Below, piece after piece: positions 1 through 58,402 of a stretch of 58,402 nt of DNA. Under the pieces are notes generated by a model that was not told where the DNA came from, ran no database searches, and saw only the letters and a list, made by a program, of their open reading frames with translations. The stretch is from Planosporangium mesophilum (lineage in GTDB: Bacteria; Actinomycetota; Actinomycetes; Mycobacteriales; Micromonosporaceae), in NCBI RefSeq assembly GCF_016863255.1, contig NZ_BOON01000060.1, forward strand, positions 1-58,402, given 5' to 3'. The translations under genes and the position numbers were made by a program. Numbering within the stretch: the stretch's first letter is position 1; the number at the start of each line of letters is the position of its first letter.

Positions 1-43
1 CCAGGGGTGGGCTCGACGCGTATCCGCACCCGGAAACAAAAAC

Positions 44-67
44 GGCGCCCCCAGGGGCGCCTTTTTT
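44..67 (+). terminator. Rho-independent terminator
   Basis: A perfect 8-bp stem (44-51 with 54-61, two-base loop) of GGCGCCCC/GGGGCGCC is followed directly by six T residues (62-67). This is a classic intrinsic terminator, unusual in this genome for having a real T tract. It would end a transcript entering from the left, from a gene outside the window. Confidence 0.85.
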
Positions 68-265
68 GTTACCCAAAATGCGGCAGCGGCATGGTTTCCT
101 GACGAGGCGTGGCGGGCTCGATCAGCCATGGACCGGCAGCGCAGGAGCCACGCCGCGGCGACCAATCAGGTGGACGCAGGTCAGCAACTCGCGGCAATCG
201 AGCTGTTTTAAGCTATTCACCCCCGAATATTCGATAAGGACCGACGGGTCGAAGACGTTGACGGA

Positions 266-1186
266 GTGGACGATGCCGGCGGTGACCGGCGTCCACGCAA
301 GATCGCTAGCGTGCGGAGACTTCTCTTCCTTGCGTCTGCTCTGGTCGGTCTCGTGACCGTCGGTCTCGTCGTCGACTCTGTCCCCTCGGACGCCGCCGCC
401 GGCACCGTCCCGCCCCCGGCGCGGATCGTGTGGCCGAGCGCGAGCGCCACGGCGTCGAACCCGGCCCCGGTGCGGGCGAACCCGACCGTGCCCAGGAACG
501 GGGCCATCCCGACCCGGGGAACGGCGCCGGTGCAGAGGGCCTGGACCCCCAACGACCTCCGCCACCTGCCCAGGGACCGGCCGCTGCGCATCCTCGGCTG
601 CTGCGACAGCATGACGCCGGGCTGCACCAACACCGACACCGACCAGGGGTACTGGACGGAGCTGGGGCGGCTGCTGGACGCCGCGGGTGTGCGGTACGAG
701 TGCAGCAACGCCTCGATCGGCGGCCAGAGCACCGTCGACGTGGTCGGCTACATCCGCAACGTGGTGCGGGCCGCCCGGCCGGACGTCATCCTGATCAACG
801 TCATGACCAACGACGCCGCCGGAGCTGAGTCCAAGGCGCGGTACCAGAGGATCCTCGACGACATCTTCGCGACCGACCCCAACGTGGTGGTGGCGCCGAC
901 GCTGATCGAGATCTCGCGCGTCCCACCCGCGCCCGCGTGGCTGGCGAACTCCGAACCGGCGAACAACGCCGCGATCAGGGACGTGTGCCTGGACGGGAAC
1001 GGCGCCCCCAGGCACCCGCGCATCGTCGGACTGGGCAACATGTCGAAGATCCCCAACAACACGAAGTACGTGGACGGCGGCGGGATCCACTTCACCCCGG
1101 CGGGCCAGGTGATGGCCGCCCGCGAGTGGTACCGGACGATCACGCCTTGGTTCGGGCTGCCGCCCATCCCCCAGGACGTGTACTGA
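266..1186 (+). CDS. Secreted SGNH/GDSL-like hydrolase
   Basis: A 306-residue protein with a positively charged N-terminus and hydrophobic stretch (about residues 17-38) fitting a signal peptide, then a Pro/Ala-rich linker to about residue 90. The core reads like an SGNH esterase/lipase: a block-I-like LGCCDSMT segment places the Ser after Cys-Asp instead of Gly-Asp, a Gly-Gln and an NDAA segment occupy the positions of blocks II/III, and GGGIHFTPAG supplies the catalytic His. The Asp normally three residues before that His is instead five before it. GTG at 266 is used; GTG at 311 (VRRLLFLAS) would give a more typical signal peptide. Substrate unknown. No operon partner is seen; the next genes run on the opposite strand. 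Confidence 0.75.
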   Translation: MDDAGGDRRPRKIASVRRLLFLASALVGLVTVGLVVDSVPSDAAAGTVPPPARIVWPSASATASNPAPVRANPTVPRNGAIPTRGTAPVQRAWTPNDLRHLPRDRPLRILGCCDSMTPGCTNTDTDQGYWTELGRLLDAAGVRYECSNASIGGQSTVDVVGYIRNVVRAARPDVILINVMTNDAAGAESKARYQRILDDIFATDPNVVVAPTLIEISRVPPAPAWLANSEPANNAAIRDVCLDGNGAPRHPRIVGLGNMSKIPNNTKYVDGGGIHFTPAGQVMAAREWYRTITPWFGLPPIPQDVY

Positions 1187-1311
1187 CCCGCGGTCAGCCG
1201 GCGGCGGTGTCCGCGACCACGACGAGCATCTCGGCGGCGACGACCGAGCCGCCCCGGGTCCGGAAGTCCTTGGCGGTGAAGACGGCGCGAGCGGACCGGC
1301 GCGACCGGGTA

Positions 1312-2256
1312 CTACTCCGGGGCCGGCTGGAGCTCGGCGGCCCGGCCGGCGAGGTCGGCGCAGGCGGTCCGGTCGAGGGCGCCACCGGCGACGAACGCGT
1401 CGTAGCGCAGGGTCAGCTCGTCGCCGTCGGCGAGCGGGTACTCGCGGCTGAAGAACGGGGCGGGGCAGACGCAGGCGAACGGCTGGCTGCGGACGAACCA
1501 CCGGGTCGGGTACTCCAGGTTGGCCGGGTGGTCGACGAAGACCAGCGTCGAGCTGCGGCCGTGTCCGTCGTGCCGGCCGGTGAAGGCCAGCCAGGGACCG
1601 CGTACCCCCATCAGCTCGTCGCCGCCCTCGCCGTCGGGCATGAGTACCGCGCCGCCGGTGAACGAGCGTGGTCCACGCCAGAACAGCCCGCTGTAGCCGG
1701 CGTTGTCGCGGCCGGAGGTGGTCGGGCTGCCGAGCGGGATGGCGGCGCCGCTGACGTTGCGCATGGTGGTCCGGAAGGCGAGCTGCCACGCCCCGGCGCC
1801 GGGCAGGACCGCCACGCCCACCCGTCGCCGCTCCTCGATCCAGGCCGCGCCGGCCTGGGTGACCCAGGTCAGCCGCTCGTCGAAGCGCAGCACCCCGTCG
1901 TGGACGCCGAGCGCGTCGAACCCGTCGTGCCGCATGCGGCCGTTGTTGGGCAGTTGCCGGTACCCGTCGGCGCGGGTGTAGCTGACCCCGCCCCAGAAGT
2001 TCTCGGGGCCCACATTGGACAGCGACCAGGCGATGCCCTTGTGCCACACGTGATCGTGCGGCCGGTACAGGCTGACCACGTCGCCGTCGAGGGTACGCAG
2101 CGGGTGGAGGTACGGGCGGGGCGACTCGAGCTGCGGCTCCCAGGGCCGGTACACGTAGCGGAGGAGCTCGTTGCCGTGCCACGCCGCACGCAGCGACCGG
2201 CCCTCCTCGTGCACCAGGGCCAGCCCGTCCGGCGGGGGCTCCGCACCGGGGTACAC
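1312..2256 (-). CDS. PmoA-like family protein (DUF6807)
   Basis: About 314 residues. The translation matches the family labelled methane oxygenase PmoA in Pfam (DUF6807), which despite the name is a soluble beta-sandwich family found in many soil bacteria with no methane oxidation. Recognisable segments are a YRPWEPQ near the N-terminus, RPHDHVWHKG with paired His residues, ENFWGG, and an NPSC-free C-terminal half rich in aromatic/Arg pairs (TRWFVRSQPF). Biochemical role unknown, possibly carbohydrate-related. The start is uncertain; GTG at 2256 lies just after the stop of the upstream membrane gene (2262), suggesting translational coupling. No ATG is available near the conserved start. Confidence 0.75.
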   Translation of the reverse strand: MYPGAEPPPDGLALVHEEGRSLRAAWHGNELLRYVYRPWEPQLESPRPYLHPLRTLDGDVVSLYRPHDHVWHKGIAWSLSNVGPENFWGGVSYTRADGYRQLPNNGRMRHDGFDALGVHDGVLRFDERLTWVTQAGAAWIEERRRVGVAVLPGAGAWQLAFRTTMRNVSGAAIPLGSPTTSGRDNAGYSGLFWRGPRSFTGGAVLMPDGEGGDELMGVRGPWLAFTGRHDGHGRSSTLVFVDHPANLEYPTRWFVRSQPFACVCPAPFFSREYPLADGDELTLRYDAFVAGGALDRTACADLAGRAAELQPAPE

Positions 2257-2261
2257 GGCGC

Positions 2262-3446
2262 CTACCGAGTCCCGCGCCGGCGGCGCGGTACCCACGTTCG
2301 CCTGGGTTTCGTCCTGGCATGCTGCTGCGTCGTCGCGTCCCCGCCGGGCCGCTCCAGCTCCGCGAACGAGAACGTCGGGCTGCCGGCCGCGGCGGCCGAA
2401 CCGGTGTCGTCCTCGCCGCTGAGGACCTTCTCCGCCTGCGAGCCGAGCTGGTTGAACAGCCGCTCGCTGAATCCGAGCAGCACCGCCAGTCCCAGGACGG
2501 CCGGTGCGGGAGCGTCGCGGAACGTCGTCTCCGGCCTGATCAGGGACGAGAGGTCGAGCACGTGCAGCGCCTGAAGCGTGGCGATGAACTGCAGCCCGGC
2601 CCACGCCGTCAGCGCGCCGAGCAGCGGAGCGAGGAACAGCGGCACCCACGAGATCCCGTACGCCGTGGGCCAGCCGGCGCCGTACACGACGCGCTGCACC
2701 CGGCTGATCAGGCCGCCCACCGAGCCGGCGATCAGCACGTAGCCGTACCCGGCGACGAGAAGCGCGATGACCGGAAGGTACGCGGCGAGCACCAGCCAGC
2801 CGGCCTTTCCGTAGAGGCTGACGAGCTGGTTGTAGGTGGCGTCGCGGGCGTTGAAGAGTTCCGCGAGCAACTGCGACAGCTCCGCCCGCCACCGGGTGTG
2901 AGCCGCCGCCTCGGCGCCCTCCACCCGGCGGGACGCCTCCTGTAGCTCCGCCCAACGGCGCTGCCACGCGTTCTGTCTGACCGGCGGCAGCTCGTCGATC
3001 TGGCCCATGGCGCGGGCGAACCGGGCCTGGACCGCGGCGTCCGGCAGCCGCCACACCTCGAGGCGCTGCGCCTCGTGCAGCCGTACCCACTGGGCAATCT
3101 CCGACGAACCGATCCAGTTGCGCAGGCTCCGCCCGCGCTCCGGGCCGTCGTTCAGGTTGTGGAAGTCCGGCACCAGGCGGTCGATGGCCTTGGCGAGCGC
3201 GTCTGCGTCGACGGGGGAGTCGGGCGCCGAGGGCCGTGCGTTCGGGCGCGTCCACCGGCGGGCGCGAACCGATGAGGCGATCTGCGGTAGCTGTACCTCG
3301 GCGCGTCCGCGAAAGGCGGCCTGGTGCGCCCGCAGCCATCGAAGATTGGCCAGCCGGATGTAGGAGCTCGTCACCAGGAACATGACGATCAGGTAGACGA
3401 ACAGCAGGGTGCCGCCGAGCAGGAGCTGAGCGTGGTACGCCGACAT
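2262..3446 (-). CDS. Polytopic membrane protein of unknown function
   Basis: About 394 residues. The start is ATG at 3446, preceded by GGAG five bases upstream; an in-frame GTG at 3452 is less well spaced. It has one N-terminal membrane segment (residues about 8-28), a long cytoplasmic region with many Arg/Glu/Ala residues that looks helical (about 60-200), then three more hydrophobic segments (about 215-245, 265-290, 315-335). The C-terminal tail is basic. I do not recognise a family. It is followed within a few bases by the DUF6807 gene, so the two are probably co-transcribed and may work together. Confidence 0.7.
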   Translation of the reverse strand: MSAYHAQLLLGGTLLFVYLIVMFLVTSSYIRLANLRWLRAHQAAFRGRAEVQLPQIASSVRARRWTRPNARPSAPDSPVDADALAKAIDRLVPDFHNLNDGPERGRSLRNWIGSSEIAQWVRLHEAQRLEVWRLPDAAVQARFARAMGQIDELPPVRQNAWQRRWAELQEASRRVEGAEAAAHTRWRAELSQLLAELFNARDATYNQLVSLYGKAGWLVLAAYLPVIALLVAGYGYVLIAGSVGGLISRVQRVVYGAGWPTAYGISWVPLFLAPLLGALTAWAGLQFIATLQALHVLDLSSLIRPETTFRDAPAPAVLGLAVLLGFSERLFNQLGSQAEKVLSGEDDTGSAAAAGSPTFSFAELERPGGDATTQQHARTKPRRTWVPRRRRGTR

Positions 3447-3594
3447 CTGCACTCCTCACGTCGTCTCCCGGGGGGAGGAGACGGGTCATGACTTTGAGAC
3501 TGCACACCCGCGCCGGGCTGACCTGTCGGGTTGCCGATCGTCCAGTGGCGCGAAGCCGACAGCGCGCGATCCCGCCGCCGACCGTTCGGCAGGG

Positions 3595-3624
3595 TTGACA
3601 TGCAGCCGTTCGGCTGCCTAAGTT
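3595..3624 (+). promoter_or_regulatory. Promoter of the ArsR-AHSA1 gene
   Basis: TTGACA at 3595-3600 is an ideal -35 element and TAAGTT at 3619-3624 a TAnnnT -10 element, separated by 18 bases. The ATG lies at 3663 with a GAGGTG ribosome site 7 bases upstream. The -10 element sits inside the dyad described separately, so repressor binding would block transcription initiation. Confidence 0.6.
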
Positions 3625-3632
3625 TAGGCAGC
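3613..3632 (+). promoter_or_regulatory. Putative ArsR-type operator, perfect inverted repeat
   Basis: GCTGCCTAA (3613-3621) and TTAGGCAGC (3624-3632) form a perfect 9-bp dyad with a 2-base spacer, centred on the -10 element. It is nested within a second perfect dyad, TGCAGCCG (3601-3608) and CGGCTGCA (3637-3644). This arrangement fits autoregulation by the dimeric HTH protein encoded just downstream. Confidence 0.65.
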
Positions 3633-3662
3633 TAACCGGCTGCATGTTCGAGGTGACGCGGG

Positions 3663-4472
3663 ATGGACGAGGTGTTCAAGGCGTTGGCCGATACCAGCCG
3701 ACGCCGGCTGCTCGACAGTCTGAACGCCCGCAACGGGCAGAGCCTCCGCGAACTCTGCGCCGGCCTGGACATGGCGCGGCAGTCGGTCAGCAAGCACCTG
3801 GCGGTCCTGGAGGCGGCCAATCTGGTGACCACCGTGTGGCGCGGCCGGGAGAAGTTGCACTACCTCAACGCCGAGCCGATCAACGCCATCGCCGAGCGCT
3901 GGATCAACCGGTACGACCGCGAGCGGGTCAGCGCGCTCGCCGACCTGAAGAGAGCACTGGAGGAGAAGCCGATGGGCAACCACGAGTTCGTGTACACGAC
4001 GTACATCAACACCACGCCGGAGCGGCTCTGGCAGGCGTTGACCGATCCCGCCTTCACCCGCCGGTACTGGGGGCTCGCCTTCGATACGGACTGGCGCGCG
4101 GGATCGCCGATGGCCTGGGAGATGGGCGGAATGAACCTGGCCGATCCCGAACAGGTCGTCGTCGAGTCCGAGCCCCACCGTCGGCTGGCCTACACCTGGC
4201 ACAGCCTCACCCCCGAGTGGGCCGAGGCTTCCGGCGTGGGCGACGAGGTCTTCGCCAAGATTGCCGGCGAGCGCCGGTCGAAGGTGACCTTCGAGCTCGA
4301 GCCGGTCGGGCCGCTGGTGAAGCTGACCGTCGTGCACGGCGACTTCGACGCCGACAGCACCGTGCGGGAGATGGTCGGCCAGGGGTGGCCGGCGATCCTG
4401 TCCAACCTCAAGACGCTGCTGGAGACCGGCGCGACCCTGCCCCAGCCGGAGCCCGCCGGCCAGGGCGGCTGA
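3663..4472 (+). CDS. ArsR HTH regulator fused to AHSA1/SRPBCC domain
   Basis: 269 residues combining two domains. Residues 1-95 are an ArsR-type winged helix (EVFKALADTSRRRLLD at the start, QSVSKHLAVLEAANLV as recognition helix). Residues about 103-260 are an AHSA1/SRPBCC ligand-binding domain (TPERLWQALTDP, then a GxPMAWE-like strand and VREMVGQGWPAILSNLK near the end). The two domains occur as adjacent genes in many bacteria; here a short linker joins them in one polypeptide. Family knowledge suggests a ligand-responsive repressor. The start is ATG 3663 with GAGGTG upstream. The promoter overlaps a perfect operator, supporting autoregulation. No metal-binding Cys pair of classic ArsR is seen. 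Confidence 0.88.
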   Translation: MDEVFKALADTSRRRLLDSLNARNGQSLRELCAGLDMARQSVSKHLAVLEAANLVTTVWRGREKLHYLNAEPINAIAERWINRYDRERVSALADLKRALEEKPMGNHEFVYTTYINTTPERLWQALTDPAFTRRYWGLAFDTDWRAGSPMAWEMGGMNLADPEQVVVESEPHRRLAYTWHSLTPEWAEASGVGDEVFAKIAGERRSKVTFELEPVGPLVKLTVVHGDFDADSTVREMVGQGWPAILSNLKTLLETGATLPQPEPAGQGG

Positions 4473-4519
4473 GGTCACCCGGCCACGCAGCCCGTGGGCG
4501 AGAACGGCTGACCCTGCCG

Positions 4520-5023
4520 TCAGCCGTTCTCGGCGGCCAGCAGCATCCGGCGCAGGAGGTCGGCAAGCTGCTGCTGCTCCCGGCGGGTCAGGACGCCCAT
4601 GAGGCGTTGCTCCTCGGTACCCTCCTCGCTCATCGCGGCGAGCCATGCCTGCCGGCCGGCGTCGGTCAGCTCGACCACGACCTTGCGCCGGTCGGTGGGC
4701 GACGGGGTGCGGCGGACGAAGCCGCGCTGTTCCAGCGCGTCGAGGCGGCCGGTCATGGCGGCAGGCGAGGTCCGGGTCTCCTCGGCCAGTTCGGTGGGTC
4801 CGGCGCGGTACGGGTCACCGCGGCCGGCGAGCGCGTGCAACGTCTCGAACTCGAAGTTCTGCAGCCCGTGTTCGGCCAGCAACGTCTGACGGACGCGCTT
4901 GAGGTGCTTCACCAGGAAGGACATCCGGGTGACCGCACCCTCGACGCACGGGTCGAGGGCGGGCAGCACCGCGCTCCACCGTTCGATGTGCCGGTCCACG
5001 GAATCCCGCGCGCCATTCTCCAC
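4520..5023 (-). CDS. MarR family transcriptional regulator
   Basis: About 167 residues from GTG 5023; longer in-frame starts would run through the shared promoter region and are unlikely. The middle contains a MarR winged helix: FETLHALAGRG, PTELAEETRTSPAAMTGRLDALEQRGFVRR as helix-turn-helix, then SPTDRRKVVVELT as the wing. The C-terminus is a dimerisation helix rich in Gln/Leu (REQQQLADLLRRML). It lies divergently next to an MFS transporter, with a perfect dyad between them, the usual layout for a MarR repressor of an efflux gene. The inducer is unknown. Confidence 0.88.
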   Translation of the reverse strand: MENGARDSVDRHIERWSAVLPALDPCVEGAVTRMSFLVKHLKRVRQTLLAEHGLQNFEFETLHALAGRGDPYRAGPTELAEETRTSPAAMTGRLDALEQRGFVRRTPSPTDRRKVVVELTDAGRQAWLAAMSEEGTEEQRLMGVLTRREQQQLADLLRRMLLAAENG

Positions 5024-5063
5024 GCGGACAGCGTACCTTCCGTACTTGATATTCCTTTGACGA

Positions 5064-5083
5064 ATATTTCGATACCGAAATAT
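5064..5083. promoter_or_regulatory. Putative MarR operator between divergent genes
   Basis: ATATTTCG (5064-5071) and CGAAATAT (5076-5083) are a perfect 8-bp inverted repeat with a 4-base spacer, in an AT-rich island that stands out from the GC-rich surroundings. It ends 10 bases before the transporter ATG at 5093. Binding of the divergent MarR protein here would control both genes. Confidence 0.65.
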
Positions 5084-5092
5084 CATCGCCGG

Positions 5093-6307
5093 ATGGGTGC
5101 CAACTTCCGGCTCATCTGGCTCGGCCACACGCTGTCTGCGCTCGGTGACTACGTCGTACCCGCCGCGCTGACCCTGGCGATCGTGCGGGCCACCGGCTCC
5201 GCGAGCGCGCTCGCGCTCGTACTGGCCTGCGCCACCGTGCCGCGACTGGTACTGCTGCCGCTGGGCGGCGCGGTCGCGGATCGCTGGCAGCCGCGGCGGG
5301 TAGCGATCGCGGCCGACGTCGTGCGCTGCGTGGCGCAGGCGACGGTCGCGATCGAACTGATCGACGGCCGGTTCCGCCTGACCGACCTCGCCGTGGCCGC
5401 GGCGGTCAGCGGAGCGGCCTCGGCCTTCGCGCTGCCCACCGGCTCCCCGATGATCGCCGCGGCGGTCGACGCCCCGACCCGTCCACGGGCCAACGCCCTG
5501 CTCGGCGTGTCCAACAGCGTGGCCCGCGTACTCGGTCCGGCGCTGGGTGGCGGCCTCGTCCTCACCGCCGGGCCGGGGTGGGCGTTCGCGGCGGACGCCG
5601 CGACGTTCGCCGTCAGCACCGTGGTTCTCGCGCTGGTGCGACTTCCCGCCGCGACGCCTTCGGTTCAGCGCCGCCCGCTACACCGCGATCTCGTCGAGGG
5701 CTGGAGCGAGGTGCGTCGCCACGACTGGTTCTGGATCAGCCTCATCGGTCATGCCACCTGGAACATGGCCATGGCCGTCCTGCAGACTCTGGGCCCGCTG
5801 ATCGCGGTCCGCCACCTCGGCGGCGAGATCGTCTGGGTGGCCTTCCTCCAGGCCGGGGCCGTCGGCCTGCTCGCCGGCTCGCTGCTGGCCACCCGGCTGG
5901 GCGCGGGCGGACGACTCGGGATCCGGGTGAGCCGGCCGGTGCTGGCGGCCAACCTCAGCCTGTCGCTGTTCGCCGTCCCGCTGGCGCTGCTCGCGCTGTC
6001 CGTACCCGCACCGGTGGCGATCGCGGCGTACGGGATCGCCCTGGCCGGGCTGGGCTTCCTCGTCCCGGTGTGGCACACCGCGGTCCAGCAGCAGGTACCG
6101 ACCGACAAGCTCGCCCGGGTCACCGCGTACGACATCCTCGTCTCGCTCGCGGCGATGCCGCTCGGCTATGCCGTCGCGGCGCCCGCCGCCACGGCCTTCG
6201 GGAACGCGGTACCGCTGCTGACCGCGGCCGCGCTGGTGGCCGTGACCACCGCCGGCACCGCGTTGACGCCCGGTGTCCGCGGGCTCCGCACCGCCACCGC
6301 GGTCTAG
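5093..6307 (+). CDS. MFS transporter
   Basis: 404 residues, about 12 membrane helices. It starts MGANFRLIWLGHTLSALGD, typical of drug-efflux MFS proteins of the MFS_3/EntS type, and has the loop 2-3 signature GGAVADRWQPRR. ATG 5093 is chosen because it lies just after the dyad operator; no convincing Shine-Dalgarno precedes it, so the transcript may be leaderless or nearly so. It is probably repressed by the divergent MarR regulator and exports an unknown hydrophobic compound. Upstream sequence is open in this frame but is antisense to marR and not coding. Confidence 0.88.
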   Translation: MGANFRLIWLGHTLSALGDYVVPAALTLAIVRATGSASALALVLACATVPRLVLLPLGGAVADRWQPRRVAIAADVVRCVAQATVAIELIDGRFRLTDLAVAAAVSGAASAFALPTGSPMIAAAVDAPTRPRANALLGVSNSVARVLGPALGGGLVLTAGPGWAFAADAATFAVSTVVLALVRLPAATPSVQRRPLHRDLVEGWSEVRRHDWFWISLIGHATWNMAMAVLQTLGPLIAVRHLGGEIVWVAFLQAGAVGLLAGSLLATRLGAGGRLGIRVSRPVLAANLSLSLFAVPLALLALSVPAPVAIAAYGIALAGLGFLVPVWHTAVQQQVPTDKLARVTAYDILVSLAAMPLGYAVAAPAATAFGNAVPLLTAAALVAVTTAGTALTPGVRGLRTATAV

Positions 6308-6315
6308 GGAACGTC

Positions 6316-6353
6316 ATACCGGCGGCGGTGGGAGGCCACCGCCTCGCCGGTAT
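6316..6353 (+). terminator. Hairpin terminator after MFS gene
   Basis: Starting nine bases after the stop, ATACCGGCG/CGCCGGTAT (6316-6324 with 6345-6353) plus the inner GCGGTGG/CCACCGC form a long stem with a small bulge and GAGG loop. There is no T tract, as is usual for actinobacterial terminators. Confidence 0.7.
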
Positions 6354-6486
6354 GCGTACGCCGCGCCGACGGCCGGTTCCGCTGGCTGCCTTCCGTTTTC
6401 CCCTAATGAGCGGCCCGTCGCCGCCGATGGCCGGGGTGGAGTCCGAGTCGTGGATTCCGCTGTCATAGGGGAGGTGAGTTCCAGTA

Positions 6487-8265
6487 ATGGGACTTGGATT
6501 GACATCGGCGAGGGTGGGGAAGGCCCCGCCGCGACTGCGACGGACCGTGCTGGCCGCTACGGCCGCCGCGGCGATCGCGGTCACCGCGGCGCCCGCGTCC
6601 GCCGGAACGAGCCCGAGCGGGGCCGCGCCCGGCTGGCAGGACGTCGTCGTGACCGGTTCGAGCGCCGACGGCGCCGCCCAGGCCGTGTCGGCGGTGGGCG
6701 GTCGCATCCTGGCGTCCCTGCCCCTGGTGCACGGCGTTGCGGCGCAGTTGCCGCGAGGCGCCGCGCTTGACCCGCAGTGGCTGGTGGCGCCGCAGCGTGA
6801 GCTGCGGGTCGCGGCCGCGACCGTACCGGCCGGCGCCGGCTCCTCTTCCACCGTCCGCAAGACGCTGGGCCTGCCTGAGAACGGCGACGAAGGCCGTGGC
6901 ATCACCGTCGCCGTGGTCGACACGGGCGTCGCCGACGTGCCGGATCTGGCGGGGAAGGTGTCGGACCGGGTCGACGTGACCGGTACCGGCCGTGGTGACG
7001 GGTTCGGTCACGGCACCTTCATGGCCGGTCTGATCGCCGGGTCCGGCGCCGCCTCGGGTGGCGCCTACCAGGGCGTGGCGCCGGGGGCGAAGCTGGTCGA
7101 CGTCAAGGTCGCCGACGCGCAGGGCCGCACCGACCTCATCACCGTGCTGCGTGGCCTGCAGTGGGTCAGCGAGCACGCGCGTGACGTACAGGTGCTCAAC
7201 CTGTCGCTGTCGTCGGGCAGCCCGTTGCCGTACCAGATCGACCCGCTGACCCAGGCGCTGGAGTCGCTGTGGCACCGGGGCGTGACGGTCGTCGTGCCGT
7301 CGGGCAACGACGGGCCGGGAGCGGGCACGGTGACGTCGCCGGGTAACGACCCGGTGCTGCTCACCGCGGGTGGCCTCGACGAGTCGGGTACCGCCGGCCG
7401 AGGTGACGACACGGTCGGCACGTGGTCGGGTCGGGGACCGACGTGGCAGGGAGACGCCAAGCCGGACCTTGTCGCCCCGGGCGGTCACGTCGTCAGCCTG
7501 CGGTCGCCGGGAAGCGTCGTGGACACGTCGAATCCGCAGGCGCGGATCGGCAGTGACTACTTTCGCGGTTCGGGTACCTCGATGGCCACCGCGGTGACCG
7601 CGGGCATCGTCGCCGACGCGCTCGCGGTGGCGCCGAAGCTCCGGCCGGACTCGGTGAAGAGCCTGTTCACCGGTACCGCCTACACCGCTGCGGGCCTCAC
7701 CCGGGCGGCCGGTGCCGGAGCGGGCGGCCTCGACGCGGCACGCGTCCTCGCGGCTGCGCCGGATTGGCGTAGCAAGCCGTCCCAGTCGCAGTCCGACAAG
7801 GACAACCAGGTCGTCGGCCGGGACGCCAAGCGCTGGGCGGCGTTCGAGAAGGCCGTCCTGGACGGCGACGGCGTCGCCGCCGAGGCCGCGTGGAAGGCGC
7901 TGAGCCCCGCCTCCCGGGACTGGGCGGCCCGTGCCTGGGCGCAGCTGGACCCGGCGGCTCGGGCCTGGGCGGCGCGGGCGTGGGCGGCTCGGGCCTGGGC
8001 CGGCGCCGGCGACGAGTGGGCGGCGCGGGCGTGGGCTGCTCGGGCGTGGGCGGCGCGTGCGTGGGCGTCCGACGACTGGGCCGCTCGGGCCTGGGCGTCC
8101 GACGACTGGGCCGCTCGGGCGTGGGCTGCCCGTGCCTGGGCCGATGTCGACTGGGCCGCTCGTGCCTGGGCGTCTGAGGACTGGGCCGCTCGGGCCTGGG
8201 CTGCTCGTGCCTGGGCGTCTGACATCTGGGGGGCCCGAGCGTGGGCCTGGCTGCCTGAGGCGTGA
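6487..8265 (+). CDS. Secreted subtilisin (S8) protease with W-A-A-R-A repeat tail
   Basis: 592 residues. A long Arg-containing signal peptide ends near residue 39 (APASAG). Residues 40-125 resemble a propeptide region. The S8 catalytic domain (about 135-420) has all key residues: Asp145 in VAVVDTGV, His175 in GFGHGTFMAG, oxyanion Asn274 in PSGNDGP and Ser365 in GSGTSMAT. After a charged linker (420-477), residues 478-592 are a low-complexity tail in which Trp recurs every five residues, with units WAARA alternating with acidic units such as WASDD. The stop overlaps the start of a histidine kinase gene (GTGA), so the two are translationally coupled. Function of the tail is unknown; it could be a cell-wall or membrane-binding stack or a signal read by the kinase. 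Confidence 0.9.
   Translation: MGLGLTSARVGKAPPRLRRTVLAATAAAAIAVTAAPASAGTSPSGAAPGWQDVVVTGSSADGAAQAVSAVGGRILASLPLVHGVAAQLPRGAALDPQWLVAPQRELRVAAATVPAGAGSSSTVRKTLGLPENGDEGRGITVAVVDTGVADVPDLAGKVSDRVDVTGTGRGDGFGHGTFMAGLIAGSGAASGGAYQGVAPGAKLVDVKVADAQGRTDLITVLRGLQWVSEHARDVQVLNLSLSSGSPLPYQIDPLTQALESLWHRGVTVVVPSGNDGPGAGTVTSPGNDPVLLTAGGLDESGTAGRGDDTVGTWSGRGPTWQGDAKPDLVAPGGHVVSLRSPGSVVDTSNPQARIGSDYFRGSGTSMATAVTAGIVADALAVAPKLRPDSVKSLFTGTAYTAAGLTRAAGAGAGGLDAARVLAAAPDWRSKPSQSQSDKDNQVVGRDAKRWAAFEKAVLDGDGVAAEAAWKALSPASRDWAARAWAQLDPAARAWAARAWAARAWAGAGDEWAARAWAARAWAARAWASDDWAARAWASDDWAARAWAARAWADVDWAARAWASEDWAARAWAARAWASDIWGARAWAWLPEA
7918..8262 (+). repeat. Coding tandem repeat, period 15 nt (five residues)
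   Basis: The 3' end of the protease gene consists of imperfect 15-nt units encoding W-A-A-R-A or W-A-S-(D/E)-D. I count 22 Trp residues in residues 478-592. Spacing is five (or ten at one place), broken once by a seven-residue step in AGAGDEW and by the closing AW. Synonymous variation among units (cgt/cgg, gcc/gct/gcg) shows selection on protein rather than recent DNA slippage. Confidence 0.9.
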
Positions 8266-10556
8266 GCAGCGACGTGTCGAGTGCCGGCCGCCCGGGTGTC
8301 ACCCGGGCGGCCGGCGCCCTGCGCGCCCGGTTCCGGGATCCGATCCTGCGCCGGGTCGTGGCCGTCGGCCTGCTCGGCGCCGCTCTCACCACCGCCGTGG
8401 TCGTCCTGCTGCGCGACCACGGCAGCGTCCTGCACGGCGTCGGGCCGTCCGGCGCCTGGCTGCTGCCGGGCCTGGCCGTGCTGACCTGCCTGGCCGAGCT
8501 GGCGACCGTCCGGCTGCGCCACGGCGACGCCGTCGAGGAGCTCACCCTCTACGAGGCGGCCGTCATCATCGACGTCCTGCTGCTGCCGCCCCAGCAGGCC
8601 ATGGCCGCGGCCGGGCTCGGCCTCGTCGCCGCGAGCGTCCTCCAGCGGAGGCCGCCGGTGAAGACCGCGTTCAACCTCGGCATGTACCTGGCGGCCGTGT
8701 CGCCGCTGATCGGAGTCGTCCACCTCGTCGGCGGCACTCCAGGTGCCCTCACGATCGGCGTACTCGTCGGCGTACTGCTGGGTACCGTCGTCTTCACCGC
8801 CGTCAACCTGTGCTGCCTGGCCCAGATCATCGGCGTCGTCAACAGCACGTCGCCCTGGAGTGTCATCCGTTCAGAGGCGCGACTCTCCGCGTACATGGCG
8901 GTCGGTACCGTCGCCACCGGGCTCACCACCGCCGCGATCGGCCTGCACGCGCCGCTGCTGCTGCCGTTCATGGCGATGCCCGCGCTCGCCATCACCTACG
9001 CCTACCGGGCGGCGGCCCAGGAGGCCGACGAGCGGGCCCGGTCGGTGTACCTGCTCCAGCTCTCGAACGCCCTCGCCGAGCGGGACGACGTGGTACGGCG
9101 ATTCCTCCGCCTCGCCCGTGAGGCCTTCGACGCCGACCTCGCCGTGGTCGTGCTGGACGGCGCCGACCTGGCCCTGTCGGTGGACGCGGTGGCGTCCGGC
9201 GAGCTGTCCGTCGACCCGGTCCCCGATTATCTGGCCGACCTCCGCGGTACCGATCGCCCGATGCTCGCCGGCGAAGATCTGCCGCAGGATCTGCGGCGGA
9301 TGCTGGTCGTACCGTTGGAGAGCGGCGGCCGCCGGTTCGGGATCATGGTTCTGGCCATCCGCGGGCGCCGCCACGGGCGGCTGTCAACCCGCGACCTCAC
9401 GGTGCTGACGCCACTGGCCAATGCCCTGGCCGCGGCCATGCGCGGCGCCGAGCACCTCGACCGGCTCGTCGAGGAGACCAGCAAGCTGCAGGCGATCGTG
9501 GAGCAGTCCACCGAGGGCATCCTCATCGTCGACGGCGATGGCCTGGTACAGATGTGGAGCCGCGCGATCGCCGAGCTCGCCGGCGTGCCGGCCGTGGACG
9601 CGGCCGGCCGTCGGCTCGCCGACCTCCTCGACGTACCCGATCCGGAGCAACGTCGGCTCCTACTGCCTGTGACGGCCGACCAGCCCACGTCGGCGGTCGA
9701 ACTCACCATCCGGCGACCCGACGGGGAGCCGCGCCGGCTGCGGCTCGCCCACTCGGCCCTCTTCGCCGGCGGGAGTCTCGTCCGCGACGTCGTCGTCGTC
9801 CACGACCTGACCCGCGAGCATCGCACCGAGCGGCTCAAGGCCGACTTCATCGCCACGGTCTCCCACGAACTGCGCACACCGCTGACCCCGATCATCGGCT
9901 ACCTCGGCCTCCTGCGTACGCGCGGCGACCGGATGCCGGCCCAGAAGCGCCAGGACTGCCTGGACCTCATCGCCGACCGGGCGGCGCACATGTCGCGGCT
10001 CGTCGAGGACCTGCTGCTCGCCTCCCGGATCGGTGACGCCGACGACGACCTGGGCCTGCATGTGTCCGTCGGAACGCACGACCTCACCGCGATTGTCCGC
10101 CAGGTCGCCGACGACCTCGACACGAGCCGAATCAAGATCGACGTTCCCGGCCACCCCGTACCCGTCGTCTGCGACGAGGGTCGGACGCTCCAGGTCCTGA
10201 CCAACCTCATCGGCAACGCGCTCAAGTACTCGCCGTCCACCGAGGACGTACGGGTACGCCTGCGCGTCGACGCCGACCGCGTGCACGTCGACGTGTCCGA
10301 CCACGGCCGTGGCATTCCGGCCGACCAGTTGGAGAAGGTGTTCGAGAAGTTCCACCGGGTCGAAGACCCGATGACGATGAGCACCAGCGGTACCGGGCTG
10401 GGTCTGTTCATCGCACGCCGGCTGGCGCAGGCCATGGGCGGCGACATCGCCGTCACGTCGACGCTGAACGTCGGTTCCGTCTTCACGCTCACCCTGCGGC
10501 ACGCCGGCCGACCCGTGTCCGGCGCGGACCGGACGCCGGTGGCAGCGCCGGGATAG
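8262..10556 (+). CDS. Membrane sensor histidine kinase (GAF/PAS-like, HisKA, HATPase)
   Basis: 764 residues. The N-terminal 250 residues carry about seven hydrophobic segments forming a membrane sensor unit. There follow a GAF-like region (about 270-390), a PAS-like region (about 405-520, with GILIVDGDG), then HisKA with phospho-acceptor His535 in TVSHELRTPLTP, and an HATPase domain with N-box NLIGNALKYS (near 651), G1 DHGRGIP (near 680) and G2 GTGLGLF (near 711). All catalytic motifs are intact. The GTG start overlaps the protease stop by four bases, and a response regulator gene follows 95 bases later, making a protease-kinase-regulator unit. The signal is unknown. Confidence 0.92.
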   Translation: MSSDVSSAGRPGVTRAAGALRARFRDPILRRVVAVGLLGAALTTAVVVLLRDHGSVLHGVGPSGAWLLPGLAVLTCLAELATVRLRHGDAVEELTLYEAAVIIDVLLLPPQQAMAAAGLGLVAASVLQRRPPVKTAFNLGMYLAAVSPLIGVVHLVGGTPGALTIGVLVGVLLGTVVFTAVNLCCLAQIIGVVNSTSPWSVIRSEARLSAYMAVGTVATGLTTAAIGLHAPLLLPFMAMPALAITYAYRAAAQEADERARSVYLLQLSNALAERDDVVRRFLRLAREAFDADLAVVVLDGADLALSVDAVASGELSVDPVPDYLADLRGTDRPMLAGEDLPQDLRRMLVVPLESGGRRFGIMVLAIRGRRHGRLSTRDLTVLTPLANALAAAMRGAEHLDRLVEETSKLQAIVEQSTEGILIVDGDGLVQMWSRAIAELAGVPAVDAAGRRLADLLDVPDPEQRRLLLPVTADQPTSAVELTIRRPDGEPRRLRLAHSALFAGGSLVRDVVVVHDLTREHRTERLKADFIATVSHELRTPLTPIIGYLGLLRTRGDRMPAQKRQDCLDLIADRAAHMSRLVEDLLLASRIGDADDDLGLHVSVGTHDLTAIVRQVADDLDTSRIKIDVPGHPVPVVCDEGRTLQVLTNLIGNALKYSPSTEDVRVRLRVDADRVHVDVSDHGRGIPADQLEKVFEKFHRVEDPMTMSTSGTGLGLFIARRLAQAMGGDIAVTSTLNVGSVFTLTLRHAGRPVSGADRTPVAAPG

Positions 10557-10651
10557 GTGTCCCAAGACACTAAGGACCGCTGTGCCCTGTCCGATGAAAT
10601 GGGCAATCCGCAGTGCATGAGGCGCGCGGCTCAGCGAGACAGGAAGCGTCC

Positions 10652-11788
10652 ATGGCGGACAGGCCCCGAATTCTGTGTCTGGACGACGAGGCGTACGTCC
10701 TGGACGGACTGCGGCGGTACCTGCGCGTCAACTACGACGTCGTGACCACGACGCAGCCGCAGGAGGCTCTCGACCTGCTCGGTGCCGACGAAGACGGCTC
10801 GGTCGCGGTGGTCGTGTCGGACATGCGGATGCCGCAGATGAACGGCGTCGCGGTCCTGGAGCAGGCCCGGCGTATCTCACCCGACACCACGCGGGTGCTG
10901 CTGACCGGAGACGCCGACCTCCATAGCGCCGTCGCGGCGATCAACCAGGGCAACGTCTTCCGGTTCATGCTCAAGCCGTGCCCACCCGACGACCTCAAGG
11001 CCACCGTCGCCGCAGCCACCGAGCAGCACCGGCTCGTACGCGCCGAGCGGGAACTGCTCGAGGCGACGCTCAAGGGCTGCGTGGACGCGCTCATGGACAC
11101 CCTGGGAATGGCGCAGCCCGCGCTGTTCAGCCGGGCCGGACGGCTGCACCGCCTGGTCGAGCGGCTCTGCGCCAAGCTGGGCGTTGCCGACGCGTGGCAG
11201 ATCGAGATGGCCGCCCAGATGGGCGAGATCGGGGCCATCACGCTCCCGCCCACCGCGATCCCGGTACTGGAGGGCGGGACACCCAAGAGCGACGCCGAGG
11301 CCGAGATGCTGGCGAGGCTGCCTCATCTCGCCGACAGTGTGCTGGCGCGGATCCCACGGCTGGAGGCGGTACGCGAGATCGTGCGTCATCAGCTGCCGAC
11401 CGACCGCAACCCCATGACGCCGCTGCCCGAGGACGCCCCGGAGGGCGCTCGGCTCTTACAGGCGGTACGCGAGTACGACGCGCTCGTGTGGCGCGGCATG
11501 CCGCCGGACCTCGCGGTGGCCACCCTGTCGTCGCGGAAGATCCACGACCGGGAGACGCTGCGCGTCATAGCCGAGGTGGGTGGCCTGCGCCTGCCCAATG
11601 AAGCGGTACGTGAGGTCACGATCGACGACCTGACCATCGGCCACGAACTGGCCGGCGACGTGTACAGCGCCAAGGGGATGCTGCTGGTGGCACGGGGCCA
11701 GGTCATCACCGAGCGACTGCTGATCCGGCTGCGCAACTACGAGATGACCACCGGTCTGCAGGGCCGCATCCTCGTCGTCGACCTGTAA
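10652..11788 (+). CDS. Response regulator with degenerate HD-type output domain
   Basis: 378 residues from ATG 10652 (AGGAAG upstream). The receiver domain (1-120) has the acidic pair at residues 11-12, phospho-acceptor Asp57 in SDMRMPQMNG, a Thr in LLTGDAD and Lys in MLKPCPP. After a helical linker, residues 145-290 follow the pattern of the HD-GYP fold seen in RpfG-type regulators, but the HD metal motif is replaced (AAQMGEIGAITLP where family members have an HD-x-GK segment) and no GYP motif is present. Thus it probably does not hydrolyse c-di-GMP and may act by protein contact. It is the likely partner of the kinase encoded upstream. Confidence 0.85.
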   Translation: MADRPRILCLDDEAYVLDGLRRYLRVNYDVVTTTQPQEALDLLGADEDGSVAVVVSDMRMPQMNGVAVLEQARRISPDTTRVLLTGDADLHSAVAAINQGNVFRFMLKPCPPDDLKATVAAATEQHRLVRAERELLEATLKGCVDALMDTLGMAQPALFSRAGRLHRLVERLCAKLGVADAWQIEMAAQMGEIGAITLPPTAIPVLEGGTPKSDAEAEMLARLPHLADSVLARIPRLEAVREIVRHQLPTDRNPMTPLPEDAPEGARLLQAVREYDALVWRGMPPDLAVATLSSRKIHDRETLRVIAEVGGLRLPNEAVREVTIDDLTIGHELAGDVYSAKGMLLVARGQVITERLLIRLRNYEMTTGLQGRILVVDL

Positions 11789-11910
11789 GTTTCTTGATCG
11801 TTACAACGTCCCGGGCGTGGCAGGAAGTGGTGGACGCGGCGCAGTCAGGGTGATGAGCCGCCGGAGGGAGACGTGCCGCACCGCCGGCGAACCCGGGCGG
11901 CATGACGGCC

Positions 11911-13497
11911 TCAGATCTCCAGGCGGGACTCCTCCAGGTCGAGGTCGCGCTGGACGCGATTCAGGACGTCGGTGCTGATCTGTCCCCGGTCGCGGAGATC
12001 GACGATGGTACGGCGCTGCGCCTCGATCAGTTCGCCCACCAGCTGCCGGTACGCGAGCGAACGGCACTCGACGTCGGTGTCGTTGATCATGCCGACCTGT
12101 GCCGCGAGTCGCCCACGCCGCAACTGGAGCAGGCGCCTCAGCCGCTGGGCGGTACCTTCGTCGCGGGAACGAGCCTCGGTGAGCAGTTCGTCCAGCCGGG
12201 TCAGTGCCGCGTCGGTGGCGGCGAGCCGGGCCAGCGTCTCCTCGCGCGCCGCCGCGCCCTCGTCCCGCACCCCGAGGCGGCGGATCAGCACGGGCAGCGT
12301 CACCCCGGGCAGTACCAGCGTCGTGAAGATCACGACGTAGGTCACGAAGACGATGAGGTCCCGCTCGGGGAACGGCCTTCCCGTCTCCGTGCCGGTGGGC
12401 AGCGCCAGCGCCACGGTGAGGGAGACGGCCCCCCGCATCCCGCTCCAGGCGACGACCAGCCGCTGTCTCGCGTCGAGACCCGGGCCACCGCGGAGCCGGC
12501 GCGGGACGAGCGCGCTTGAAAGGTACGGAACCGTGAAGTGCCAGGCGACTCGTACCGCGATCACGACCGCGGAGACCAGCAGCGCCAAGCCGAGCAGCTT
12601 GGTGGCCGGCCGCCGGGCCACCCCGGTCAGGATGGGGTGGAGTTGGAGCCCGACGAGAATGAACAGAACGGCGTTGAGCAGGTAGTCGAGTACCTCCCAG
12701 AACGCCATCCCGATCAGCCGGGTGGACGGGGACATGACGGTCGGGGCATGCCAGCCGACGTAGAGGCCGGCGGTCACGGCGGCGAGCACCCCGGAGACAC
12801 CCAGCCACTGGGCGGGCAGATAGGCGGCGTACGCGGTGGCCAGCGCCAGTGAGGTTTCGACGAGTGGGTCGTCGACGCGGCGGCGTACCTGTTTGGCCAG
12901 CCAGCCGACGACGAGGCCGATCACCACGCCGCCGGCGAAGCCGAGCACGAACTCGGTGACGACCTGCCATGCCGTCACGGTGGCGCCGAGGGCGACGCCC
13001 ACGGCGATGCGGTACGCGACCAGCGCGGTCGCGTCGTTGGCCAGGCCCTCGCCCTCGATCACCGTGACGACGCGGCGCGGCGCCCCGAGCCGACGGGCGA
13101 TGGCCGTCGCGGCGAGCGGGTCGGTCGGGGAGACGATCGCCCCCAACGTCAAGGCCACCGGCCAGGGCATGTCGGGTACGAGCGCGTGCGCGGTCACTGC
13201 GACCGCGCCCATGGTGGCCAGGGTCAAACCGACCGCCAACCGCGTGATCGGGATCGCTTCGGCGCGCAGGTCGTGCGGCGAGGACAGGAAACCCGCCGAG
13301 TACAACAGCGGCGGCAGAAAGAGCAGAAGTACCAGGTCGGGCGGCATCTGTACCGGCGGCATCCCCGGTACGAAGCCGAGCATCAGACCGCCGAGCACCA
13401 GCAGGATGGAGTACGGGAGGCCGATCCGGCGGGCCAGCACGCCCAGGCCCGCGACCGCCACCATCAGCGCCAGCAGGGCCAGATCAGCGTTACCCAT
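11911..13497 (-). CDS. CPA1 family Na+/H+ antiporter
   Basis: 528 residues from ATG 13497. About 12 membrane helices with CPA1 signatures: LVLLLFLPPLLYSAGF, IVSPTDPLAATAI and EGEGLANDATALV, the last two holding the conserved ion-binding acidic/polar residues. A hydrophilic C-terminal tail of about 110 residues (from about 415) is helical and charged, typical of regulatory tails in this family. It should exchange Na+ or K+ for protons at the plasma membrane. It faces the response-regulator gene convergently. A paralogue is encoded at 40438-42039. Confidence 0.9.
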   Translation of the reverse strand: MGNADLALLALMVAVAGLGVLARRIGLPYSILLVLGGLMLGFVPGMPPVQMPPDLVLLLFLPPLLYSAGFLSSPHDLRAEAIPITRLAVGLTLATMGAVAVTAHALVPDMPWPVALTLGAIVSPTDPLAATAIARRLGAPRRVVTVIEGEGLANDATALVAYRIAVGVALGATVTAWQVVTEFVLGFAGGVVIGLVVGWLAKQVRRRVDDPLVETSLALATAYAAYLPAQWLGVSGVLAAVTAGLYVGWHAPTVMSPSTRLIGMAFWEVLDYLLNAVLFILVGLQLHPILTGVARRPATKLLGLALLVSAVVIAVRVAWHFTVPYLSSALVPRRLRGGPGLDARQRLVVAWSGMRGAVSLTVALALPTGTETGRPFPERDLIVFVTYVVIFTTLVLPGVTLPVLIRRLGVRDEGAAAREETLARLAATDAALTRLDELLTEARSRDEGTAQRLRRLLQLRRGRLAAQVGMINDTDVECRSLAYRQLVGELIEAQRRTIVDLRDRGQISTDVLNRVQRDLDLEESRLEI

Positions 13498-13607
13498 ACC
13501 GGCCACACCTGCCCAGTCGGTGCGACGAGGAACGGGAGTTCCGCGGCTCGCGCCGCGCCGGGTCAAATCTGGTTGCTCAGCCAAAATGGGTGTGCCACGG
13601 TCTGGCG

Positions 13608-14435
13608 GTGACGGACTACCGTACGGTCAACCGCGCCACCTGGGACGAGCGGGCGCCCGCGCACGCGGCCTCGCCCGACTACGCCTTCGCCCGTTTCGTC
13701 GACGACCCGGCGTTCCTCAGCGACGTGGTGCGCTTCGACGCGCCGCGGCTCGGTGACCTCACCGGTCTGCGAGCCGTACACCTGCAGTGCCACATCGGCA
13801 CCGACACGATCTCGCTGGACCGCCTCGGCGCCCGGATCACCGGCCTCGACTTCTCCGGCGCGTCCCTGGCGCAGGCCCGAAGCCTGGCGACCAAGGTCGA
13901 CGCCGAGGTCGACTTCGTCGAGTCGGACGTGTACGACGCGCCCGGTGTCCTCGAGCCGGGCGGCTTCGACCTCGTCTACACCGGGGTGGGCGCGCTGTGC
14001 TGGCTGCCGGACATCCGGCGCTGGGCGCAGGTGGTCAGCGCGCTGCTGCGGCCCGGCGGCCGGCTGTTTCTCCGCGACGGGCATCCGATGCTGGGTACGC
14101 TCGCCGACGCCCGCGACGACGGCCTGCTGGTCGTGGAGTACCCGTACTTCGAGCGCCCGGAGCCGCTCGTGTGGGACCAGGACGGCACGTACGTCGAGAC
14201 CGACGTGACGTTCACGCACACGGTGACGCACAGCTGGAACCACGGCCTCGGCGAGATCGTCACCGCGTTGCTCGACGCCGGCCTCGAGCTCACCATGCTC
14301 GAGGAGCACGACAGCGCCCCGTGGGACGCGATGCCCGGCTGGACGGTTCGCGACGAGCACGGCGAGTGGCGCCTGCGGGACAGTCCCTGGCGGCTGGCGC
14401 AGACCTTCACCCTGCAGGCGCGCAAGCGGGCCTGA
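13608..14435 (+). CDS. SAM-dependent methyltransferase
   Basis: About 275 residues from GTG 13608, giving the family-typical N-terminus VTDYRTVNRATWDERAP. A class I Rossmann methyltransferase: motif I is VHLQCHIGTDTISL (with the Gly-rich turn reduced to a CHIGTD form that this subfamily uses), motif II ITGLDFSG, motif IV region FDLVYTGVGALCWLPD, and motif V LLRPGGRLFLRDGHP. Substrate not predictable. It begins 110 bases from the divergent antiporter start and ends six bases before the convergent DUF4326 gene. Confidence 0.88.
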   Translation: MTDYRTVNRATWDERAPAHAASPDYAFARFVDDPAFLSDVVRFDAPRLGDLTGLRAVHLQCHIGTDTISLDRLGARITGLDFSGASLAQARSLATKVDAEVDFVESDVYDAPGVLEPGGFDLVYTGVGALCWLPDIRRWAQVVSALLRPGGRLFLRDGHPMLGTLADARDDGLLVVEYPYFERPEPLVWDQDGTYVETDVTFTHTVTHSWNHGLGEIVTALLDAGLELTMLEEHDSAPWDAMPGWTVRDEHGEWRLRDSPWRLAQTFTLQARKRA

Positions 14436-14440
14436 TCGAC

Positions 14441-14782
14441 CTACCGGGCGGCGTCCTCGGGTGCGGCGTCGACGAGTTCGGCGTCGGCGAGTTCGGCGAT
14501 GACCTCCGCGTGGCACGGCTCGGGTACGCACCAGCAGCCCAGTCGCCGGCCGCGCAGGTCCGGGAGCAGGGCCAGCAGGTCGGGCCGGTCGAGCAGCCAC
14601 CCGCGGTACGCCTCGAGCACCTGCTCCCGGGTGCCGTCGCGGCCGGGGCGGAACGGGCTGGCCAGCGGCGAGCCGTCCAGGTTCCAGCCGCCGCGGCGCA
14701 TGGTCCGCCCCACGTACACCACGTCGGCGTAGTCGGGATCGCCGAGGTGACCCTTCAGGTTCACGACAGTCGTCCGGTTCAT
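14441..14782 (-). CDS. DUF4326 domain protein
   Basis: 113 residues beginning MNRTTVVNLKGH. The family signature is clear: VVYVGR near the start, a SPLASPFRPGRDG segment, YRGWLLDRPDL, and the C-terminal Cys-rich motif GCWCVPEPCHAEVIAEL, which looks like a metal or nucleotide site. The molecular function of DUF4326 is not established; members are often in phages and actinobacteria. It overlaps no neighbour and is convergent with the methyltransferase. Confidence 0.85.
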   Translation of the reverse strand: MNRTTVVNLKGHLGDPDYADVVYVGRTMRRGGWNLDGSPLASPFRPGRDGTREQVLEAYRGWLLDRPDLLALLPDLRGRRLGCWCVPEPCHAEVIAELADAELVDAAPEDAAR

Positions 14783-14882
14783 GACGCGATTCTCCCAGCG
14801 CGGCCCTGTCGCTGTTGGTGTACCGGTCGAGCGGCTCGGCGGTGCGGACCGCCTCGGTGGTCGGCCCGGATAGCGTGGGCGG

Positions 14883-15521
14883 ATGGACGCGCTCGAACTT
14901 GCCGACTACCGCGAAGCGGTCGCGCGGCTGTACCTGTCGCCGGGTGGGCTGACCGAGTTCCGCGCCGGTCGCGACCGTCTGTTCACCACCCACCCGCAGT
15001 CGCCCATCCCGCCCGCCGAGCGGGCGACGTTCTCCGGGGTGCGGTACTTCCCGCCTTCGGACGAGGCTGTCGTGGAGGTCGCGCTGCGCGAGAAGCCGGG
15101 ACGGCTGGACCTCGACACCGGCGGACCGGACGGGGTGGTGCGCTACGAGCGGGTCGGCGTACTCGACACCGCATGGGGCCCACTCTCGCTGTGGTGGATC
15201 GCCGCGTACGGAGGCGGGCTGTTCCTACCGGTACGCGACGGCACGAGCGGACGCGAGACGTACGGCGGCGGCAGGTATCTCACCGACACCGTGAAGGGTA
15301 CGCACGGCAGAGGCGTCGTGCTGCTGGACGGCGGGCGGGTACGGCTGGACTTCAACTATCTGTACAACCCGTCGTGCGCGTACGACAGCCGATGGACCTG
15401 CCCGCTCGCGCCGCCGGAAAACCGGCTGGAAGCTCCCATTCGGGCCGGTGAGCTGAGCTACCACACCGCTGGGCAGTCAGTCGCCTTCCACCAGGGTGCT
15501 GTAGAGGCCGGTCTGGTGTAG
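14883..15521 (+). CDS. DUF1684 domain protein
   Basis: 212 residues. Typical DUF1684 layout: an N-terminal helix ADYREAVARLY, then LTEFRAGRDRLFTTHPQSP, FSGVRYFPP, a central beta-rich region, and the conserved C-terminal LDFNYLYNPSCAYDSRWTCPLAPPENRL. Function unknown; the family has been placed near FMN-binding split barrels. Its last 45 bases overlap the 3' end of the opposite-strand STAS gene, and the final 25 or so residues go beyond the usual family end. Confidence 0.88.
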   Translation: MDALELADYREAVARLYLSPGGLTEFRAGRDRLFTTHPQSPIPPAERATFSGVRYFPPSDEAVVEVALREKPGRLDLDTGGPDGVVRYERVGVLDTAWGPLSLWWIAAYGGGLFLPVRDGTSGRETYGGGRYLTDTVKGTHGRGVVLLDGGRVRLDFNYLYNPSCAYDSRWTCPLAPPENRLEAPIRAGELSYHTAGQSVAFHQGAVEAGLV

Positions 15522-15821
15522 CTGGGTCGTGATGAACGGGCTCGGGTTGCGCACCCTGAAGCCGATGCCGAGGGATCGGGCCGTGTTGCGGCCGGCCACC
15601 AGTGCGCCGATGCCGGTGGAGTCGATGAACGTGAGGTGCCGCAGCTCCACCATGACCTGGGTCGGGCGCGTCTCGGCGACGTCGACCAGGATCTGCCAGA
15701 GCTCGGGGGCACAGCTGATGTCGACCTCGCCGTGAATTTCGACCACAGCAGTGCCATCGCCGGTCCGGCGAGTGTTGATCAATGTGCCCGCCACGCTGCT
15801 TCTCGACTCTCCGCTCGACAT
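15477..15821 (-). CDS. STAS-domain anti-sigma factor antagonist (paralogue 1)
   Basis: 114 residues if ATG 15821 is the start; the open frame extends upstream but without family similarity. A single SpoIIAA-like STAS domain: AVVEIHGEVDISCAPEL (first strand and turn), VMVELRHLTFIDSTGIGALVAG with the phosphorylatable Ser in DSTG, then FRVRNPSPF and a C-terminal helix ending TGLYSTLVEGD. Role by family: its Ser is phosphorylated by an HATPase anti-sigma kinase; the unphosphorylated form sequesters that kinase. It is closely similar to the STAS protein at 16741-17106, sharing INTRR/IYTRR, DSTGIGAL, GRN and QTGLY. Confidence 0.88.
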   Translation of the reverse strand: MSSGESRSSVAGTLINTRRTGDGTAVVEIHGEVDISCAPELWQILVDVAETRPTQVMVELRHLTFIDSTGIGALVAGRNTARSLGIGFRVRNPSPFITTQLHQTGLYSTLVEGD

Positions 15822-16007
15822 CGATGTCGTGAAACAAACGGTACGGCGGCGGCCCGTCATAGGACGAATCGCCCGTGTGTATCCGGTCGGCCGGTTGGGG
15901 GACCACCGGTGCCGAAGGGTGAGGCGGGTCACTGGCCCGTCGGTGGCCGGGGCGCCGCTCACGGGTGCCCCGGCCGGTACCGGTGTCGCGCCGCGGCCCG
16001 GAGCGGG

Positions 16008-16439
16008 TCAGGCGGGTGGGTTCGTCACCGGGGTGAGGGCTTCCGCATCGTCGCTTCGGCGAGGGCCGGGCAGGCGGGGGTGCGGCGCGCCGGTCGGTGC
16101 CTGCGTCAGGTGTTCGTAGACGCCGCTGAGCTCGAGCGCGCGCCGCACCTCGGCGCCGCAGCTGACGATCGTCACAGCGACGCCGTGCCGCTGGGCCTGT
16201 TCGGGGGCGGCGGCGAGCGCGGCGACGCCGGAGGAGTCGACGGAGGTCAGAGCGCCGAAATCAAGGAGGACTCGGGTGAGTCCGGGTTGGGTGAGGACGA
16301 CCTGGAACGCCTCGGTGAGGTCGTCGACCGTGTCCGCGTCGAGACGGCCGTGCGCGGTCAGCGTGAGTTCCGTGTCCGCGGTCTCGGTCAGGGCCAGGTC
16401 CAGCGGTGGCGCCGGCCGGCGGTGACGCCCGATGGTCAT
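16008..16439 (-). CDS. STAS-domain anti-sigma factor antagonist (paralogue 2)
   Basis: 143 residues from ATG 16439, with AGGAG eight bases upstream. STAS core: LTLTAHGRLDADTVDDL, VLLDFGALTSVDSSGVAALAAA (phospho-acceptor Ser in DSSG), VTIVSCGAEVRRALELSGVYEHL. The C-terminal 25 residues are a Pro/Arg-rich extension. It is more divergent from the other STAS proteins in the cluster and may serve a different HATPase partner. It is transcribed in the same direction as the STAS gene 190 bases downstream. Confidence 0.88.
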   Translation of the reverse strand: MTIGRHRRPAPPLDLALTETADTELTLTAHGRLDADTVDDLTEAFQVVLTQPGLTRVLLDFGALTSVDSSGVAALAAAPEQAQRHGVAVTIVSCGAEVRRALELSGVYEHLTQAPTGAPHPRLPGPRRSDDAEALTPVTNPPA

Positions 16440-16740
16440 CGAAGCAGCTCCTTGTCTCGGGTTGGGCAGGGTGGTCGGGCAATGTGGCGGTCCCGGCGGC
16501 CGGAGGCCGCGCCGTGAACTCTTATCTTCGATGTGGCGTCGAGAATCTTGTATGTGTCACATCGTGACGGTGGCCACAGCGTTGCCCGGCCGCGACCCCC
16601 CACCGCCGACGCTCGGCCCGCCCGCATCGGCACTGATACACCCGTACGTGTCACTGCTCCACCCGTTCGTCGGATTTCCCACCTAGGGCGTACGGTGGAG
16701 GCGCTGGGACGGCGCGTACGGAGGATGACGAATACAGCGC

Positions 16741-17106
16741 ATGGCAGACGCGATGATCTACACCCGCCGTGCTCCTGACGGCAGCGTATTGGTCGAAGTC
16801 CGTGGCGAGGTCGACGTCCAGTCCTCCACCCGGCTGCGTGACATCCTCGTCGATACCGCCACCCGGCTGATGCCGACGAGGATCATGGTCGACCTGCTGC
16901 ACGTGACGTTCATCGACTCCACCGGCATCGGGGCGCTGGCCGCCGGCCGTAACGTGGCCCACCGGCGCCGTCTGGGGTTCGCCGTGCGCAACGCCACAGG
17001 CATGGTCGCCGCTCAGCTTCGCCAGACCGGCCTGTACGACGAGCTGGTCGCCGGCCAGGACTACGGATCCGGCCCCACCGGGCCGACCGCCCCGACCACT
17101 CCCTAG
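16741..17106 (+). CDS. STAS-domain anti-sigma factor antagonist (paralogue 3)
   Basis: 121 residues. STAS domain with VLVEVRGEVDVQSSTRL, RIMVDLLHVTFIDSTGIGALAAGRN (Ser in DSTG) and LRQTGLYDELVAGQDY. The N-terminus IYTRRAPDG matches the start of the inverted paralogue at 15477-15821, so these two are probably an inverted duplication. A Pro/Thr-rich tail follows the domain. No anti-sigma kinase is adjacent; the only HATPase protein of this type in the window is at 28764-29246. Confidence 0.88.
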   Translation: MADAMIYTRRAPDGSVLVEVRGEVDVQSSTRLRDILVDTATRLMPTRIMVDLLHVTFIDSTGIGALAAGRNVAHRRRLGFAVRNATGMVAAQLRQTGLYDELVAGQDYGSGPTGPTAPTTP

Positions 17107-17332
17107 CCCGGATCCCCCGCCCGCTTGCACGCCGGCAACGGCCGTCGTCACCCTCGCGTGCGCATCGGTCCTGGCGGGCGTGGGCGCGCGGCCGAGGGGG
17201 CCGGACGGGCTTGCATGGTCATCCAATCGCCTCGATTTCCGTCGTGACGCTTGTCTATGGCTGTGACGGCCGGCAACATGCGCGTCACAGGCGGCAGTAC
17301 ATCCACTGTCGCAAGAGGAAGAGGAGATATCG

Positions 17333-18910
17333 TTGCTCCGATTCAAGATGACGTCCCGGCAGGTAGCCGCGCTGGTGGCCGGCGGTGCGTTGGCGGTGGC
17401 CGCCGTCTCGCCGGCGTACGGCGCTCCCGCCGCGAAGGGTCCGGACCCGGCCAAGCTCGCCGGCAAGCTGGCCAAGGACGTCACGGTCGACAACATCAAC
17501 CGTCATCTCATCGCCCTGCAGCGCATCGCGACCAACAACGGCGGTACGCGAGCGGCCAGTACACCCGGGCACCTGGCCTCGGCGCAGTACATCGCGGACA
17601 AGCTGACCGCCGCCGGTTACGTCGTGCGGATCCAGGAGTTCCAGTTCCCGTTCGAGCAGACGCTCGCCGAGCGCGCCCGCGAGGTGAGCCCGACGGCGCG
17701 GACGTTGAGCCCGGTCGTCATGCAGTACTCGCCGAACACACCGGTCGGTGGCATCACCGCGCCGCTGTCGGCGGTGCCCGGCCTGGCCGCCGACCCCACG
17801 CCCGGCTGTGAGCCGGGCGACTTCGCCGGCTCGCATCGTGGCACGATCGTGCTCGTCCAGCGGGGTGGCTGCACCTTCCAGGTCAAGCACGACAACGCCG
17901 TGGCGGCCGGCGCGGTCGCGGCCCTGGTCTACAACAACGCGGCGGACCCGGCCGAGCCGGTCAACGGGCGGCTAACCGACGAGACCAGCGGGCGTATCCC
18001 GACCGCCGGCCTGCCGCGCGGCGAGGGCGAGGCGCTCGCCGCCGAGGTGGCCGCCGGGCCGGTGACCGTCGGGCTGGAGCTGCAGGTACTCAAGGAGACC
18101 CGTACGACCCGCAACGTCATCGCCGAGACGCGCGGCGGGCGCGCCGACAATGTGGTGATGTCCGGCGCGCACCTCGACAGCGTGGTCGAAGGACCGGGTA
18201 TCAACGACAACGGTTCCGGCTCCGCGGCGCAGCTCGAGGTGGCGTTGCAGCTGGCCAAGCAGAAGGTGACCAACAAGGTCCGCTTCGCGTGGTGGTCGGC
18301 GGAGGAGTTCGGGCTGCTCGGCTCTGAGCACTACGTGTCGCAGTTGACCTTCGAGCAGCAGCTCGACGTCGCGCTGTACCTCAACTTCGACATGGTGGCC
18401 TCGCCGAACTTCGCCAGGTTCATCTACGACGGCGACGACTCCGACGCCACCGGGGCCGGCCCCGGACCGTACGGCTCGGCGCAGGTCGAGGACGTCTTCG
18501 AGGCGTACTTCGACAGCAGGGGCCTGGTCCACGAGGGCACCGACTTCACCGGCCGCTCCGACTACGGCCCGTTCATCGCGGTGGCCATCCCGTCCGGTGG
18601 GCTGTTCACCGGCGCCGAGGGGCGTAAGACCGCCGAGCAGGCCGCCCGCTACGGCGGTACGGCCGGCGCGGCGTACGACGCCTGCTACCACCAGGCCTGC
18701 GACAACCTGGGCAACATCAACCGTACGGCGCTGGACCAGAACGCCGACGCGATGGCCTGGGCCGTCGGGGTCTTCGCGACGGACACGTCCACGGTCAACG
18801 GCAACGGCAGTGGCGCCGCCAAGCAGGCGCGTCGCCAGGCCGCGGCCAAGAAGTTCAGTGTCGAGCAGGCGCCGTTCGAGGCGCACGGCCACGAGTACGC
18901 CCCGGTCTGA
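17333..18910 (+). CDS. Secreted M28 zinc aminopeptidase with PA domain
   Basis: 525 residues. TTG 17333 is preferred because GAGGAG lies six bases upstream; ATG 17348 is too far from it. A signal peptide ends near residue 32 (SPAYGAP). A protease-associated (PA) insert occupies about 130-240. The M28 metal ligands are visible: His and Asp in SGAHLDSVVEGPGINDNGSG, the Glu pair in WWSAEEFGLLGSEHY, Asp in LNFDMV, and His in YHQACDNLGN. This matches Streptomyces griseus-type aminopeptidases that release N-terminal hydrophobic residues. It ends with a strong hairpin terminator, so it is probably monocistronic. Confidence 0.92.
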   Translation: MLRFKMTSRQVAALVAGGALAVAAVSPAYGAPAAKGPDPAKLAGKLAKDVTVDNINRHLIALQRIATNNGGTRAASTPGHLASAQYIADKLTAAGYVVRIQEFQFPFEQTLAERAREVSPTARTLSPVVMQYSPNTPVGGITAPLSAVPGLAADPTPGCEPGDFAGSHRGTIVLVQRGGCTFQVKHDNAVAAGAVAALVYNNAADPAEPVNGRLTDETSGRIPTAGLPRGEGEALAAEVAAGPVTVGLELQVLKETRTTRNVIAETRGGRADNVVMSGAHLDSVVEGPGINDNGSGSAAQLEVALQLAKQKVTNKVRFAWWSAEEFGLLGSEHYVSQLTFEQQLDVALYLNFDMVASPNFARFIYDGDDSDATGAGPGPYGSAQVEDVFEAYFDSRGLVHEGTDFTGRSDYGPFIAVAIPSGGLFTGAEGRKTAEQAARYGGTAGAAYDACYHQACDNLGNINRTALDQNADAMAWAVGVFATDTSTVNGNGSGAAKQARRQAAAKKFSVEQAPFEAHGHEYAPV

Positions 18911-18920
18911 CGACCGCGAC

Positions 18921-18963
18921 ACGGCGAAGGGTGCCGGCGATCGTCGCCGGCACCCTTCGCCGT
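18921..18963 (+). terminator. Long perfect hairpin terminator
   Basis: Bases 18921-18940 and 18944-18963 are perfectly complementary (20 bp) around a TCG loop, starting ten bases after the aminopeptidase stop. There is no T tract; this is the typical strong actinobacterial stem. Confidence 0.9.
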
Positions 18964-19141
18964 CGTCAGCCGCGTCGCGACGGGATCGTCGGCACGACCG
19001 GCATCTTCGGGACGGCACGCACGCCGTTCGCCGGGGGTTGCACCGTCCGGCGATCCTTCGGCGTGTCGTCCCGACGAGGTGATGTTCCTTTTCGTCGAAT
19101 GTTGTGATGCTTGGCAGTACCGATCAGCTGGAGGTGCTGCA

Positions 19142-19579
19142 GTGGACGTCGAGCGCGGTGAAGCCGCTCTGCCGCGACAGGTGCGGATCCCCGATGAGGA
19201 TCCGCGGTTCATCGCCGGGCCCGCCGAGCCCAGCGACCTGGTGATTTCGATCCGGCGTCCCACCGCCGACGGCGAGATCGTGGTCTCGCTCGACGGCGAG
19301 CTCGACCTCAACGCGGCGGACCGGGTCCGGGTGGCCCTCACCGACGCGGTGCGTACGGCCGGGTGCCGCAGCCTTCGGGTCGACCTCGCGGCGGTGCCGT
19401 TCGTCGACTCGATCGGGCTGGGTGCGCTCGTCGCGGGCTGTCGAGAGGCCGGCGTCGCCGACATCACCTTCACCATGACCAACGCCCAGCCCCCGGTACG
19501 GCGAGTCCTGGACGTCACCAGCCTTGCCGGCCCCTTGGGCCTGGTCTCGGCCGCCGTGCCGCCCGCTCCATCGCAGTGA
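19142..19579 (+). CDS. STAS-domain anti-sigma factor antagonist (paralogue 4)
   Basis: 145 residues from GTG 19142, chosen because GGAGG (19130-19134) is seven bases upstream. After an acidic N-terminal extension of about 35 residues the STAS domain reads EIVVSLDGELDLNAADRV, LRVDLAAVPFVDSIGLGALVAG and VRRVLDVTSLAGPLG. The usual DSSG/DSTG phospho-site is DSIG: the first Ser is kept and the second small residue is Ile. A strong hairpin follows. Confidence 0.87.
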   Translation: MDVERGEAALPRQVRIPDEDPRFIAGPAEPSDLVISIRRPTADGEIVVSLDGELDLNAADRVRVALTDAVRTAGCRSLRVDLAAVPFVDSIGLGALVAGCREAGVADITFTMTNAQPPVRRVLDVTSLAGPLGLVSAAVPPAPSQ

Positions 19580-19603
19580 CGTCGGACGGCGTAACCGCAC
19601 CGA

Positions 19604-19652
19604 CCGTTTCGAGGTCGGCGACCACCTTCGTGGTGGCGCCGACCTCGAACGG
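19604..19652 (+). terminator. Hairpin terminator after STAS gene
   Basis: A long stem pairs 19604-19620 with 19637-19652 (one bulged base), capped by an inner CCACC/GGTGG stem. It lies 25 bases after the stop and lacks a T tract. Confidence 0.75.
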
Positions 19653-19826
19653 TTCCGGGCCTCGTTGCGAACCGGTCGTTCGGTTGACCGCAGCGGGGCT
19701 GACGCGGGTGGTCGCAGCACGTTCCGGATGAACTATCCGCGTTCCGGAACCGATTTGTGTTTTTTGAAGTAACTTGCCCGTTGTAGTGCCCCGGTATGGG
19801 GGGCGCCAAGACGGGGGACATGGTTG

Positions 19827-21257
19827 ATGATCAATAAGACACGGTCGGTGGGTTTCCTGGCGAGCCGTAGGTGGGCCCGCGTGGGGGCGGTCGCGCTTGC
19901 GGCGGCGGTGTCAGGTGCGGCGACCGGCGCACTGCCGGCCCTGGCCGCCGGCGACACTCCGCAGACGATCACCTTCACGAAGCCGGCGGACACGCCGGTC
20001 ACGGCGGGCACGCTCAGCATCTCCGCGAGCGCGACGTCGGGGTTGCCGGTGGAGTTCACCAGCGCCACGCCGGGCGTGTGCGAGGTCGCGGTACCCGTCA
20101 CCGGCAAGGTGGGGGTCACGACGGCGAACACCACGGCCGACGTCACGCTGCTCCAGCGCGGTACCTGCACCATCAATGCCGATCAACCCGGCGATGACAT
20201 GGTGTACCTGCCCGCCGAGCGGGTGGTCCGGTCGTTCGAGGTGCTCGGCGTCGCGCAGACGATCAACTTCCCGCAGCCCCCGGACGCGGCGCTGGCCGCC
20301 GGTACGACGACCGTCGCCGCCACCGCCTCGTCGGGGATGCCGGTGACGTACACCAGTGCCACGCCGGCCGTCTGCACCGTTCCGGCGCCGGTCCTGAACG
20401 CCGCCGCCGCCTCTCCGGTTGCGGCGGTCACCCTGCGCGGCGCGGGCGTCTGTACGATCCACGCCGACCAGACCGGTAGCGACACCTACCTGCCGGCGCC
20501 GCGGGTGAGCCGCTCGTTCAACGTCACCGTGCCCGCCGCGCCGGTACCGAACCCTGGTGACATCACCGCCACCGCCGGCGTCTCGTCGATCACCGTGAGC
20601 TGGCAGGCACCCGACGTCGACGGCGTCACCATCACCGGGTACACCGCCGTCGCCAACCCCGGTCCGGCCACCTGCACCACCACCGACGCTACGACCTGTG
20701 TCCTCGGCGCCACCGCCGGCGTCAAGTACACCGTCACGGTCATCGCGCACACGGACGGCGACGGCGACCTGGAGTCCGACCCGTCCAACGAGGTCACGCC
20801 CATCGCGCCGCCGGTGCCGACGGAGCCGCCGGCCACCAGCCTCGTGCTGACCACGGACAAGGGCCAGATCACCACCGCCACGCAGGGGCAGGAGATCACC
20901 TTCATCGGTACCGGGTTCGCGGCACACTCGACAGTCACCATCACGATGTACTCGACGCCCACCTCGCTGGGCAGCGTGGTCACCGACGCCAGCGGCGCGT
21001 TCAGCAAGGCGGTCACGATCCCGACCAACCTGGCCACCGGTACGCACACGGCGGTCGCCCAGGGGGTCGCCCCGGACGGCACGGCCCGCGCCATGGCGCT
21101 GGCCATCACGGTTGCCGCGCCTTCCAGCGCGCTCCCCGTCACCGGCGTCGCGCTCACCACGCTCGTGCTCTTCGCCGTCGCCCTCACGGCCGGAGGTGTG
21201 GTGCTGGTCCGCCTAGGTCGCCGGCGCCGCGTGGCCGGCACGGAGTCCGCGGCCTGA
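19827..21257 (+). CDS. LPVTG-anchored surface protein with Ig-like and FN3 domains
   Basis: About 476 residues from ATG 19827. Signal peptide ends near residue 42 (LPALAAG). Two similar Ig-like repeats follow (about 45-140 and 141-235), each containing QTI-F, a SG(L/M)PV-(F/T)-TSATP-VC core and a closing C-I-A-DQ. Then come a fibronectin type III-like domain (about 245-325, ITVSWQAP) and another beta domain (about 335-430). The C-terminus is a sorting signal: LPVTG, a hydrophobic helix and RLGRRRR. Sortase should attach it to peptidoglycan, but no sortase gene is in the window. A role in adhesion or cell-surface structure is inferred only. Confidence 0.88.
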   Translation: MINKTRSVGFLASRRWARVGAVALAAAVSGAATGALPALAAGDTPQTITFTKPADTPVTAGTLSISASATSGLPVEFTSATPGVCEVAVPVTGKVGVTTANTTADVTLLQRGTCTINADQPGDDMVYLPAERVVRSFEVLGVAQTINFPQPPDAALAAGTTTVAATASSGMPVTYTSATPAVCTVPAPVLNAAAASPVAAVTLRGAGVCTIHADQTGSDTYLPAPRVSRSFNVTVPAAPVPNPGDITATAGVSSITVSWQAPDVDGVTITGYTAVANPGPATCTTTDATTCVLGATAGVKYTVTVIAHTDGDGDLESDPSNEVTPIAPPVPTEPPATSLVLTTDKGQITTATQGQEITFIGTGFAAHSTVTITMYSTPTSLGSVVTDASGAFSKAVTIPTNLATGTHTAVAQGVAPDGTARAMALAITVAAPSSALPVTGVALTTLVLFAVALTAGGVVLVRLGRRRRVAGTESAA

Positions 21258-21273
21258 CACATGGGTACCTCCG

Positions 21274-21315
21274 GCGGCGCCGGTCGAGCTTTCCGCTCGG
21301 CCGGCGCCGCTTTTT
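21274..21315 (+). terminator. Intrinsic terminator with T tract
   Basis: GCGGCGCCGG (21274-21283) pairs perfectly with CCGGCGCCGC (21301-21310), with an inner CGAGC/GCTCG stem, followed by TTTTT at 21311-21315. It closes the surface-protein transcript. Confidence 0.9.
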
Positions 21316-21581
21316 CGTGCGGTACGCCAGGGCCGGCGCGGTGTGCTCGTAACGGAATCGGTGGAGCCGACGCCTCACTCCGTCGGCTCCGAGAACGTCA
21401 CGCCCGGCGTTGGGCTGCTCCGGTCATCGGACGCGCCTGTCCGATGCGGACGCCGTCGGCACCGAGTCGGGATGAGGGATGGCGGGGGAGTGCTGGTCCG
21501 GTTCGCGATGTCGAGTGGGTGGTACCGAACGGCGTGTCGTTGGCCGTACAGGTGTCCCACCAACTTTCCGGCGGTGTAGAC

Positions 21582-22165
21582 CACCGTGAGATCGCCCACA
21601 ACGCGACCGAAGCCGCGGGGTGGCCGCGACCGCGATGGTGGCCAGCCTGGGTGAGTCGTGGTGGAGATCGGCAACGTGGTCAAGGTGATCACGTCGATCG
21701 CCGAGCGGACCAACCTGCTGGCCCTCAACGCCACGATCGAGGCCGCCCGGGCCGCCGAGGCGGACAAGGGGTTCGCGGTGGTGGCCAGCGAGGTCAAGGA
21801 CCTGGCCCAGGAGACGGCGAAGGCGACCGAGGACATCTCGCGTCGGGTCCAGCCGATCCAGACCGACTCGACCGCGGCGGTGGAGTCGATCGGCCACATC
21901 GCCGAGGTCATCGGGCAGATCAGCGGCTTCCGGTCCACGATCGCGTCGGCGGTCGAGGAGCAGACCGTCACCACCGACGAGATGAGCCGCGACGTAGTCG
22001 AAGCGGCGACCGGCGGCGAGATCGCCTCGAACATCACCGGCGTGGCCAACGCGGCGCAGACCACCAGTGCGGGCGTCACCGACGCCCTCACCACGGCCGA
22101 GGAGCTGGCCCACATGAGCGGCGAGCTCCAGCCGGGTGGTCGGGCGCTTCACCATCTGACATCTG
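21582..22165 (+). pseudogene. Remnant of a methyl-accepting chemotaxis protein
   Basis: The signalling tip of a chemoreceptor is readable across three frames: REIAHNATEAA in one frame near 21585-21620, then [13 protein letters not shown] in a second frame, then [19 protein letters not shown] onward in a third frame from about 21664. The last frame includes the conserved hairpin ([22 protein letters not shown]) and a tail ending MSGELQP. Two frameshifts and loss of all N-terminal sensory, membrane and HAMP parts make it non-functional as a receptor. An intact receptor with the same signalling region is at 43883-45526. By chance the last frame stays open into the downstream cold-shock gene. Confidence 0.8.
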
Positions 22166-22255
22166 AGGCCGGTCGTGTTCTGGCGTCCGCAGGAAATCTG
22201 GCCACCGGCTGGGAGTCGAGCGTGGCGGCGGTCAGTGGTTGGGGTAGGGCTTGGC

Positions 22256-22283
22256 TTGAAAATCCCCGAGATTTTGCTAGCGT
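22256..22283 (+). promoter_or_regulatory. Probable promoter of the cold-shock gene
   Basis: TTGAAA (22256-22261) and TAGCGT (22278-22283), spaced 16 bases, lie about 165 bases before the cspA-like GTG. The implied long 5' leader, AT-richer than its surroundings and with a T7 run, is typical of cold-shock mRNAs, whose leaders act in temperature control. Confidence 0.45.
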
Positions 22284-22449
22284 GGATGAGGTTTGTTTTT
22301 TTGGGGTCGGTGGGTTGCTGTATCTGAGCCAGCCGACGGCTCGTATGGGTTTATTGATGCCGTCGGCGGGGTTGGGTGACAGGGCTCGCGTGACCAGGAC
22401 GGCTGCGGATCTGCGTTCGCAGATTTTCGCGCCTTATCAAGGAGTTGTA

Positions 22450-22653
22450 GTGGCTCAGGGCACTGTGAAGTGGTTCAACGGCGACAAGGGTTTCGGCTTC
22501 ATCGCCCAGGACGGGGGCGGTGACGACGTGTTCGTTCACTTCTCCGCCATTCAGGCCGGCGGCTTCCGTTCGCTGGAGGAGAACCAGCGGGTCGAATTCG
22601 ACGTCACCCAGGGCCAGAAGGGCCCGCAGGCGGAGAACGTCCGCGTCATCTGA
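22450..22653 (+). CDS. Cold-shock protein, CspA family
   Basis: 67 residues from GTG 22450 with AAGGAG five bases upstream. A single cold-shock domain with RNP1 KGFGFI and RNP2 VFVHFS, and the start GTVKWFN and end [10 protein letters not shown] expected for CspA proteins. It binds single-stranded RNA/DNA as an RNA chaperone. It is one complete domain of normal length. A strong terminator hairpin follows at 22764-22794. Confidence 0.96.
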
Positions 22654-22763
22654 CTTAACTTCTGGCCGCCGCGAGGTCTCGACGTGTTCGTCGATATGGT
22701 CAAGCGGCACCGGTGAGCGACCCGGGTGCTAGGGCGGTCGACCTAGCAGTACCGGGCGGTACT

Positions 22764-22794
22764 CGATCCCCGCACTCTTTGGGTGCGGGGATCG
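22764..22794 (+). terminator. Hairpin terminator after csp gene
   Basis: CGATCCCCGCAC (22764-22775) and GTGCGGGGATCG (22783-22794) form a perfect 12-bp stem with a 7-base loop, 110 bases after the cold-shock stop. Confidence 0.8.
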
Positions 22795-23012
22795 ATGCTG
22801 TCCGGGCTGCTTTAGTTACCGATGGTTCGGCAGCAGTGCGGTTCGCACGACTTTGCTGGTTTCGAGGGTGCCAGAAAATACTGATGGGCCATTGGGAAGA
22901 GCAATCCGGATTTCCTGCATCGGAGACTGGCTCGCCATATTTTTGCGTGGCTCGAGACTGCCAGGCTATTGTTGCCGGACGGTCGGTGCAATTGCGGGAA
23001 GGAACGATTCTG

Positions 23013-23363
23013 ATGGCGAAGCGGACGATCCATATGCTGGTCGATGACATCGACGGCGGCGATGCGGACGAGACCGTTACGTTTGCCGTTGACGGCGTTC
23101 AGTACGAGATTGATCTGTCGAAGAAGAATGCCGCGAAAATGCGGGAGGTACTGGCCCGTTACATCAAGGCCGGATCGAAGATCGGCGGTGCGGGTGGCGG
23201 GGTGGCCCGCGCTGTGCCTCGAGGACGTGGACCGGCCATTGTGGATCGTGACCAGAGTCGGGCCATCCGCCAATGGGCACAGGGTAAGGGAATTGTGGTG
23301 TCCGACCGGGGACGCATCAAGCAGGAGATCGTCGACCGGTACCAGGCCGAGGCGGGCCGCTGA
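23013..23363 (+). CDS. lsr2: Lsr2 nucleoid-associated protein
   Basis: 116 residues from ATG 23013 with GGGAAGGA upstream. The N-terminal dimerisation domain starts MAKRTIHMLVDDIDG and has TVTFAVDGVQYEIDLS. The C-terminal DNA-binding domain ends IRQWAQGKGIVVSDRGRI, where the R-G-R turn inserts into the minor groove of AT-rich DNA. Lsr2 silences AT-rich, often foreign, genes and compacts the chromosome in actinobacteria. The 200 bases upstream are clearly less GC-rich than the rest of the window, which fits autoregulation. Confidence 0.95.
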   Translation: MAKRTIHMLVDDIDGGDADETVTFAVDGVQYEIDLSKKNAAKMREVLARYIKAGSKIGGAGGGVARAVPRGRGPAIVDRDQSRAIRQWAQGKGIVVSDRGRIKQEIVDRYQAEAGR

Positions 23364-23450
23364 CCGACCGGGCCTCGGTCCGTCTGTCACCGAACCGGTG
23401 TCGCGCACTCCTCGGCGTCGCCGCCTTGCGGTATGGAAAGGATGTGCCGA

Positions 23451-24167
23451 ATGACCTCGCGATTCGCGGAGCTTGCCTGGCACGAGACGCCGATGGGCGC
23501 CATCAGTCTGCGGCGAAGGTACGATCCATTGCTCAAGGTCGAGGTGTACGAGGTCAAGCTCGACGACGAGTTCCTCATGTCCAGTCTGTTCACCGTGGCC
23601 GAGGTCGAGCTCGCCCGACTTGGCCTGGCCGAAGCGGTAGGAACTGATCTCGACGTCGTCGTTGGTGGCCTTGGCCTCGGCTACACCGCCCGGACGGTGC
23701 TGAATGACCCGCGCGTGCGCTCGCTGGCCGTGGTGGAAGTCGTCGACGAGGTGATCGAGTGGCACCGACAGGGGCTGCTGCCGTTCGCCGCCGATCTGAC
23801 ATCGGATCCGCGAACCCACCTTATTCAGGGCGACTTCTTCGCCATGGTCGACAGCGCTGAGGGATTCGACCGCGACGAGCCGGGGCGGCGATTCCACGTC
23901 ATCCTGGTGGACATCGACCATACGCCGCGTCACCTGCTGCATTCGGGCCACGCCGCGTTCTACACGCCGCAGGGCCTGCGTGCTCTCACCGACCACCTGC
24001 ATCCCGGTGGAGTCCTCGCTCTCTGGTCGAACGAGCCGCCCGACGAGGACTTCACCGCCGTGCTCGCGGAGGTATTCGCCGCCACACAGGCCCACGTCGT
24101 CAGCTTCCACAACCCGCTGCAGCAGTGCCGGGCAGCCAACACCGTCTACGTCGCCAGGATGGCGTAA
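23451..24167 (+). CDS. Spermidine synthase-like methyltransferase-fold protein
   Basis: 238 residues from ATG 23451 (AAAGGA eight bases upstream). The Rossmann fold of polyamine synthases is visible: LDVVVGGLGLGYTARTVL (glycine-rich nucleotide loop), VRSLAVVEVVDEVIEWHR (acidic strand end), LIQGDFFAMV and FHVILVDIDHTP. The C-terminal part LTDHLHPGGVLALWSN is a standard late strand. The polyamine-site residues are not fully conserved, so it may act on a different substrate, as many actinobacterial spermidine-synthase-like proteins do. Confidence 0.82.
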   Translation: MTSRFAELAWHETPMGAISLRRRYDPLLKVEVYEVKLDDEFLMSSLFTVAEVELARLGLAEAVGTDLDVVVGGLGLGYTARTVLNDPRVRSLAVVEVVDEVIEWHRQGLLPFAADLTSDPRTHLIQGDFFAMVDSAEGFDRDEPGRRFHVILVDIDHTPRHLLHSGHAAFYTPQGLRALTDHLHPGGVLALWSNEPPDEDFTAVLAEVFAATQAHVVSFHNPLQQCRAANTVYVARMA

Positions 24168-24482
24168 CCACCGCGTCGGCATCCGTCGGCGATGCCGCCA
24201 GGCCGCTCGCCAGCCGTCGCCACCGGCGCTCGAAGTGCTCGAAGTGCTCGACCAGGATGGGGGCCGGCACCCGGACCGCCGGAGGGCGCCGGACGGCAAC
24301 GACCGGTCCGGGTCGCCGTCCCCTGGTGCCTTTCGGGACTCGCCGGGGCCGGGGGAGCGTCAATGCCTTCTCGGTGGGGACGGGCGAGTGGCGTAGTCCC
24401 CTCCGACGGCCGGCGCTACCCTTCCACCGCGGTGACCGATCGGTCGCGATATGCCACGGGGCAAAGCGGAGAGGACACCACA
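24168..24482. other. Intergenic region, no confident gene
   Basis: About 315 bases between the spermidine-synthase-like gene and the DUF4193 gene. It holds a short direct repeat of CTCGAAGTG (around 24230-24250) and a good ribosome site (GGAGAGGA) for the next gene. Neither strand shows a recognisable protein. Confidence 0.5.
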
Positions 24483-24785
24483 ATGAGCAAGCCGATCGAC
24501 TACGACGCACCGCGCCGACCCCCGATTGAGGCTGACGACGACGGACTCGAGGAACTCAGGGCACGTAGCACCGCGGAGCGGTCACCGGGAGTCGACCTCG
24601 ACGAGGCCGAGACGGCCGAGACCTTCGAGTTGCCCGGCGCCGACCTATCCGGCGAGGAACTGACCGTGGCGGTCGTGCCGATGCAGCCGGACGAGTTTCG
24701 ATGCACACGCTGCTTCCTGGTGCACCATCGCAGTCAGCTCGTCGCGAAGCCCGATGGTCAGGAAGTCTGCGGGGAGTGCTCCTGA
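24483..24785 (+). CDS. DUF4193 zinc-ribbon-like protein
   Basis: 100 residues from ATG 24483 with GGAGAGGA upstream. The acidic N-terminal half and the C-terminal CTRCFLVHHRSQL...VCGEC four-cysteine ribbon are diagnostic of actinobacterial DUF4193. These proteins resemble the zinc ribbon of DksA-type RNA polymerase-binding factors and are probably regulatory; the precise role is not established. Confidence 0.88.
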   Translation: MSKPIDYDAPRRPPIEADDDGLEELRARSTAERSPGVDLDEAETAETFELPGADLSGEELTVAVVPMQPDEFRCTRCFLVHHRSQLVAKPDGQEVCGECS

Positions 24786-24794
24786 CGTTCACCG

Positions 24795-25031
24795 TCAGGG
24801 CGCCAGTTCCCGCCACTCCGGGCGACCACCCATCCATGCCTCAGCGAGGATCTCCGCCGACGCCCGACTCGGACAGGGGTGTACCTTCGACCGGCCCGCG
24901 TCGCCGCCGGTCTGCGCCTGGACTTCCCACCGCTGGCCGTCAGTGCGGATGTAGACGTCACGACGCCCTCGCGAACTACGGTTCCCGTTCCACCAGTGGC
25001 GCTCGATTCTCACTGGCTGACCGTATAGCAC
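24795..25031 (-). CDS. Small hypothetical protein
   Basis: If GTG 25031 is the start, 78 residues. The C-terminal half (DVYIRTDGQRWEVQAQTGG then AEILAEAWMGG) looks like a family of short actinobacterial proteins of unknown function with a Y-R-D-G-x-x-W pattern. The N-terminal half is Arg-rich and unconvincing. No clear ribosome site. It is convergent with the DUF4193 gene, nine bases from its stop. Confidence 0.45.
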   Translation of the reverse strand: MLYGQPVRIERHWWNGNRSSRGRRDVYIRTDGQRWEVQAQTGGDAGRSKVHPCPSRASAEILAEAWMGGRPEWRELAP

Positions 25032-25451
25032 CGACGGGGTAACAGGCCAACCCAAAATGATCTTGGGAAGGCGGTCGGGCGCGACCGGACGACCACGGAT
25101 CGCGGTCGCGCCGGCGATCCAGCCGGCCGGTCGAACCACCCGAGCGTGCGCCGAGCGCCGCGTGGATATGTGCCGCACGCCAGGGCCAGGTCGTCGAACG
25201 CCGGCGGGGTACGTCTCCACCTGCCGTCCCAAAAAATGTGTCTCGGAGGGACTAGAAATCGTGTCTCAGGTCAGCTAACTTATCTGAAGTTGATGAAGGG
25301 GTTCGACGGTGAACGCCGAACGGGAAGCCGGTCGCGCGAGAGGTGCGCCGGTTGGCCCGTCGGGTCGGCAGCGTTGGCTTTGTCGCATCGATGTGACGGG
25401 GTCGCTGGCCCGGTGGCGGAAAGGTCTGATCTCAGGGCCGGACCGCCGGAG
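25032..25451. other. Intergenic region, no confident gene
   Basis: About 420 bases. Open frames exist on both strands but none resembles a protein. A GGAGG followed by GTG at 25261 would encode only five codons before a stop. Confidence 0.45.
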
Positions 25452-25745
25452 ATGAGCACTGCCGAGTTAGAGCATCGGATGGGTTTGAGGAAGGAGGTCA
25501 GACATCGATATTGCTGCGGTGCGGCCTCGACCGTTTCGGTCGGCGCGACTGTGCATTCGGCAGACGCGCCTTTGACCGCGCGGAAGGCGCCCGCAAGCGC
25601 TCCGTCTCACCGTCACTTCTGTGGTGAGGCGTGTCGTGAGCGCATCGTGAAGTCAATAGATGGTGTTTTTCCTCCGTTGGGCCCCGGCGCTGTCCATATC
25701 GCGCCGGGGCCCCCGTTCGTGTTGATGAAGGTGGTACTTGGCTGA
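25452..25745 (+). CDS. Possible small Cys-rich (YHS-like) reading frame
   Basis: 97 codons from ATG 25452. The middle reads RYCCGAAS, then VGATVHSADAPLTAR and HFCGEACRERI, recalling the cysteine pattern of YHS-type metal-binding domains (C-G near the start, FC-x-x-x-CR-x-R at the end). The tail runs through a strong hairpin (25679-25712) and stops eight bases inside the next gene, which suggests the frame end may not be the native one. It could be a decayed or frameshifted gene. Confidence 0.3.
   Translation: MSTAELEHRMGLRKEVRHRYCCGAASTVSVGATVHSADAPLTARKAPASAPSHRHFCGEACRERIVKSIDGVFPPLGPGAVHIAPGPPFVLMKVVLG
25679..25712 (+). terminator. Strong hairpin before merR gene
   Basis: GGGCCCCGGCGC (25679-25690) and GCGCCGGGGCCC (25701-25712) pair perfectly over 12 bp with a 10-base loop, 26 bases before the MerR start. 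It could end upstream transcription or act as a leader structure. Confidence 0.6.
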
Positions 25746-26112
25746 CATCGCCCCGGCTTTGGCCGGCAAGTTCGATGACGTACACCACCCTGCCTACGGC
25801 ATGGGTGCCGCTGCCGAGATGCTCGGCGTCACGCCCAGCTTCCTGCGCGGTCTGGGCGAGGCGGGACTGGTCACACCGCACCGCTCCGACGGCGGGCACC
25901 GGCGCTACTCCCGTCACCAGCTGGAGCTGGCGGGCAGGGCCCGAGAGCTGGTCGACCAGGGCATGACCCTCGCCGCGGCCTGTCGGGTGGTACGCGCCGA
26001 AGACCAGCTCGAGGCGGCCCGCAGGCGCATCACCCAACTCGAGGACGCCGCCGCCACCCGGACGGTCGCGCAGCCTTCGGCCGGGGACCATGCCGAGCCG
26101 GACGTGCGATGA
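25738..26112 (+). CDS. MerR family transcriptional regulator
   Basis: 124 residues from TTG 25738. The N-terminal MerR winged helix is clear: MGAAAEMLGVTPSFLRGLGEAGLVTPHRS followed by GGHRRYSRHQLE. A short helical region (EAARRRITQLED) for coiled-coil dimerisation follows. There is no C-terminal effector domain and no metal-binding Cys, so it belongs to the short HspR-like or generic MerR group. The start is uncertain because no ATG is present; GAAGG lies about five bases before the TTG. Confidence 0.8.
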   Translation: MADIAPALAGKFDDVHHPAYGMGAAAEMLGVTPSFLRGLGEAGLVTPHRSDGGHRRYSRHQLELAGRARELVDQGMTLAAACRVVRAEDQLEAARRRITQLEDAAATRTVAQPSAGDHAEPDVR

Positions 26113-26453
26113 CAGTGCACGCCGGCCACCTGCCCTGAACGGGAGCCGGGCTGTGGGCGACCAGCAGCATCCTGTCGCCGTGGCGCGGTACAGGCGCAAC
26201 GCCCTGGCCGACACGGTGCTGCGTTGACCTCGTCCGGCGGGGAAGCGCGTTCGGCCGCGCTGCCGCGGGTGGGTGGCAACGGTTTCCTGCGGTTTCTCGT
26301 TCTTGTGCCTCGATTTTCCAGGAAAGCCGCCGTATGACAGGCGCTGAAGTGTCCCGGCCGGGGATGGCCAGGGCTTGACTTGGGGCTCAGGAAGTGGGTT
26401 GGTGCAGGCATGCGCGCCGCTGATCGGACGACGCGGCGGCGAGGTCACTCGTA
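26113..26453. other. Intergenic region, no gene seen
   Basis: About 340 bases between the convergent MerR and FAD/Rieske genes. Frames open here are not protein-like; no clear hairpin terminator was found. Confidence 0.45.
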
Positions 26454-27977
26454 TTACTCAAGGGGGCGTGGCGCCAGAGGTTCGGTGGCGGGGCCGTGCA
26501 GGACGCTCCCGTCGGGGGTGAAGCGGGAGCCGTGGCAGGGGCAGTCCCAGGTCTGTTCGGCGTCGTTGAACGCCACGGTGCAGCCCAGGTGGGTGCAGGT
26601 GGCCGAGACGGCGTGCAGGTCGCCGGAGGCGTCGCGGTAGACCGCGCACCGTTGTCCATCGATACGCATGACGGCGCCGGCACCGGCGGGCAGGTCGTCG
26701 GGCGAGTCGAGGTGGGACGGGCGGAGCCGGTCACCGATGAAGTGCCCGGCGACTTTGAAATTGGTCTTCAGGAACGTGCCGGCCTCCACGGTCGGGTGGA
26801 TGCGCCGCGGGTCGTAGATGTCGGCCCACGGCAGAGTCTCACCGCAGATCGATGCGGCGAGCAGGCGGCCGGCCATCACCCCGCTGCTCATGCCCCAGGC
26901 GTTGAAGCCGGTGGCGACCCACACGTGGTCGGCGCCGGGGTGGAATCGGCCGACGTAGGGCATGTTGTCGGCGGTGGTGTTGTCCTGCGCCGCCCAGTGA
27001 TAGGCGAGGCCGTCGGTGTTGAAGTGGCCGAGGGTCCATTCGGCCAGCCGCCGCCAGCGCTCGTCCACGCCGTCGGTACCGGGTGTGAAATGTTCCCCGG
27101 TGATGATGAGTAGCCGCTGCCCGTCACGCCACGGGGCGGTACGAACCGACCGTGTGTTGTCCTCGGTGGTGAGGTACATGCCGCCCGGGTCGTCTGCGGC
27201 TGCGATGGGCGCGGCGACCACGAGTTCGCGGCGCGGTACCAGACGGGTGAACAGCGCGGCCCGATCGAAGATCGGGTAGTGGGTGGCGATGACGACCTCG
27301 CGGGCGGTGACGGTCGCACCGGCCTCGGTGCTCAGCCGGCAGGGTTCACCCTCGTCGAACCCGGTGATCCGGGTGCGCTCGAAGACGCGTCCGCCGCGAC
27401 GGGTCAGGTCTTCGGCCAGCGTCAGCAGATAGCGGCGAGGATGGAACTGGGCCTGATCATCCACGCGGATCGCCGCGGCGACCTCGAAGGGCAGGGCCGT
27501 GTCGGTGACCAGCGACGCGGGCAGGCCCGCCGCGATTGCGGCGTCGACCTCGGCGCGGATCTGCTCGACCTTTCCCGCGGAGGTGACGTAGGTGTAGGCG
27601 GGCAGCCGTTCCAGGTCGCAGTCGATGCCCAGCTCGGCCGTCACCGCGGTGACCCGGTCGATCGCATCGAGCTGTGAGGCCGCATACCGCCGCGCCGTTT
27701 CGGCGTTGAACGTCGACCGCAGCCGGTCATAGATCAGGCCGTGTTGGGCGGTCAGCTTCGCCGTGGTGTATCCCGTTGTTCCCGCCACGATGCGGTCGGC
27801 TTCCACGACAGCCACCTGCCGGCCCGCCCGGGTCAGCTCCCACGCCGTGCAGATACCCGCGATCCCGCCGCCGATCACGGCCACGTCCACCTCGACGTCA
27901 TCCGTAACCGGCGGGTACGCCGTCGGGGACGTCGAATCCATCCAGTACGACTCGGCAGTTCCAGAAACCGTCGTCAT
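26454..27977 (-). CDS. FAD-dependent oxidoreductase with C-terminal Rieske domain
   Basis: 507 residues. The N-terminal DAO/DadA-type FAD domain has the dinucleotide motif VAVIGGGIAGICTAWEL (from about residue 33) and VVEADRIVAGTTGYTTAK. Later, the GFNAWGMSSG segment (about 375) is the family FAD contact. The last 90 residues are a Rieske [2Fe-2S] domain with both ligand pairs, CTHLGC and CPCHGS, separated by about 16 residues. This two-domain layout is known in actinobacterial and bacillar oxidoreductases of unknown substrate. It is divergent from the DUF4383 gene. Confidence 0.92.
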   Translation of the reverse strand: MTTVSGTAESYWMDSTSPTAYPPVTDDVEVDVAVIGGGIAGICTAWELTRAGRQVAVVEADRIVAGTTGYTTAKLTAQHGLIYDRLRSTFNAETARRYAASQLDAIDRVTAVTAELGIDCDLERLPAYTYVTSAGKVEQIRAEVDAAIAAGLPASLVTDTALPFEVAAAIRVDDQAQFHPRRYLLTLAEDLTRRGGRVFERTRITGFDEGEPCRLSTEAGATVTAREVVIATHYPIFDRAALFTRLVPRRELVVAAPIAAADDPGGMYLTTEDNTRSVRTAPWRDGQRLLIITGEHFTPGTDGVDERWRRLAEWTLGHFNTDGLAYHWAAQDNTTADNMPYVGRFHPGADHVWVATGFNAWGMSSGVMAGRLLAASICGETLPWADIYDPRRIHPTVEAGTFLKTNFKVAGHFIGDRLRPSHLDSPDDLPAGAGAVMRIDGQRCAVYRDASGDLHAVSATCTHLGCTVAFNDAEQTWDCPCHGSRFTPDGSVLHGPATEPLAPRPLE

Positions 27978-28060
27978 GACTCTGGCATACCCACATTCGG
28001 ATCCATCATTACCACCAACACCCGTTGCCGTCGCGAACGATGTAGGTGAACCGGCGACAG

Positions 28061-28072
28061 TTCGATATCGAA
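28061..28072. promoter_or_regulatory. 12-bp palindrome in divergent promoter region
   Basis: TTCGATATCGAA is a perfect palindrome in the AT-richer stretch between the FAD/Rieske gene and the DUF4383 gene. It may be a repressor site; no matching regulator is adjacent. Confidence 0.35.
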
Positions 28073-28180
28073 GCCTTTACGGATATCTATGAAGGGTATT
28101 GGCGTGCGTGGCCGCCGGGCGCCGGCGGTCACATCTGGACGGCGCAGCGCCGTCCGTATTCGTAAGGAGGTGCCGCGCGA

Positions 28181-28633
28181 GTGGTCAGTGTTCCCCAGTC
28201 AAGGGCCGACGCACGCCCGCTGGTCAACCGGCTCGCTCTGGCCGTCGGTGTGGTGTTCCTACTGGTCGGCATCGCCGGGTTCATCCCCGGCATCACGACG
28301 AACTACGACACGCTCGGCTTCGCCGGCCACCACTCCGACGCCAAGCTGCTCGGCGTTTTCCAGGTCTCGATCCTGCACAACATCGTGCACCTGCTGTTCG
28401 GCATCGCCGGCATCGTGCTGGCCCGCAGGGCCGGCACGGCCCGGCTGTACCTCATCGGAGGCGGCGCCATCTACCTGGTGCTGTGGCTCTACGGCCTGGT
28501 CACCAGCGACACCAGCGCCGCGAACTTCGTGCCGGTGAACAACGCCGACGACTGGCTGCACTTCGTCCTCGGGATCGGCATGATCGGCCTCGGGTTGCTG
28601 GCGACCCGTCGACCCGACACGGGGCGCCCGTAG
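28181..28633 (+). CDS. DUF4383 membrane protein
   Basis: 150 residues from GTG 28181, with AAGGAGG ten bases upstream. Four hydrophobic helices (about 15-37, 60-82, 90-112, 122-142) and the family signature GVFQVSILHNIVHLLFGIAG followed by NNADDWLHFVLG. These small membrane proteins are common in actinobacteria; function unknown. A long bidirectional hairpin separates it from the convergent HATPase gene. Confidence 0.88.
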   Translation: MVSVPQSRADARPLVNRLALAVGVVFLLVGIAGFIPGITTNYDTLGFAGHHSDAKLLGVFQVSILHNIVHLLFGIAGIVLARRAGTARLYLIGGGAIYLVLWLYGLVTSDTSAANFVPVNNADDWLHFVLGIGMIGLGLLATRRPDTGRP

Positions 28634-28660
28634 CCGCCCAGGGTTGGACAGGGCGCGAGC

Positions 28661-28707
28661 CGACCGGGTTGATCTCGTCGGACTTTCCGAAGAGATCAAC
28701 CCGGTCG
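28661..28707. terminator. Bidirectional hairpin terminator
   Basis: Bases 28661-28676 and 28692-28707 form a perfect 16-bp stem, extended by an inner TCGGA/TCCGA stem with a CTT loop. It lies between convergent genes and can serve both. Confidence 0.9.
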
Positions 28708-28763
28708 ACCGGAGGCTGCTGCCCTGACAGGCGGATGCGCCTCGGTCGGACCGGAAAGCGGCG

Positions 28764-29246
28764 TCAACGCGGGTCGCCGCTGTGCGGCGTGGACTGGCCG
28801 TCGACGCCGATGAGGGCGGTGACGGTCGGACCATGGCCGTCGTCGGCGTTGGTGATGATGAGGTCGTCGCACAGCTGCCGGCAGATCCACAGGCCATGCC
28901 CGCCGGTGTCGGGTTGGGCGGGCGGTGTGGCGCCGGCGTTCGGGTCGGCGATGCCCGGGCCGTGGTCGCTGACCCGGCAGTACAGCGTGGTCGCGTCGCG
29001 CCACAGTCGTAGCCGTCCGGTGCCGCCGCCGTGGCGGATCGCGTTGGTGGCCAGTTCGTTGGCCACGATGAGCAGATGGTCGACCTTTTCCTCCGGCAGG
29101 TCGAGTCGGGCGGCGTGCGCGACCAGCGTGGCGCGCAGCGCGTACAGCCCGTCAGCGTCGAATAGCTGGTCGACCGTGATCACCTCCGGCGCCTCGACCG
29201 GCGGCCGGAGCCCAGGGCCGGTGACCGGTAGCTCAGGCCTGGTCAT
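28764..29246 (-). CDS. RsbW-like HATPase (anti-sigma kinase type)
   Basis: 160 residues from ATG 29246. A single HATPase_c domain of the anti-sigma kinase kind: N-box IVANELATNAIRHGG, G1 SDHGPGIADP, G2 GGHGLWICRQL. No His phospho-acceptor domain is present, so it should phosphorylate a STAS protein on Ser rather than act in a two-component pair. It overlaps the upstream MEDS-STAS gene by 14 bases, strongly suggesting co-translation and a physical or functional pair. Confidence 0.9.
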   Translation of the reverse strand: MTRPELPVTGPGLRPPVEAPEVITVDQLFDADGLYALRATLVAHAARLDLPEEKVDHLLIVANELATNAIRHGGGTGRLRLWRDATTLYCRVSDHGPGIADPNAGATPPAQPDTGGHGLWICRQLCDDLIITNADDGHGPTVTALIGVDGQSTPHSGDPR

Positions 29247-30108
29247 GCTCACGCGCCCGTCGTACCCGAAGCTGTGGCACGCCAACCGTGCCGACGAGAT
29301 CCAGCATCGTGCCCACCAGCCGCCGGCACGTCACGGTCATCCGTCGTGACGCAGGCAGTGTCGACGCGGTCGACACGATAACCGCGGCGCAGGTGGCGTC
29401 GATGAAATCCAGGCCGGTCAGGTTGAGGTGCATGTGCCGGTCCAGTCGCCGGGACTCGGCGAGGGCCTGCTCGAGGATGTCGCGGTGGCGGTAGTCCAGT
29501 TCCCCGGCCATGCGGACCCCGGGCGGGCTGTACTGGCGGCAGATGCGCAGCAGCGGATGGTCGTGGTAGACCTGCGCGGCGATGGTCTTGGGATGGGTCT
29601 TGGCGGCGAAGGCGAGGGTGACCGCGTCGAAGCGGTCCCGGTCGTACTGGCAGATCAGACACAGCCGCCCGTCGGCGAATAGATCGGCCACCTTCGTCTC
29701 GAATCCGAGCAGGTCATCGGCCGCCGCCAGGGGCCGGATGGCCCAGCACATGTCGGCGGTCACCCGAAGCCCCGGATAGCCCTCCCTGCCGGCCCGCTCC
29801 AACTCCCCGGCTAAGACCTCCACCATCCCCGCCGCGCCAGCCCGGCTGGCCAGCAGGGACTGCCCGGCCGTCGCGATGCGCAGTTGCCCACGCCGCAGCG
29901 CCGCACCGGGACGGACCGAACGGGCCGCGAGCTGGTCGGCCAACGCCTGCGGGTCGACCGAGTCGGTCCAGCACACCACCTTCTGCCCGGTGCGCAGACC
30001 GTCGCGTACGAAACCGGCGAGCAGGTCCAGCCGCTCCTCAGCATCGGAGAAGGTCAGGCACGCGTGGTCACCCGCGACCGCCTTGTCCACTACCGCCGTG
30101 TCCACCAT
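29233..30108 (-). CDS. MEDS domain-STAS domain fusion protein
   Basis: 291 residues. Residues about 8-180 match the MEDS sensory domain (DcmR type), with ACLTFSDAEERLDLLAGFVRDGL, a VVCWTDS strand and LICQYDRDRFD. Residues about 195-285 are a STAS domain: GELDYRHRDILEQAL, LNLTGLDFIDATCAAVIV, then a final helix. The phospho-site position is DATC, where Ser is replaced by Ala/Thr, so regulation may be through ligand binding to MEDS rather than simple Ser phosphorylation. The downstream HATPase overlaps its end. Confidence 0.88.
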   Translation of the reverse strand: MVDTAVVDKAVAGDHACLTFSDAEERLDLLAGFVRDGLRTGQKVVCWTDSVDPQALADQLAARSVRPGAALRRGQLRIATAGQSLLASRAGAAGMVEVLAGELERAGREGYPGLRVTADMCWAIRPLAAADDLLGFETKVADLFADGRLCLICQYDRDRFDAVTLAFAAKTHPKTIAAQVYHDHPLLRICRQYSPPGVRMAGELDYRHRDILEQALAESRRLDRHMHLNLTGLDFIDATCAAVIVSTASTLPASRRMTVTCRRLVGTMLDLVGTVGVPQLRVRRAREHDQA

Positions 30109-30438
30109 CGCCAGGCCGCCTGTTCATCCTCGAAGGTCGACTCACGGTAGAGCACACCACCGCGACGCAGATACGGCCTCCCGTCGGTTTCTCCAGCCAC
30201 CCCACGAACCCCAGCATCGGGACAGGCCACAGATTCAGCGGGCCCCACGCGAATACGACAGCTGAGCCGGTGCACTGACGGTGCCCCGTTCACGGCGTCG
30301 CCACCGAGCGGGTGGCCGGCGTGGCCGTGAACGTGCGACCGGGCCTCGCCGGAGTGACAGCTCGGGCGGTTGCGGAAGGGGCCGAGTAGTCTTACCCGAC
30401 GTGCACGCTTGCCATTTGATCGGAGAGTGCCGCCGGCC

Positions 30439-30696
30439 ATGACCTCTGACCATGGATCGGTTGAGCCCGTCGACGCCAGTGAACCGACCGCGCAGCATGA
30501 CGATCTTGAGCATTGGCTGCACGGTATCCGCACCGACCTGACCGACGACCGGCCCGACTGGGTGACCCCCGTCGGTGCCGGTGGTGGCGCCGAAGTACCG
30601 GGCGACGCCGAGGCGTCGCCCGCCGTCGACAACGACGCCCGAGGGCCCGAGCCGCGTGGGCCGCACACCATCGGACGGCACCGTGCGGAGGACTGA
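30439..30696 (+). CDS. Small hypothetical protein
   Basis: 85 residues from ATG 30439. Acidic and Pro/Gly-rich, with DDLEHWLHGIRTDLTDDRPDWV as the only ordered-looking segment and a GRHRAED end. No domain recognised. The codon pattern (GC-rich third positions) supports coding. It is flanked by genes on the other strand. Confidence 0.5.
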   Translation: MTSDHGSVEPVDASEPTAQHDDLEHWLHGIRTDLTDDRPDWVTPVGAGGGAEVPGDAEASPAVDNDARGPEPRGPHTIGRHRAED

Positions 30697-30877
30697 GCCG
30701 GCAGCCTGAGCTGGTCAGGTGGCCTAGCCGAAGCGGCGACAGCCTCGACGCCGGGAACACGTCGGATCAACGCCGTCAGCTCACGGAATCGGCCGCGACC
30801 CGGCCACGCACGGCGCCGCCGCCGTGGAATGAGGAGCTCGACGCTGCGCCTGCCCCATCAATTCGTATCGGTGCTGC

Positions 30878-32302
<1,425 letters not shown>

Positions 32303-32624
32303 GATGTCTCCTCGGGGGTGCTCCTGACCCACTGCCCAGCGGAGGTGGCATCGAACGCGCGGGTGGCGCTTCGTCGTCAGCTCTGCTTGTCGCTCAGCTC
32401 AGAAGCGCGGCCACCACCGCCGCGGCCGGTCGGTCATCGGGTACCTACCGGCGGCCTGCCGCCGGCTCGGGCTGCTTCCGGAGCCCCACCTGGGCGCCTG
32501 TTCCGGTTCAGCCGCTACGACGCGGGCTCGTACATCGACAAGGCGGCCGCCCGTCAGCCGGGACCCCGACGACCCGGAGAACTTCGGCAAGCAGACCGTC
32601 GCCGACGGTGCCGCCTCGTCGGGC
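32303..32624. other. Intergenic region, no confident gene
   Basis: About 320 bases. A plus-strand stretch (around 32500-32620) reads like a protein fragment (FSRYDAGSYIDK, and DPDDPENFGKQTV in another frame), perhaps a remnant, but no family could be named. Confidence 0.35.
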
Positions 32625-33188
32625 CTAACCCGGCACCCGCTGGCGGGCCTTCGCGAACTGCTCGACGATCGCCGCGCAGAAGGCGGGCAGGTCGGCGGGC
32701 GACCGGCTCGTGGTGAACTGGCCGTCGATGCACACCTCCTCGTCGACGACCTTCGCCCCGGCGTTGCGCAGGTCCGTCCGCACGCTCGGCCACGAGGTGA
32801 GCCGTCGCCCGCGTACGACGTCCGCCTCGACGAGCATCCAGGGACCGTGGCAGATCGCGGCGACCGGCTTGCCGGTGGCCACGAAGTCCTTGACGAATTT
32901 GACGGCGGCCTGGTTGATGCGCATGTTGTCCGGGTTCACCGTGCCGCCCGGGATGAACAGCGCGTCGTAGTCGTCGACCTTCGCGTCGGTGACCACCCGG
33001 TCGACCGCCAGGGTACCGGCGGAGATCAGGTCGAACTGGCGCGCCTGGATCTCGCCCGGGTGCAGCGAGATCACATCGCTCTGCGCGCCGGCGCCGTAGA
33101 GCGCTCCGCGCGGCATCACGAGCTCCACCCGCTCCACGCCGTCCGCGGCCAGGATCGCGACCTTCCGGCCCTGCAGTTCCCGTGCCAT
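32625..33188 (-). CDS. DJ-1/PfpI family protein
   Basis: 187 residues from ATG 33188 (AGGAGG six bases upstream). Class I glutamine amidotransferase-like fold with nucleophile Cys113 in the elbow AAICHGPW and the acidic partner in the N-terminal DGVERVEL. FIPGGTVNPDN is the conserved loop. Members act as glyoxalase-III-like deglycases or stress proteins. It lies between two aldehyde-handling dehydrogenases, suggesting a carbonyl-detoxification theme. Confidence 0.9.
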   Translation of the reverse strand: MARELQGRKVAILAADGVERVELVMPRGALYGAGAQSDVISLHPGEIQARQFDLISAGTLAVDRVVTDAKVDDYDALFIPGGTVNPDNMRINQAAVKFVKDFVATGKPVAAICHGPWMLVEADVVRGRRLTSWPSVRTDLRNAGAKVVDEEVCIDGQFTTSRSPADLPAFCAAIVEQFAKARQRVPG

Positions 33189-33255
33189 GTCGTGCCTCCT
33201 GCGGTTGAAGGTTGGGTCACGGGCCCGCTACCCCGGCCCGTGTCGTCCATACCGG

Positions 33256-34419
33256 TCAGCGACCGCCGTCCGGATGCATGACGACCTTGGTCCAGCCCTG
33301 CTCGCGCTTGTCGAAGTGCTCGTATCCGGTCGGCGCCTGCTCCAGCGAAAGCTCGTGCGAGACGACGAACGACGGACGCGCCCTGCCCGCCACGATCAGG
33401 GCGAGCAGTTGCCGGTTGTAGTTCTTGACGTTGCACTGGCCGGTCCCCATGGTCTGGCCCCGGATCCAGAACTCGCCGAAGTCGAAGGCGACCTCGCCGT
33501 CATGCTGCTTGTACAGCGGGTCGGGGTGCTTCGGGTCCTGCCTCACGAACACGCCGACGACGCCGATGGTCCCGGCGAACTTCACCGAGTTCACGAGGTT
33601 GTTCAACGTGATGTTCGGGTGCTCGGAGCCCTGTGCGTCGGTCGCCTGGTACCCGACGCACTCGCATCCCCGGTCGGCGCCCTTGCCGCCGGTGTCCTCC
33701 ATGATCTTGTCGATCGGGTTGGTCTGCTCGAAGTTGATCGGGATCGCACCGGCCCGCTCCGCGAGCGCGAGCCGGTCGGGGTGGCAGTCGACCTGCCAAA
33801 CCTTGCTGGCGCCCTGGATCATCGCCGAGTGGCAGGCCATCAGCCCGACCGGTCCCGACCCGTAGATGACGACGGTCTCACCGGGGTTCAGGCAGGCCAA
33901 CCGGGTGGCGTGCCAGCCGGTCGGGAAGATGTCCGCGAGCATGACGTAGTCGCGCTGCCGCTCCTTGTCCCGGGCGTCCTCGGGCAGGACGAGGCAGTTG
34001 AAGTCGGCGTAGGGCACCCGCAGCAGCTCGGCCTGGCCGCCGTTGTACGGGCCCATGTCGGCGAACCCGTACGCCGCACCGGCCATCCGCGGATCAGGGT
34101 TGGTGTTGAGGCAGAAGGCGGTGAGGCCTCGCTCGCAGTTCTCGCAGAACCCGCACGAGATGTTGAACGGCAGGACGACCATGTCGCCGACGCGCACCTT
34201 GTCGACGGCGTCGCCGACGGCGACCACCTCGCCGAGGTTCTCGTGGCCGAAGATCCGGCCGGGTTCGAAGTCGGTACGACCCTCGTACATGTGCAGGTCC
34301 GAACCGCAGATGTTCGTCGTGGTGATCTTCACGAGAGCATCGGTCGGACGTTCGATCCGGGCGTCCGGCACGTCCTTGACGTTGACGTTACGCGGCCCGT
34401 CGTAGACGACAGCCTTCAT
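33256..34419 (-). CDS. fdhA: Glutathione-independent formaldehyde dehydrogenase (zinc alcohol dehydrogenase family)
   Basis: 387 residues from ATG 34419, GGAGGG just upstream. Zinc MDR enzyme: catalytic-zinc ligands Cys38 in NICGSDLHMYEG and His in FGHENLGEV, structural-zinc Cys cluster CGFCENCERGLTAFC, and NAD-binding VVIYGSGPVGLM. The sequence INFEQTNPIDKIMEDTGGKGAD and the insert GYQATDAQGSEHPN are typical of the FdhA subgroup of Pseudomonas putida that binds NAD tightly. It oxidises formaldehyde, or dismutates aldehydes. Confidence 0.9.
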   Translation of the reverse strand: MKAVVYDGPRNVNVKDVPDARIERPTDALVKITTTNICGSDLHMYEGRTDFEPGRIFGHENLGEVVAVGDAVDKVRVGDMVVLPFNISCGFCENCERGLTAFCLNTNPDPRMAGAAYGFADMGPYNGGQAELLRVPYADFNCLVLPEDARDKERQRDYVMLADIFPTGWHATRLACLNPGETVVIYGSGPVGLMACHSAMIQGASKVWQVDCHPDRLALAERAGAIPINFEQTNPIDKIMEDTGGKGADRGCECVGYQATDAQGSEHPNITLNNLVNSVKFAGTIGVVGVFVRQDPKHPDPLYKQHDGEVAFDFGEFWIRGQTMGTGQCNVKNYNRQLLALIVAGRARPSFVVSHELSLEQAPTGYEHFDKREQGWTKVVMHPDGGR

Positions 34420-34535
34420 TTGGCCCTCCGGGGTTTGAGTGCTGTCCTCCGGTCAGCCGATGAGCTACCCACGCTCAGGGCATCCACTCGTGTCCGGGCT
34501 GCCCGGCGGGGCTCCGACGTCCGACCAGCGGCAGA

Positions 34536-35210
34536 TCAGTGCACGCAAACGGCGGTGAGCAGCGCGTCGAGCGGCCGCGGTAAGGTGTCTCGGCCAACTG
34601 CCGCCTCGACGAGCAACCGGGCGTAGCGCAACTTGCGGCGCGAACCGCTGCCCAAGAACCGCCGTATCTGCACTTCGGGCTGCCGGCCGCGCCAGGCGGG
34701 CTGGCTCTGCAACGAGTGGAACGACCCGAGGTCGCCCTGTGAGTCGAGGAGTGCTTCGACCCCTGCGGTGCCCACGGCGCGGATCAGCTCGTCCTCCAGA
34801 TCGTCAACGCAGACGTAGAACCCGAGGTCCTCCAGGTCGGCCCGCGTACGGGGTGAGCCGACATTGGCGAGGACCAGTCCCCGCCGGAATATCTCTGCCT
34901 CATGCAGGTCGCACAGACCGGCAAGTCGCGCCTGGGTACGCAGGGGGCCGAACCTGGTCAGGAAACGGCCAATCGCGTGCGCTCCGCCGATCGGCACGAT
35001 CACCACCCGCTCCGCCTCGAGATCCCGGCCACGGCACACCGCAGCCGTTTCCAACGCGATCTGGTCGCTGATGCCCTCGACAAGCACCACGGCCACGGCG
35101 TCATCGACCTTTGCCAGGGCGCGCGCCGTTGCCCGGATCGGAGCGGCAGGGCCACTCACGTAGCCATCGAGTGTTCTGCGGGCAAGCTCACGGCGATGGG
35201 CGACATCCAT
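34536..35210 (-). CDS. Stand-alone TOPRIM domain protein (OLD-like)
   Basis: 224 residues from ATG 35210, chosen because GGGAGA lies six bases upstream; an ATG at 35252 is poorly placed. The TOPRIM motif is seen as AVVLVEGISDQIALE (catalytic Glu) and the acidic pair in GLCDLHEAEIF, as in the C-terminal half of OLD-family nucleases, but the ATPase half is absent. Such proteins are widespread in actinobacteria and are thought to be nucleotidyl-transferase/hydrolase enzymes. It is not clearly linked to the dehydrogenases downstream. Confidence 0.82.
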   Translation of the reverse strand: MDVAHRRELARRTLDGYVSGPAAPIRATARALAKVDDAVAVVLVEGISDQIALETAAVCRGRDLEAERVVIVPIGGAHAIGRFLTRFGPLRTQARLAGLCDLHEAEIFRRGLVLANVGSPRTRADLEDLGFYVCVDDLEDELIRAVGTAGVEALLDSQGDLGSFHSLQSQPAWRGRQPEVQIRRFLGSGSRRKLRYARLLVEAAVGRDTLPRPLDALLTAVCVH

Positions 35211-35443
35211 GGTCGTCTCCCGGTCCAGTGGCTGTTCGAAGACGTCATCCAACGTGGCCCGGCCTCACGCGGCTCGTTCTTGACGATCGAGAAACATACG
35301 GGCCCGTCGGGTCGTGGCCATGGCCGCCATCGTCGGCGAAGCGCAAGGCAGCCCACAAGCGATTAACCACACCCGCGCTCACCGCCGCCACGGCGTTACA
35401 CACTCATCCGCATGAACCCAGAGCCGGCCGGACAGCCCACCGT

Positions 35444-35614
35444 GACGGCAAGTGCCGACGGGCCGTCCGCGACTACGAACGGCTACCCGACCACCACGCC
35501 ACGATGGTCCAACGGACCATGATCATCTTGATGACCCGCCGCCTTGCCCGCCACCAAACACCTGAAACCCTTATTTGCCAGGCTCTTAGGCCTCCGGTGC
35601 CGCAATCTGGATGA
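35444..35614 (+). pseudogene. IS5-type transposase C-terminal remnant
   Basis: The frame reads CRRAVRDYERLPDHHATMV followed by IILMTRRLAR, matching the end of IS5-group transposases (the segment after the last catalytic Glu, where the family has a VRDYE...MI...LMxRRL pattern). Nothing upstream in this frame forms a transposase core, so only the 3' end remains. Terminal repeats were not found. Confidence 0.65.
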
Positions 35615-35975
35615 GGTTGCCGCACGTGTCGTCGAACACTGCGGTCATTGTGCCGCCCATGCTCAGCGGCTCCTGAGTGAAGATCACGCCGAGCCCTTTC
35701 AATCGCTCGTACTCAGCGGGCACGTCCTTCACGCTGAACATCGTGAAGGGAATCCCGTCTGCTACAAGTGCTCTCTTGAACGTTGCCGCCGCCGGATGCT
35801 GGTCGGGCTCGAGGACGAGTTCCACACCGTCGGGGTCTTCCGGAGCCACCACGGTCAGCCACCGGAACTCTCCCAGTGGGATCTCGGTCTTCTTCACAAA
35901 GCCGAGCACGCCGGTATAGAAGGCCAATGCCTTGTCCTGGTCGTCGACCAAGATGCTCATGTGTCCGATGCGCAT
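35586..35975 (-). CDS. VOC (glyoxalase-like) family protein
   Basis: 129 residues from ATG 35975, with GAGGG seven bases upstream. Vicinal oxygen chelate fold: MRIGHMSILVDDQDKALAFYTGVLGF at the start (His as first metal ligand), DGVELVLEPD (Glu), and the paired C-terminal VFDDTCGNLIQI with an Asn before LIQI. Function could be antibiotic or toxic-carbonyl resistance. It overlaps the upstream arsR gene by 19 bases, so they form an operon. Confidence 0.9.
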   Translation of the reverse strand: MRIGHMSILVDDQDKALAFYTGVLGFVKKTEIPLGEFRWLTVVAPEDPDGVELVLEPDQHPAAATFKRALVADGIPFTMFSVKDVPAEYERLKGLGVIFTQEPLSMGGTMTAVFDDTCGNLIQIAAPEA

Positions 35976-36241
35976 GGTCCTACCCTCCATCGCTGGTAGA
36001 TCTGTTGAAGGGGGGACGTGTCAAGGTCGATAAATATGTACCTGCCCTCGCGGCGCACCACTACCAGCCCAGCGTCCACCAGGACGGCGAGGTGCTGGGA
36101 GATGGCCTGCCGCGACGAGGTGAACCCTTTGCCAATCAGGCGGGTGCACAGCTCGAACAGGGTCTGGCCACTGCGATCCTGCAACTCGTCGAGGATGGCG
36201 CGCCGGGTGGGATCCGCAAGTGCCTTGTACACGTCGCCCAC
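35957..36241 (-). CDS. ArsR family transcriptional regulator
   Basis: 94 residues from GTG 36241 (VGDVYKALADPTRRAILDEL). Compact winged-helix ArsR with recognition helix SSRQAISQHLAVLVDAGLV and wing REGRYIFIDLD. No Cys metal site in the helix (the segment reads LFELCTRL with a single Cys), so it belongs to the ligand- or SRPBCC/VOC-linked ArsR group. The promoter places the start of transcription near the GTG, suggesting leaderless translation. It probably represses itself and the overlapping VOC gene. Confidence 0.88.
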   Translation of the reverse strand: MGDVYKALADPTRRAILDELQDRSGQTLFELCTRLIGKGFTSSRQAISQHLAVLVDAGLVVVRREGRYIFIDLDTSPLQQIYQRWRVGPCASDT

Positions 36242-36247
36242 GCCGGA

Positions 36248-36277
36248 ACGGTATGCAAGCAACTACTTGCATGTCAA
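36248..36277 (-). promoter_or_regulatory. Promoter and operator of arsR-VOC operon
   Basis: On the minus strand TTGACA (36277-36272) and TACCGT (36253-36248) are spaced 18 bases. Between them, ATGCAAG (36253-36259) and CTTGCAT (36266-36272) form a perfect 7-bp dyad that fills the spacer, an ideal operator position. The GTG start is seven bases past the -10. Confidence 0.65.
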
Positions 36278-36540
36278 GGTTGCGGATGAGGTCATCCGTG
36301 TCTGGCGGAGGAGTTGGCCCCAACCGGCGCCCCCTTCCTGCGGCGCGGTCGGAGCATCCACATCTCGGCACGACATGCCGCCGCGCCCGGCGGTCCAGTG
36401 CGCGGACAGCGGCTTTCTGCAGGATCGATGTCCGGCCAGACTCGGTCTAGATGCCCGGCGGGCCGCTCCCACGTTGCGGCTGCCCACCAACCACTGGACA
36501 TGCCCGTTGGCGCATTCAACCGACGACTGGGTGTGCGGCT

Positions 36541-37320
36541 TCACGCGGCAAGGTGGGTGATGAACCAGGCGGTGATCGCGTCGTCGACTAGCTTCGCTTC
36601 CGGCGTCTGTGGGGCCGGTTCCTCGCCCGGACGTTCGGCGAGCGGGTGCGCGAGGCCGGGCACCGTAATCAGGCTCGCCCCCGGCACCGTATCCGCCAGG
36701 GCGGCGGCGTCGATGCGAAACATCGGGAAGTCCTCGTCGCCGCTGACCACCAGCAGCGCCGTACCGTCGAGGTCTGCGGCGCGTGCGATGAAGTCCAGCC
36801 GGTCGGCGGCCGCCCGGGAGGCATCGTCCCACGGGTAGGGCGTGTCGGTCACGCCGGAGATGAGTGCGACGACGGACGACGCGCGGATGGCGGCGTTTAC
36901 CACGGCCAGCGCCGCCACCGGCACCACACCGCTCGCGGTCACGGTTAGGGCTACCGCCCCGCCCAGCGAAGCGCCGACGAGTCCGATCGGTGCGTCGGTG
37001 ATCGGGAACCGCGCGCGTAGGTCGACGAGGGCGGCCGGGAACTCGTCGACGGCCTGGCGCACCACCGGATCCACGTAGAGCATCATCGGATCGCGGCTAG
37101 ACAGTTCGTATCCCTCGGGATAGGCGCGGGCGCCACACCATGGCATGCCCAGATGGACTCGCCATGCGTCGACGCCGGCCAACGGCAACGCGGCGGCAAA
37201 CGCGGCATCGGTGCATGGCGCGTCCATCATGTGCCAGGTCACGACGAGCGGGGCGGGCCCGCCGCCGACTGGCGGCAGCGCGGTGAACGGAACGCCCGCA
37301 GCGGTACCGGTGACGATCAT
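36541..37320 (-). CDS. Alpha/beta hydrolase
   Basis: 259 residues. Nucleophile elbow GLVGASLGGAVA (about residue 116), acid-loop region LLVVSGDEDFPMF (about 191) and His in VPGLAHPLAE (about 228). N-terminal strand PLVVTWHMMDAP with an HM oxyanion region. Dienelactone-hydrolase-like or carboxylesterase; substrate unknown. The start ATG 37320 sits next to an open region without an obvious ribosome site. Confidence 0.85.
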   Translation of the reverse strand: MIVTGTAAGVPFTALPPVGGGPAPLVVTWHMMDAPCTDAAFAAALPLAGVDAWRVHLGMPWCGARAYPEGYELSSRDPMMLYVDPVVRQAVDEFPAALVDLRARFPITDAPIGLVGASLGGAVALTVTASGVVPVAALAVVNAAIRASSVVALISGVTDTPYPWDDASRAAADRLDFIARAADLDGTALLVVSGDEDFPMFRIDAAALADTVPGASLITVPGLAHPLAERPGEEPAPQTPEAKLVDDAITAWFITHLAA

Positions 37321-37646
37321 GCGCCTACGTTAGGCGCCCGACCACGCTCGCACCTCCCCGTCCGGATCCGCTGACAGCGAACGGGCGTCGGCCGTCGTAC
37401 GCCCCGGCGGGAGTCAAGGGTTGGGTCCGCTTCGGGCTCCGGGGCGGTGGGACCGCGGAGGAGACGACCGGCGTGATGCAGGCGCGGGATGGTCACGGGT
37501 TGCGCGCACTGGTCGGCGTCCCGATGCAGCTCCGAGTCTTCTACCGGTGCCACCGGACGTCACGAGGTGTTGGGCCGGTCCCACGACACAAGTCCGCCCG
37601 CCTTCAGCTCGCGGATGGCGCTGCTGGCAATCCGGCGCGGTACTGG
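37321..37646. other. Intergenic region, no confident gene
   Basis: About 325 bases. Several short frames are open but show no family features; no strong hairpin or transposon end was recognised. Confidence 0.4.
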
Positions 37647-38141
37647 TCAGCGCGGCCGATGGGTTCGCTTCGCTGGTGGGTGGGGCGGTGGCGGGGGGAT
37701 GGTGGCCAGGTCTGGTGGCCGGTCGGGCCAGACCAGCAGTACCTGGCAGGGGGCGTGGTCGATGACGAACCGGGTGGCGTGGCCGAGGCTGCGTGGTCCG
37801 AGACTGGTGTGGTCTCCGTCGCGGGCCAGGACGAGGATGTCGGTGTCCGCGCTGGCGGCGACGGCTTCGCGTTCGGGGCGGCCGCGCCGGCCGAGTCGGG
37901 CGGTGGGCCGGCCGAGCCGGGCGGCGGCCGCGTCCAGTAGTGCGTGCTGGGCATCGGCGAGCGTGTCAGGCGCGGCGAGGGGTTTGCCCCGGCCCAGGAG
38001 GGCGGTGGGCGGTACGGCGAGCACTTCGGCGATGGCCGGGTCGATGATGTGCAGGAGTGTGATCTGGCCGTCGAGGAGGTCGCGGGCGGCGTCCACGCAG
38101 GCCTCCCAGGTACCTTCGGTGAGCCAGACCAGGATCTTCAC
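37647..38141 (-). CDS. Universal stress protein (UspA-like)
   Basis: 164 residues from GTG 38141, with AAGGAGG five bases upstream. MKILVWLTEGTWE start, ITLLHIIDPA, and DTDILVLARDGD in the C-terminal half followed by LGHATRFVIDHAPCQVLLVWP. The ATP-binding G-2x-G-9x-G(S/T) motif is modified (GPRSLGHAT), so nucleotide binding is uncertain. It has a long Pro-rich C-terminal tail. Gene order with the permease 10 bases upstream indicates an operon. Confidence 0.8.
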   Translation of the reverse strand: MKILVWLTEGTWEACVDAARDLLDGQITLLHIIDPAIAEVLAVPPTALLGRGKPLAAPDTLADAQHALLDAAAARLGRPTARLGRRGRPEREAVAASADTDILVLARDGDHTSLGPRSLGHATRFVIDHAPCQVLLVWPDRPPDLATIPPPPPHPPAKRTHRPR

Positions 38142-38151
38142 CGCGGCCTCC

Positions 38152-39444
38152 TTATGACACCCCAAAGACTCGCAGACCGAGCCACAGCGCCGCCACTGCT
38201 ACGGCCAGGCCGGCCGGCACGGTCAACGCGCCGAGGCGCAGGAACTCGCCGGTGGCGGGGGAGTGGTCGTGGGCGTGCAGGACCTGGCGCCACAGCAGGG
38301 TGGCCAGCGACCCGACGTAGGTCAGGTTCGGGCCGATGTTGACCCCGAGCAGGACCGCGAGCACCAGACCGGGTGTGTGCGCCACCGGTGGGACCAGCAT
38401 CAGGGTGGCGGGCAGGTTGTTGAGCAGGTTGGCCAGGATCGCGGCGAGCGCGGCCATGGCGAGCAGGCCGGGCAGGTCGGCGTGGTGCGGGGTGAGCCGG
38501 TCGACCAGGGCGCCGAAGCCGGTGCGGCTGACTGCGAGCACCACAATGCCGAGAGCGAACACGAACGCGCAGAACGCCGGGTTGGCCGCGACGACCAGCG
38601 ACCAGATTTCACGCAGCCGGGTGGGATGGTTGGTCACGCGGTCACTCCCGCCGGGTGTGCCCGAGCGGCGCAGCGCCCGTCGCCCGCCGAGGATCAGCGC
38701 GCCGGCCAGCGCAATCCAGGCCGGATGGATGCCGAGGGGCTCGGAGGCGGCGAAGCCGGCAAGGGTGGCGGTGAGCACGGTGAGTGCGAAGCGGGGAGCG
38801 CGTACCGGCGCTGCGGGTTGAGGGTGGGCCGGGGTGGCGAGGTCGTCGGCGAAGAACCACCGGAAGATCAGGTATTCGACGGCGATGACGGCCAGCCAGG
38901 GCAGTGCCATCAGCTTGGCGAACGTCAGGAAGCCCAGGCCGCTGGCGGCGACGGCGAGCAGGTTGGTCAGGTTCGATACGGGCAGCAGCAGCGACGCCGA
39001 GTTGGCCAGGTGGGTGCAGGCGTAGACGTGCGGCTTGGGGCGTGCCCCTACGCCTGCGGCGGTGGCGAACACGATCGGGGTGAGCAGCACGATGGTGGCG
39101 TCCAGGCTCAAGACCGCGGTGACCGCGGCGGCGATCGCGAACACGACGGCAAGCAGGCGGCGCGGGGATCCGCCGCTGTATCGGGCTGCGGCGGCCCCGG
39201 CGTAGCGGAACACGCCCTCGGTGTCGGCGAGGTGGGCCAGTACCAGGATCGCGGCCAGGAACCCGACGGTCGGGCCGAGCAGCATCAACTCGTGCACCGC
39301 AGCCGGCCAGGGCACCAGACCCGAGGCGATGACCAGCACTGCGGCCGGTACCGCAGCCGCCGCCTCCGGCAGCCGCCACGGCCGCGCCACCGCGAAGGCG
39401 AGCACGCCCAACAGCAGCGCCACCGTGACAGCGGTGCTCACCAC
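38152..39444 (-). CDS. ArsB/SLC13-type permease
   Basis: About 430 residues with 11-12 hydrophobic helices. The ion-transporter superfamily marks are SNLTNLLAVAASGL (about residue 157) and NLLNNLPATLML (about 345), the two re-entrant N-rich motifs of ArsB and related permeases. LSLDATIVLLTPIVF is also typical. GTG at 39444 or 39441 starts it; AAGGGG lies just upstream. Substrate may be arsenite or a carboxylate; ars resistance genes are absent, so arsenite is not assumed. Co-transcribed with a universal stress protein. Confidence 0.85.
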   Translation of the reverse strand: MVSTAVTVALLLGVLAFAVARPWRLPEAAAAVPAAVLVIASGLVPWPAAVHELMLLGPTVGFLAAILVLAHLADTEGVFRYAGAAAARYSGGSPRRLLAVVFAIAAAVTAVLSLDATIVLLTPIVFATAAGVGARPKPHVYACTHLANSASLLLPVSNLTNLLAVAASGLGFLTFAKLMALPWLAVIAVEYLIFRWFFADDLATPAHPQPAAPVRAPRFALTVLTATLAGFAASEPLGIHPAWIALAGALILGGRRALRRSGTPGGSDRVTNHPTRLREIWSLVVAANPAFCAFVFALGIVVLAVSRTGFGALVDRLTPHHADLPGLLAMAALAAILANLLNNLPATLMLVPPVAHTPGLVLAVLLGVNIGPNLTYVGSLATLLWRQVLHAHDHSPATGEFLRLGALTVPAGLAVAVAALWLGLRVFGVS

Positions 39445-39637
39445 CCGCCCCTTACGCGCATCCAGCCACTCACGCTTGAGCAGGCTACGCCCAACTCGAA
39501 CCCGTTCAGAGAAACACGTCTCGGGTGGTGAACGCGTTCGCGGTGCTGCGCCTGCTGCCGATGAGCAATCGGGACAAGTTCCGTTGGCTGCCTGCCCGCA
39601 CGAGGTGCGGCAGATGGGAGCCTGCGTAAGCCTGGAC

Positions 39638-40080
39638 TCACCGTCGTAGCTCGGCCACCTTGCCCAGCCGCTCGAGCAGTCCGGGCAGGTCGCCGGTGGT
39701 CAGCGCGGCGAGGAACCGCTCGACCACCTGCTGCTGTTCGGTGCGGCTCACCGACATCCGCGGCCGGCGCGCCGCCACGTGCTTGCGGGCCCGTGTCGCG
39801 ATCTGGCGCACCGCCGCTGGCGACTTGTCCAGCGCCTCGGCGATCTCGTCGTAGGGCACGTCGAAGACCTCGCGGAGCACGAAGACCGCGCGCTCCGTCG
39901 GAAGCAGCGTCTGGAGTACCGCCAGCATGGCGATCGACACGCTCTCGGCGAGCTCGACGTCCTCGGCGACGTCCGGGCTGGTCAGCACGGGCTCGGGCAG
40001 CCACTCGCCCACGTACTCCTCGCGCTGCCGCGCGAGCGTGCGCAGCCGGTTGAGGCAGAGTCGGGTCTCTGTTCGTCGTT
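39638..40080 (-). pseudogene. Truncated SigJ-like ECF sigma factor
   Basis: Readable from ETRLCLNRLRTLARQREEYVGEWLPEP through LLPTERAVFVLREVFDVPYDEIAEAL and AAVRQIATRARKHV, i.e. the end of region 2 through region 4 of a SigJ-type ECF sigma factor (with linker). Region 2 is missing, replaced upstream by an IS1380-like fragment, and the C-terminal SnoaL-like domain is cut off (stop after KVAELRR). It is truncated at both ends and unlikely to be active. Confidence 0.75.
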
Positions 40081-40190
40081 GACGGCGTCGCTGCACTCGA
40101 TCCTGGTCCAGGCGTCCTGGGGAATCGAGGCGATCGCGGTCTTGACCTTGGCGTCCAAGCGCACGAGGACCGGGCCCGTCGACCGGCCAC
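40060..40190 (-). mobile_element. IS1380-type transposase fragment
   Basis: A minus-strand frame reads VLVRLDAKVKTAIASIPQDAWTRI, matching the IS1380 transposase region where a reading of LD-KV--AIA-IPEDAW is conserved. Flanking parts of the transposase and terminal repeats are not present. It abuts the sigma-factor fragment, suggesting that an old insertion and deletion removed the 5' end of the sigma gene. Confidence 0.65.
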
Positions 40191-40346
40191 GCGCGCCACC
40201 CGGGTACATCGGTGATCTTCCGCGTGTGAGCGATGTGCGAGCAACAGTCGGTGAGCTACCGTGCGCGATGGTGCGTACCCGTGATCGTCGAGCGAGATCA
40301 CGACGGCCCGTGTGATCGGACTTTCCGGCACCCACAGGCCCGGGAT

Positions 40347-40387
40347 CCGGGTCAGGCGGGTTCGATTCCCTTCCACCTCCGCCACCA
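40347..40387 (+). other. tRNA/tmRNA 3'-end-like segment
   Basis: GGGTTCGATTCCC followed by a run ending CTCCGCCACCA resembles the T arm and CCA end of a tRNA or tmRNA. The spacing between T loop and 3' end is four bases too long and no matching 5' acceptor strand or anticodon arm was found, so it is not a functional tRNA. It may be an integration-site remnant. Confidence 0.25.
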
Positions 40388-40437
40388 GTACGTGGGGTTC
40401 GTCGCGCACGGCTGGCGCCCGCCCTTGCCCGGGCGAT

Positions 40438-42039
40438 CTACGCCTGCGGGGCAGGAAGAATGCTCTCCTCGTGGTCAAGTTCGCGTTCCAGAATGCGCAT
40501 GTCAGCGTCGGAGAGCCGGCCCGCGTCGCGCCAGGCGAGCAGTTCCTCCCGCTCGGCGGCGATCATCTCGCGTCGTGCGTGGAGCGCGGCGTGGTAGTGG
40601 CCGTTCACGGGTAGGGTCTCGTCCTCGATCGAGGACAACAGCGCCACCCGGTCGGTGTATCGCTTGTGGCGGGCCTCCGCGGCGCGGCGCAGTGGCGTGA
40701 TCACCGGTTGCAGCTCGGGGTCGGCGTCGGACAGCTCCGTCAGCCGCTCCAGGGCAGCTCGCACCGCGGCTGCTCGGGCCTGGTTGCGTGTCAGCGCCCG
40801 GATCACCTGGGTTCCGGGCAGGTTCAGGCGGCGTACCAGCGGAGCGAAGGTCAGGCCCTGGCCGATCAGGGTGACCAGAACGACCAGGTAGGCGCAGAAC
40901 AGCAGCAGGTCGCGGGCAGGGGTGGTGGCGGGCAGCGTGAACGCCGCGGCCAGGGTGATCACACCTCGGGTACCGGCCCAGCTCAGCGCGAGCAGTTCAC
41001 GTCCGGACAGCGGTGGGTTGCCGCCTTGTGGATCGCCACCGAGTCGGGCGTGCATCCTGGCGGGCAGGTGTGCGCTGACCAGCAGCCACAGCGGTCGTAC
41101 GAGCAGCACGGTGCCGACGGTCACCGCGGCCGCGGAGACGATGGTGCCGGTCGAGTAGGCGCCCAGGCCGCGAATCACCGCTGGCAGTTGCTGGCCGATG
41201 AGTACGAACACGTAGCCCTCGAGCAGGAACTCCACCAGGTGCCAGACGGCGCGCGTCTGCAGTCGGGCGCGGCTGGACTGCAGTGACGGGCTACGGTGGC
41301 CAAGCCACAGGCCAGCCACGACGACGGCCAGTACGCCCGAGGTGTGCAGCTCCTCGGCAACCAGGTAGACGGCGAACGGGGTGGCCAGCGACATCACGTT
41401 GTCGATCAGTGGATCCGTGATCAGGGCCCGGACGCGGGCGATGAGGAGCGCCGCGATCGCGCCACAGGCCAGCCCGCCGGCCGCGACGAGCAGGAACTGG
41501 CCGACCGCATGGCCCACGGAGAAGGAACCACTCACTGCCGCGGCAACCGCGACCTGCAGGATGGTCAGGGCGGTGGCGTCATTGAGCAGCCCTTCCCCTT
41601 CCACCAGGGTGATCAGCCGTGGGGACAGGCCAGCGCGCCGGCCGATCGACAGCGCCGCCACCGGGTCCGGTGGGGCGACCGCAGCGCCGATCGCGATCCC
41701 CACCGCCAATGGAATGGTGGCCACGACTGCGTTGAGCCCGGCTCCGACAATGAGCGCGGTGGCCAGCACCAGGCCCACCGACAGGCCGATGACCGTGCGC
41801 GCGTTGTTGCGCAGTGCGGTCAGGCTCGACTCCAGGGCAGCGGCGTACAGCAGCGGGGGAATGACGACGTAGAGCACGACGTGCGGGTCGAGCGGGAGAT
41901 TCGTACCCGGCAGGAAGCCGTAGGCGATGCCGGCGACGACCAGCAGTACCGAAGCCGGTAGGCCGCTGCGCTGCGCCACGGCGTTGGCCGCCATCACCAC
42001 GACCAGCCCGCCGAGTACCAGCGCTATCGTCTCGACCAT
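40438..42039 (-). CDS. CPA1 family Na+/H+ antiporter (second copy)
   Basis: 533 residues from ATG 42039, with AAGGA seven bases upstream. Twelve or so helices; signatures VVIPPLLYAAALESS, GAAVAPPDPVAALSI and EGEGLLNDATALTI. The Asp pair of the ion site is present as PPDP and NDAT. A helical, charged C-terminal tail (about 420-533) follows the membrane part. It is related to but clearly distinct from the antiporter at 11911-13497; both should move Na+ or K+ against protons. Confidence 0.9.
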   Translation of the reverse strand: MVETIALVLGGLVVVMAANAVAQRSGLPASVLLVVAGIAYGFLPGTNLPLDPHVVLYVVIPPLLYAAALESSLTALRNNARTVIGLSVGLVLATALIVGAGLNAVVATIPLAVGIAIGAAVAPPDPVAALSIGRRAGLSPRLITLVEGEGLLNDATALTILQVAVAAAVSGSFSVGHAVGQFLLVAAGGLACGAIAALLIARVRALITDPLIDNVMSLATPFAVYLVAEELHTSGVLAVVVAGLWLGHRSPSLQSSRARLQTRAVWHLVEFLLEGYVFVLIGQQLPAVIRGLGAYSTGTIVSAAAVTVGTVLLVRPLWLLVSAHLPARMHARLGGDPQGGNPPLSGRELLALSWAGTRGVITLAAAFTLPATTPARDLLLFCAYLVVLVTLIGQGLTFAPLVRRLNLPGTQVIRALTRNQARAAAVRAALERLTELSDADPELQPVITPLRRAAEARHKRYTDRVALLSSIEDETLPVNGHYHAALHARREMIAAEREELLAWRDAGRLSDADMRILERELDHEESILPAPQA

Positions 42040-42228
42040 CAAACTATCCTTCCGATCGAACTTCAGCACTGGCATGCACCGAACTGGCACGTCGGCGTGC
42101 TGCGGGGGTCGGGTTCTGCGTCCGTGAGGCACGGCAGGCGCCGGCCGCGCTCCGCGCGCTGGCCCGGGCCGGCGTGAGAGCGCACGTGGCTCTGCCCACC
42201 GCCCGCAGCGGTGAGCCGGCGAAGATGT

Positions 42229-42597
42229 TCAGACCAGACGTGGCGGGGCGCGCCCGCGCGCCGCCGCCCACGACGCGGCGGGCAGCAGCCACGGCGATGA
42301 CGCCGTCTTTGGCCAGACCCGGGAGAGCAACGCGGCCAACAGCGCCGACAGGACGGCCATGAACAGCAGTACCGGGCCGTTGTCGCGGCTCGTCGTCAGT
42401 CGAGGTTGACCGTCTCCCATGCCGGCGCCTGAGGAGGCGCTGACCGCATCGGCGAGCATGACGGCTGACAGCGACCGAGAGGTGTCACCGGGCCCGGTTC
42501 GGCCGCCGCCAGTCGGGCGGCATACGGCGGTGACGAAGGCCAGCAGCAGCACCAACAGTACGGCGGACAACCTCCACCGTACCTGCGTGCGCCGCAC
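42229..42597 (-). CDS. Small hypothetical membrane protein
   Basis: About 122 residues from GTG 42597, with GGGAG six bases upstream. Two hydrophobic segments (about 10-28 and 75-95) joined by a Gly/Ser-rich stretch. No family recognised. Its position 190 bases upstream of the antiporter, in the same direction, would allow co-transcription. Confidence 0.5.
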   Translation of the reverse strand: MRRTQVRWRLSAVLLVLLLAFVTAVCRPTGGGRTGPGDTSRSLSAVMLADAVSASSGAGMGDGQPRLTTSRDNGPVLLFMAVLSALLAALLSRVWPKTASSPWLLPAASWAAARGRAPPRLV

Positions 42598-43232
42598 CAA
42601 CGGCTCCCTTCGTCTATGTCGCTGTTGATCCCAACCCTACCGAGTCGTTGACGGGATCGATGGCGTCAACACCGATCCTGTCGGCTGCGACCGCCGTGCC
42701 AGGGGCGCATCGGGGGTGTACCGGCAGCCCGGTCCAGTACCGTTTGGGGTTCGAGGTGGAGGTGGGGACGGTGGCGGAGCGGGTGGCCCCGTAGCGTCGG
42801 CGGGCGGGTTGTCTGCCGACGCTGTTTTTGGCTCTGCTGCTCGCGATGCTGTCCGCGACCGTCAACCCCAAGATGGTGGACGCGCAGTCCGCCGCCCCGG
42901 CGGGTGTGGCGCTCAGCGGCGTGGTGGCTCCCGTCCAGCCCACCGGCGACCGGCGGCCGACCGGACGTCCGGCTGGTGGCCAAGCGCGGCGGTACCTGGA
43001 TCTCGGTGGCCTTCGCGGCCGCCGGATGCGTGGCCGCCTACCAGCCGTCGCCGCCCAAGGGCCGGTGGTCCGCCCCAGCCACCGAACATCACCGGTGCAA
43101 TGCCGGCCGAAGCGACACGTACCGGGGTCGGGGCCCGCCCGCGGTGGGTGACTCCCGCGTCCTGACCTGATCCGGGCACCTTCCCGACGCGCGGGGCGGC
43201 GCCCGCCTGTTCTCTTCGAGGAGACCATTTTC
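42598..43232. other. Gene-poor region
   Basis: About 635 bases with open frames on both strands but no convincing product. A plus-strand frame (from 42828) begins with a short hydrophobic run and then loses any protein-like character. Likely decayed sequence next to the sec remnant. Confidence 0.45.
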
Positions 43233-43875
43233 GTGTCGCGCGCTACTGCCGTGCGCGCATTTCTCGCCCTTGTCATACCCGCCGTGTCCGGGTGGCTGGT
43301 CGCCGCCAGACCGGCGCGGCTGGGGCTGGATCTGCGTGGCGGAACTCAGATCGTGTTGGAAACCCGTGACGTCGTCTTCGACCGGGTCCGCGAACTCGTC
43401 GGCGCGGCGAAAAAGGAGCGGCGCGACCGCCGACCGACGTTCGCGCAGCTGGCCAACACCGCCTGCCTGCAGACCGTGCCCCCGTACGGTGAACACCGGC
43501 ATGGGTGCGCTGTTCATCCTGATCGCGCTGGCCGTCCTCGGCGGCGAGTCGCTGCTCGACTTCGCCCTCGCCCTGCTGATCGGCGTGATCGCTGGTACCT
43601 ACTCGCCGGTGTTCGTGGCCACCCCGCTGGCCGTCACTTTCGAAAACCGCCCCGGCGGTCTCGGTGCAGTCCTGGGCCGCCCCGGCACCACGAGAGGGCG
43701 GACGTCGACGCGGACGCCGGACGCGACCTCCGAGCCTGCGGCGGCGGAGACGGCGGAGACCGCGGCGACGGTGGTGGAGAGCCCGACCGGGGCTAGTGGG
43801 ACTGTGGATCTAACGGTGTTTCCGGCCCGACCCGCGGGGAGTGGTGCCCGGCCGAGCCGCAAACTGCATCGGTGA
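43233..43875 (+). pseudogene. SecD-SecF deletion remnant
   Basis: The first part is the N-terminus of a SecD-like protein: a membrane segment, then RLGLDLRGGTQIVLET. Directly after it, without the long periplasmic and transmembrane parts, comes SecF C-terminal sequence: VVFDRVRE and RRPTFAQLANTA, then after a frameshift near 43485 ALAVLGGESLLDFALALLIG and YSPVFVATPLAV. A large internal deletion and one frameshift explain this. It cannot encode a working SecDF translocon component. Confidence 0.75.
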
Positions 43876-43882
43876 AGGGTCT

Positions 43883-45526
43883 TCAGACAGTGAACTGGGC
43901 GACGACCTGTCGCAGCTCGCCGGCCATCCGGGCGACCTCGTTGGCCGCCTGGCGCGACTCGCTGACGCCGTTGCTGGTGAGCTGGGAGGCGGTGGCGACG
44001 CCGGTGATGTTCTCGGCGATCTGGGTGGAGCCGGTGGCGGCCTCGTTGACGCTACGGGCGATCTCGCTCGTGGTTGAGGTCTGCTCCTCGACCGAGGTGG
44101 CGATCGTGGTGGAGTAGCCGTTGATCTTTTCGATCACGTCGGCGATCTCCGCTATGGCCGCGCCGGCGGCCTCGGTGTCGGCCTGGATGGCCTTGACGCG
44201 CTCCGAAATGTCGCCGGTGGCCTTGGCGGTGGCCTGGGCCAGGTCCTTGACCTCGCTGGCGACGACGGCGAAGCCCTTGCCTGCCTCGCCGGCCCGGGCC
44301 GCCTCGATAGTGGCGTTGAGGGCCAGCAGGTTGGTCTGCTCGGCGATCGTGGTGATCAGTTTGACGACGTCGCCGATCTCGGCGCTGGAGGCGGCGAGCT
44401 TGGCGACGGTGCCGTTGACGTTGCCGGCCACGGTGACGGCGTCGGTGGCGACCTGGGCGGCCTCGCTGGCGTTAGTGGCAATCTCGCGGATGGAGGCGCT
44501 CATCTCCTCGGTTCCGGCGGAGACGGTCTGTACGTTGCGGGAGATCTGCTCGGCGGCGGCGGAGACAGTCTCGGCCTGAGCGTTGGTTTCGTCGGCCGAA
44601 GCGGCAATCTGGTCGCTGACCGCCGACAGCTGCTCGGACGCGCCGGCGAGCGCCTGGCTGCTGCCGGACACAACCCCCATCGACCGGCGCAGCCGCGCGG
44701 CGGCGTCGTCGAGTTCGGCAGCCATCCGGCCGATCTCGTCCCGGCTGGTAATACCCGCCGACCGGGTCAGGTCGCCCTTGCCGAGCGCGGCGACCACCGC
44801 GCCGACCTTCTTGACCGCGTTGACGACCATCCGGGCCAGGAACAGACCGGTCAGCAGGTCGATCAGCAGGCCGATGAGCAGGAACAGGACGACCTTGGTA
44901 CGGGCGGACGAGTAGCTGGTGCCTGATGCCTTGTTGGCCGCAGCGGCGTCGGTGGTCTCGAGCCGGGTCAGCTCGGCCAGCGAATTATTGATCTTGTCCA
45001 TCGCCGGCTGGGCCTCGTCCCGGGCCTGCCGGTACGCGGCGGTGTCACCGCGGCGAGCGGCCGGTGCCATCTTGTTGTCGCGGATCTGCCGGTAGTCGGT
45101 CAGGCTCTGGCGCAGCGTCGCCACGCTGGTCTCCCGCCCGGGACGGTTGGCGCTCGAATACTCCTGAAACGCCTTCTCGATGGCTGCTTCCTGGGCCGGG
45201 ATCTTGTTCAGGTAGTTCTCGACGGCTTTGGGATCGGTACTGACGGATGCGTTGAGCACAGCGATGCGGGCGTTGAGGAAGTTGCTCTGGATGGCGGCCA
45301 GGGTGTTGATCGGGACGAGGTTCTGCGTGTACATCTGGTCCGACTTGGCTTGCATCGATGACATGCCGCTCAGGGCGGTCGTCCCATCACCGACCGCAAC
45401 GACCGCCCCAATCGCGATGACCAGGAGGAACTTGGCTCGCATGGACCGGTTCGCAAACCAGCCGACCAGTCCCTTCGCCGAACGCACCTGGCCGCTCGGA
45501 ACAGCCTCCGCTCCCGGTTGCGCCAT
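43883..45526 (-). CDS. Methyl-accepting chemotaxis protein
   Basis: 547 residues from ATG 45526. TM1 near residues 30-50 ([13 protein letters not shown]), a four-helix-bundle periplasmic sensor (about 55-205, typical 4HB_MCP with [10 protein letters not shown]), TM2 near 215-235, HAMP (about 236-290), then the long coiled-coil signalling domain with the tip [23 protein letters not shown]. Complete and apparently functional. No che genes are in the window, so its partner kinase must be elsewhere. Confidence 0.93.
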
Positions 45527-45688
45527 CGCTGCCACCCGTACCCCTCGCCCGTTCCGACATTCATGCAGGTCCAGAAGGGTTATCGGCACGGTGGTGCCAG
45601 TTTTGATACGAATGATCGGCAAAGTTCGACCACCGCACGGCACCACGCGGTCGAGGCGCAACGGTATGGGCCCGTAAAGTCGGCTCGG

Positions 45689-46062
45689 CTACGCTGCCTT
45701 CGAATATTCGTTGATCAGCCCACCCAGGATTGGACGCCGTCGGACCCGGGCAGTGGCCAAGTCAACGACTTCCGACTGCCGTTTCGGTGCCTGCTGACCG
45801 AGCGAACGATGTGGACGATGGCCGTTGTAGTGAGCCACGTACTCGCTGAGGACTGCCGCCAGGTGACGTTCGCCGACGATGAGCATCCGGTCGGTGCACT
45901 CGCGGCGGACGGTGCCCACCCAGCGCTGGGCGAACGAGTTCGCCCAGGTGCCTGCGGCGGCGTCCTGATCACCTCGATGCCTTCGGCGGTGAACGCCGCG
46001 TCGAAAGGCGCCGTGAATTTCGCGTCGCGGTCGCGCGTCGTCGCTGCTGATCGGCGGTGAGC
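45689..46062 (-). mobile_element. IS3-type transposase C-terminal remnant
   Basis: The integrase-core end is readable in two frames: RDRDAKFTAPFDAAFTAEGI and VIRTPPQAPG in one, then after a frameshift WANSFAQRWVGTVRRECTDR and YNGHRPHRSLGQQAP in another. These are the DDE-core end of IS3/IS481-like transposases (the Glu lies in the RWVGTVRRE segment). The N-terminal HTH part and ends are missing. It lies 49 bases from tRNA-Arg. Confidence 0.8.
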
Positions 46063-46110
46063 GTCCCTGACGCACGCTGATAGCCGCTGGCAGGTACCCT
46101 AGTGCCCGTC

Positions 46111-46186
46111 GCCCTCGTAGCTCAGGGGATAGAGCAACGGTTTCCTAAACCGTGTGTCGCAGGTTCGAATCCTGCCGGGGGCACCA
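46111..46186 (+). tRNA. tRNA-Arg (anticodon CCT)
   Basis: A full 76-base cloverleaf with encoded CCA. The acceptor GCCCTCG (46111-46117) pairs with CGGGGGC (46176-46182) with one T-G wobble; the D arm has AGCTCAGGGGATAGAGC; the anticodon loop TTCCTAA gives CCT, reading AGG; the T arm has GGTTCGAATCC. It is a common integration site for mobile elements, in line with the transposase remnant beside it. Confidence 0.97.
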
Positions 46187-46294
46187 GACAAATCAACCGA
46201 GTTGACCGTAGCCGGTGTGAAACGCGACGGCGGCCCGCCTGCGACGCCGCTAGCGCGCGGGGTGGACATCGCGGGCGAGCCGCCGACCCTGGGC

Positions 46295-46684
46295 TCAGTT
46301 GGTGGAGCTGCTGCTGGGAGTGGAATCGCGGTTCCCGCCGCGGTGACCCCCGTCTGCGCCGCCCGGGGTGATGGTCTTCAGGTCGGCGCTGACGTCGTAC
46401 CTGATCTGGCTGCCGGACTTGGTGCCGAAGACGTCGTAGGAGCCGTCGGGGTCTTTTTGTACCTTGGCGACGGTGATCGAGGAGTCCTTGGCCTTGATCG
46501 CGTCGGTGACCTTAGTCAGCTCGTCCCCGGTCACCGGAGTGTCGGCGGACCCGCCGTTGCCGGAGCCGGTAGCTGCGGATGAGGCGCTGGGAGCGGATGT
46601 TCCCGTGGCGGCGTTCGCGAGGGCGGGGAAGCCGAGAACAAGTGCTGCCGCCGCCGCGGCGAGTCCAATCTTCGTGCGAGACAA
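46295..46684 (-). CDS. Small secreted protein
   Basis: 129 residues from TTG 46684. A clear signal peptide (KIGLAAAAAALVLGFPALANA, cleavage near residue 25), a Ser/Gly/Ala linker, then a region of about 55 residues (LTKVTDAIKAKDSSITVAKVQKD onward) that resembles a single PepSY-like alpha/beta unit, and a Gly/Ser-rich tail. Function not known; PepSY units often inhibit peptidases or bind the cell surface. Confidence 0.7.
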   Translation of the reverse strand: MSRTKIGLAAAAAALVLGFPALANAATGTSAPSASSAATGSGNGGSADTPVTGDELTKVTDAIKAKDSSITVAKVQKDPDGSYDVFGTKSGSQIRYDVSADLKTITPGGADGGHRGGNRDSTPSSSSTN

Positions 46685-46839
46685 GTTTCGTTTCTTTCGG
46701 AGGGCGTACCGGCGGTTTCACCGGCCTTGCTTGTCTCCGGAGCGTCGCTGTCCCGCTTGTGCGTCCGCTGTCAAGGACCTGACTTCTGCCTACGATCTAC
46801 GTCCCACCCCGGGCGCAACCGGTTGAGGGGCAAGGTGAG

Positions 46840-47424
46840 TCATCCGTTCCGGTCACGCTGGTGTCCGAGAAGGTGCGCGAGCCGTTCCGTCGCAGAGCCG
46901 TTCCCGGTCCCGGCGACAGGGGCGTCGTACATGACGCCGCGTAGCCGGTCCGGAATCACCGACGCGGCGTACGTGAGGCAGCGGTCGGCGATGCCCGCGG
47001 GCGCATCGTGCGGTTGCCCGGTCGCCACGGCCAGGTCCCATCCGTGTGTGACGGTTTCCACGGTGAAGCCGCGTGCCGCCTCCAACGCCGAGCACGGTCC
47101 CCACGGCGCGTTGACCTGGTCATCGGTGACCAGCTGCGACCAGGCACGACGGACCGAGGTCGCCAAGGCCGCGTACGTCATGGCCAGTTCGTCGTCGGGC
47201 ACCTCGGTGACCACGTGTGGAATGCCCTTCGTGGAGACGCGTTGTGCGGTGCCCAGCCCGCGTTGTGCGGTGCCCAGGAGGTGTCCCATGAGGTGGCGGA
47301 CCGTGAAGTCCTTACACGGAGTCCGGGCGTCGAGTTGCCCAGTCCGGGTCGCCGCCATCAACTCGCTCACCCAGGCGAGAGCGTCGAAGTAGTCCTGTCG
47401 TTGCTGTGTGAAGGTCACGATCAC
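46840..47424 (-). CDS. TIGR03086 family metal-binding protein
   Basis: 194 residues. DinB/mycothiol-dependent maleylpyruvate isomerase superfamily: LDARTPCKDFTVRHLMGHLLG near the N-terminus (His metal ligands) and VETVTHGWDLAVATGQP in the C-terminal half (His ligand). A 21-bp tandem duplication (47239-47280) gives a repeated GTAQR motif just after the first metal helix. GTG 47424 or 47418 starts it. Function uncertain. Confidence 0.83.
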   Translation of the reverse strand: MIVTFTQQRQDYFDALAWVSELMAATRTGQLDARTPCKDFTVRHLMGHLLGTAQRGLGTAQRVSTKGIPHVVTEVPDDELAMTYAALATSVRRAWSQLVTDDQVNAPWGPCSALEAARGFTVETVTHGWDLAVATGQPHDAPAGIADRCLTYAASVIPDRLRGVMYDAPVAGTGNGSATERLAHLLGHQRDRNG

Positions 47425-47500
47425 GAGGGTAGGAGTGATCGATGACAGTGCATCGAGGTGACCCGGGTATGACGACTACACGTGCCTGGCCGTCTTCGGG

Positions 47501-49666
47501 TCAGGTGGCCCTTCGTACCTGGCCGGTGCGTCCGACGGCCTCGATGTCCCAGCGGGTACCGAACGCCTTCAGGCCGAGGAGCTCGGTGTGGCCCCACGAC
47601 TCCGGGATGTCGGGGTCGACGGTGAGCTGACCGTCGCGCGGTTCGACTCCGAGCATCGTGCGTTTGAACAGCAGCGCCGCGCAGGAAGACCAGGCCTGCG
47701 GGCTGCAGGCGGTCGGGTAGGCGACGGGCACGCCGGTGTCCGCGCGGGGGTACCCGCAGATCGCCTCGGGTAGGCGTTCGTCGAAGTAGGTCGCGGCGTC
47801 GGTCATGGCCTGCGCCAGGAGGCGCGCGTGGTCACGGTAGCCGTAGCGGGTCATGCCGGCCGCGATGATCGAGTTGTCGTGCGGCCAGACCGTGCCGCGG
47901 TGGTAGCCGATCGGGTTGTATCCGGCGTCGGTGGTGGCCATGGTCCGGACGCCCCAGCCGGAGAACAGCTGATCGGACATGAGCTGGTCGACCACGACTC
48001 CGGCGCGGTCCTCGGGGACGATGCCCGACCACAGCAGGTGCCCCATGTCTGAGGTCATGGCGTCGATCGGCCGTTTGTCGCCGTCGAGACCGAGGGCGTA
48101 GTAGCCACCGCGGGCGTCGAGCCAGAACCGTTCGTTGAACCGCTCCCGGAGGTGCTCGGCCTCGCCGCGAAGCCGGCGTGCGAGCGCCGGGTTGTCGAGC
48201 GGCCCGTCGGCGAGTTCGGCCATACGGATCTTGGCGTCGTAGACGTAGCCCTGGATCTCGCAGGTGGCGATCGGCAGCGGCGGCATCCCGCCGTCGGCGT
48301 ACAGCACACCGTCCCACGAGTCACGCCAGCACTGGTTGCCCAGCCCTTCCCGGGAGCGGGTCTGGTACTCCACGAAGCCGTCGCCGTCGCGGTCGCCGTA
48401 GTGGTCGATCCAGTCCAGCGCGGCCATGGCGTTGCCGTACAGCTGGCGTACCAGCTCGTCGTCGAGGGTCCAGCGCCAGTACTCCGACAGGAGGATCAGC
48501 CACAGCGGGGTGGCGTCGGCCGTGCCGTAATACGGGTTGTGCGGGCGCAGGCCGAGCTGCGTCAGCTCGCCGGTGCGCACCTCGTGCAGGATCTTGCCTG
48601 GCTCCTCGTCGTGGAGATCGCTGCAACCGGTGCCCTGGTAGTCCGCCAGGGTGATCAACGCGCCCTTGGCGAGTGCGGGACCGAACAGCAGCGTCTGGTA
48701 GGCGGTGATGATGGTGTCGCGGCCGAACAGGGTGAGGAACCACGGCAGTCCGGCGGCCGGCAGCATCACGTCCTTGTCGCCGACCCGCATCATGATCCGC
48801 AGCGCCGTCAGGTCCCGCGCCGTCTGCTCCATGACCCGCTCGATGTGGTGGGAGTCGCTGCGGCACCGAGCCAGGTTGTCGCGCCACTCGATCACCGGGT
48901 CCCGTGACCCGCCCGTCGCCGAGCCCGGCCGGCGCTGCGGCGGGGCGATCTCGTCGTCGCCCGACGGCAGCGGCACCCACAGGTCACACTTCCACTTCCC
49001 GTGTACCGGTAGATCAAGGTCCCAGACCAGGACGTCGCCGTCGAGCCGGTCGGCCGCCGGCACGGCCTGTACCTCGGTGCGAACGGCGAAGATGTCGTTG
49101 CGGTAGCGCAGGCACAGCCCTGACCCGTCGGGGGCGTGCTCGTGCCTGATCTGCGCCGACCGGTCCCGTACCCGTTCCTTGATCTCGAACAGATCGGCGA
49201 AGTCGCTGCCGACCGCCAGCCGTACGGTCAGGCGAATCGCCTGGTCGGTGTGGTTGGTCACCTCGACGCACTCGCCGACGCCGTGGCCGATGGCCCGCTC
49301 ACGGCGGACGTCGATCGCGTCGGCTGGTAGCCCTGGCAGCGGGGGATTGGTCAGGAAGAAAAGGGCGTGGAAGTGCTCGGCGAGGTGGGATCCCATTCCG
49401 AGCAGGCGGGCGTCGTTGATGGTCAGCACCCACTCGTCCAGATATCGGGTGTCGGCGTGCACCAGACCGCCCACCGACCCCTTCGGTATGTCGCCGACCG
49501 CGTCGGAGTACATGAAGGTCCGGCCTTCCATCACGGCCAGCGCGCCGCAGCCCAGTTCCGGCGGCAGGGTTCGCAGTTCGGACTCCAGCCGGCCGAACTC
49601 GTCCACGATGCCCGGGTGCGGATCGGCCGGCGTTGGCCGGTGTCGATCCGCGACAAACGAGATCAA
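47501..49666 (-). CDS. Amylo-alpha-1,6-glucosidase (glycogen debranching type)
   Basis: 721 residues from TTG 49666, preferred because GGAG lies six bases upstream and a promoter-dyad sits just before it; longer frames would pass through that promoter. The N-terminal part is the GDE_N_bis domain (about 40-260, with GDIPKGSVGGLVHADTRYLD). The C-terminal (alpha/alpha)6 barrel carries LPWFLTLFGRDTIITA, ADATPLWLILL, WRDSWDGVLYADG and GTVWPHDNSIIAAG, typical of amylo-alpha-1,6-glucosidases. It should remove alpha-1,6 branches of glycogen-like glucans or act on small glucosides. Confidence 0.88.
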   Translation of the reverse strand: MISFVADRHRPTPADPHPGIVDEFGRLESELRTLPPELGCGALAVMEGRTFMYSDAVGDIPKGSVGGLVHADTRYLDEWVLTINDARLLGMGSHLAEHFHALFFLTNPPLPGLPADAIDVRRERAIGHGVGECVEVTNHTDQAIRLTVRLAVGSDFADLFEIKERVRDRSAQIRHEHAPDGSGLCLRYRNDIFAVRTEVQAVPAADRLDGDVLVWDLDLPVHGKWKCDLWVPLPSGDDEIAPPQRRPGSATGGSRDPVIEWRDNLARCRSDSHHIERVMEQTARDLTALRIMMRVGDKDVMLPAAGLPWFLTLFGRDTIITAYQTLLFGPALAKGALITLADYQGTGCSDLHDEEPGKILHEVRTGELTQLGLRPHNPYYGTADATPLWLILLSEYWRWTLDDELVRQLYGNAMAALDWIDHYGDRDGDGFVEYQTRSREGLGNQCWRDSWDGVLYADGGMPPLPIATCEIQGYVYDAKIRMAELADGPLDNPALARRLRGEAEHLRERFNERFWLDARGGYYALGLDGDKRPIDAMTSDMGHLLWSGIVPEDRAGVVVDQLMSDQLFSGWGVRTMATTDAGYNPIGYHRGTVWPHDNSIIAAGMTRYGYRDHARLLAQAMTDAATYFDERLPEAICGYPRADTGVPVAYPTACSPQAWSSCAALLFKRTMLGVEPRDGQLTVDPDIPESWGHTELLGLKAFGTRWDIEAVGRTGQVRRAT

Positions 49667-49682
49667 CCTGTGCTCCTGCGAC

Positions 49683-49726
49683 GAATCGTTGACTATTACC
49701 TTGTCTGAGACGCTTATCAACGATTC
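49683..49726 (-). promoter_or_regulatory. Promoter flanked by a perfect inverted repeat
   Basis: GAATCGTTGA (49683-49692) and TCAACGATTC (49717-49726) are a perfect 10-bp dyad separated by 24 bases. On the minus strand TTGATA (49720-49715) and TAATAG lie 16 bases apart across it, forming a likely promoter for the glucosidase gene, with the dyad as operator for an unknown dimeric regulator. Confidence 0.5.
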
Positions 49727-49955
49727 GGCCGCCGCCCTCACCCGTTGCGGGTGGTTCCCCAGTTGCGCGATCACCACCCGCCCCGACGGGCAGTCCGCCC
49801 GGGTGGCCGCACCGGACCCGAATTCGCGCGACGCCCACTGTCGCCAGGTGCCGGACGGGTGCCAACCGGGCGGGCTCGGGTCTACCACTTGAGCGCAGCG
49901 CTTGTCCTCCGATCGGAGGACGCGGAACAACCGCGTCATCTCGGGGGGCATCCGC

Positions 49956-51203
49956 GTGCGACCGATGTTCGGAGCGCTGCGTCAGTACAACTACCGGCTG
50001 TGGGCAACGGCCGACCTGATCTCCATCACGGGTACCTGGATGCAGGTTCTGGGCGTCAACTGGTACCTGCTGCAGACGACCGGGTCGGCGGCGAAGATGG
50101 GCCTCGGCATCCTGCTCCAGTCGTTGCCGGTGCTGCTGCTGGGCCCGTACGCGGGGGCGCTGGCCGACCGGATCCGTCCGCGCCCGCTGCTGGTGGTCAG
50201 CCAACTCGTACACGCGGGGCTGGGCGCCGCGCTCGCGGTCGTCGTCCTCGCCGGCTCCCACGCCATCTGGCCGGTGTACCTGATCTCGTTCCTCGGCGGC
50301 GTCGTCTCCGCCATCGACGGGCCGGCGCTCGGCCGGTTCGGGTCGATGGTCGTCGGGCCGGAGTCGCTGGGCAACGCGCTCGCGCTCGGTTCGCTGATCA
50401 ATTCGACCGGTCGCATCGTCGGCATGAGCATCGGCGGAGTACTTGTCGCCGCCGCCGGGGCGGGACCTCTGTTCGCCGCCAACGCCGTGAGCTTCCTCGC
50501 CGTCGTCGCGGCCCTGCTGCTGATGCGTCCGCGTGAGTGGCACAGGCTCGCCGGTTCGTCGGACGCTCCCGCCACCGAACGCGGCGTACGCGCCGGCTTC
50601 GCCTACCTGCTGCGCCAGCCGGTCGTCCTGGTCACGCTCGCGCTGTCGCGGGTACTCGGCATGCTAGGCCGGAACTACCAGGTCACGATGGCCGCCATGA
50701 GCGCGGGACCCCTGCACGCCGGAGGGGCCGGGTACGGACTGCTGTCGACGGTGTTCGCCGTCGGGACCGTACTCGGGGCGCTCGTCGCCGCCCAGCGTCC
50801 GAGGCTGTCCCACCGGCTGCTGCTCGGGGCGGGGGCGCTCGCCAGCGCACTGCAGGTGGTCTCCGGGCTGGCCCCGAGCCTGATGACTTTCGCCGCCGTG
50901 CTCCTGCCGATCGCCTCGGCCGCGGTCGTCATCGACACGACCGTCGCGGCGCGGGTCCAACTCGACACCCGCGAGGATATGCGTGGCCGGGTGGTGGCGG
51001 CGATGGGAAGCGTCGGGTCGCTGTCCGGCATGGCTGGTGCACCCCTGCTCGGCTGGGTGTCGGAGAGCATGGGGCCGCGTACGGCGCTGGTCCTCGCCGG
51101 CGCCGCGTGCCTGGTCGCCTGCGCCGTCGCGGGCGCGCTGCTGGTACGCCTCACCACCCCGGGCCGAGCCGTGAAAACGGCGTCGGCGTTCAGCGCGGCG
51201 TGA
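49956..51203 (+). CDS. MFS transporter (EntS-like)
   Basis: 415 residues from GTG 49956 (a run of six G lies seven bases upstream). About 12 helices; starts MFGALRQYNYRLWATADLIS, with the loop GPYAGALADRIRPR, matching MFS_3-type exporters related to enterobactin exporter EntS. The substrate is unknown. It is divergent from the glucosidase gene, and a perfect hairpin terminator follows. Confidence 0.88.
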   Translation: MRPMFGALRQYNYRLWATADLISITGTWMQVLGVNWYLLQTTGSAAKMGLGILLQSLPVLLLGPYAGALADRIRPRPLLVVSQLVHAGLGAALAVVVLAGSHAIWPVYLISFLGGVVSAIDGPALGRFGSMVVGPESLGNALALGSLINSTGRIVGMSIGGVLVAAAGAGPLFAANAVSFLAVVAALLLMRPREWHRLAGSSDAPATERGVRAGFAYLLRQPVVLVTLALSRVLGMLGRNYQVTMAAMSAGPLHAGGAGYGLLSTVFAVGTVLGALVAAQRPRLSHRLLLGAGALASALQVVSGLAPSLMTFAAVLLPIASAAVVIDTTVAARVQLDTREDMRGRVVAAMGSVGSLSGMAGAPLLGWVSESMGPRTALVLAGAACLVACAVAGALLVRLTTPGRAVKTASAFSAA

Positions 51204-51210
51204 CCACGGT

Positions 51211-51248
51211 CGCTCGCATCCGCCCATCCCCGGCGCCGGATGCGAGCG
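51211..51248 (+). terminator. Hairpin terminator after MFS gene
   Basis: CGCTCGCATCCG (51211-51222) pairs perfectly with CGGATGCGAGCG (51237-51248), 12 bp, loop 14 bases. No T tract. Confidence 0.8.
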
Positions 51249-51328
51249 CTCCGCCGTTCCCTTCAGATACCCACGCCCCCGGTCGATGTAACACCGGGCG
51301 ACAAACCCGGAAAGAGGTAGCCAGGACC

Positions 51329-51787
51329 GTGGACGACACTGTGCGCCGGGAGCGTCCGGCGACCTACGACGTCGATGTCGACCAGACGCAGGTGATTCCC
51401 CGCGTCACGACCGGTATCGGGCCCAAGCGCCGTCGCGGTTGGCGCCTGCCCGGCGCGCTGCTGCTGGTTGCGGGTACCGCGATGGTGGCCACCGTCCTGG
51501 GGGTGGCGGCGGTGCACTCGACGTCCGCCGCGTCCGCTGCCAGGTTCGTCACGCCGCCGGCGGAAGCCGGTGCCACGGTGGACCCGGAGCAGGCCGCCGA
51601 CCAGGCCGTGCAACCTGACCCGGCGCCGAGCGCTGAGCCGGCCACGGTACCGGCACCGGCCGTCGACGCCCACACGCCCGAACCGACGGCGGATCCGGGC
51701 GTACACCTCAACGACGGGCTGAGCGAGCACGACCCCGGCCAGCCCAAGCAGCCGACGCACTCGCCGGAGCCGGCCTCGAACGGATGA
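51329..51787 (+). CDS. Hypothetical single-pass membrane protein
   Basis: 152 residues from GTG 51329. A charged N-terminus (about 1-45), a single membrane helix (LPGALLLVAGTAMVATVLGVAAV, about 48-70) and a long Pro/Ala/Glu-rich exterior tail. No domain recognised; the layout suggests a surface or cell-envelope spacer protein. Confidence 0.6.
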   Translation: MDDTVRRERPATYDVDVDQTQVIPRVTTGIGPKRRRGWRLPGALLLVAGTAMVATVLGVAAVHSTSAASAARFVTPPAEAGATVDPEQAADQAVQPDPAPSAEPATVPAPAVDAHTPEPTADPGVHLNDGLSEHDPGQPKQPTHSPEPASNG

Positions 51788-51790
51788 CCG

Positions 51791-51985
51791 GTCACCCCGC
51801 TCGGCGACGCCATCCACAACTTGACCCCGATGGGCGGTACCGGCGCCGACACCGCCCTGCGTGACGCCGAGCGGGCCGCGTCCGCCAACCCGGTCACCAG
51901 GGGCGATGTTCCGCGCCGCGTCCTGCGTACGGCCGATGCGGTACCCGCCGTCAAGCGACGGATGTTCGCCGACCTGGGTAGCTGA
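51791..51985 (+). pseudogene. FAD-dependent monooxygenase C-terminal remnant
   Basis: A 64-codon frame without a start reads LGDAIHNLTPMGGTGADTAL and then RDAERAA, ending in KRRMFADLGS. This is the FAD-contact GD motif and following helix of PHBH-type monooxygenases (the UbiH/TetX group). The rest of the enzyme is missing. Confidence 0.7.
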
Positions 51986-52047
51986 GCCGACCCCGGTTGT
52001 CCTCACGTCCGCCGGGTACGGGCCGATGGCAGAACGTGGGCTCTGTC

Positions 52048-53493
52048 ATGCGGAGCCGGTTGATCACCGGCTGCTACGTTGTCGCGTCGCTGTTCGCGAC
52101 CGTGGCGTACCCCGCGCTGCCCGTAACGGCCCGTCCGACCGTGTACCTCCTGGCCGCGTTGTGTCCGCTGCTACCGGTCGCCGGCTGCCTCCCGCGCACC
52201 CCGAGACCGTACCGCCGGGCGCTGTGGTTGATCGTGTCCGCGCTGAGTGTGATCGGCGCCGGAAACCTGATCAACGCCGTTGCGATCGCGAACACCGGTG
52301 CCCGCAGCGGAGTGGCCCAGTTGATCGTCACCGTCGGGCACGTCCTCATGCTGCTCAGCGCCTTGCAGTTGGTGAGGCAGCGGGGGCGCGACGACGTGGG
52401 CGGGATCATCGACATGACCGTGGTCGCGATCGCCACCGTCGGCGTGCTGTGGGCCATCGCGCTCCAACCGCGCCTGGAGTCGGTCGGCGCGCGGGTCGGT
52501 GGTCAGGCGTCGCTGATGGTTATCACCCTGTCTCTCGGCGGGATCCTCGGTGCGCTGGTGCGACTGGAGGTCAGGAGCCGGCGACCGCTCCTGGCACTGC
52601 GGCTGTTCATGGTCGTGCTGCTGCTGGCCGTCGTGGGCAACCTCGGTCTCGCGCTGACCGGCAGCTTCGTGGCCGTCTACCGGCCCGCCTGGCTCGACAT
52701 GGTCTTCCTGCTGTCGTACCTGACCCTCGGCGCCGCGGCGTCGCACCGGTCGATGGTGACGCTGCTGTCTCCCGGGCCGACCTCGCAGGACCGGCTCAGC
52801 CGGCTGCACCTGGTCTTCCTCGGCCTGGCGCTGGGGATCAACCCGGTGGTGGCCGGCGTGCAGCAGGTACTGGGCCGGCCGGTGGACGCGCTGGTACCGG
52901 CCATCGGTACGACCGCCATCGTGCCGCTGGTGATGGTGCGGATCGGCTGGCTGTCGGCGCAGCGACTGCGGGCCGAGCGGGCGCTCAGTCATCAGGCGAC
53001 CCACGACCCGCTGACCGGCCTGCCCAATCGCGCGGAGTTCCTGACCCGGTTGACCGCCGCGCTGAGCGCCGAACCCGGCGCGACGCGGCCGCCCGTACTG
53101 CTCTTCTGCGACCTCGACGGGTTCAAGGCGGTCAACGACCGGTTCGGCCACGTCGTCGGCGACGAACTGCTCCACCAGGTCGGAAGCCGCCTGGCCCGGT
53201 GTCTGCGCGAGGGGGACACGCTGGCCCGGTACGGCGGGGACGAGTTCGTCATCCTGTGCCCGGCGGCCGCCACCCCGGCCGTGGTCGACCGGATCTGCCA
53301 GCGAATCGAGCAGGCGCTCTCCGCGCCGTTCGAACTCGGCGGCGAGGCGGTCACCATCGGCGTCAGCGTGGGGGCGGTGACGGCCGTACCCGGTATGGAC
53401 GCGGACGCGATCATCCGGCGCGCCGACGAGGCGATGTACCTCGCGAAGCGCAACCGGGCCGCCGGGGCCCACCTCTCGCTCCGGGTCGCGTGA
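52048..53493 (+). CDS. Membrane-bound diguanylate cyclase (GGDEF)
   Basis: 481 residues from ATG 52048. The N-terminal 300 residues hold about eight hydrophobic helices, an unclassified membrane sensor. The C-terminal GGDEF domain is intact: THDPLTGLPNRAEFL, LLFCDLDGFKAVNDRFGH, the A-site RYGGDEFVI and a likely inhibitory I-site REGD five residues before it. It should make c-di-GMP from GTP and be subject to product inhibition. No EAL domain. The only other c-di-GMP-related protein here is the degenerate HD regulator at 10652-11788. Confidence 0.93.
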   Translation: MRSRLITGCYVVASLFATVAYPALPVTARPTVYLLAALCPLLPVAGCLPRTPRPYRRALWLIVSALSVIGAGNLINAVAIANTGARSGVAQLIVTVGHVLMLLSALQLVRQRGRDDVGGIIDMTVVAIATVGVLWAIALQPRLESVGARVGGQASLMVITLSLGGILGALVRLEVRSRRPLLALRLFMVVLLLAVVGNLGLALTGSFVAVYRPAWLDMVFLLSYLTLGAAASHRSMVTLLSPGPTSQDRLSRLHLVFLGLALGINPVVAGVQQVLGRPVDALVPAIGTTAIVPLVMVRIGWLSAQRLRAERALSHQATHDPLTGLPNRAEFLTRLTAALSAEPGATRPPVLLFCDLDGFKAVNDRFGHVVGDELLHQVGSRLARCLREGDTLARYGGDEFVILCPAAATPAVVDRICQRIEQALSAPFELGGEAVTIGVSVGAVTAVPGMDADAIIRRADEAMYLAKRNRAAGAHLSLRVA

Positions 53494-53517
53494 CCTTCAG
53501 GATCATGGGAAGGGCGC

Positions 53518-53862
53518 TCAGCGGCTCGCGCAGGCGATGCAGGTCCGTGCCGCCGGGCGCGCCGCCAGTCGCTCGGGCGCGATCGGCTGCCCGCAGCGCT
53601 CGCAGCGGCCGTACGTACCCTCACCGAGCCGCTCGATCGCCCGGTCCAGATCGTCGAGGCGCTGCCGGGCGCGGGTGAGCAGGGCCGCGACCTGGGCCCG
53701 CTCGAACGCGATCGTCGCTCCCTCGGGGTCGTGCTCGTCGTCCGTGGCCACCGAGGTCGACGCCTCGATGATCCCGCGCAGGTCCCCGGTCAGCGCCTCG
53801 ATCTGGGCCGCGGTGCTCGCCCGCTCCGAGGCGAGCAGGCTGTGGAGGTCCGTTGTCGTCAT
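53518..53862 (-). CDS. DksA/TraR-type zinc finger protein
   Basis: 114 residues from ATG 53862 (GGAAGGGAAG upstream). N-terminal coiled coil (ASERASTAAQIEALTGDLR), then a four-Cys zinc finger, CERCGQPI and CIAC. It resembles DksA-like regulators that bind the RNA polymerase secondary channel. The ATG overlaps the stop of the upstream universal stress protein gene (ATGA), so they form an operon. Confidence 0.9.
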   Translation of the reverse strand: MTTTDLHSLLASERASTAAQIEALTGDLRGIIEASTSVATDDEHDPEGATIAFERAQVAALLTRARQRLDDLDRAIERLGEGTYGRCERCGQPIAPERLAARPAARTCIACASR

Positions 53863-54353
53863 CGCTTCCCTTCCGGTGTCTGGCCACGGACCACCATCAC
53901 CGGGCAGGGCGCCCGGCGGATGACGTCCTGCGACGTGCTTCCCAACAGCAGCTCGCTCAGGGCGCGGTGGCCGTGGGTACCGATGACGATCGCCGGGCTG
54001 TCGTACTCACGGGCCAGGCGGATGAGGGTGTCCGCCACGGTCACGTCGTCGGCGACGACCAGGCTCTCCGCATCGAGACCCACCTGTCTGGCCAGGGCCT
54101 TGCCGTGCTGGGCCGTGCGCTGCGCGGCCTCGTACATCGCCCGGTCGAGCTCGAACCCGGTACGGATGTCGAGGACGGCCGGCGGCGGCTCGAAACCCCG
54201 GATGGGCAGGGTCGCCAACTCGAAGGCGCGGCCCGCCTCCCAGACCACGACGACGAGCACCGGGTGCGGGGCGAGGACGGGGGCCGCTTCGCGCAGGGCA
54301 CGCTCGGAGGCGGGCGTACCGTCGAAGCCGACGATGATCGGGCGAGCGTTCAT
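53859..54353 (-). CDS. Universal stress protein (UspA family)
   Basis: 164 residues from ATG 54353. Starts MNARPIIVGFDGTPASERAL; the C-terminal half has AIVIGTHGHRALSELLLGST, which fits the ATP-binding G-2x-G-9x-G(S/T) motif, so this member should bind ATP. A single Usp domain of normal length. Overlaps the DksA-like gene by four bases. Confidence 0.92.
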   Translation of the reverse strand: MNARPIIVGFDGTPASERALREAAPVLAPHPVLVVVVWEAGRAFELATLPIRGFEPPPAVLDIRTGFELDRAMYEAAQRTAQHGKALARQVGLDAESLVVADDVTVADTLIRLAREYDSPAIVIGTHGHRALSELLLGSTSQDVIRRAPCPVMVVRGQTPEGKR

Positions 54354-54416
54354 GGCAATTGTCACGTTACGCCTGATCACTCCGGCCCACCCTGGACGCC
54401 GCTCCTCCCTCCGCTA

Positions 54417-54434
54417 TTGTTGAGGCTTCAACAA
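54417..54434. promoter_or_regulatory. Inverted repeat upstream of frnE-like gene
   Basis: TTGTTGA (54417-54423) and TCAACAA (54428-54434) form a perfect 7-bp dyad with spacer GGCT, 16 bases before the FrnE-like ATG. It resembles MarR/TetR-class operators. It could affect both divergent genes. Confidence 0.5.
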
Positions 54435-54449
54435 CTTGGAGTGCCTTGC

Positions 54450-55139
54450 ATGATCACCGTTCAGATCTGGTCCGACGTCGTCTGCCCGTGGTGCTACATC
54501 GGCAAGCGCCGCATCGAGCGCGCCCTGGCCGACTTCGAGCAGCCCGTCGACATCGTGTGGCGCAGTTTCCAGCTCGACCCCGAGGCGCCGGTGCGCGAGG
54601 ACGGCGGCTTCGCCGAGTCGTTCGCGGCGCGCAAGGGGCTGGAGGTCGGACAGGTCCGGTCGATGTTCGGGCACGTCACCGAGGTGGCCGCGGGCGAGGG
54701 GCTGGCGTACGACTTCGACCGGGTCCACGGCGCCAACACGTTCGACGCGCACCGGTTGCTGCACCTGGCCGCAGCCCGGGGTAAGCAGGGTGAGCTCAAG
54801 GAGCGGCTGCTGCGGGCGTACTTCACCGAGGGCGAGTGGATCGGTGACCAGGCGGTGCTGGCGCGGCTCGCGTCCGACGTGGGCCTCGACGAGGCCGAGG
54901 CCCGGCGCGCCCTGGAGGACGGGGAGTACGCCGACGAGGTGCGCGCCGACATCCAGTCCGCGCGATCGCTCGGCATCAGCGGCGTGCCGTTCTTCGTCTT
55001 CGACCGGACGTTCGGGGTGTCGGGCGCCCAGCCGGTGGAGGTGTTCACCCGCGCGCTGGAGGCGGCGCGGGACGCGTCCACAGTGGACTCCTCCGGCGCC
55101 GCCGGCCAGGCGTGCGACGACGACAGCTGCGCCGTCTGA
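54450..55139 (+). CDS. DsbA family oxidoreductase, FrnE type
   Basis: 229 residues from ATG 54450 (TTGGAG about eight bases upstream). Thioredoxin fold with the CPWC redox motif at residues 12-15 and conserved RRIERAL after it; the cis-Pro loop appears as SGVPFFVFD. The C-terminus carries an extra CDDDSC pair. Soluble cytosolic FrnE proteins act as disulfide isomerases in oxidative stress or polyketide metabolism. Confidence 0.92.
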   Translation: MITVQIWSDVVCPWCYIGKRRIERALADFEQPVDIVWRSFQLDPEAPVREDGGFAESFAARKGLEVGQVRSMFGHVTEVAAGEGLAYDFDRVHGANTFDAHRLLHLAAARGKQGELKERLLRAYFTEGEWIGDQAVLARLASDVGLDEAEARRALEDGEYADEVRADIQSARSLGISGVPFFVFDRTFGVSGAQPVEVFTRALEAARDASTVDSSGAAGQACDDDSCAV

Positions 55140-55182
55140 CCGGTGCCATGTCGGACGCTGCCGGACAGCATCGGACGATCTC

Positions 55183-55208
55183 GGTCATTCATGCGCGCAT
55201 GAATGACC
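55183..55208. promoter_or_regulatory. Perfect 26-bp palindrome at 3' end of xre gene
   Basis: Bases 55183-55195 and 55196-55208 are exact reverse complements with no spacer. The core ATGCGCGCATGAA closely matches the ATGCGTGCATGAA motif in the xre promoter region (56105-56117). It may be an operator, though folded it could also end the convergent transcripts. Confidence 0.6.
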
Positions 55209-56086
55209 TATTCGTTCGCGCATAACGCCGGATTCCCCAGATACCGCTCGACGTCCGAGGCCAGCGACCGGAGGTATCGAACCGACTCGACGTCGGGGAG
55301 CGCGACATCGCGCAGCGCCGTGAACAGGGTCGCATACCGCTGGAGATCCTCCGGCGTCGCGAAGTACGACTCCGCGGTCGGGGACTCGACGCACACCACG
55401 GAGGGGCTGTCCGGCGCCCGGAAGTCGTACAGCGTGAAGCCGACCGGTGAGAACGTGGCGGACGGCCTGCCGAGCGGTATGACGCGCAGGTCGAGCCGCG
55501 GCAGCCGCTGCGCCCGGATCGCCAGCGAGAGGATCTGGTCGCGGATCAGGTCCACCGGCGCGGCGGCGAGCAGCAGGGCCCGGGCGTCGAGGACGACGTC
55601 GTACTGCGGCCCGTTCGCGGTCGTGAGGATCTCCTGGTGGCGCATCCGGCCTTCCGCGACGGCGTCGGGGTCGTCCCCGCCGGCCGCATTGATGACCGAC
55701 CGGGCGTACTCGCGGGTCTGCAGCAGGTCGGGCAGCACGACCGGTTGGTGGTGACGGATCCGGGCCGTCACCGGCTGCGGCGCCGCAGCCGTCGACCGGG
55801 GAGACGGTGCGCCGCCGGTACGGACGATCCAGGCGCCCTCGCCGCTGTCGGCCGCCGTCGCGGCCAGCAGTTCGGCCCGGACATCGCCGCCCACGCCGTA
55901 CAGGTCGATCAGGCCGGCGACGTCGTTCACGGTGATGCGGTGCACGCCGCCCTCGATCCGGGACACCTTGGACTGGGACCAGCCGAGCGCGCGGGCCACC
56001 TGCTCGCCGGACAGGCCGGCCGTCCCCCGGAGGCGACGTAGCTCCGCGCCGGTGCGTACCCGTCGACCAGTAGCGTCCGGCGGCAC
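55208..56086 (-). CDS. XRE-family regulator with DUF5753 domain
   Basis: 292 residues from GTG 56086 (GGGAGGG just upstream). N-terminal helix-turn-helix (LRRLRGTAGLSGEQVARALGWSQSKVSRIEGG), then a DUF5753 domain (about 100-285) with QPVVLPDLLQTREYARSV, LDLRVIPLG and YFATPEDLQRY. Such regulators, often paired with DUF397 proteins, control development and antibiotic genes in actinobacteria; no DUF397 gene is adjacent. It is flanked by related palindromes, suggesting autoregulation. Confidence 0.9.
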   Translation of the reverse strand: MPPDATGRRVRTGAELRRLRGTAGLSGEQVARALGWSQSKVSRIEGGVHRITVNDVAGLIDLYGVGGDVRAELLAATAADSGEGAWIVRTGGAPSPRSTAAAPQPVTARIRHHQPVVLPDLLQTREYARSVINAAGGDDPDAVAEGRMRHQEILTTANGPQYDVVLDARALLLAAAPVDLIRDQILSLAIRAQRLPRLDLRVIPLGRPSATFSPVGFTLYDFRAPDSPSVVCVESPTAESYFATPEDLQRYATLFTALRDVALPDVESVRYLRSLASDVERYLGNPALCANE

Positions 56087-56104
56087 GGCGCCCTCCCTTT
56101 ACCC

Positions 56105-56117
56105 ATGCGTGCATGAA
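56105..56117. promoter_or_regulatory. Palindromic motif in xre/phosphatase intergenic region
   Basis: ATGCGTGCATGAA contains the ATGC-GT-GCAT palindrome and matches the half-sites of the 26-bp palindrome at 55183-55208. It lies 19 bases upstream of the xre GTG and about 75 bases from the divergent phosphatase start. Confidence 0.5.
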
Positions 56118-56191
56118 ACAGCAAAGGCTAGCAGCGCAATAGGTCGAAAGAGGGCAAATTGCCGTTGCCGCGCCGGACTACGGTCATCGTC

Positions 56192-56623
56192 ATGACTGAC
56201 GCGTGGGACAACGGGCCGGGCGTCCTGCGACTGCCGTCGGGCCGGCTCATCCGGGGCCGAGGGCTGCGCCGGCCGCTGCCGGCTGGGCAGTTGCCGACGT
56301 ACGGGCTGTACCTGCTCGGCAAGGAGCCGCCGGCGGTGCCCTGGCGTGCCCGGTGGCTGCGCTGGCGGGACTTCTCGCTGCCGGCCGATCGCCTCGACGC
56401 CGTCGACGCGCTGCGGGAGGCGTGGCGCCTGGCCGAGACCGAGCGCGTCGAGGTCGCGTGTGGTGGCGGGCGGGGACGGACCGGCACCGCGCTCGCCTGC
56501 CTCGCGGTGCTGGACGGGGCGCCGGCTACGGAGGCGGTCGCCTTCGTCCGCGAGCACTACGACCGGCGCGCGGTCGAGACACCGGGGCAGCGTCGATACG
56601 TCGCCCGCTTCGCCCCGGACTGA
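56192..56623 (+). CDS. Protein-tyrosine phosphatase-like protein
   Basis: 143 residues from ATG 56192. The phosphatase loop VACGGGRGRTGTALACLAVL fits the CX5R(S/T) signature (Cys, GGGRG, Arg-Thr) with Arg binding phosphate. A possible general acid Asp lies in the WRDFSLPADRLDAV segment. Small dual-specificity-like fold. It is divergent from the XRE regulator, perhaps functionally linked. Confidence 0.82.
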   Translation: MTDAWDNGPGVLRLPSGRLIRGRGLRRPLPAGQLPTYGLYLLGKEPPAVPWRARWLRWRDFSLPADRLDAVDALREAWRLAETERVEVACGGGRGRTGTALACLAVLDGAPATEAVAFVREHYDRRAVETPGQRRYVARFAPD

Positions 56624-56675
56624 CCGAGCCTCGAATATCGGCTCTTGCGAATCTCGGTCACCCGACGGATCCTTA

Positions 56676-56690
56676 CCGGAAACCTTCCGG
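56676..56690 (+). promoter_or_regulatory. Inverted repeat upstream of xylanase gene
   Basis: CCGGAA (56676-56681) and TTCCGG (56685-56690) with spacer ACC, 32 bases before the xylanase ATG. It recalls the short GAAA-C-TTTC type palindromes described upstream of Streptomyces xylanase genes, though the match is only partial. Confidence 0.35.
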
Positions 56691-56722
56691 AATTGTTCGG
56701 GGTCTATCGAGAGGGCATCCGC

Positions 56723-57841
56723 ATGAAGATGAGGCGCTTCGCCGCGGTTGGCGCCATGGCGGCAGCGGTCCTGCTCACCTTCCAGCTTCCCGGCGCATCC
56801 GCCGGACAGCTGGGCCGCGGTGACCAGGCGCAGCCGGTCGACCAGTCGTTACGCGCCCTGGGTAACCGGCATGACCTGCGAATCGGTACCGCCGTGGACA
56901 TGGCGGCGCTGGCGAGCGACACCACCTACCGCGAGCGCATCGCGAAGGAGTTCTCCACGGTCACGCCGGAGAACGTCATGAAGTGGGAAACGATCGAGCC
57001 GAGCCCTGGAAGTTTCGACTTCTCGGCCGCCGACCAGCTCGTCAACTTCGCCCGGCAGAACGGCCAGCAGGTCCGGGGCCACACCCTGCTCTGGCACAAC
57101 CAGCTGCCCACGTGGCTCACGGACGGGGTGGCCAACGGTTCGATCACGGCCGACCGCCTGCGCACGATCCTGCGCGACCACATCTTCGCCGAGGCGGGTC
57201 ACTTCCGCGGCAAGATCTGGCAGTGGGACGTGGTGAACGAGGCGATCAACGATGACGGCACCATGCGCGACACGATCTGGCTGCAGAAGCTCGGACCCGG
57301 CTACATCGCCGACGCCTTCCGCTGGGCGCACCAGGCCGACCCGCACGCGCTGCTGTTCTACAACGACTACAACATCGAGTTCACCGGTGCGAAGCACGAC
57401 ACGGCGGTCGCCCTGGTCAAGTCGTTGAAGGCCCAGGGCGTACCGATCCACGGCGTCGGGCTGCAGGGCCACCTCGGGCTGCAGTACGGCCTGCCGGACG
57501 CGCCGACGCTGGCCGCCAACCTCAAGCACTTCACCGACACCGGCCTGGCCGTGGCATGGACCGAGGTCGACGTCCGGATGCCGCTGCCGAACGACGTCTA
57601 CAAGAGCCAGGCGCAGGCGCAGGGGTACAGCATCGTGGCGCAGGCCTGCCTGCTCAACCCGCGCTGCCTGTCGCTGACCGTCTGGGGATACACCGACAAG
57701 TACTCGTGGATCCCCGGCTGGTTCACCGACCCGCCGCAGGGCGCGGCCAACCTTCTCGACGAGAACTACCAGGCCAAGCCGGCGTACCAGGCGATGCGTA
57801 CGGTGCTCGCGCTGTCGACCGGCCCGCACAAGCGTTCCTGA
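56723..57841 (+). CDS. Secreted GH10 endo-1,4-beta-xylanase
   Basis: 372 residues from ATG 56723, GAGAGGG upstream. Signal peptide to about residue 30 (GASAGQ). The GH10 barrel follows: FSTVTPENVMKWETIEP, GHTLLWHNQLPTWL, the acid/base Glu173 in WDVVNEAIND, and nucleophile Glu281 in VAWTEVDVRMP. Ends at the catalytic domain; no carbohydrate-binding module is attached. It cleaves xylan outside the cell. Followed by a hairpin terminator. Confidence 0.95.
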   Translation: MKMRRFAAVGAMAAAVLLTFQLPGASAGQLGRGDQAQPVDQSLRALGNRHDLRIGTAVDMAALASDTTYRERIAKEFSTVTPENVMKWETIEPSPGSFDFSAADQLVNFARQNGQQVRGHTLLWHNQLPTWLTDGVANGSITADRLRTILRDHIFAEAGHFRGKIWQWDVVNEAINDDGTMRDTIWLQKLGPGYIADAFRWAHQADPHALLFYNDYNIEFTGAKHDTAVALVKSLKAQGVPIHGVGLQGHLGLQYGLPDAPTLAANLKHFTDTGLAVAWTEVDVRMPLPNDVYKSQAQAQGYSIVAQACLLNPRCLSLTVWGYTDKYSWIPGWFTDPPQGAANLLDENYQAKPAYQAMRTVLALSTGPHKRS

Positions 57842-57848
57842 GTCGTCG

Positions 57849-57882
57849 GTGGGCGGCGTGCCCGTCGGGGCGCGCCGCCCAC
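57849..57882 (+). terminator. Hairpin terminator after xylanase gene
   Basis: GTGGGCGGCG (57849-57858) and CGCCGCCCAC (57873-57882) pair perfectly over 10 bp with a 14-base GC-rich loop, eight bases after the stop. Confidence 0.8.
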
Positions 57883-57918
57883 GCATATGTCGACCCCGAC
57901 CGGGTAGGCCCGGCCGCC

Positions 57919-58353
57919 GTGATCAGATGGCACCCCGTGCTGGCCGGGTTGACGCTCGTCGTGGGTACCGGACTCTCGGCCGGCGTCGTCCTGTGGCCCG
58001 CTCCCCGGATCGCGCCCGCGCCGGTACCGCTGGCCGCGAACCGGGGACCCGTCGTGCCGGTACCGGTATCGACGCATGGCCCCTGGCCCGGCCCGTCGGC
58101 CTCGTGGGCCGACGAGAGCAGAGCAGAAGAGAGCAGAGCCGAAGAGAGCAGAGCCGAAGGGAGCCGGGCCGATGCGGCGTGGCGGGCGCGGGAGGCCGCG
58201 TTGACCGCGGAGCTGCGCCGGTTGGACGGGAGCGGGAACGTCGACCTGGCGTTGACCGTTGTGGACCGGAACGCCGGCCGGATCTTCAGTTACCGGGATC
58301 GTCCGCGGTGCTCTGGCCTTCAGGCCGGGGGTGAAGCGGACCCTCCCGCGTAG
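57919..58353 (+). pseudogene. Interrupted secreted serine-hydrolase-like gene (5' part)
   Basis: From GTG 57919 the frame gives a signal anchor (VLAGLTLVVGTGLSAGVVLW), a Pro-rich linker, a tandem repeat of the five residues E-S-R-A-E (15-nt units, 58114-58173), and then GNVDLALTVVDRNAGRIFSY, which fits the first strand of the class A beta-lactamase-like/serine hydrolase fold. After FSYR the homology stops abruptly: the expected strand leading to the S-x-x-K motif is replaced by RDRPRCSGLQAGG and a stop at 58351. The gene is probably cut by inserted sequence, or the rest was lost. Confidence 0.5.
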
Positions 58354-58402
58354 CGGGGCAGGCAAAGCCGATCCGCCGCCAAGGCGGATAGGCGTCGGGA
58401 CC
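58300..58402 (+). other. Structured sequence at window edge, possible mobile-element end
   Basis: Immediately after the break in the hydrolase gene come closely packed hairpins: GGCCTTCAGGCC, CCGC/GCGG around GTA, and ATCCGCC/GGCGGAT (loop GCCAA). The CTTCAG-type hairpin followed by a G run is reminiscent of ends of IS200/IS605-type elements, but the window ends before any transposase or TnpB gene, so this is only a suggestion. Confidence 0.3.

Follow-up and report, generated by a model that had tools for sequence, protein, structure and literature searches.

A tryptophan-pentad-tailed subtilase as candidate outer input subunit of a membrane receptor with exchangeable outputs in Actinomycetota

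Introduction

Many bacterial membrane sensors that expose little outer surface lack a known input. Could a protease outside the cell supply it? The question is raised by a locus of Planosporangium mesophilum that lies in a stretch of 58,402 nucleotides (contig NZ_BOON01000060.1; here called the window), where a subtilisin-like protease of the S8 family with a repetitive tail is followed in the same direction by a membrane histidine kinase and a response regulator (Table 1). The initial annotation regarded the three genes as one unit and proposed that the kinase senses the protease, its product or its tail, or that the regulator controls the protease. In the following, "TM7" is our own label for the membrane domain of the receptor. 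We favour, with a probability of roughly 0.55, that the protease serves the TM7 receptor as its extracytoplasmic input subunit, and that the two form a protease-coupled membrane receptor.

The locus

The overlap of the protease stop with the kinase start was confirmed from the open reading frames: the TGA of the protease (8263-8265) and the GTG of the kinase (8262-8264) share a GTGA. The spacing of 95 bases from the kinase stop to the regulator on the same strand was confirmed as well, when counted from the ATG at 10652; the regulator might also start at the in-frame GTG at 10613. A promoter/terminator scan found no sigma-70 site, and one terminator-like stem at 6370-6388, with 0.5 expected.

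Table 1. Features of the protease-receptor locus, in positions of the window
Feature	Position	Strand	Details	Basis
S8 protease	6487..8265	+	592 aa; secretion signal, propeptide, catalytic domain, helical linker, Trp-pentad tail	
Propeptide-like domain	6634..6807	+	aa 50-107	pLDDT block means 75-92 for aa 51-110
Peptidase_S8 domain	6892..7719	+	aa 136-411; catalytic Asp145, His175, Asn274, Ser365	Pfam, alignment
Helical linker	7735..7947	+	aa 417-487; joins protease and tail; medium confidence	AlphaFold model
Trp-pentad tail	7921..8250	+	aa 479-588; units WAARA / WASDD	
GTGA overlap	8262..8265	+	4-base stop/start overlap; possible translational coupling	
Membrane histidine kinase	8262..10556	+	764 aa; TM7-GAF-PAS-HisKA-HATPase; GTG start	
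TM7 membrane domain	8340..9077	+	aa 27-272; occurs in GGDEF(-EAL) receptors too; no Pfam match	
GAF domain	9081..9440	+	aa 274-393	Pfam
PAS domain	9483..9803	+	aa 408-514	Pfam
HisKA and HATPase_c	9837..10502	+	aa 526-747	Pfam
Response regulator	10613..11788	+	REC-HD_5; degenerate HD site; optional member	Pfam

The protease and its tail

The catalytic part is that of an S8 protease (PF00082, E 2.4e-40) with the Asp-His-Ser triad, and it is preceded by a propeptide-like domain that is presumably I9-like. Among 105 aligned tailed proteins His, Asn and Ser are kept in all 105, and Asp in all 103 that could be scored. The closest PDB sequences are the solved subtilases 3afg and 9ues (E 3.2e-43 and 1.5e-42), a comparison that covers only aa 46-426 and thus neither the tail nor the pairing with the receptor. 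The best NCBIfam match is the mycosin MycP (TIGR03921), the subtilase of type VII secretion, with 124.6 bits for the window protease, 147.4 for L160 and 152.4 for L113. Mycosins carry a hydrophobic segment or membrane helix at the C-terminus. An assignment of the window protease to the type VII mycosins was rejected, as its score is far below the cut-off of 278.75 bits and a hydrophobic segment near the C-terminus is absent.

The initial annotation had pointed to a strange repeat tail, and this is a genuine array: Tandem Repeats Finder reports 19.8 copies of a 15-base unit, aa 450-588 contain 24 tryptophans, and from aa 511 to 586 these are spaced by exactly five residues. Across the tailed proteins the array extends over 4 to 29 pentad steps, and the unit, of the general composition Trp-small-small-x-x, varies at a constant Trp spacing. 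Pentapeptide-repeat beta-helices are built from A(D/N)LXX pentads that form a four-sided solenoid; the tail has a period of five, but its units are Trp-small-small-x-x, a Pfam scan of the window protease matched no repeat family, and the AlphaFold model leaves the tail unfolded (pLDDT about 25), which makes membrane anchoring by the tail a guess. A DNA pattern search of the organism's own genome found five exact matches, every one inside the window array, and with up to three mismatches the total was not above the control.

Could the tail itself be the substrate or signal, whether as pentad pieces that are sensed once the protease has removed them, or as a modified peptide? Array length and unit vary at a kept Trp spacing, and pentads are more alike within one protein (0.50) than between proteins (0.20), as such a role might have it. 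However, 21 orthologues from the family show little difference (0.55 within, 0.50 between; of 210 pairs, 97 have a between-similarity lower than either within value), so that the contrast comes mostly from distant groups, and we regard a signalling tail as highly improbable.

Conservation of the protease-receptor pair

Close homologues that lie mostly apart from any kinase would have spoken against the proposed unit, and this outcome did not arise. The kinase follows directly downstream in all 21 tailed loci scored in the family, a number that excludes L107, L108 and the protease and kinase pieces of G003 at contig ends (L109-L112), and the pair is adjacent in all 18 scorable loci of the order; in two more order loci, L166 and L168, a contig edge leaves only the tail. 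Of 27 match places 20 were fetched, the window and G011 were already included, and G297:C337 and four weak matches were left out. In L107 the protease has lost the catalytic domain, yet kinase and regulator are still there.

The pairing extends through the phylum. The phylum-wide protease query (alignment A1) includes the tails and thus picks tailed S8 genes, not TM7. It gave 71 matches, 56 of which lie inside 51 fetched regions (51 with at least four pentad steps, five with fewer), whereas 15 are unscored in that set (the window, L113 of its own genome and 13 others, many at contig ends). In Actinomycetota a TM7 receptor is found beside 46 of the 51 Trp-tailed S8 genes, "beside" here, like "adjacent" for the family and order loci, meaning within 3.5 kb, with the first protease of tandem pairs counted across the second; it is encoded downstream on the same strand in 43 of these cases, and upstream or divergently in three. 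S8 genes with fewer than four steps have a TM7 within 3.5 kb in only 2 of 15 cases, namely the first gene of a tandem pair (three steps) and a divergent gene on a short contig; this comparison set includes ten hand-picked long S8 genes, none of which has a TM7. The conservation of gene order among the relatives is far above chance expectation.

There are exceptions. By a stricter count from coordinates, contig ends included, 18 of the 71 S8 matches have no TM7 match within 2.5 kb. Trp-tailed proteases without a receptor despite flanking sequence are found in the phylum set (L193, L212) and in the family set (L116, L124); among the other phylum loci that lack one, a contig edge cuts off L187 and L225, and L206 has a divergent GGDEF protein. 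The window's own family has 13 divergent tailed loci, and eight of these, including L113, have a divergent GGDEF protein without TM7 instead. Conversely, only 50 of 98 TM7 matches have an S8 match no more than 2.5 kb away, and of the 48 unlinked ones 20 were inspected, 18 of which have no Trp-tailed neighbour. TM7 thus often occurs on its own, and the protease, which seems to depend on the receptor more strongly than the receptor on it, has the look of an accessory. A comparison of the 84 linked with the 18 unlinked TM7 domains revealed no signature residue.

A membrane domain with exchangeable outputs

The seven helices initially ascribed to the kinase are seven or eight in the AlphaFold model, which has short loops and no outer domain (pTM 0.41). 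Pfam scans of the window kinase and of six other TM7 proteins gave no model for TM7, and Foldseek with the whole kinase returned kinase cores and phytochromes only, with nothing usable for TM7. The TM7 of the kinases and that of the GGDEF(-EAL) proteins are nevertheless homologous by profile comparison (probability 98.4, E 7.9e-15, 206 columns), whereas each of six control segments, drawn from four other membrane proteins, stayed under 1. Membrane-embedded sensor domains such as MASE1 also precede GGDEF/EAL outputs, and for many of them no stimulus is known (PMC8846402); TM7 differs from them in its missing Pfam match.

The partner is not always a kinase: among 84 pairs the output is a kinase in 57, an EAL protein in 22 and another type in five. 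By comparison of sequences and genomes, TM7 is constant while the output alternates between histidine kinase and GGDEF-EAL, with at least six changes on the protease tree and five on the TM7 tree; in one Chloroflexi contig TM7 and then GGDEF are read in two successive frames. By motif patterns, the outputs look largely intact. In the kinases the H-box is present in 62 of 62, the N-box pattern in 47 and G1 in 60; 21 of 26 GGDEF-EAL receptors have GGDEF or GGEEF and all 26 the DDFG of EAL, but only 13 pass all of seven self-chosen EAL patterns.

The trees of protease and TM7 correlate with r 0.87 (0 of 2000 shuffles), a value confounded by species descent, and when paralogues were swapped within genomes the own partner fitted better in 10 of 11 comparisons (from seven genomes), two of the wins and the one loss being near ties.

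A protease that leans on TM7 might also be the target of the receptor rather than its input: the receptor state (phosphorylation or c-di-GMP) would make TM7 retain or free the tailed protease outside. A transmembrane GGDEF-EAL protein that governs an outside protease is a known design (PMC3032553): LapD, which has degenerate GGDEF and EAL domains, a periplasmic output domain and a HAMP domain, is paired with the periplasmic protease LapG. The degeneracy of LapD is mostly not seen in the GGDEF-EAL partners described above, apart from the mixed result with the seven EAL patterns, and it is inapplicable to the window kinase; the majority of the partners are kinases, the enzyme is an S8 protease with a Trp-pentad tail, and the model of the window kinase has no large outer domain that could hold a protease in the way of the periplasmic domain of LapD, though binding by the membrane domain itself could still serve. 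Such inside-out control is rather unlikely, in our estimate, and an input function of the protease is preferred.

The response regulator

With its HisKA and HATPase domains and the REC partner, the window kinase forms an orthodox two-component system, and the degenerate HD site that had been ascribed to the regulator was seen by eye, as it reads GEIGA in place of the HD motif HDIGK. A role as HD-GYP phosphodiesterase was rejected: PF13487 matches, but GEIGA stands in the region of the metal-binding HD dyad. The regulator probably works by protein contact, because this site is degenerate.

Of the proposed three-gene unit the protease and its membrane sensor stand as a pair, whereas the regulator is not a fixed member. 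By similarity matches, window included, 11 of the 22 loci in the family have a REC-HD regulator behind the kinase, four of these regulators being only 37-40% identical; in the order, where several contigs end shortly past the kinase, this is so in one of 20 loci (L162). An automatic count of 12 of 22 includes stand-alone REC genes (L103, L105) and omits L095, as long stop-free frames move the gene edges. The family relatives also have REC-HDOD proteins and a lone upstream REC, and 19 of the 22 loci carry two REC genes; when the REC-HDOD protein from L087 was searched against the window's own genome, it matched only the REC domain of the window regulator.

The persistence of protease and membrane domain without kinase and regulator weakens the proposal that the regulator controls the protease. 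The genes could still share an operon for the simple reason that the two-component system turns on the protease gene, with no link at the membrane: autoregulated operons are common, and a 4-base stop/start overlap is possible in 38 of the 84 same-strand pairs of all sets. But many of the partners are GGDEF-EAL proteins and not transcription regulators, it is TM7 and not the regulator that persists, three of the 46 TM7 receptors in the phylum set lie upstream of the protease or divergently from it, and Pfam found no DNA-binding domain in the window regulator. We consider mere co-regulation unlikely.

Proposed mechanism

In the preferred reading, the protease would be exported and then matured through its propeptide, and the tail may hold it at the outer face of the membrane. 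There it would be the outer input for TM7, to which the model gives hardly any outer loops. TM7 would either detect a peptide freed by the cleavage or be gated by the complex of protease and tail itself. The state of TM7 would then pass to GAF-PAS and the kinase here, and to c-di-GMP enzymes elsewhere; in P. mesophilum the signal would go on to the neighbouring REC-HD protein.

A precedent for a subtilisin-like protease and a two-component system that serve one signal is NisP, which cleaves the nisin leader, with NisRK, which senses external nisin (PMC4234265). Likewise, the protease of the window might cut a diffusible peptide from a precursor encoded elsewhere, to be sensed by TM7, the tail only tethering the enzyme. 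We know of no TM7 domain, exchangeable output or pentad tail in NisP/NisRK. A pathway of this kind is very unlikely as such, and it would be one particular form of the protease as input subunit, not its opposite.

Significance

In titles and the openings of abstracts, no description of a Trp-tailed subtilase beside a receptor, or of a Trp-pentad repeat, was located, and publication elsewhere is possible. More tentatively, and somewhat short of even odds, the pair may represent a previously undescribed receptor class, in which an exported Trp-pentad subtilase is the outer input subunit of a domain of seven to eight helices, and in which this single outside-in cassette is plugged into kinases and c-di-GMP enzymes in Actinomycetota and, from one contig, Chloroflexi. 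Since the protease is kept with TM7 through changes of output, TM7 stands out as its partner. If this is true, it would give a first function to the Trp-pentad repeat, for which a Pfam scan of the window protease returned no family.

Architecture of the protease-kinase-regulator unit

The three genes recognised in the initial annotation, for a protease, a kinase and a regulator, are borne out by open reading frame, overlap and domain checks. In an AlphaFold model from 20 sequences, the S8 domain of the protease is modelled well except for aa 274-287 and 316-322, and the C-terminal tail, in which the tryptophans are spaced by exactly five residues from aa 511 to 586, is left unfolded. The structure model of the kinase (16 sequences, pTM 0.41) has membrane helices at 27-49, 64-80, 110-128, 132-157, 165-193, 198-229 and 231-272, a hairpin at 82-95 and a short helix at 97-107. 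Judging from charge, the N-terminus of this domain, here termed TM7, probably lies inside, and the outer loops would have at most about 14 residues. Further tandem repeats of 15-base period occur in the window at 14448-14498 and 58108-58172.

Features of the window proteins and of the loci with a GGDEF partner lacking TM7 (second class)
Feature	Position	Description
S8 protease, N-terminus		signal-like
S8 protease, propeptide-like domain	aa 50-107	
S8 protease, helical linker	aa 417-487	AlphaFold, medium confidence
Window kinase		polytopic membrane domain + GAF + PAS + HisKA + HATPase_c
Window regulator		REC + degenerate HD domain
L113 second-class pair, window genome (G000:C14)	4459-6075 and 6186-9569	
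Second-class loci		L113, L114, L118, L119, L120, L121, L122, L125

Conservation of the protease-kinase pair

In 200 family genomes, the protease and the kinase N-terminus were queried separately and the neighbourhoods then fetched. The kinase part was found in 25 of them (E up to 1e-10; one, G025, only distant), and the expectation that the tailed protease always stands beside the kinase held in 21/21 scored family loci, window included, with the kinase directly downstream. A named relative is Planosporangium flavigriseum NZ_JAATVW010000035 (20,458 bases), and orthologues were named in Dactylosporangium, Actinoplanes, Amorphoplanes, Couchioplanes, Jidongwangia and Micromonospora pattaloongensis. 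At order level, 23 of 298 genomes contain the kinase part; 18 of the 20 loci fetched have a scorable Trp-tailed S8 gene directly upstream of it, and in the other two (L166, L168) the tail alone is left at a contig edge. The pentad unit varies by group (WAARA, WAGRA, WAARN, WAARQ, WTARN, WGASM), with the tryptophan spacing unchanged.

In most family relatives a kinase, a REC-HDOD protein and a lone REC are encoded upstream of the protease (L088 2592-6100); a search of the window genome found no REC-HDOD match, and a transporter-like ORF occupies that place. One locus (L107 7946-8437, G065) has a protease without catalytic domain and with a shortened tail beside an intact kinase and regulator, and another (L112 4693-10751, G003) has one kinase with three successive REC-HD regulators nearby.

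One membrane domain with several outputs

Divergent Trp-tailed S8 genes in Kineosporiaceae, Frankiaceae and Chloroflexi MAGs, and also in the family itself, have neighbours other than kinases. Four of these are membrane-GGDEF-EAL proteins (L160, L117, L115, L126), in which GAF passes the Pfam cut-off in L160 and L126 and is weaker in L117 and L115; in L159 the membrane domain and GGDEF are in two overlapping frames, and L161 encodes a membrane-domain protein with no recognised output. In profile comparisons, the membrane domain of the window kinase matched five GGDEF types with a probability of 98.4 per cent (E 7.9e-15; 206 aligned columns) and L161 with 97.6 per cent, and six segments of four other membrane proteins, used as controls, each scored under 1 per cent. 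By these comparisons, the membrane domains of the window kinase and these neighbours are homologous, and a core L-x-E ... R....K..FN is common to TM7 domains.

A protease alignment including the tails (A1), used as query in 296 phylum genomes, gave 71 matches in 48 genomes. Fifty-one regions covering 56 of these matches were fetched, together with nine regions around long S8 genes as controls. An S8 gene counted as tailed if it had four or more Trp-pentad steps, and TM7 linkage was scored within 3.5 kb. TM7 proteins were found near 46/51 tailed genes (43 downstream on the same strand, 2 upstream, 1 divergent) and near 2/15 S8 genes with fewer than four steps (5 query-derived, 10 controls; both positives query-derived). 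The 43 downstream partners comprise 21 GGDEF-EAL proteins, 19 kinases and 3 without recognised output in that frame; the five tailed genes lacking TM7 have a divergent GGDEF protein (1), a contig edge (2) or nothing (2). A TM7-profile query of an equally large sample, drawn in the same way, gave 98 matches in 59 genomes. By coordinates, 50 of these are within 2.5 kb of an A1 match, as are 53 of the 71 A1 matches of a TM7 match. Twenty of the 48 unlinked TM7 matches were fetched, and 18 of them lack a Trp-tailed neighbour. The two exceptions are L266, where an S8 gene carries a WDILSW tail, and L260, where a truncated WRAVQW tail lies upstream.

Tandem Trp-tailed proteases per receptor, or in L211 two successive protease-receptor pairs, occur in L188, L199, L202, L211 and L229. 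In 4/9 control loci (L241, L243, L244, L245), a GGDEF-EAL gene lies upstream, on the same strand, of a long S8 gene for a protease of about 1,120-1,140 aa without Trp tail.

Tailed S8 proteases occur also with GGDEF proteins that lack TM7. In the family, 8/13 divergent tailed S8 loci have such a divergently transcribed partner, and thus the link of the tail to cyclic-dinucleotide signalling may be broader than TM7. The partners in L113 and L118, the only two scanned with Pfam, are GGDEF-ATPase-TPR proteins, tail units of this class are for example WAGTYW and WSGLTW, and L116 and L124, also among the 13, have neither TM7 nor a divergent GGDEF protein.

Activity, tail and evolution

Catalytic His, Asn and Ser are conserved in 105/105 aligned tailed proteases, and Asp in 103/103 scorable ones. 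Output motifs were scored in TM7 proteins with HK or EAL from the scanned loci, using strict patterns. The kinases have the H-box in 62/62, the N-box pattern in 47/62, G1 in 60 and G2 in 62; the TM7-EAL proteins have GGDEF or GGEEF in 21/26 (AGDEF, SGDEF or GGDEY in the other five), DDFG in 26/26 and all seven EAL patterns in 13/26. By these motifs, most of these receptor outputs look like active enzymes.

The 106 tailed proteins surveyed contain 1,539 pentads (4 to 29 per protein, median 14.5), with Ser/Ala/Thr at position 2 in 75 per cent, Gly/Ala/Ser at position 3 in 84 per cent, and variable positions 4 and 5. As the tryptophan spacing is constant and the net charge is free (-22 to +10), a structural role or membrane/wall contact is suggested for the tail, rather than a charged ligand.

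All sets together contain 84 immediate same-strand protease-TM7 pairs (57 kinase, 22 EAL, 5 other); in 38 of them the stop and start codons could overlap by 4 bases. The protease tree requires at least 6 changes of the output label and the TM7 tree at least 5, and the pair of protease and membrane domain thus outlasts the exchange of outputs. Distances on the two trees correlate with r 0.87, which shared descent alone could give. A swap test among paralogous pairs within one genome takes out this effect: across 7 genomes, true partners were preferred in 10 of 11 comparisons, and three of the 11, including the loss, were near ties.

A probable mode of action

As protease and TM7 are constant, the output changes, and TM7 is also found by itself, the most economical interpretation is that the protease would supply an input to TM7 from outside, and TM7 may sense a protease product, the protease itself, or the tail. 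The reverse direction, from inside to outside, occurs in nature in LapD/LapG, where the GGDEF-EAL part of LapD is degenerate (PMC3032553), whereas that of TM7 receptors is mostly non-degenerate. In NisP/NisRK, a subtilase is able to produce the signal of a kinase (PMC4234265).
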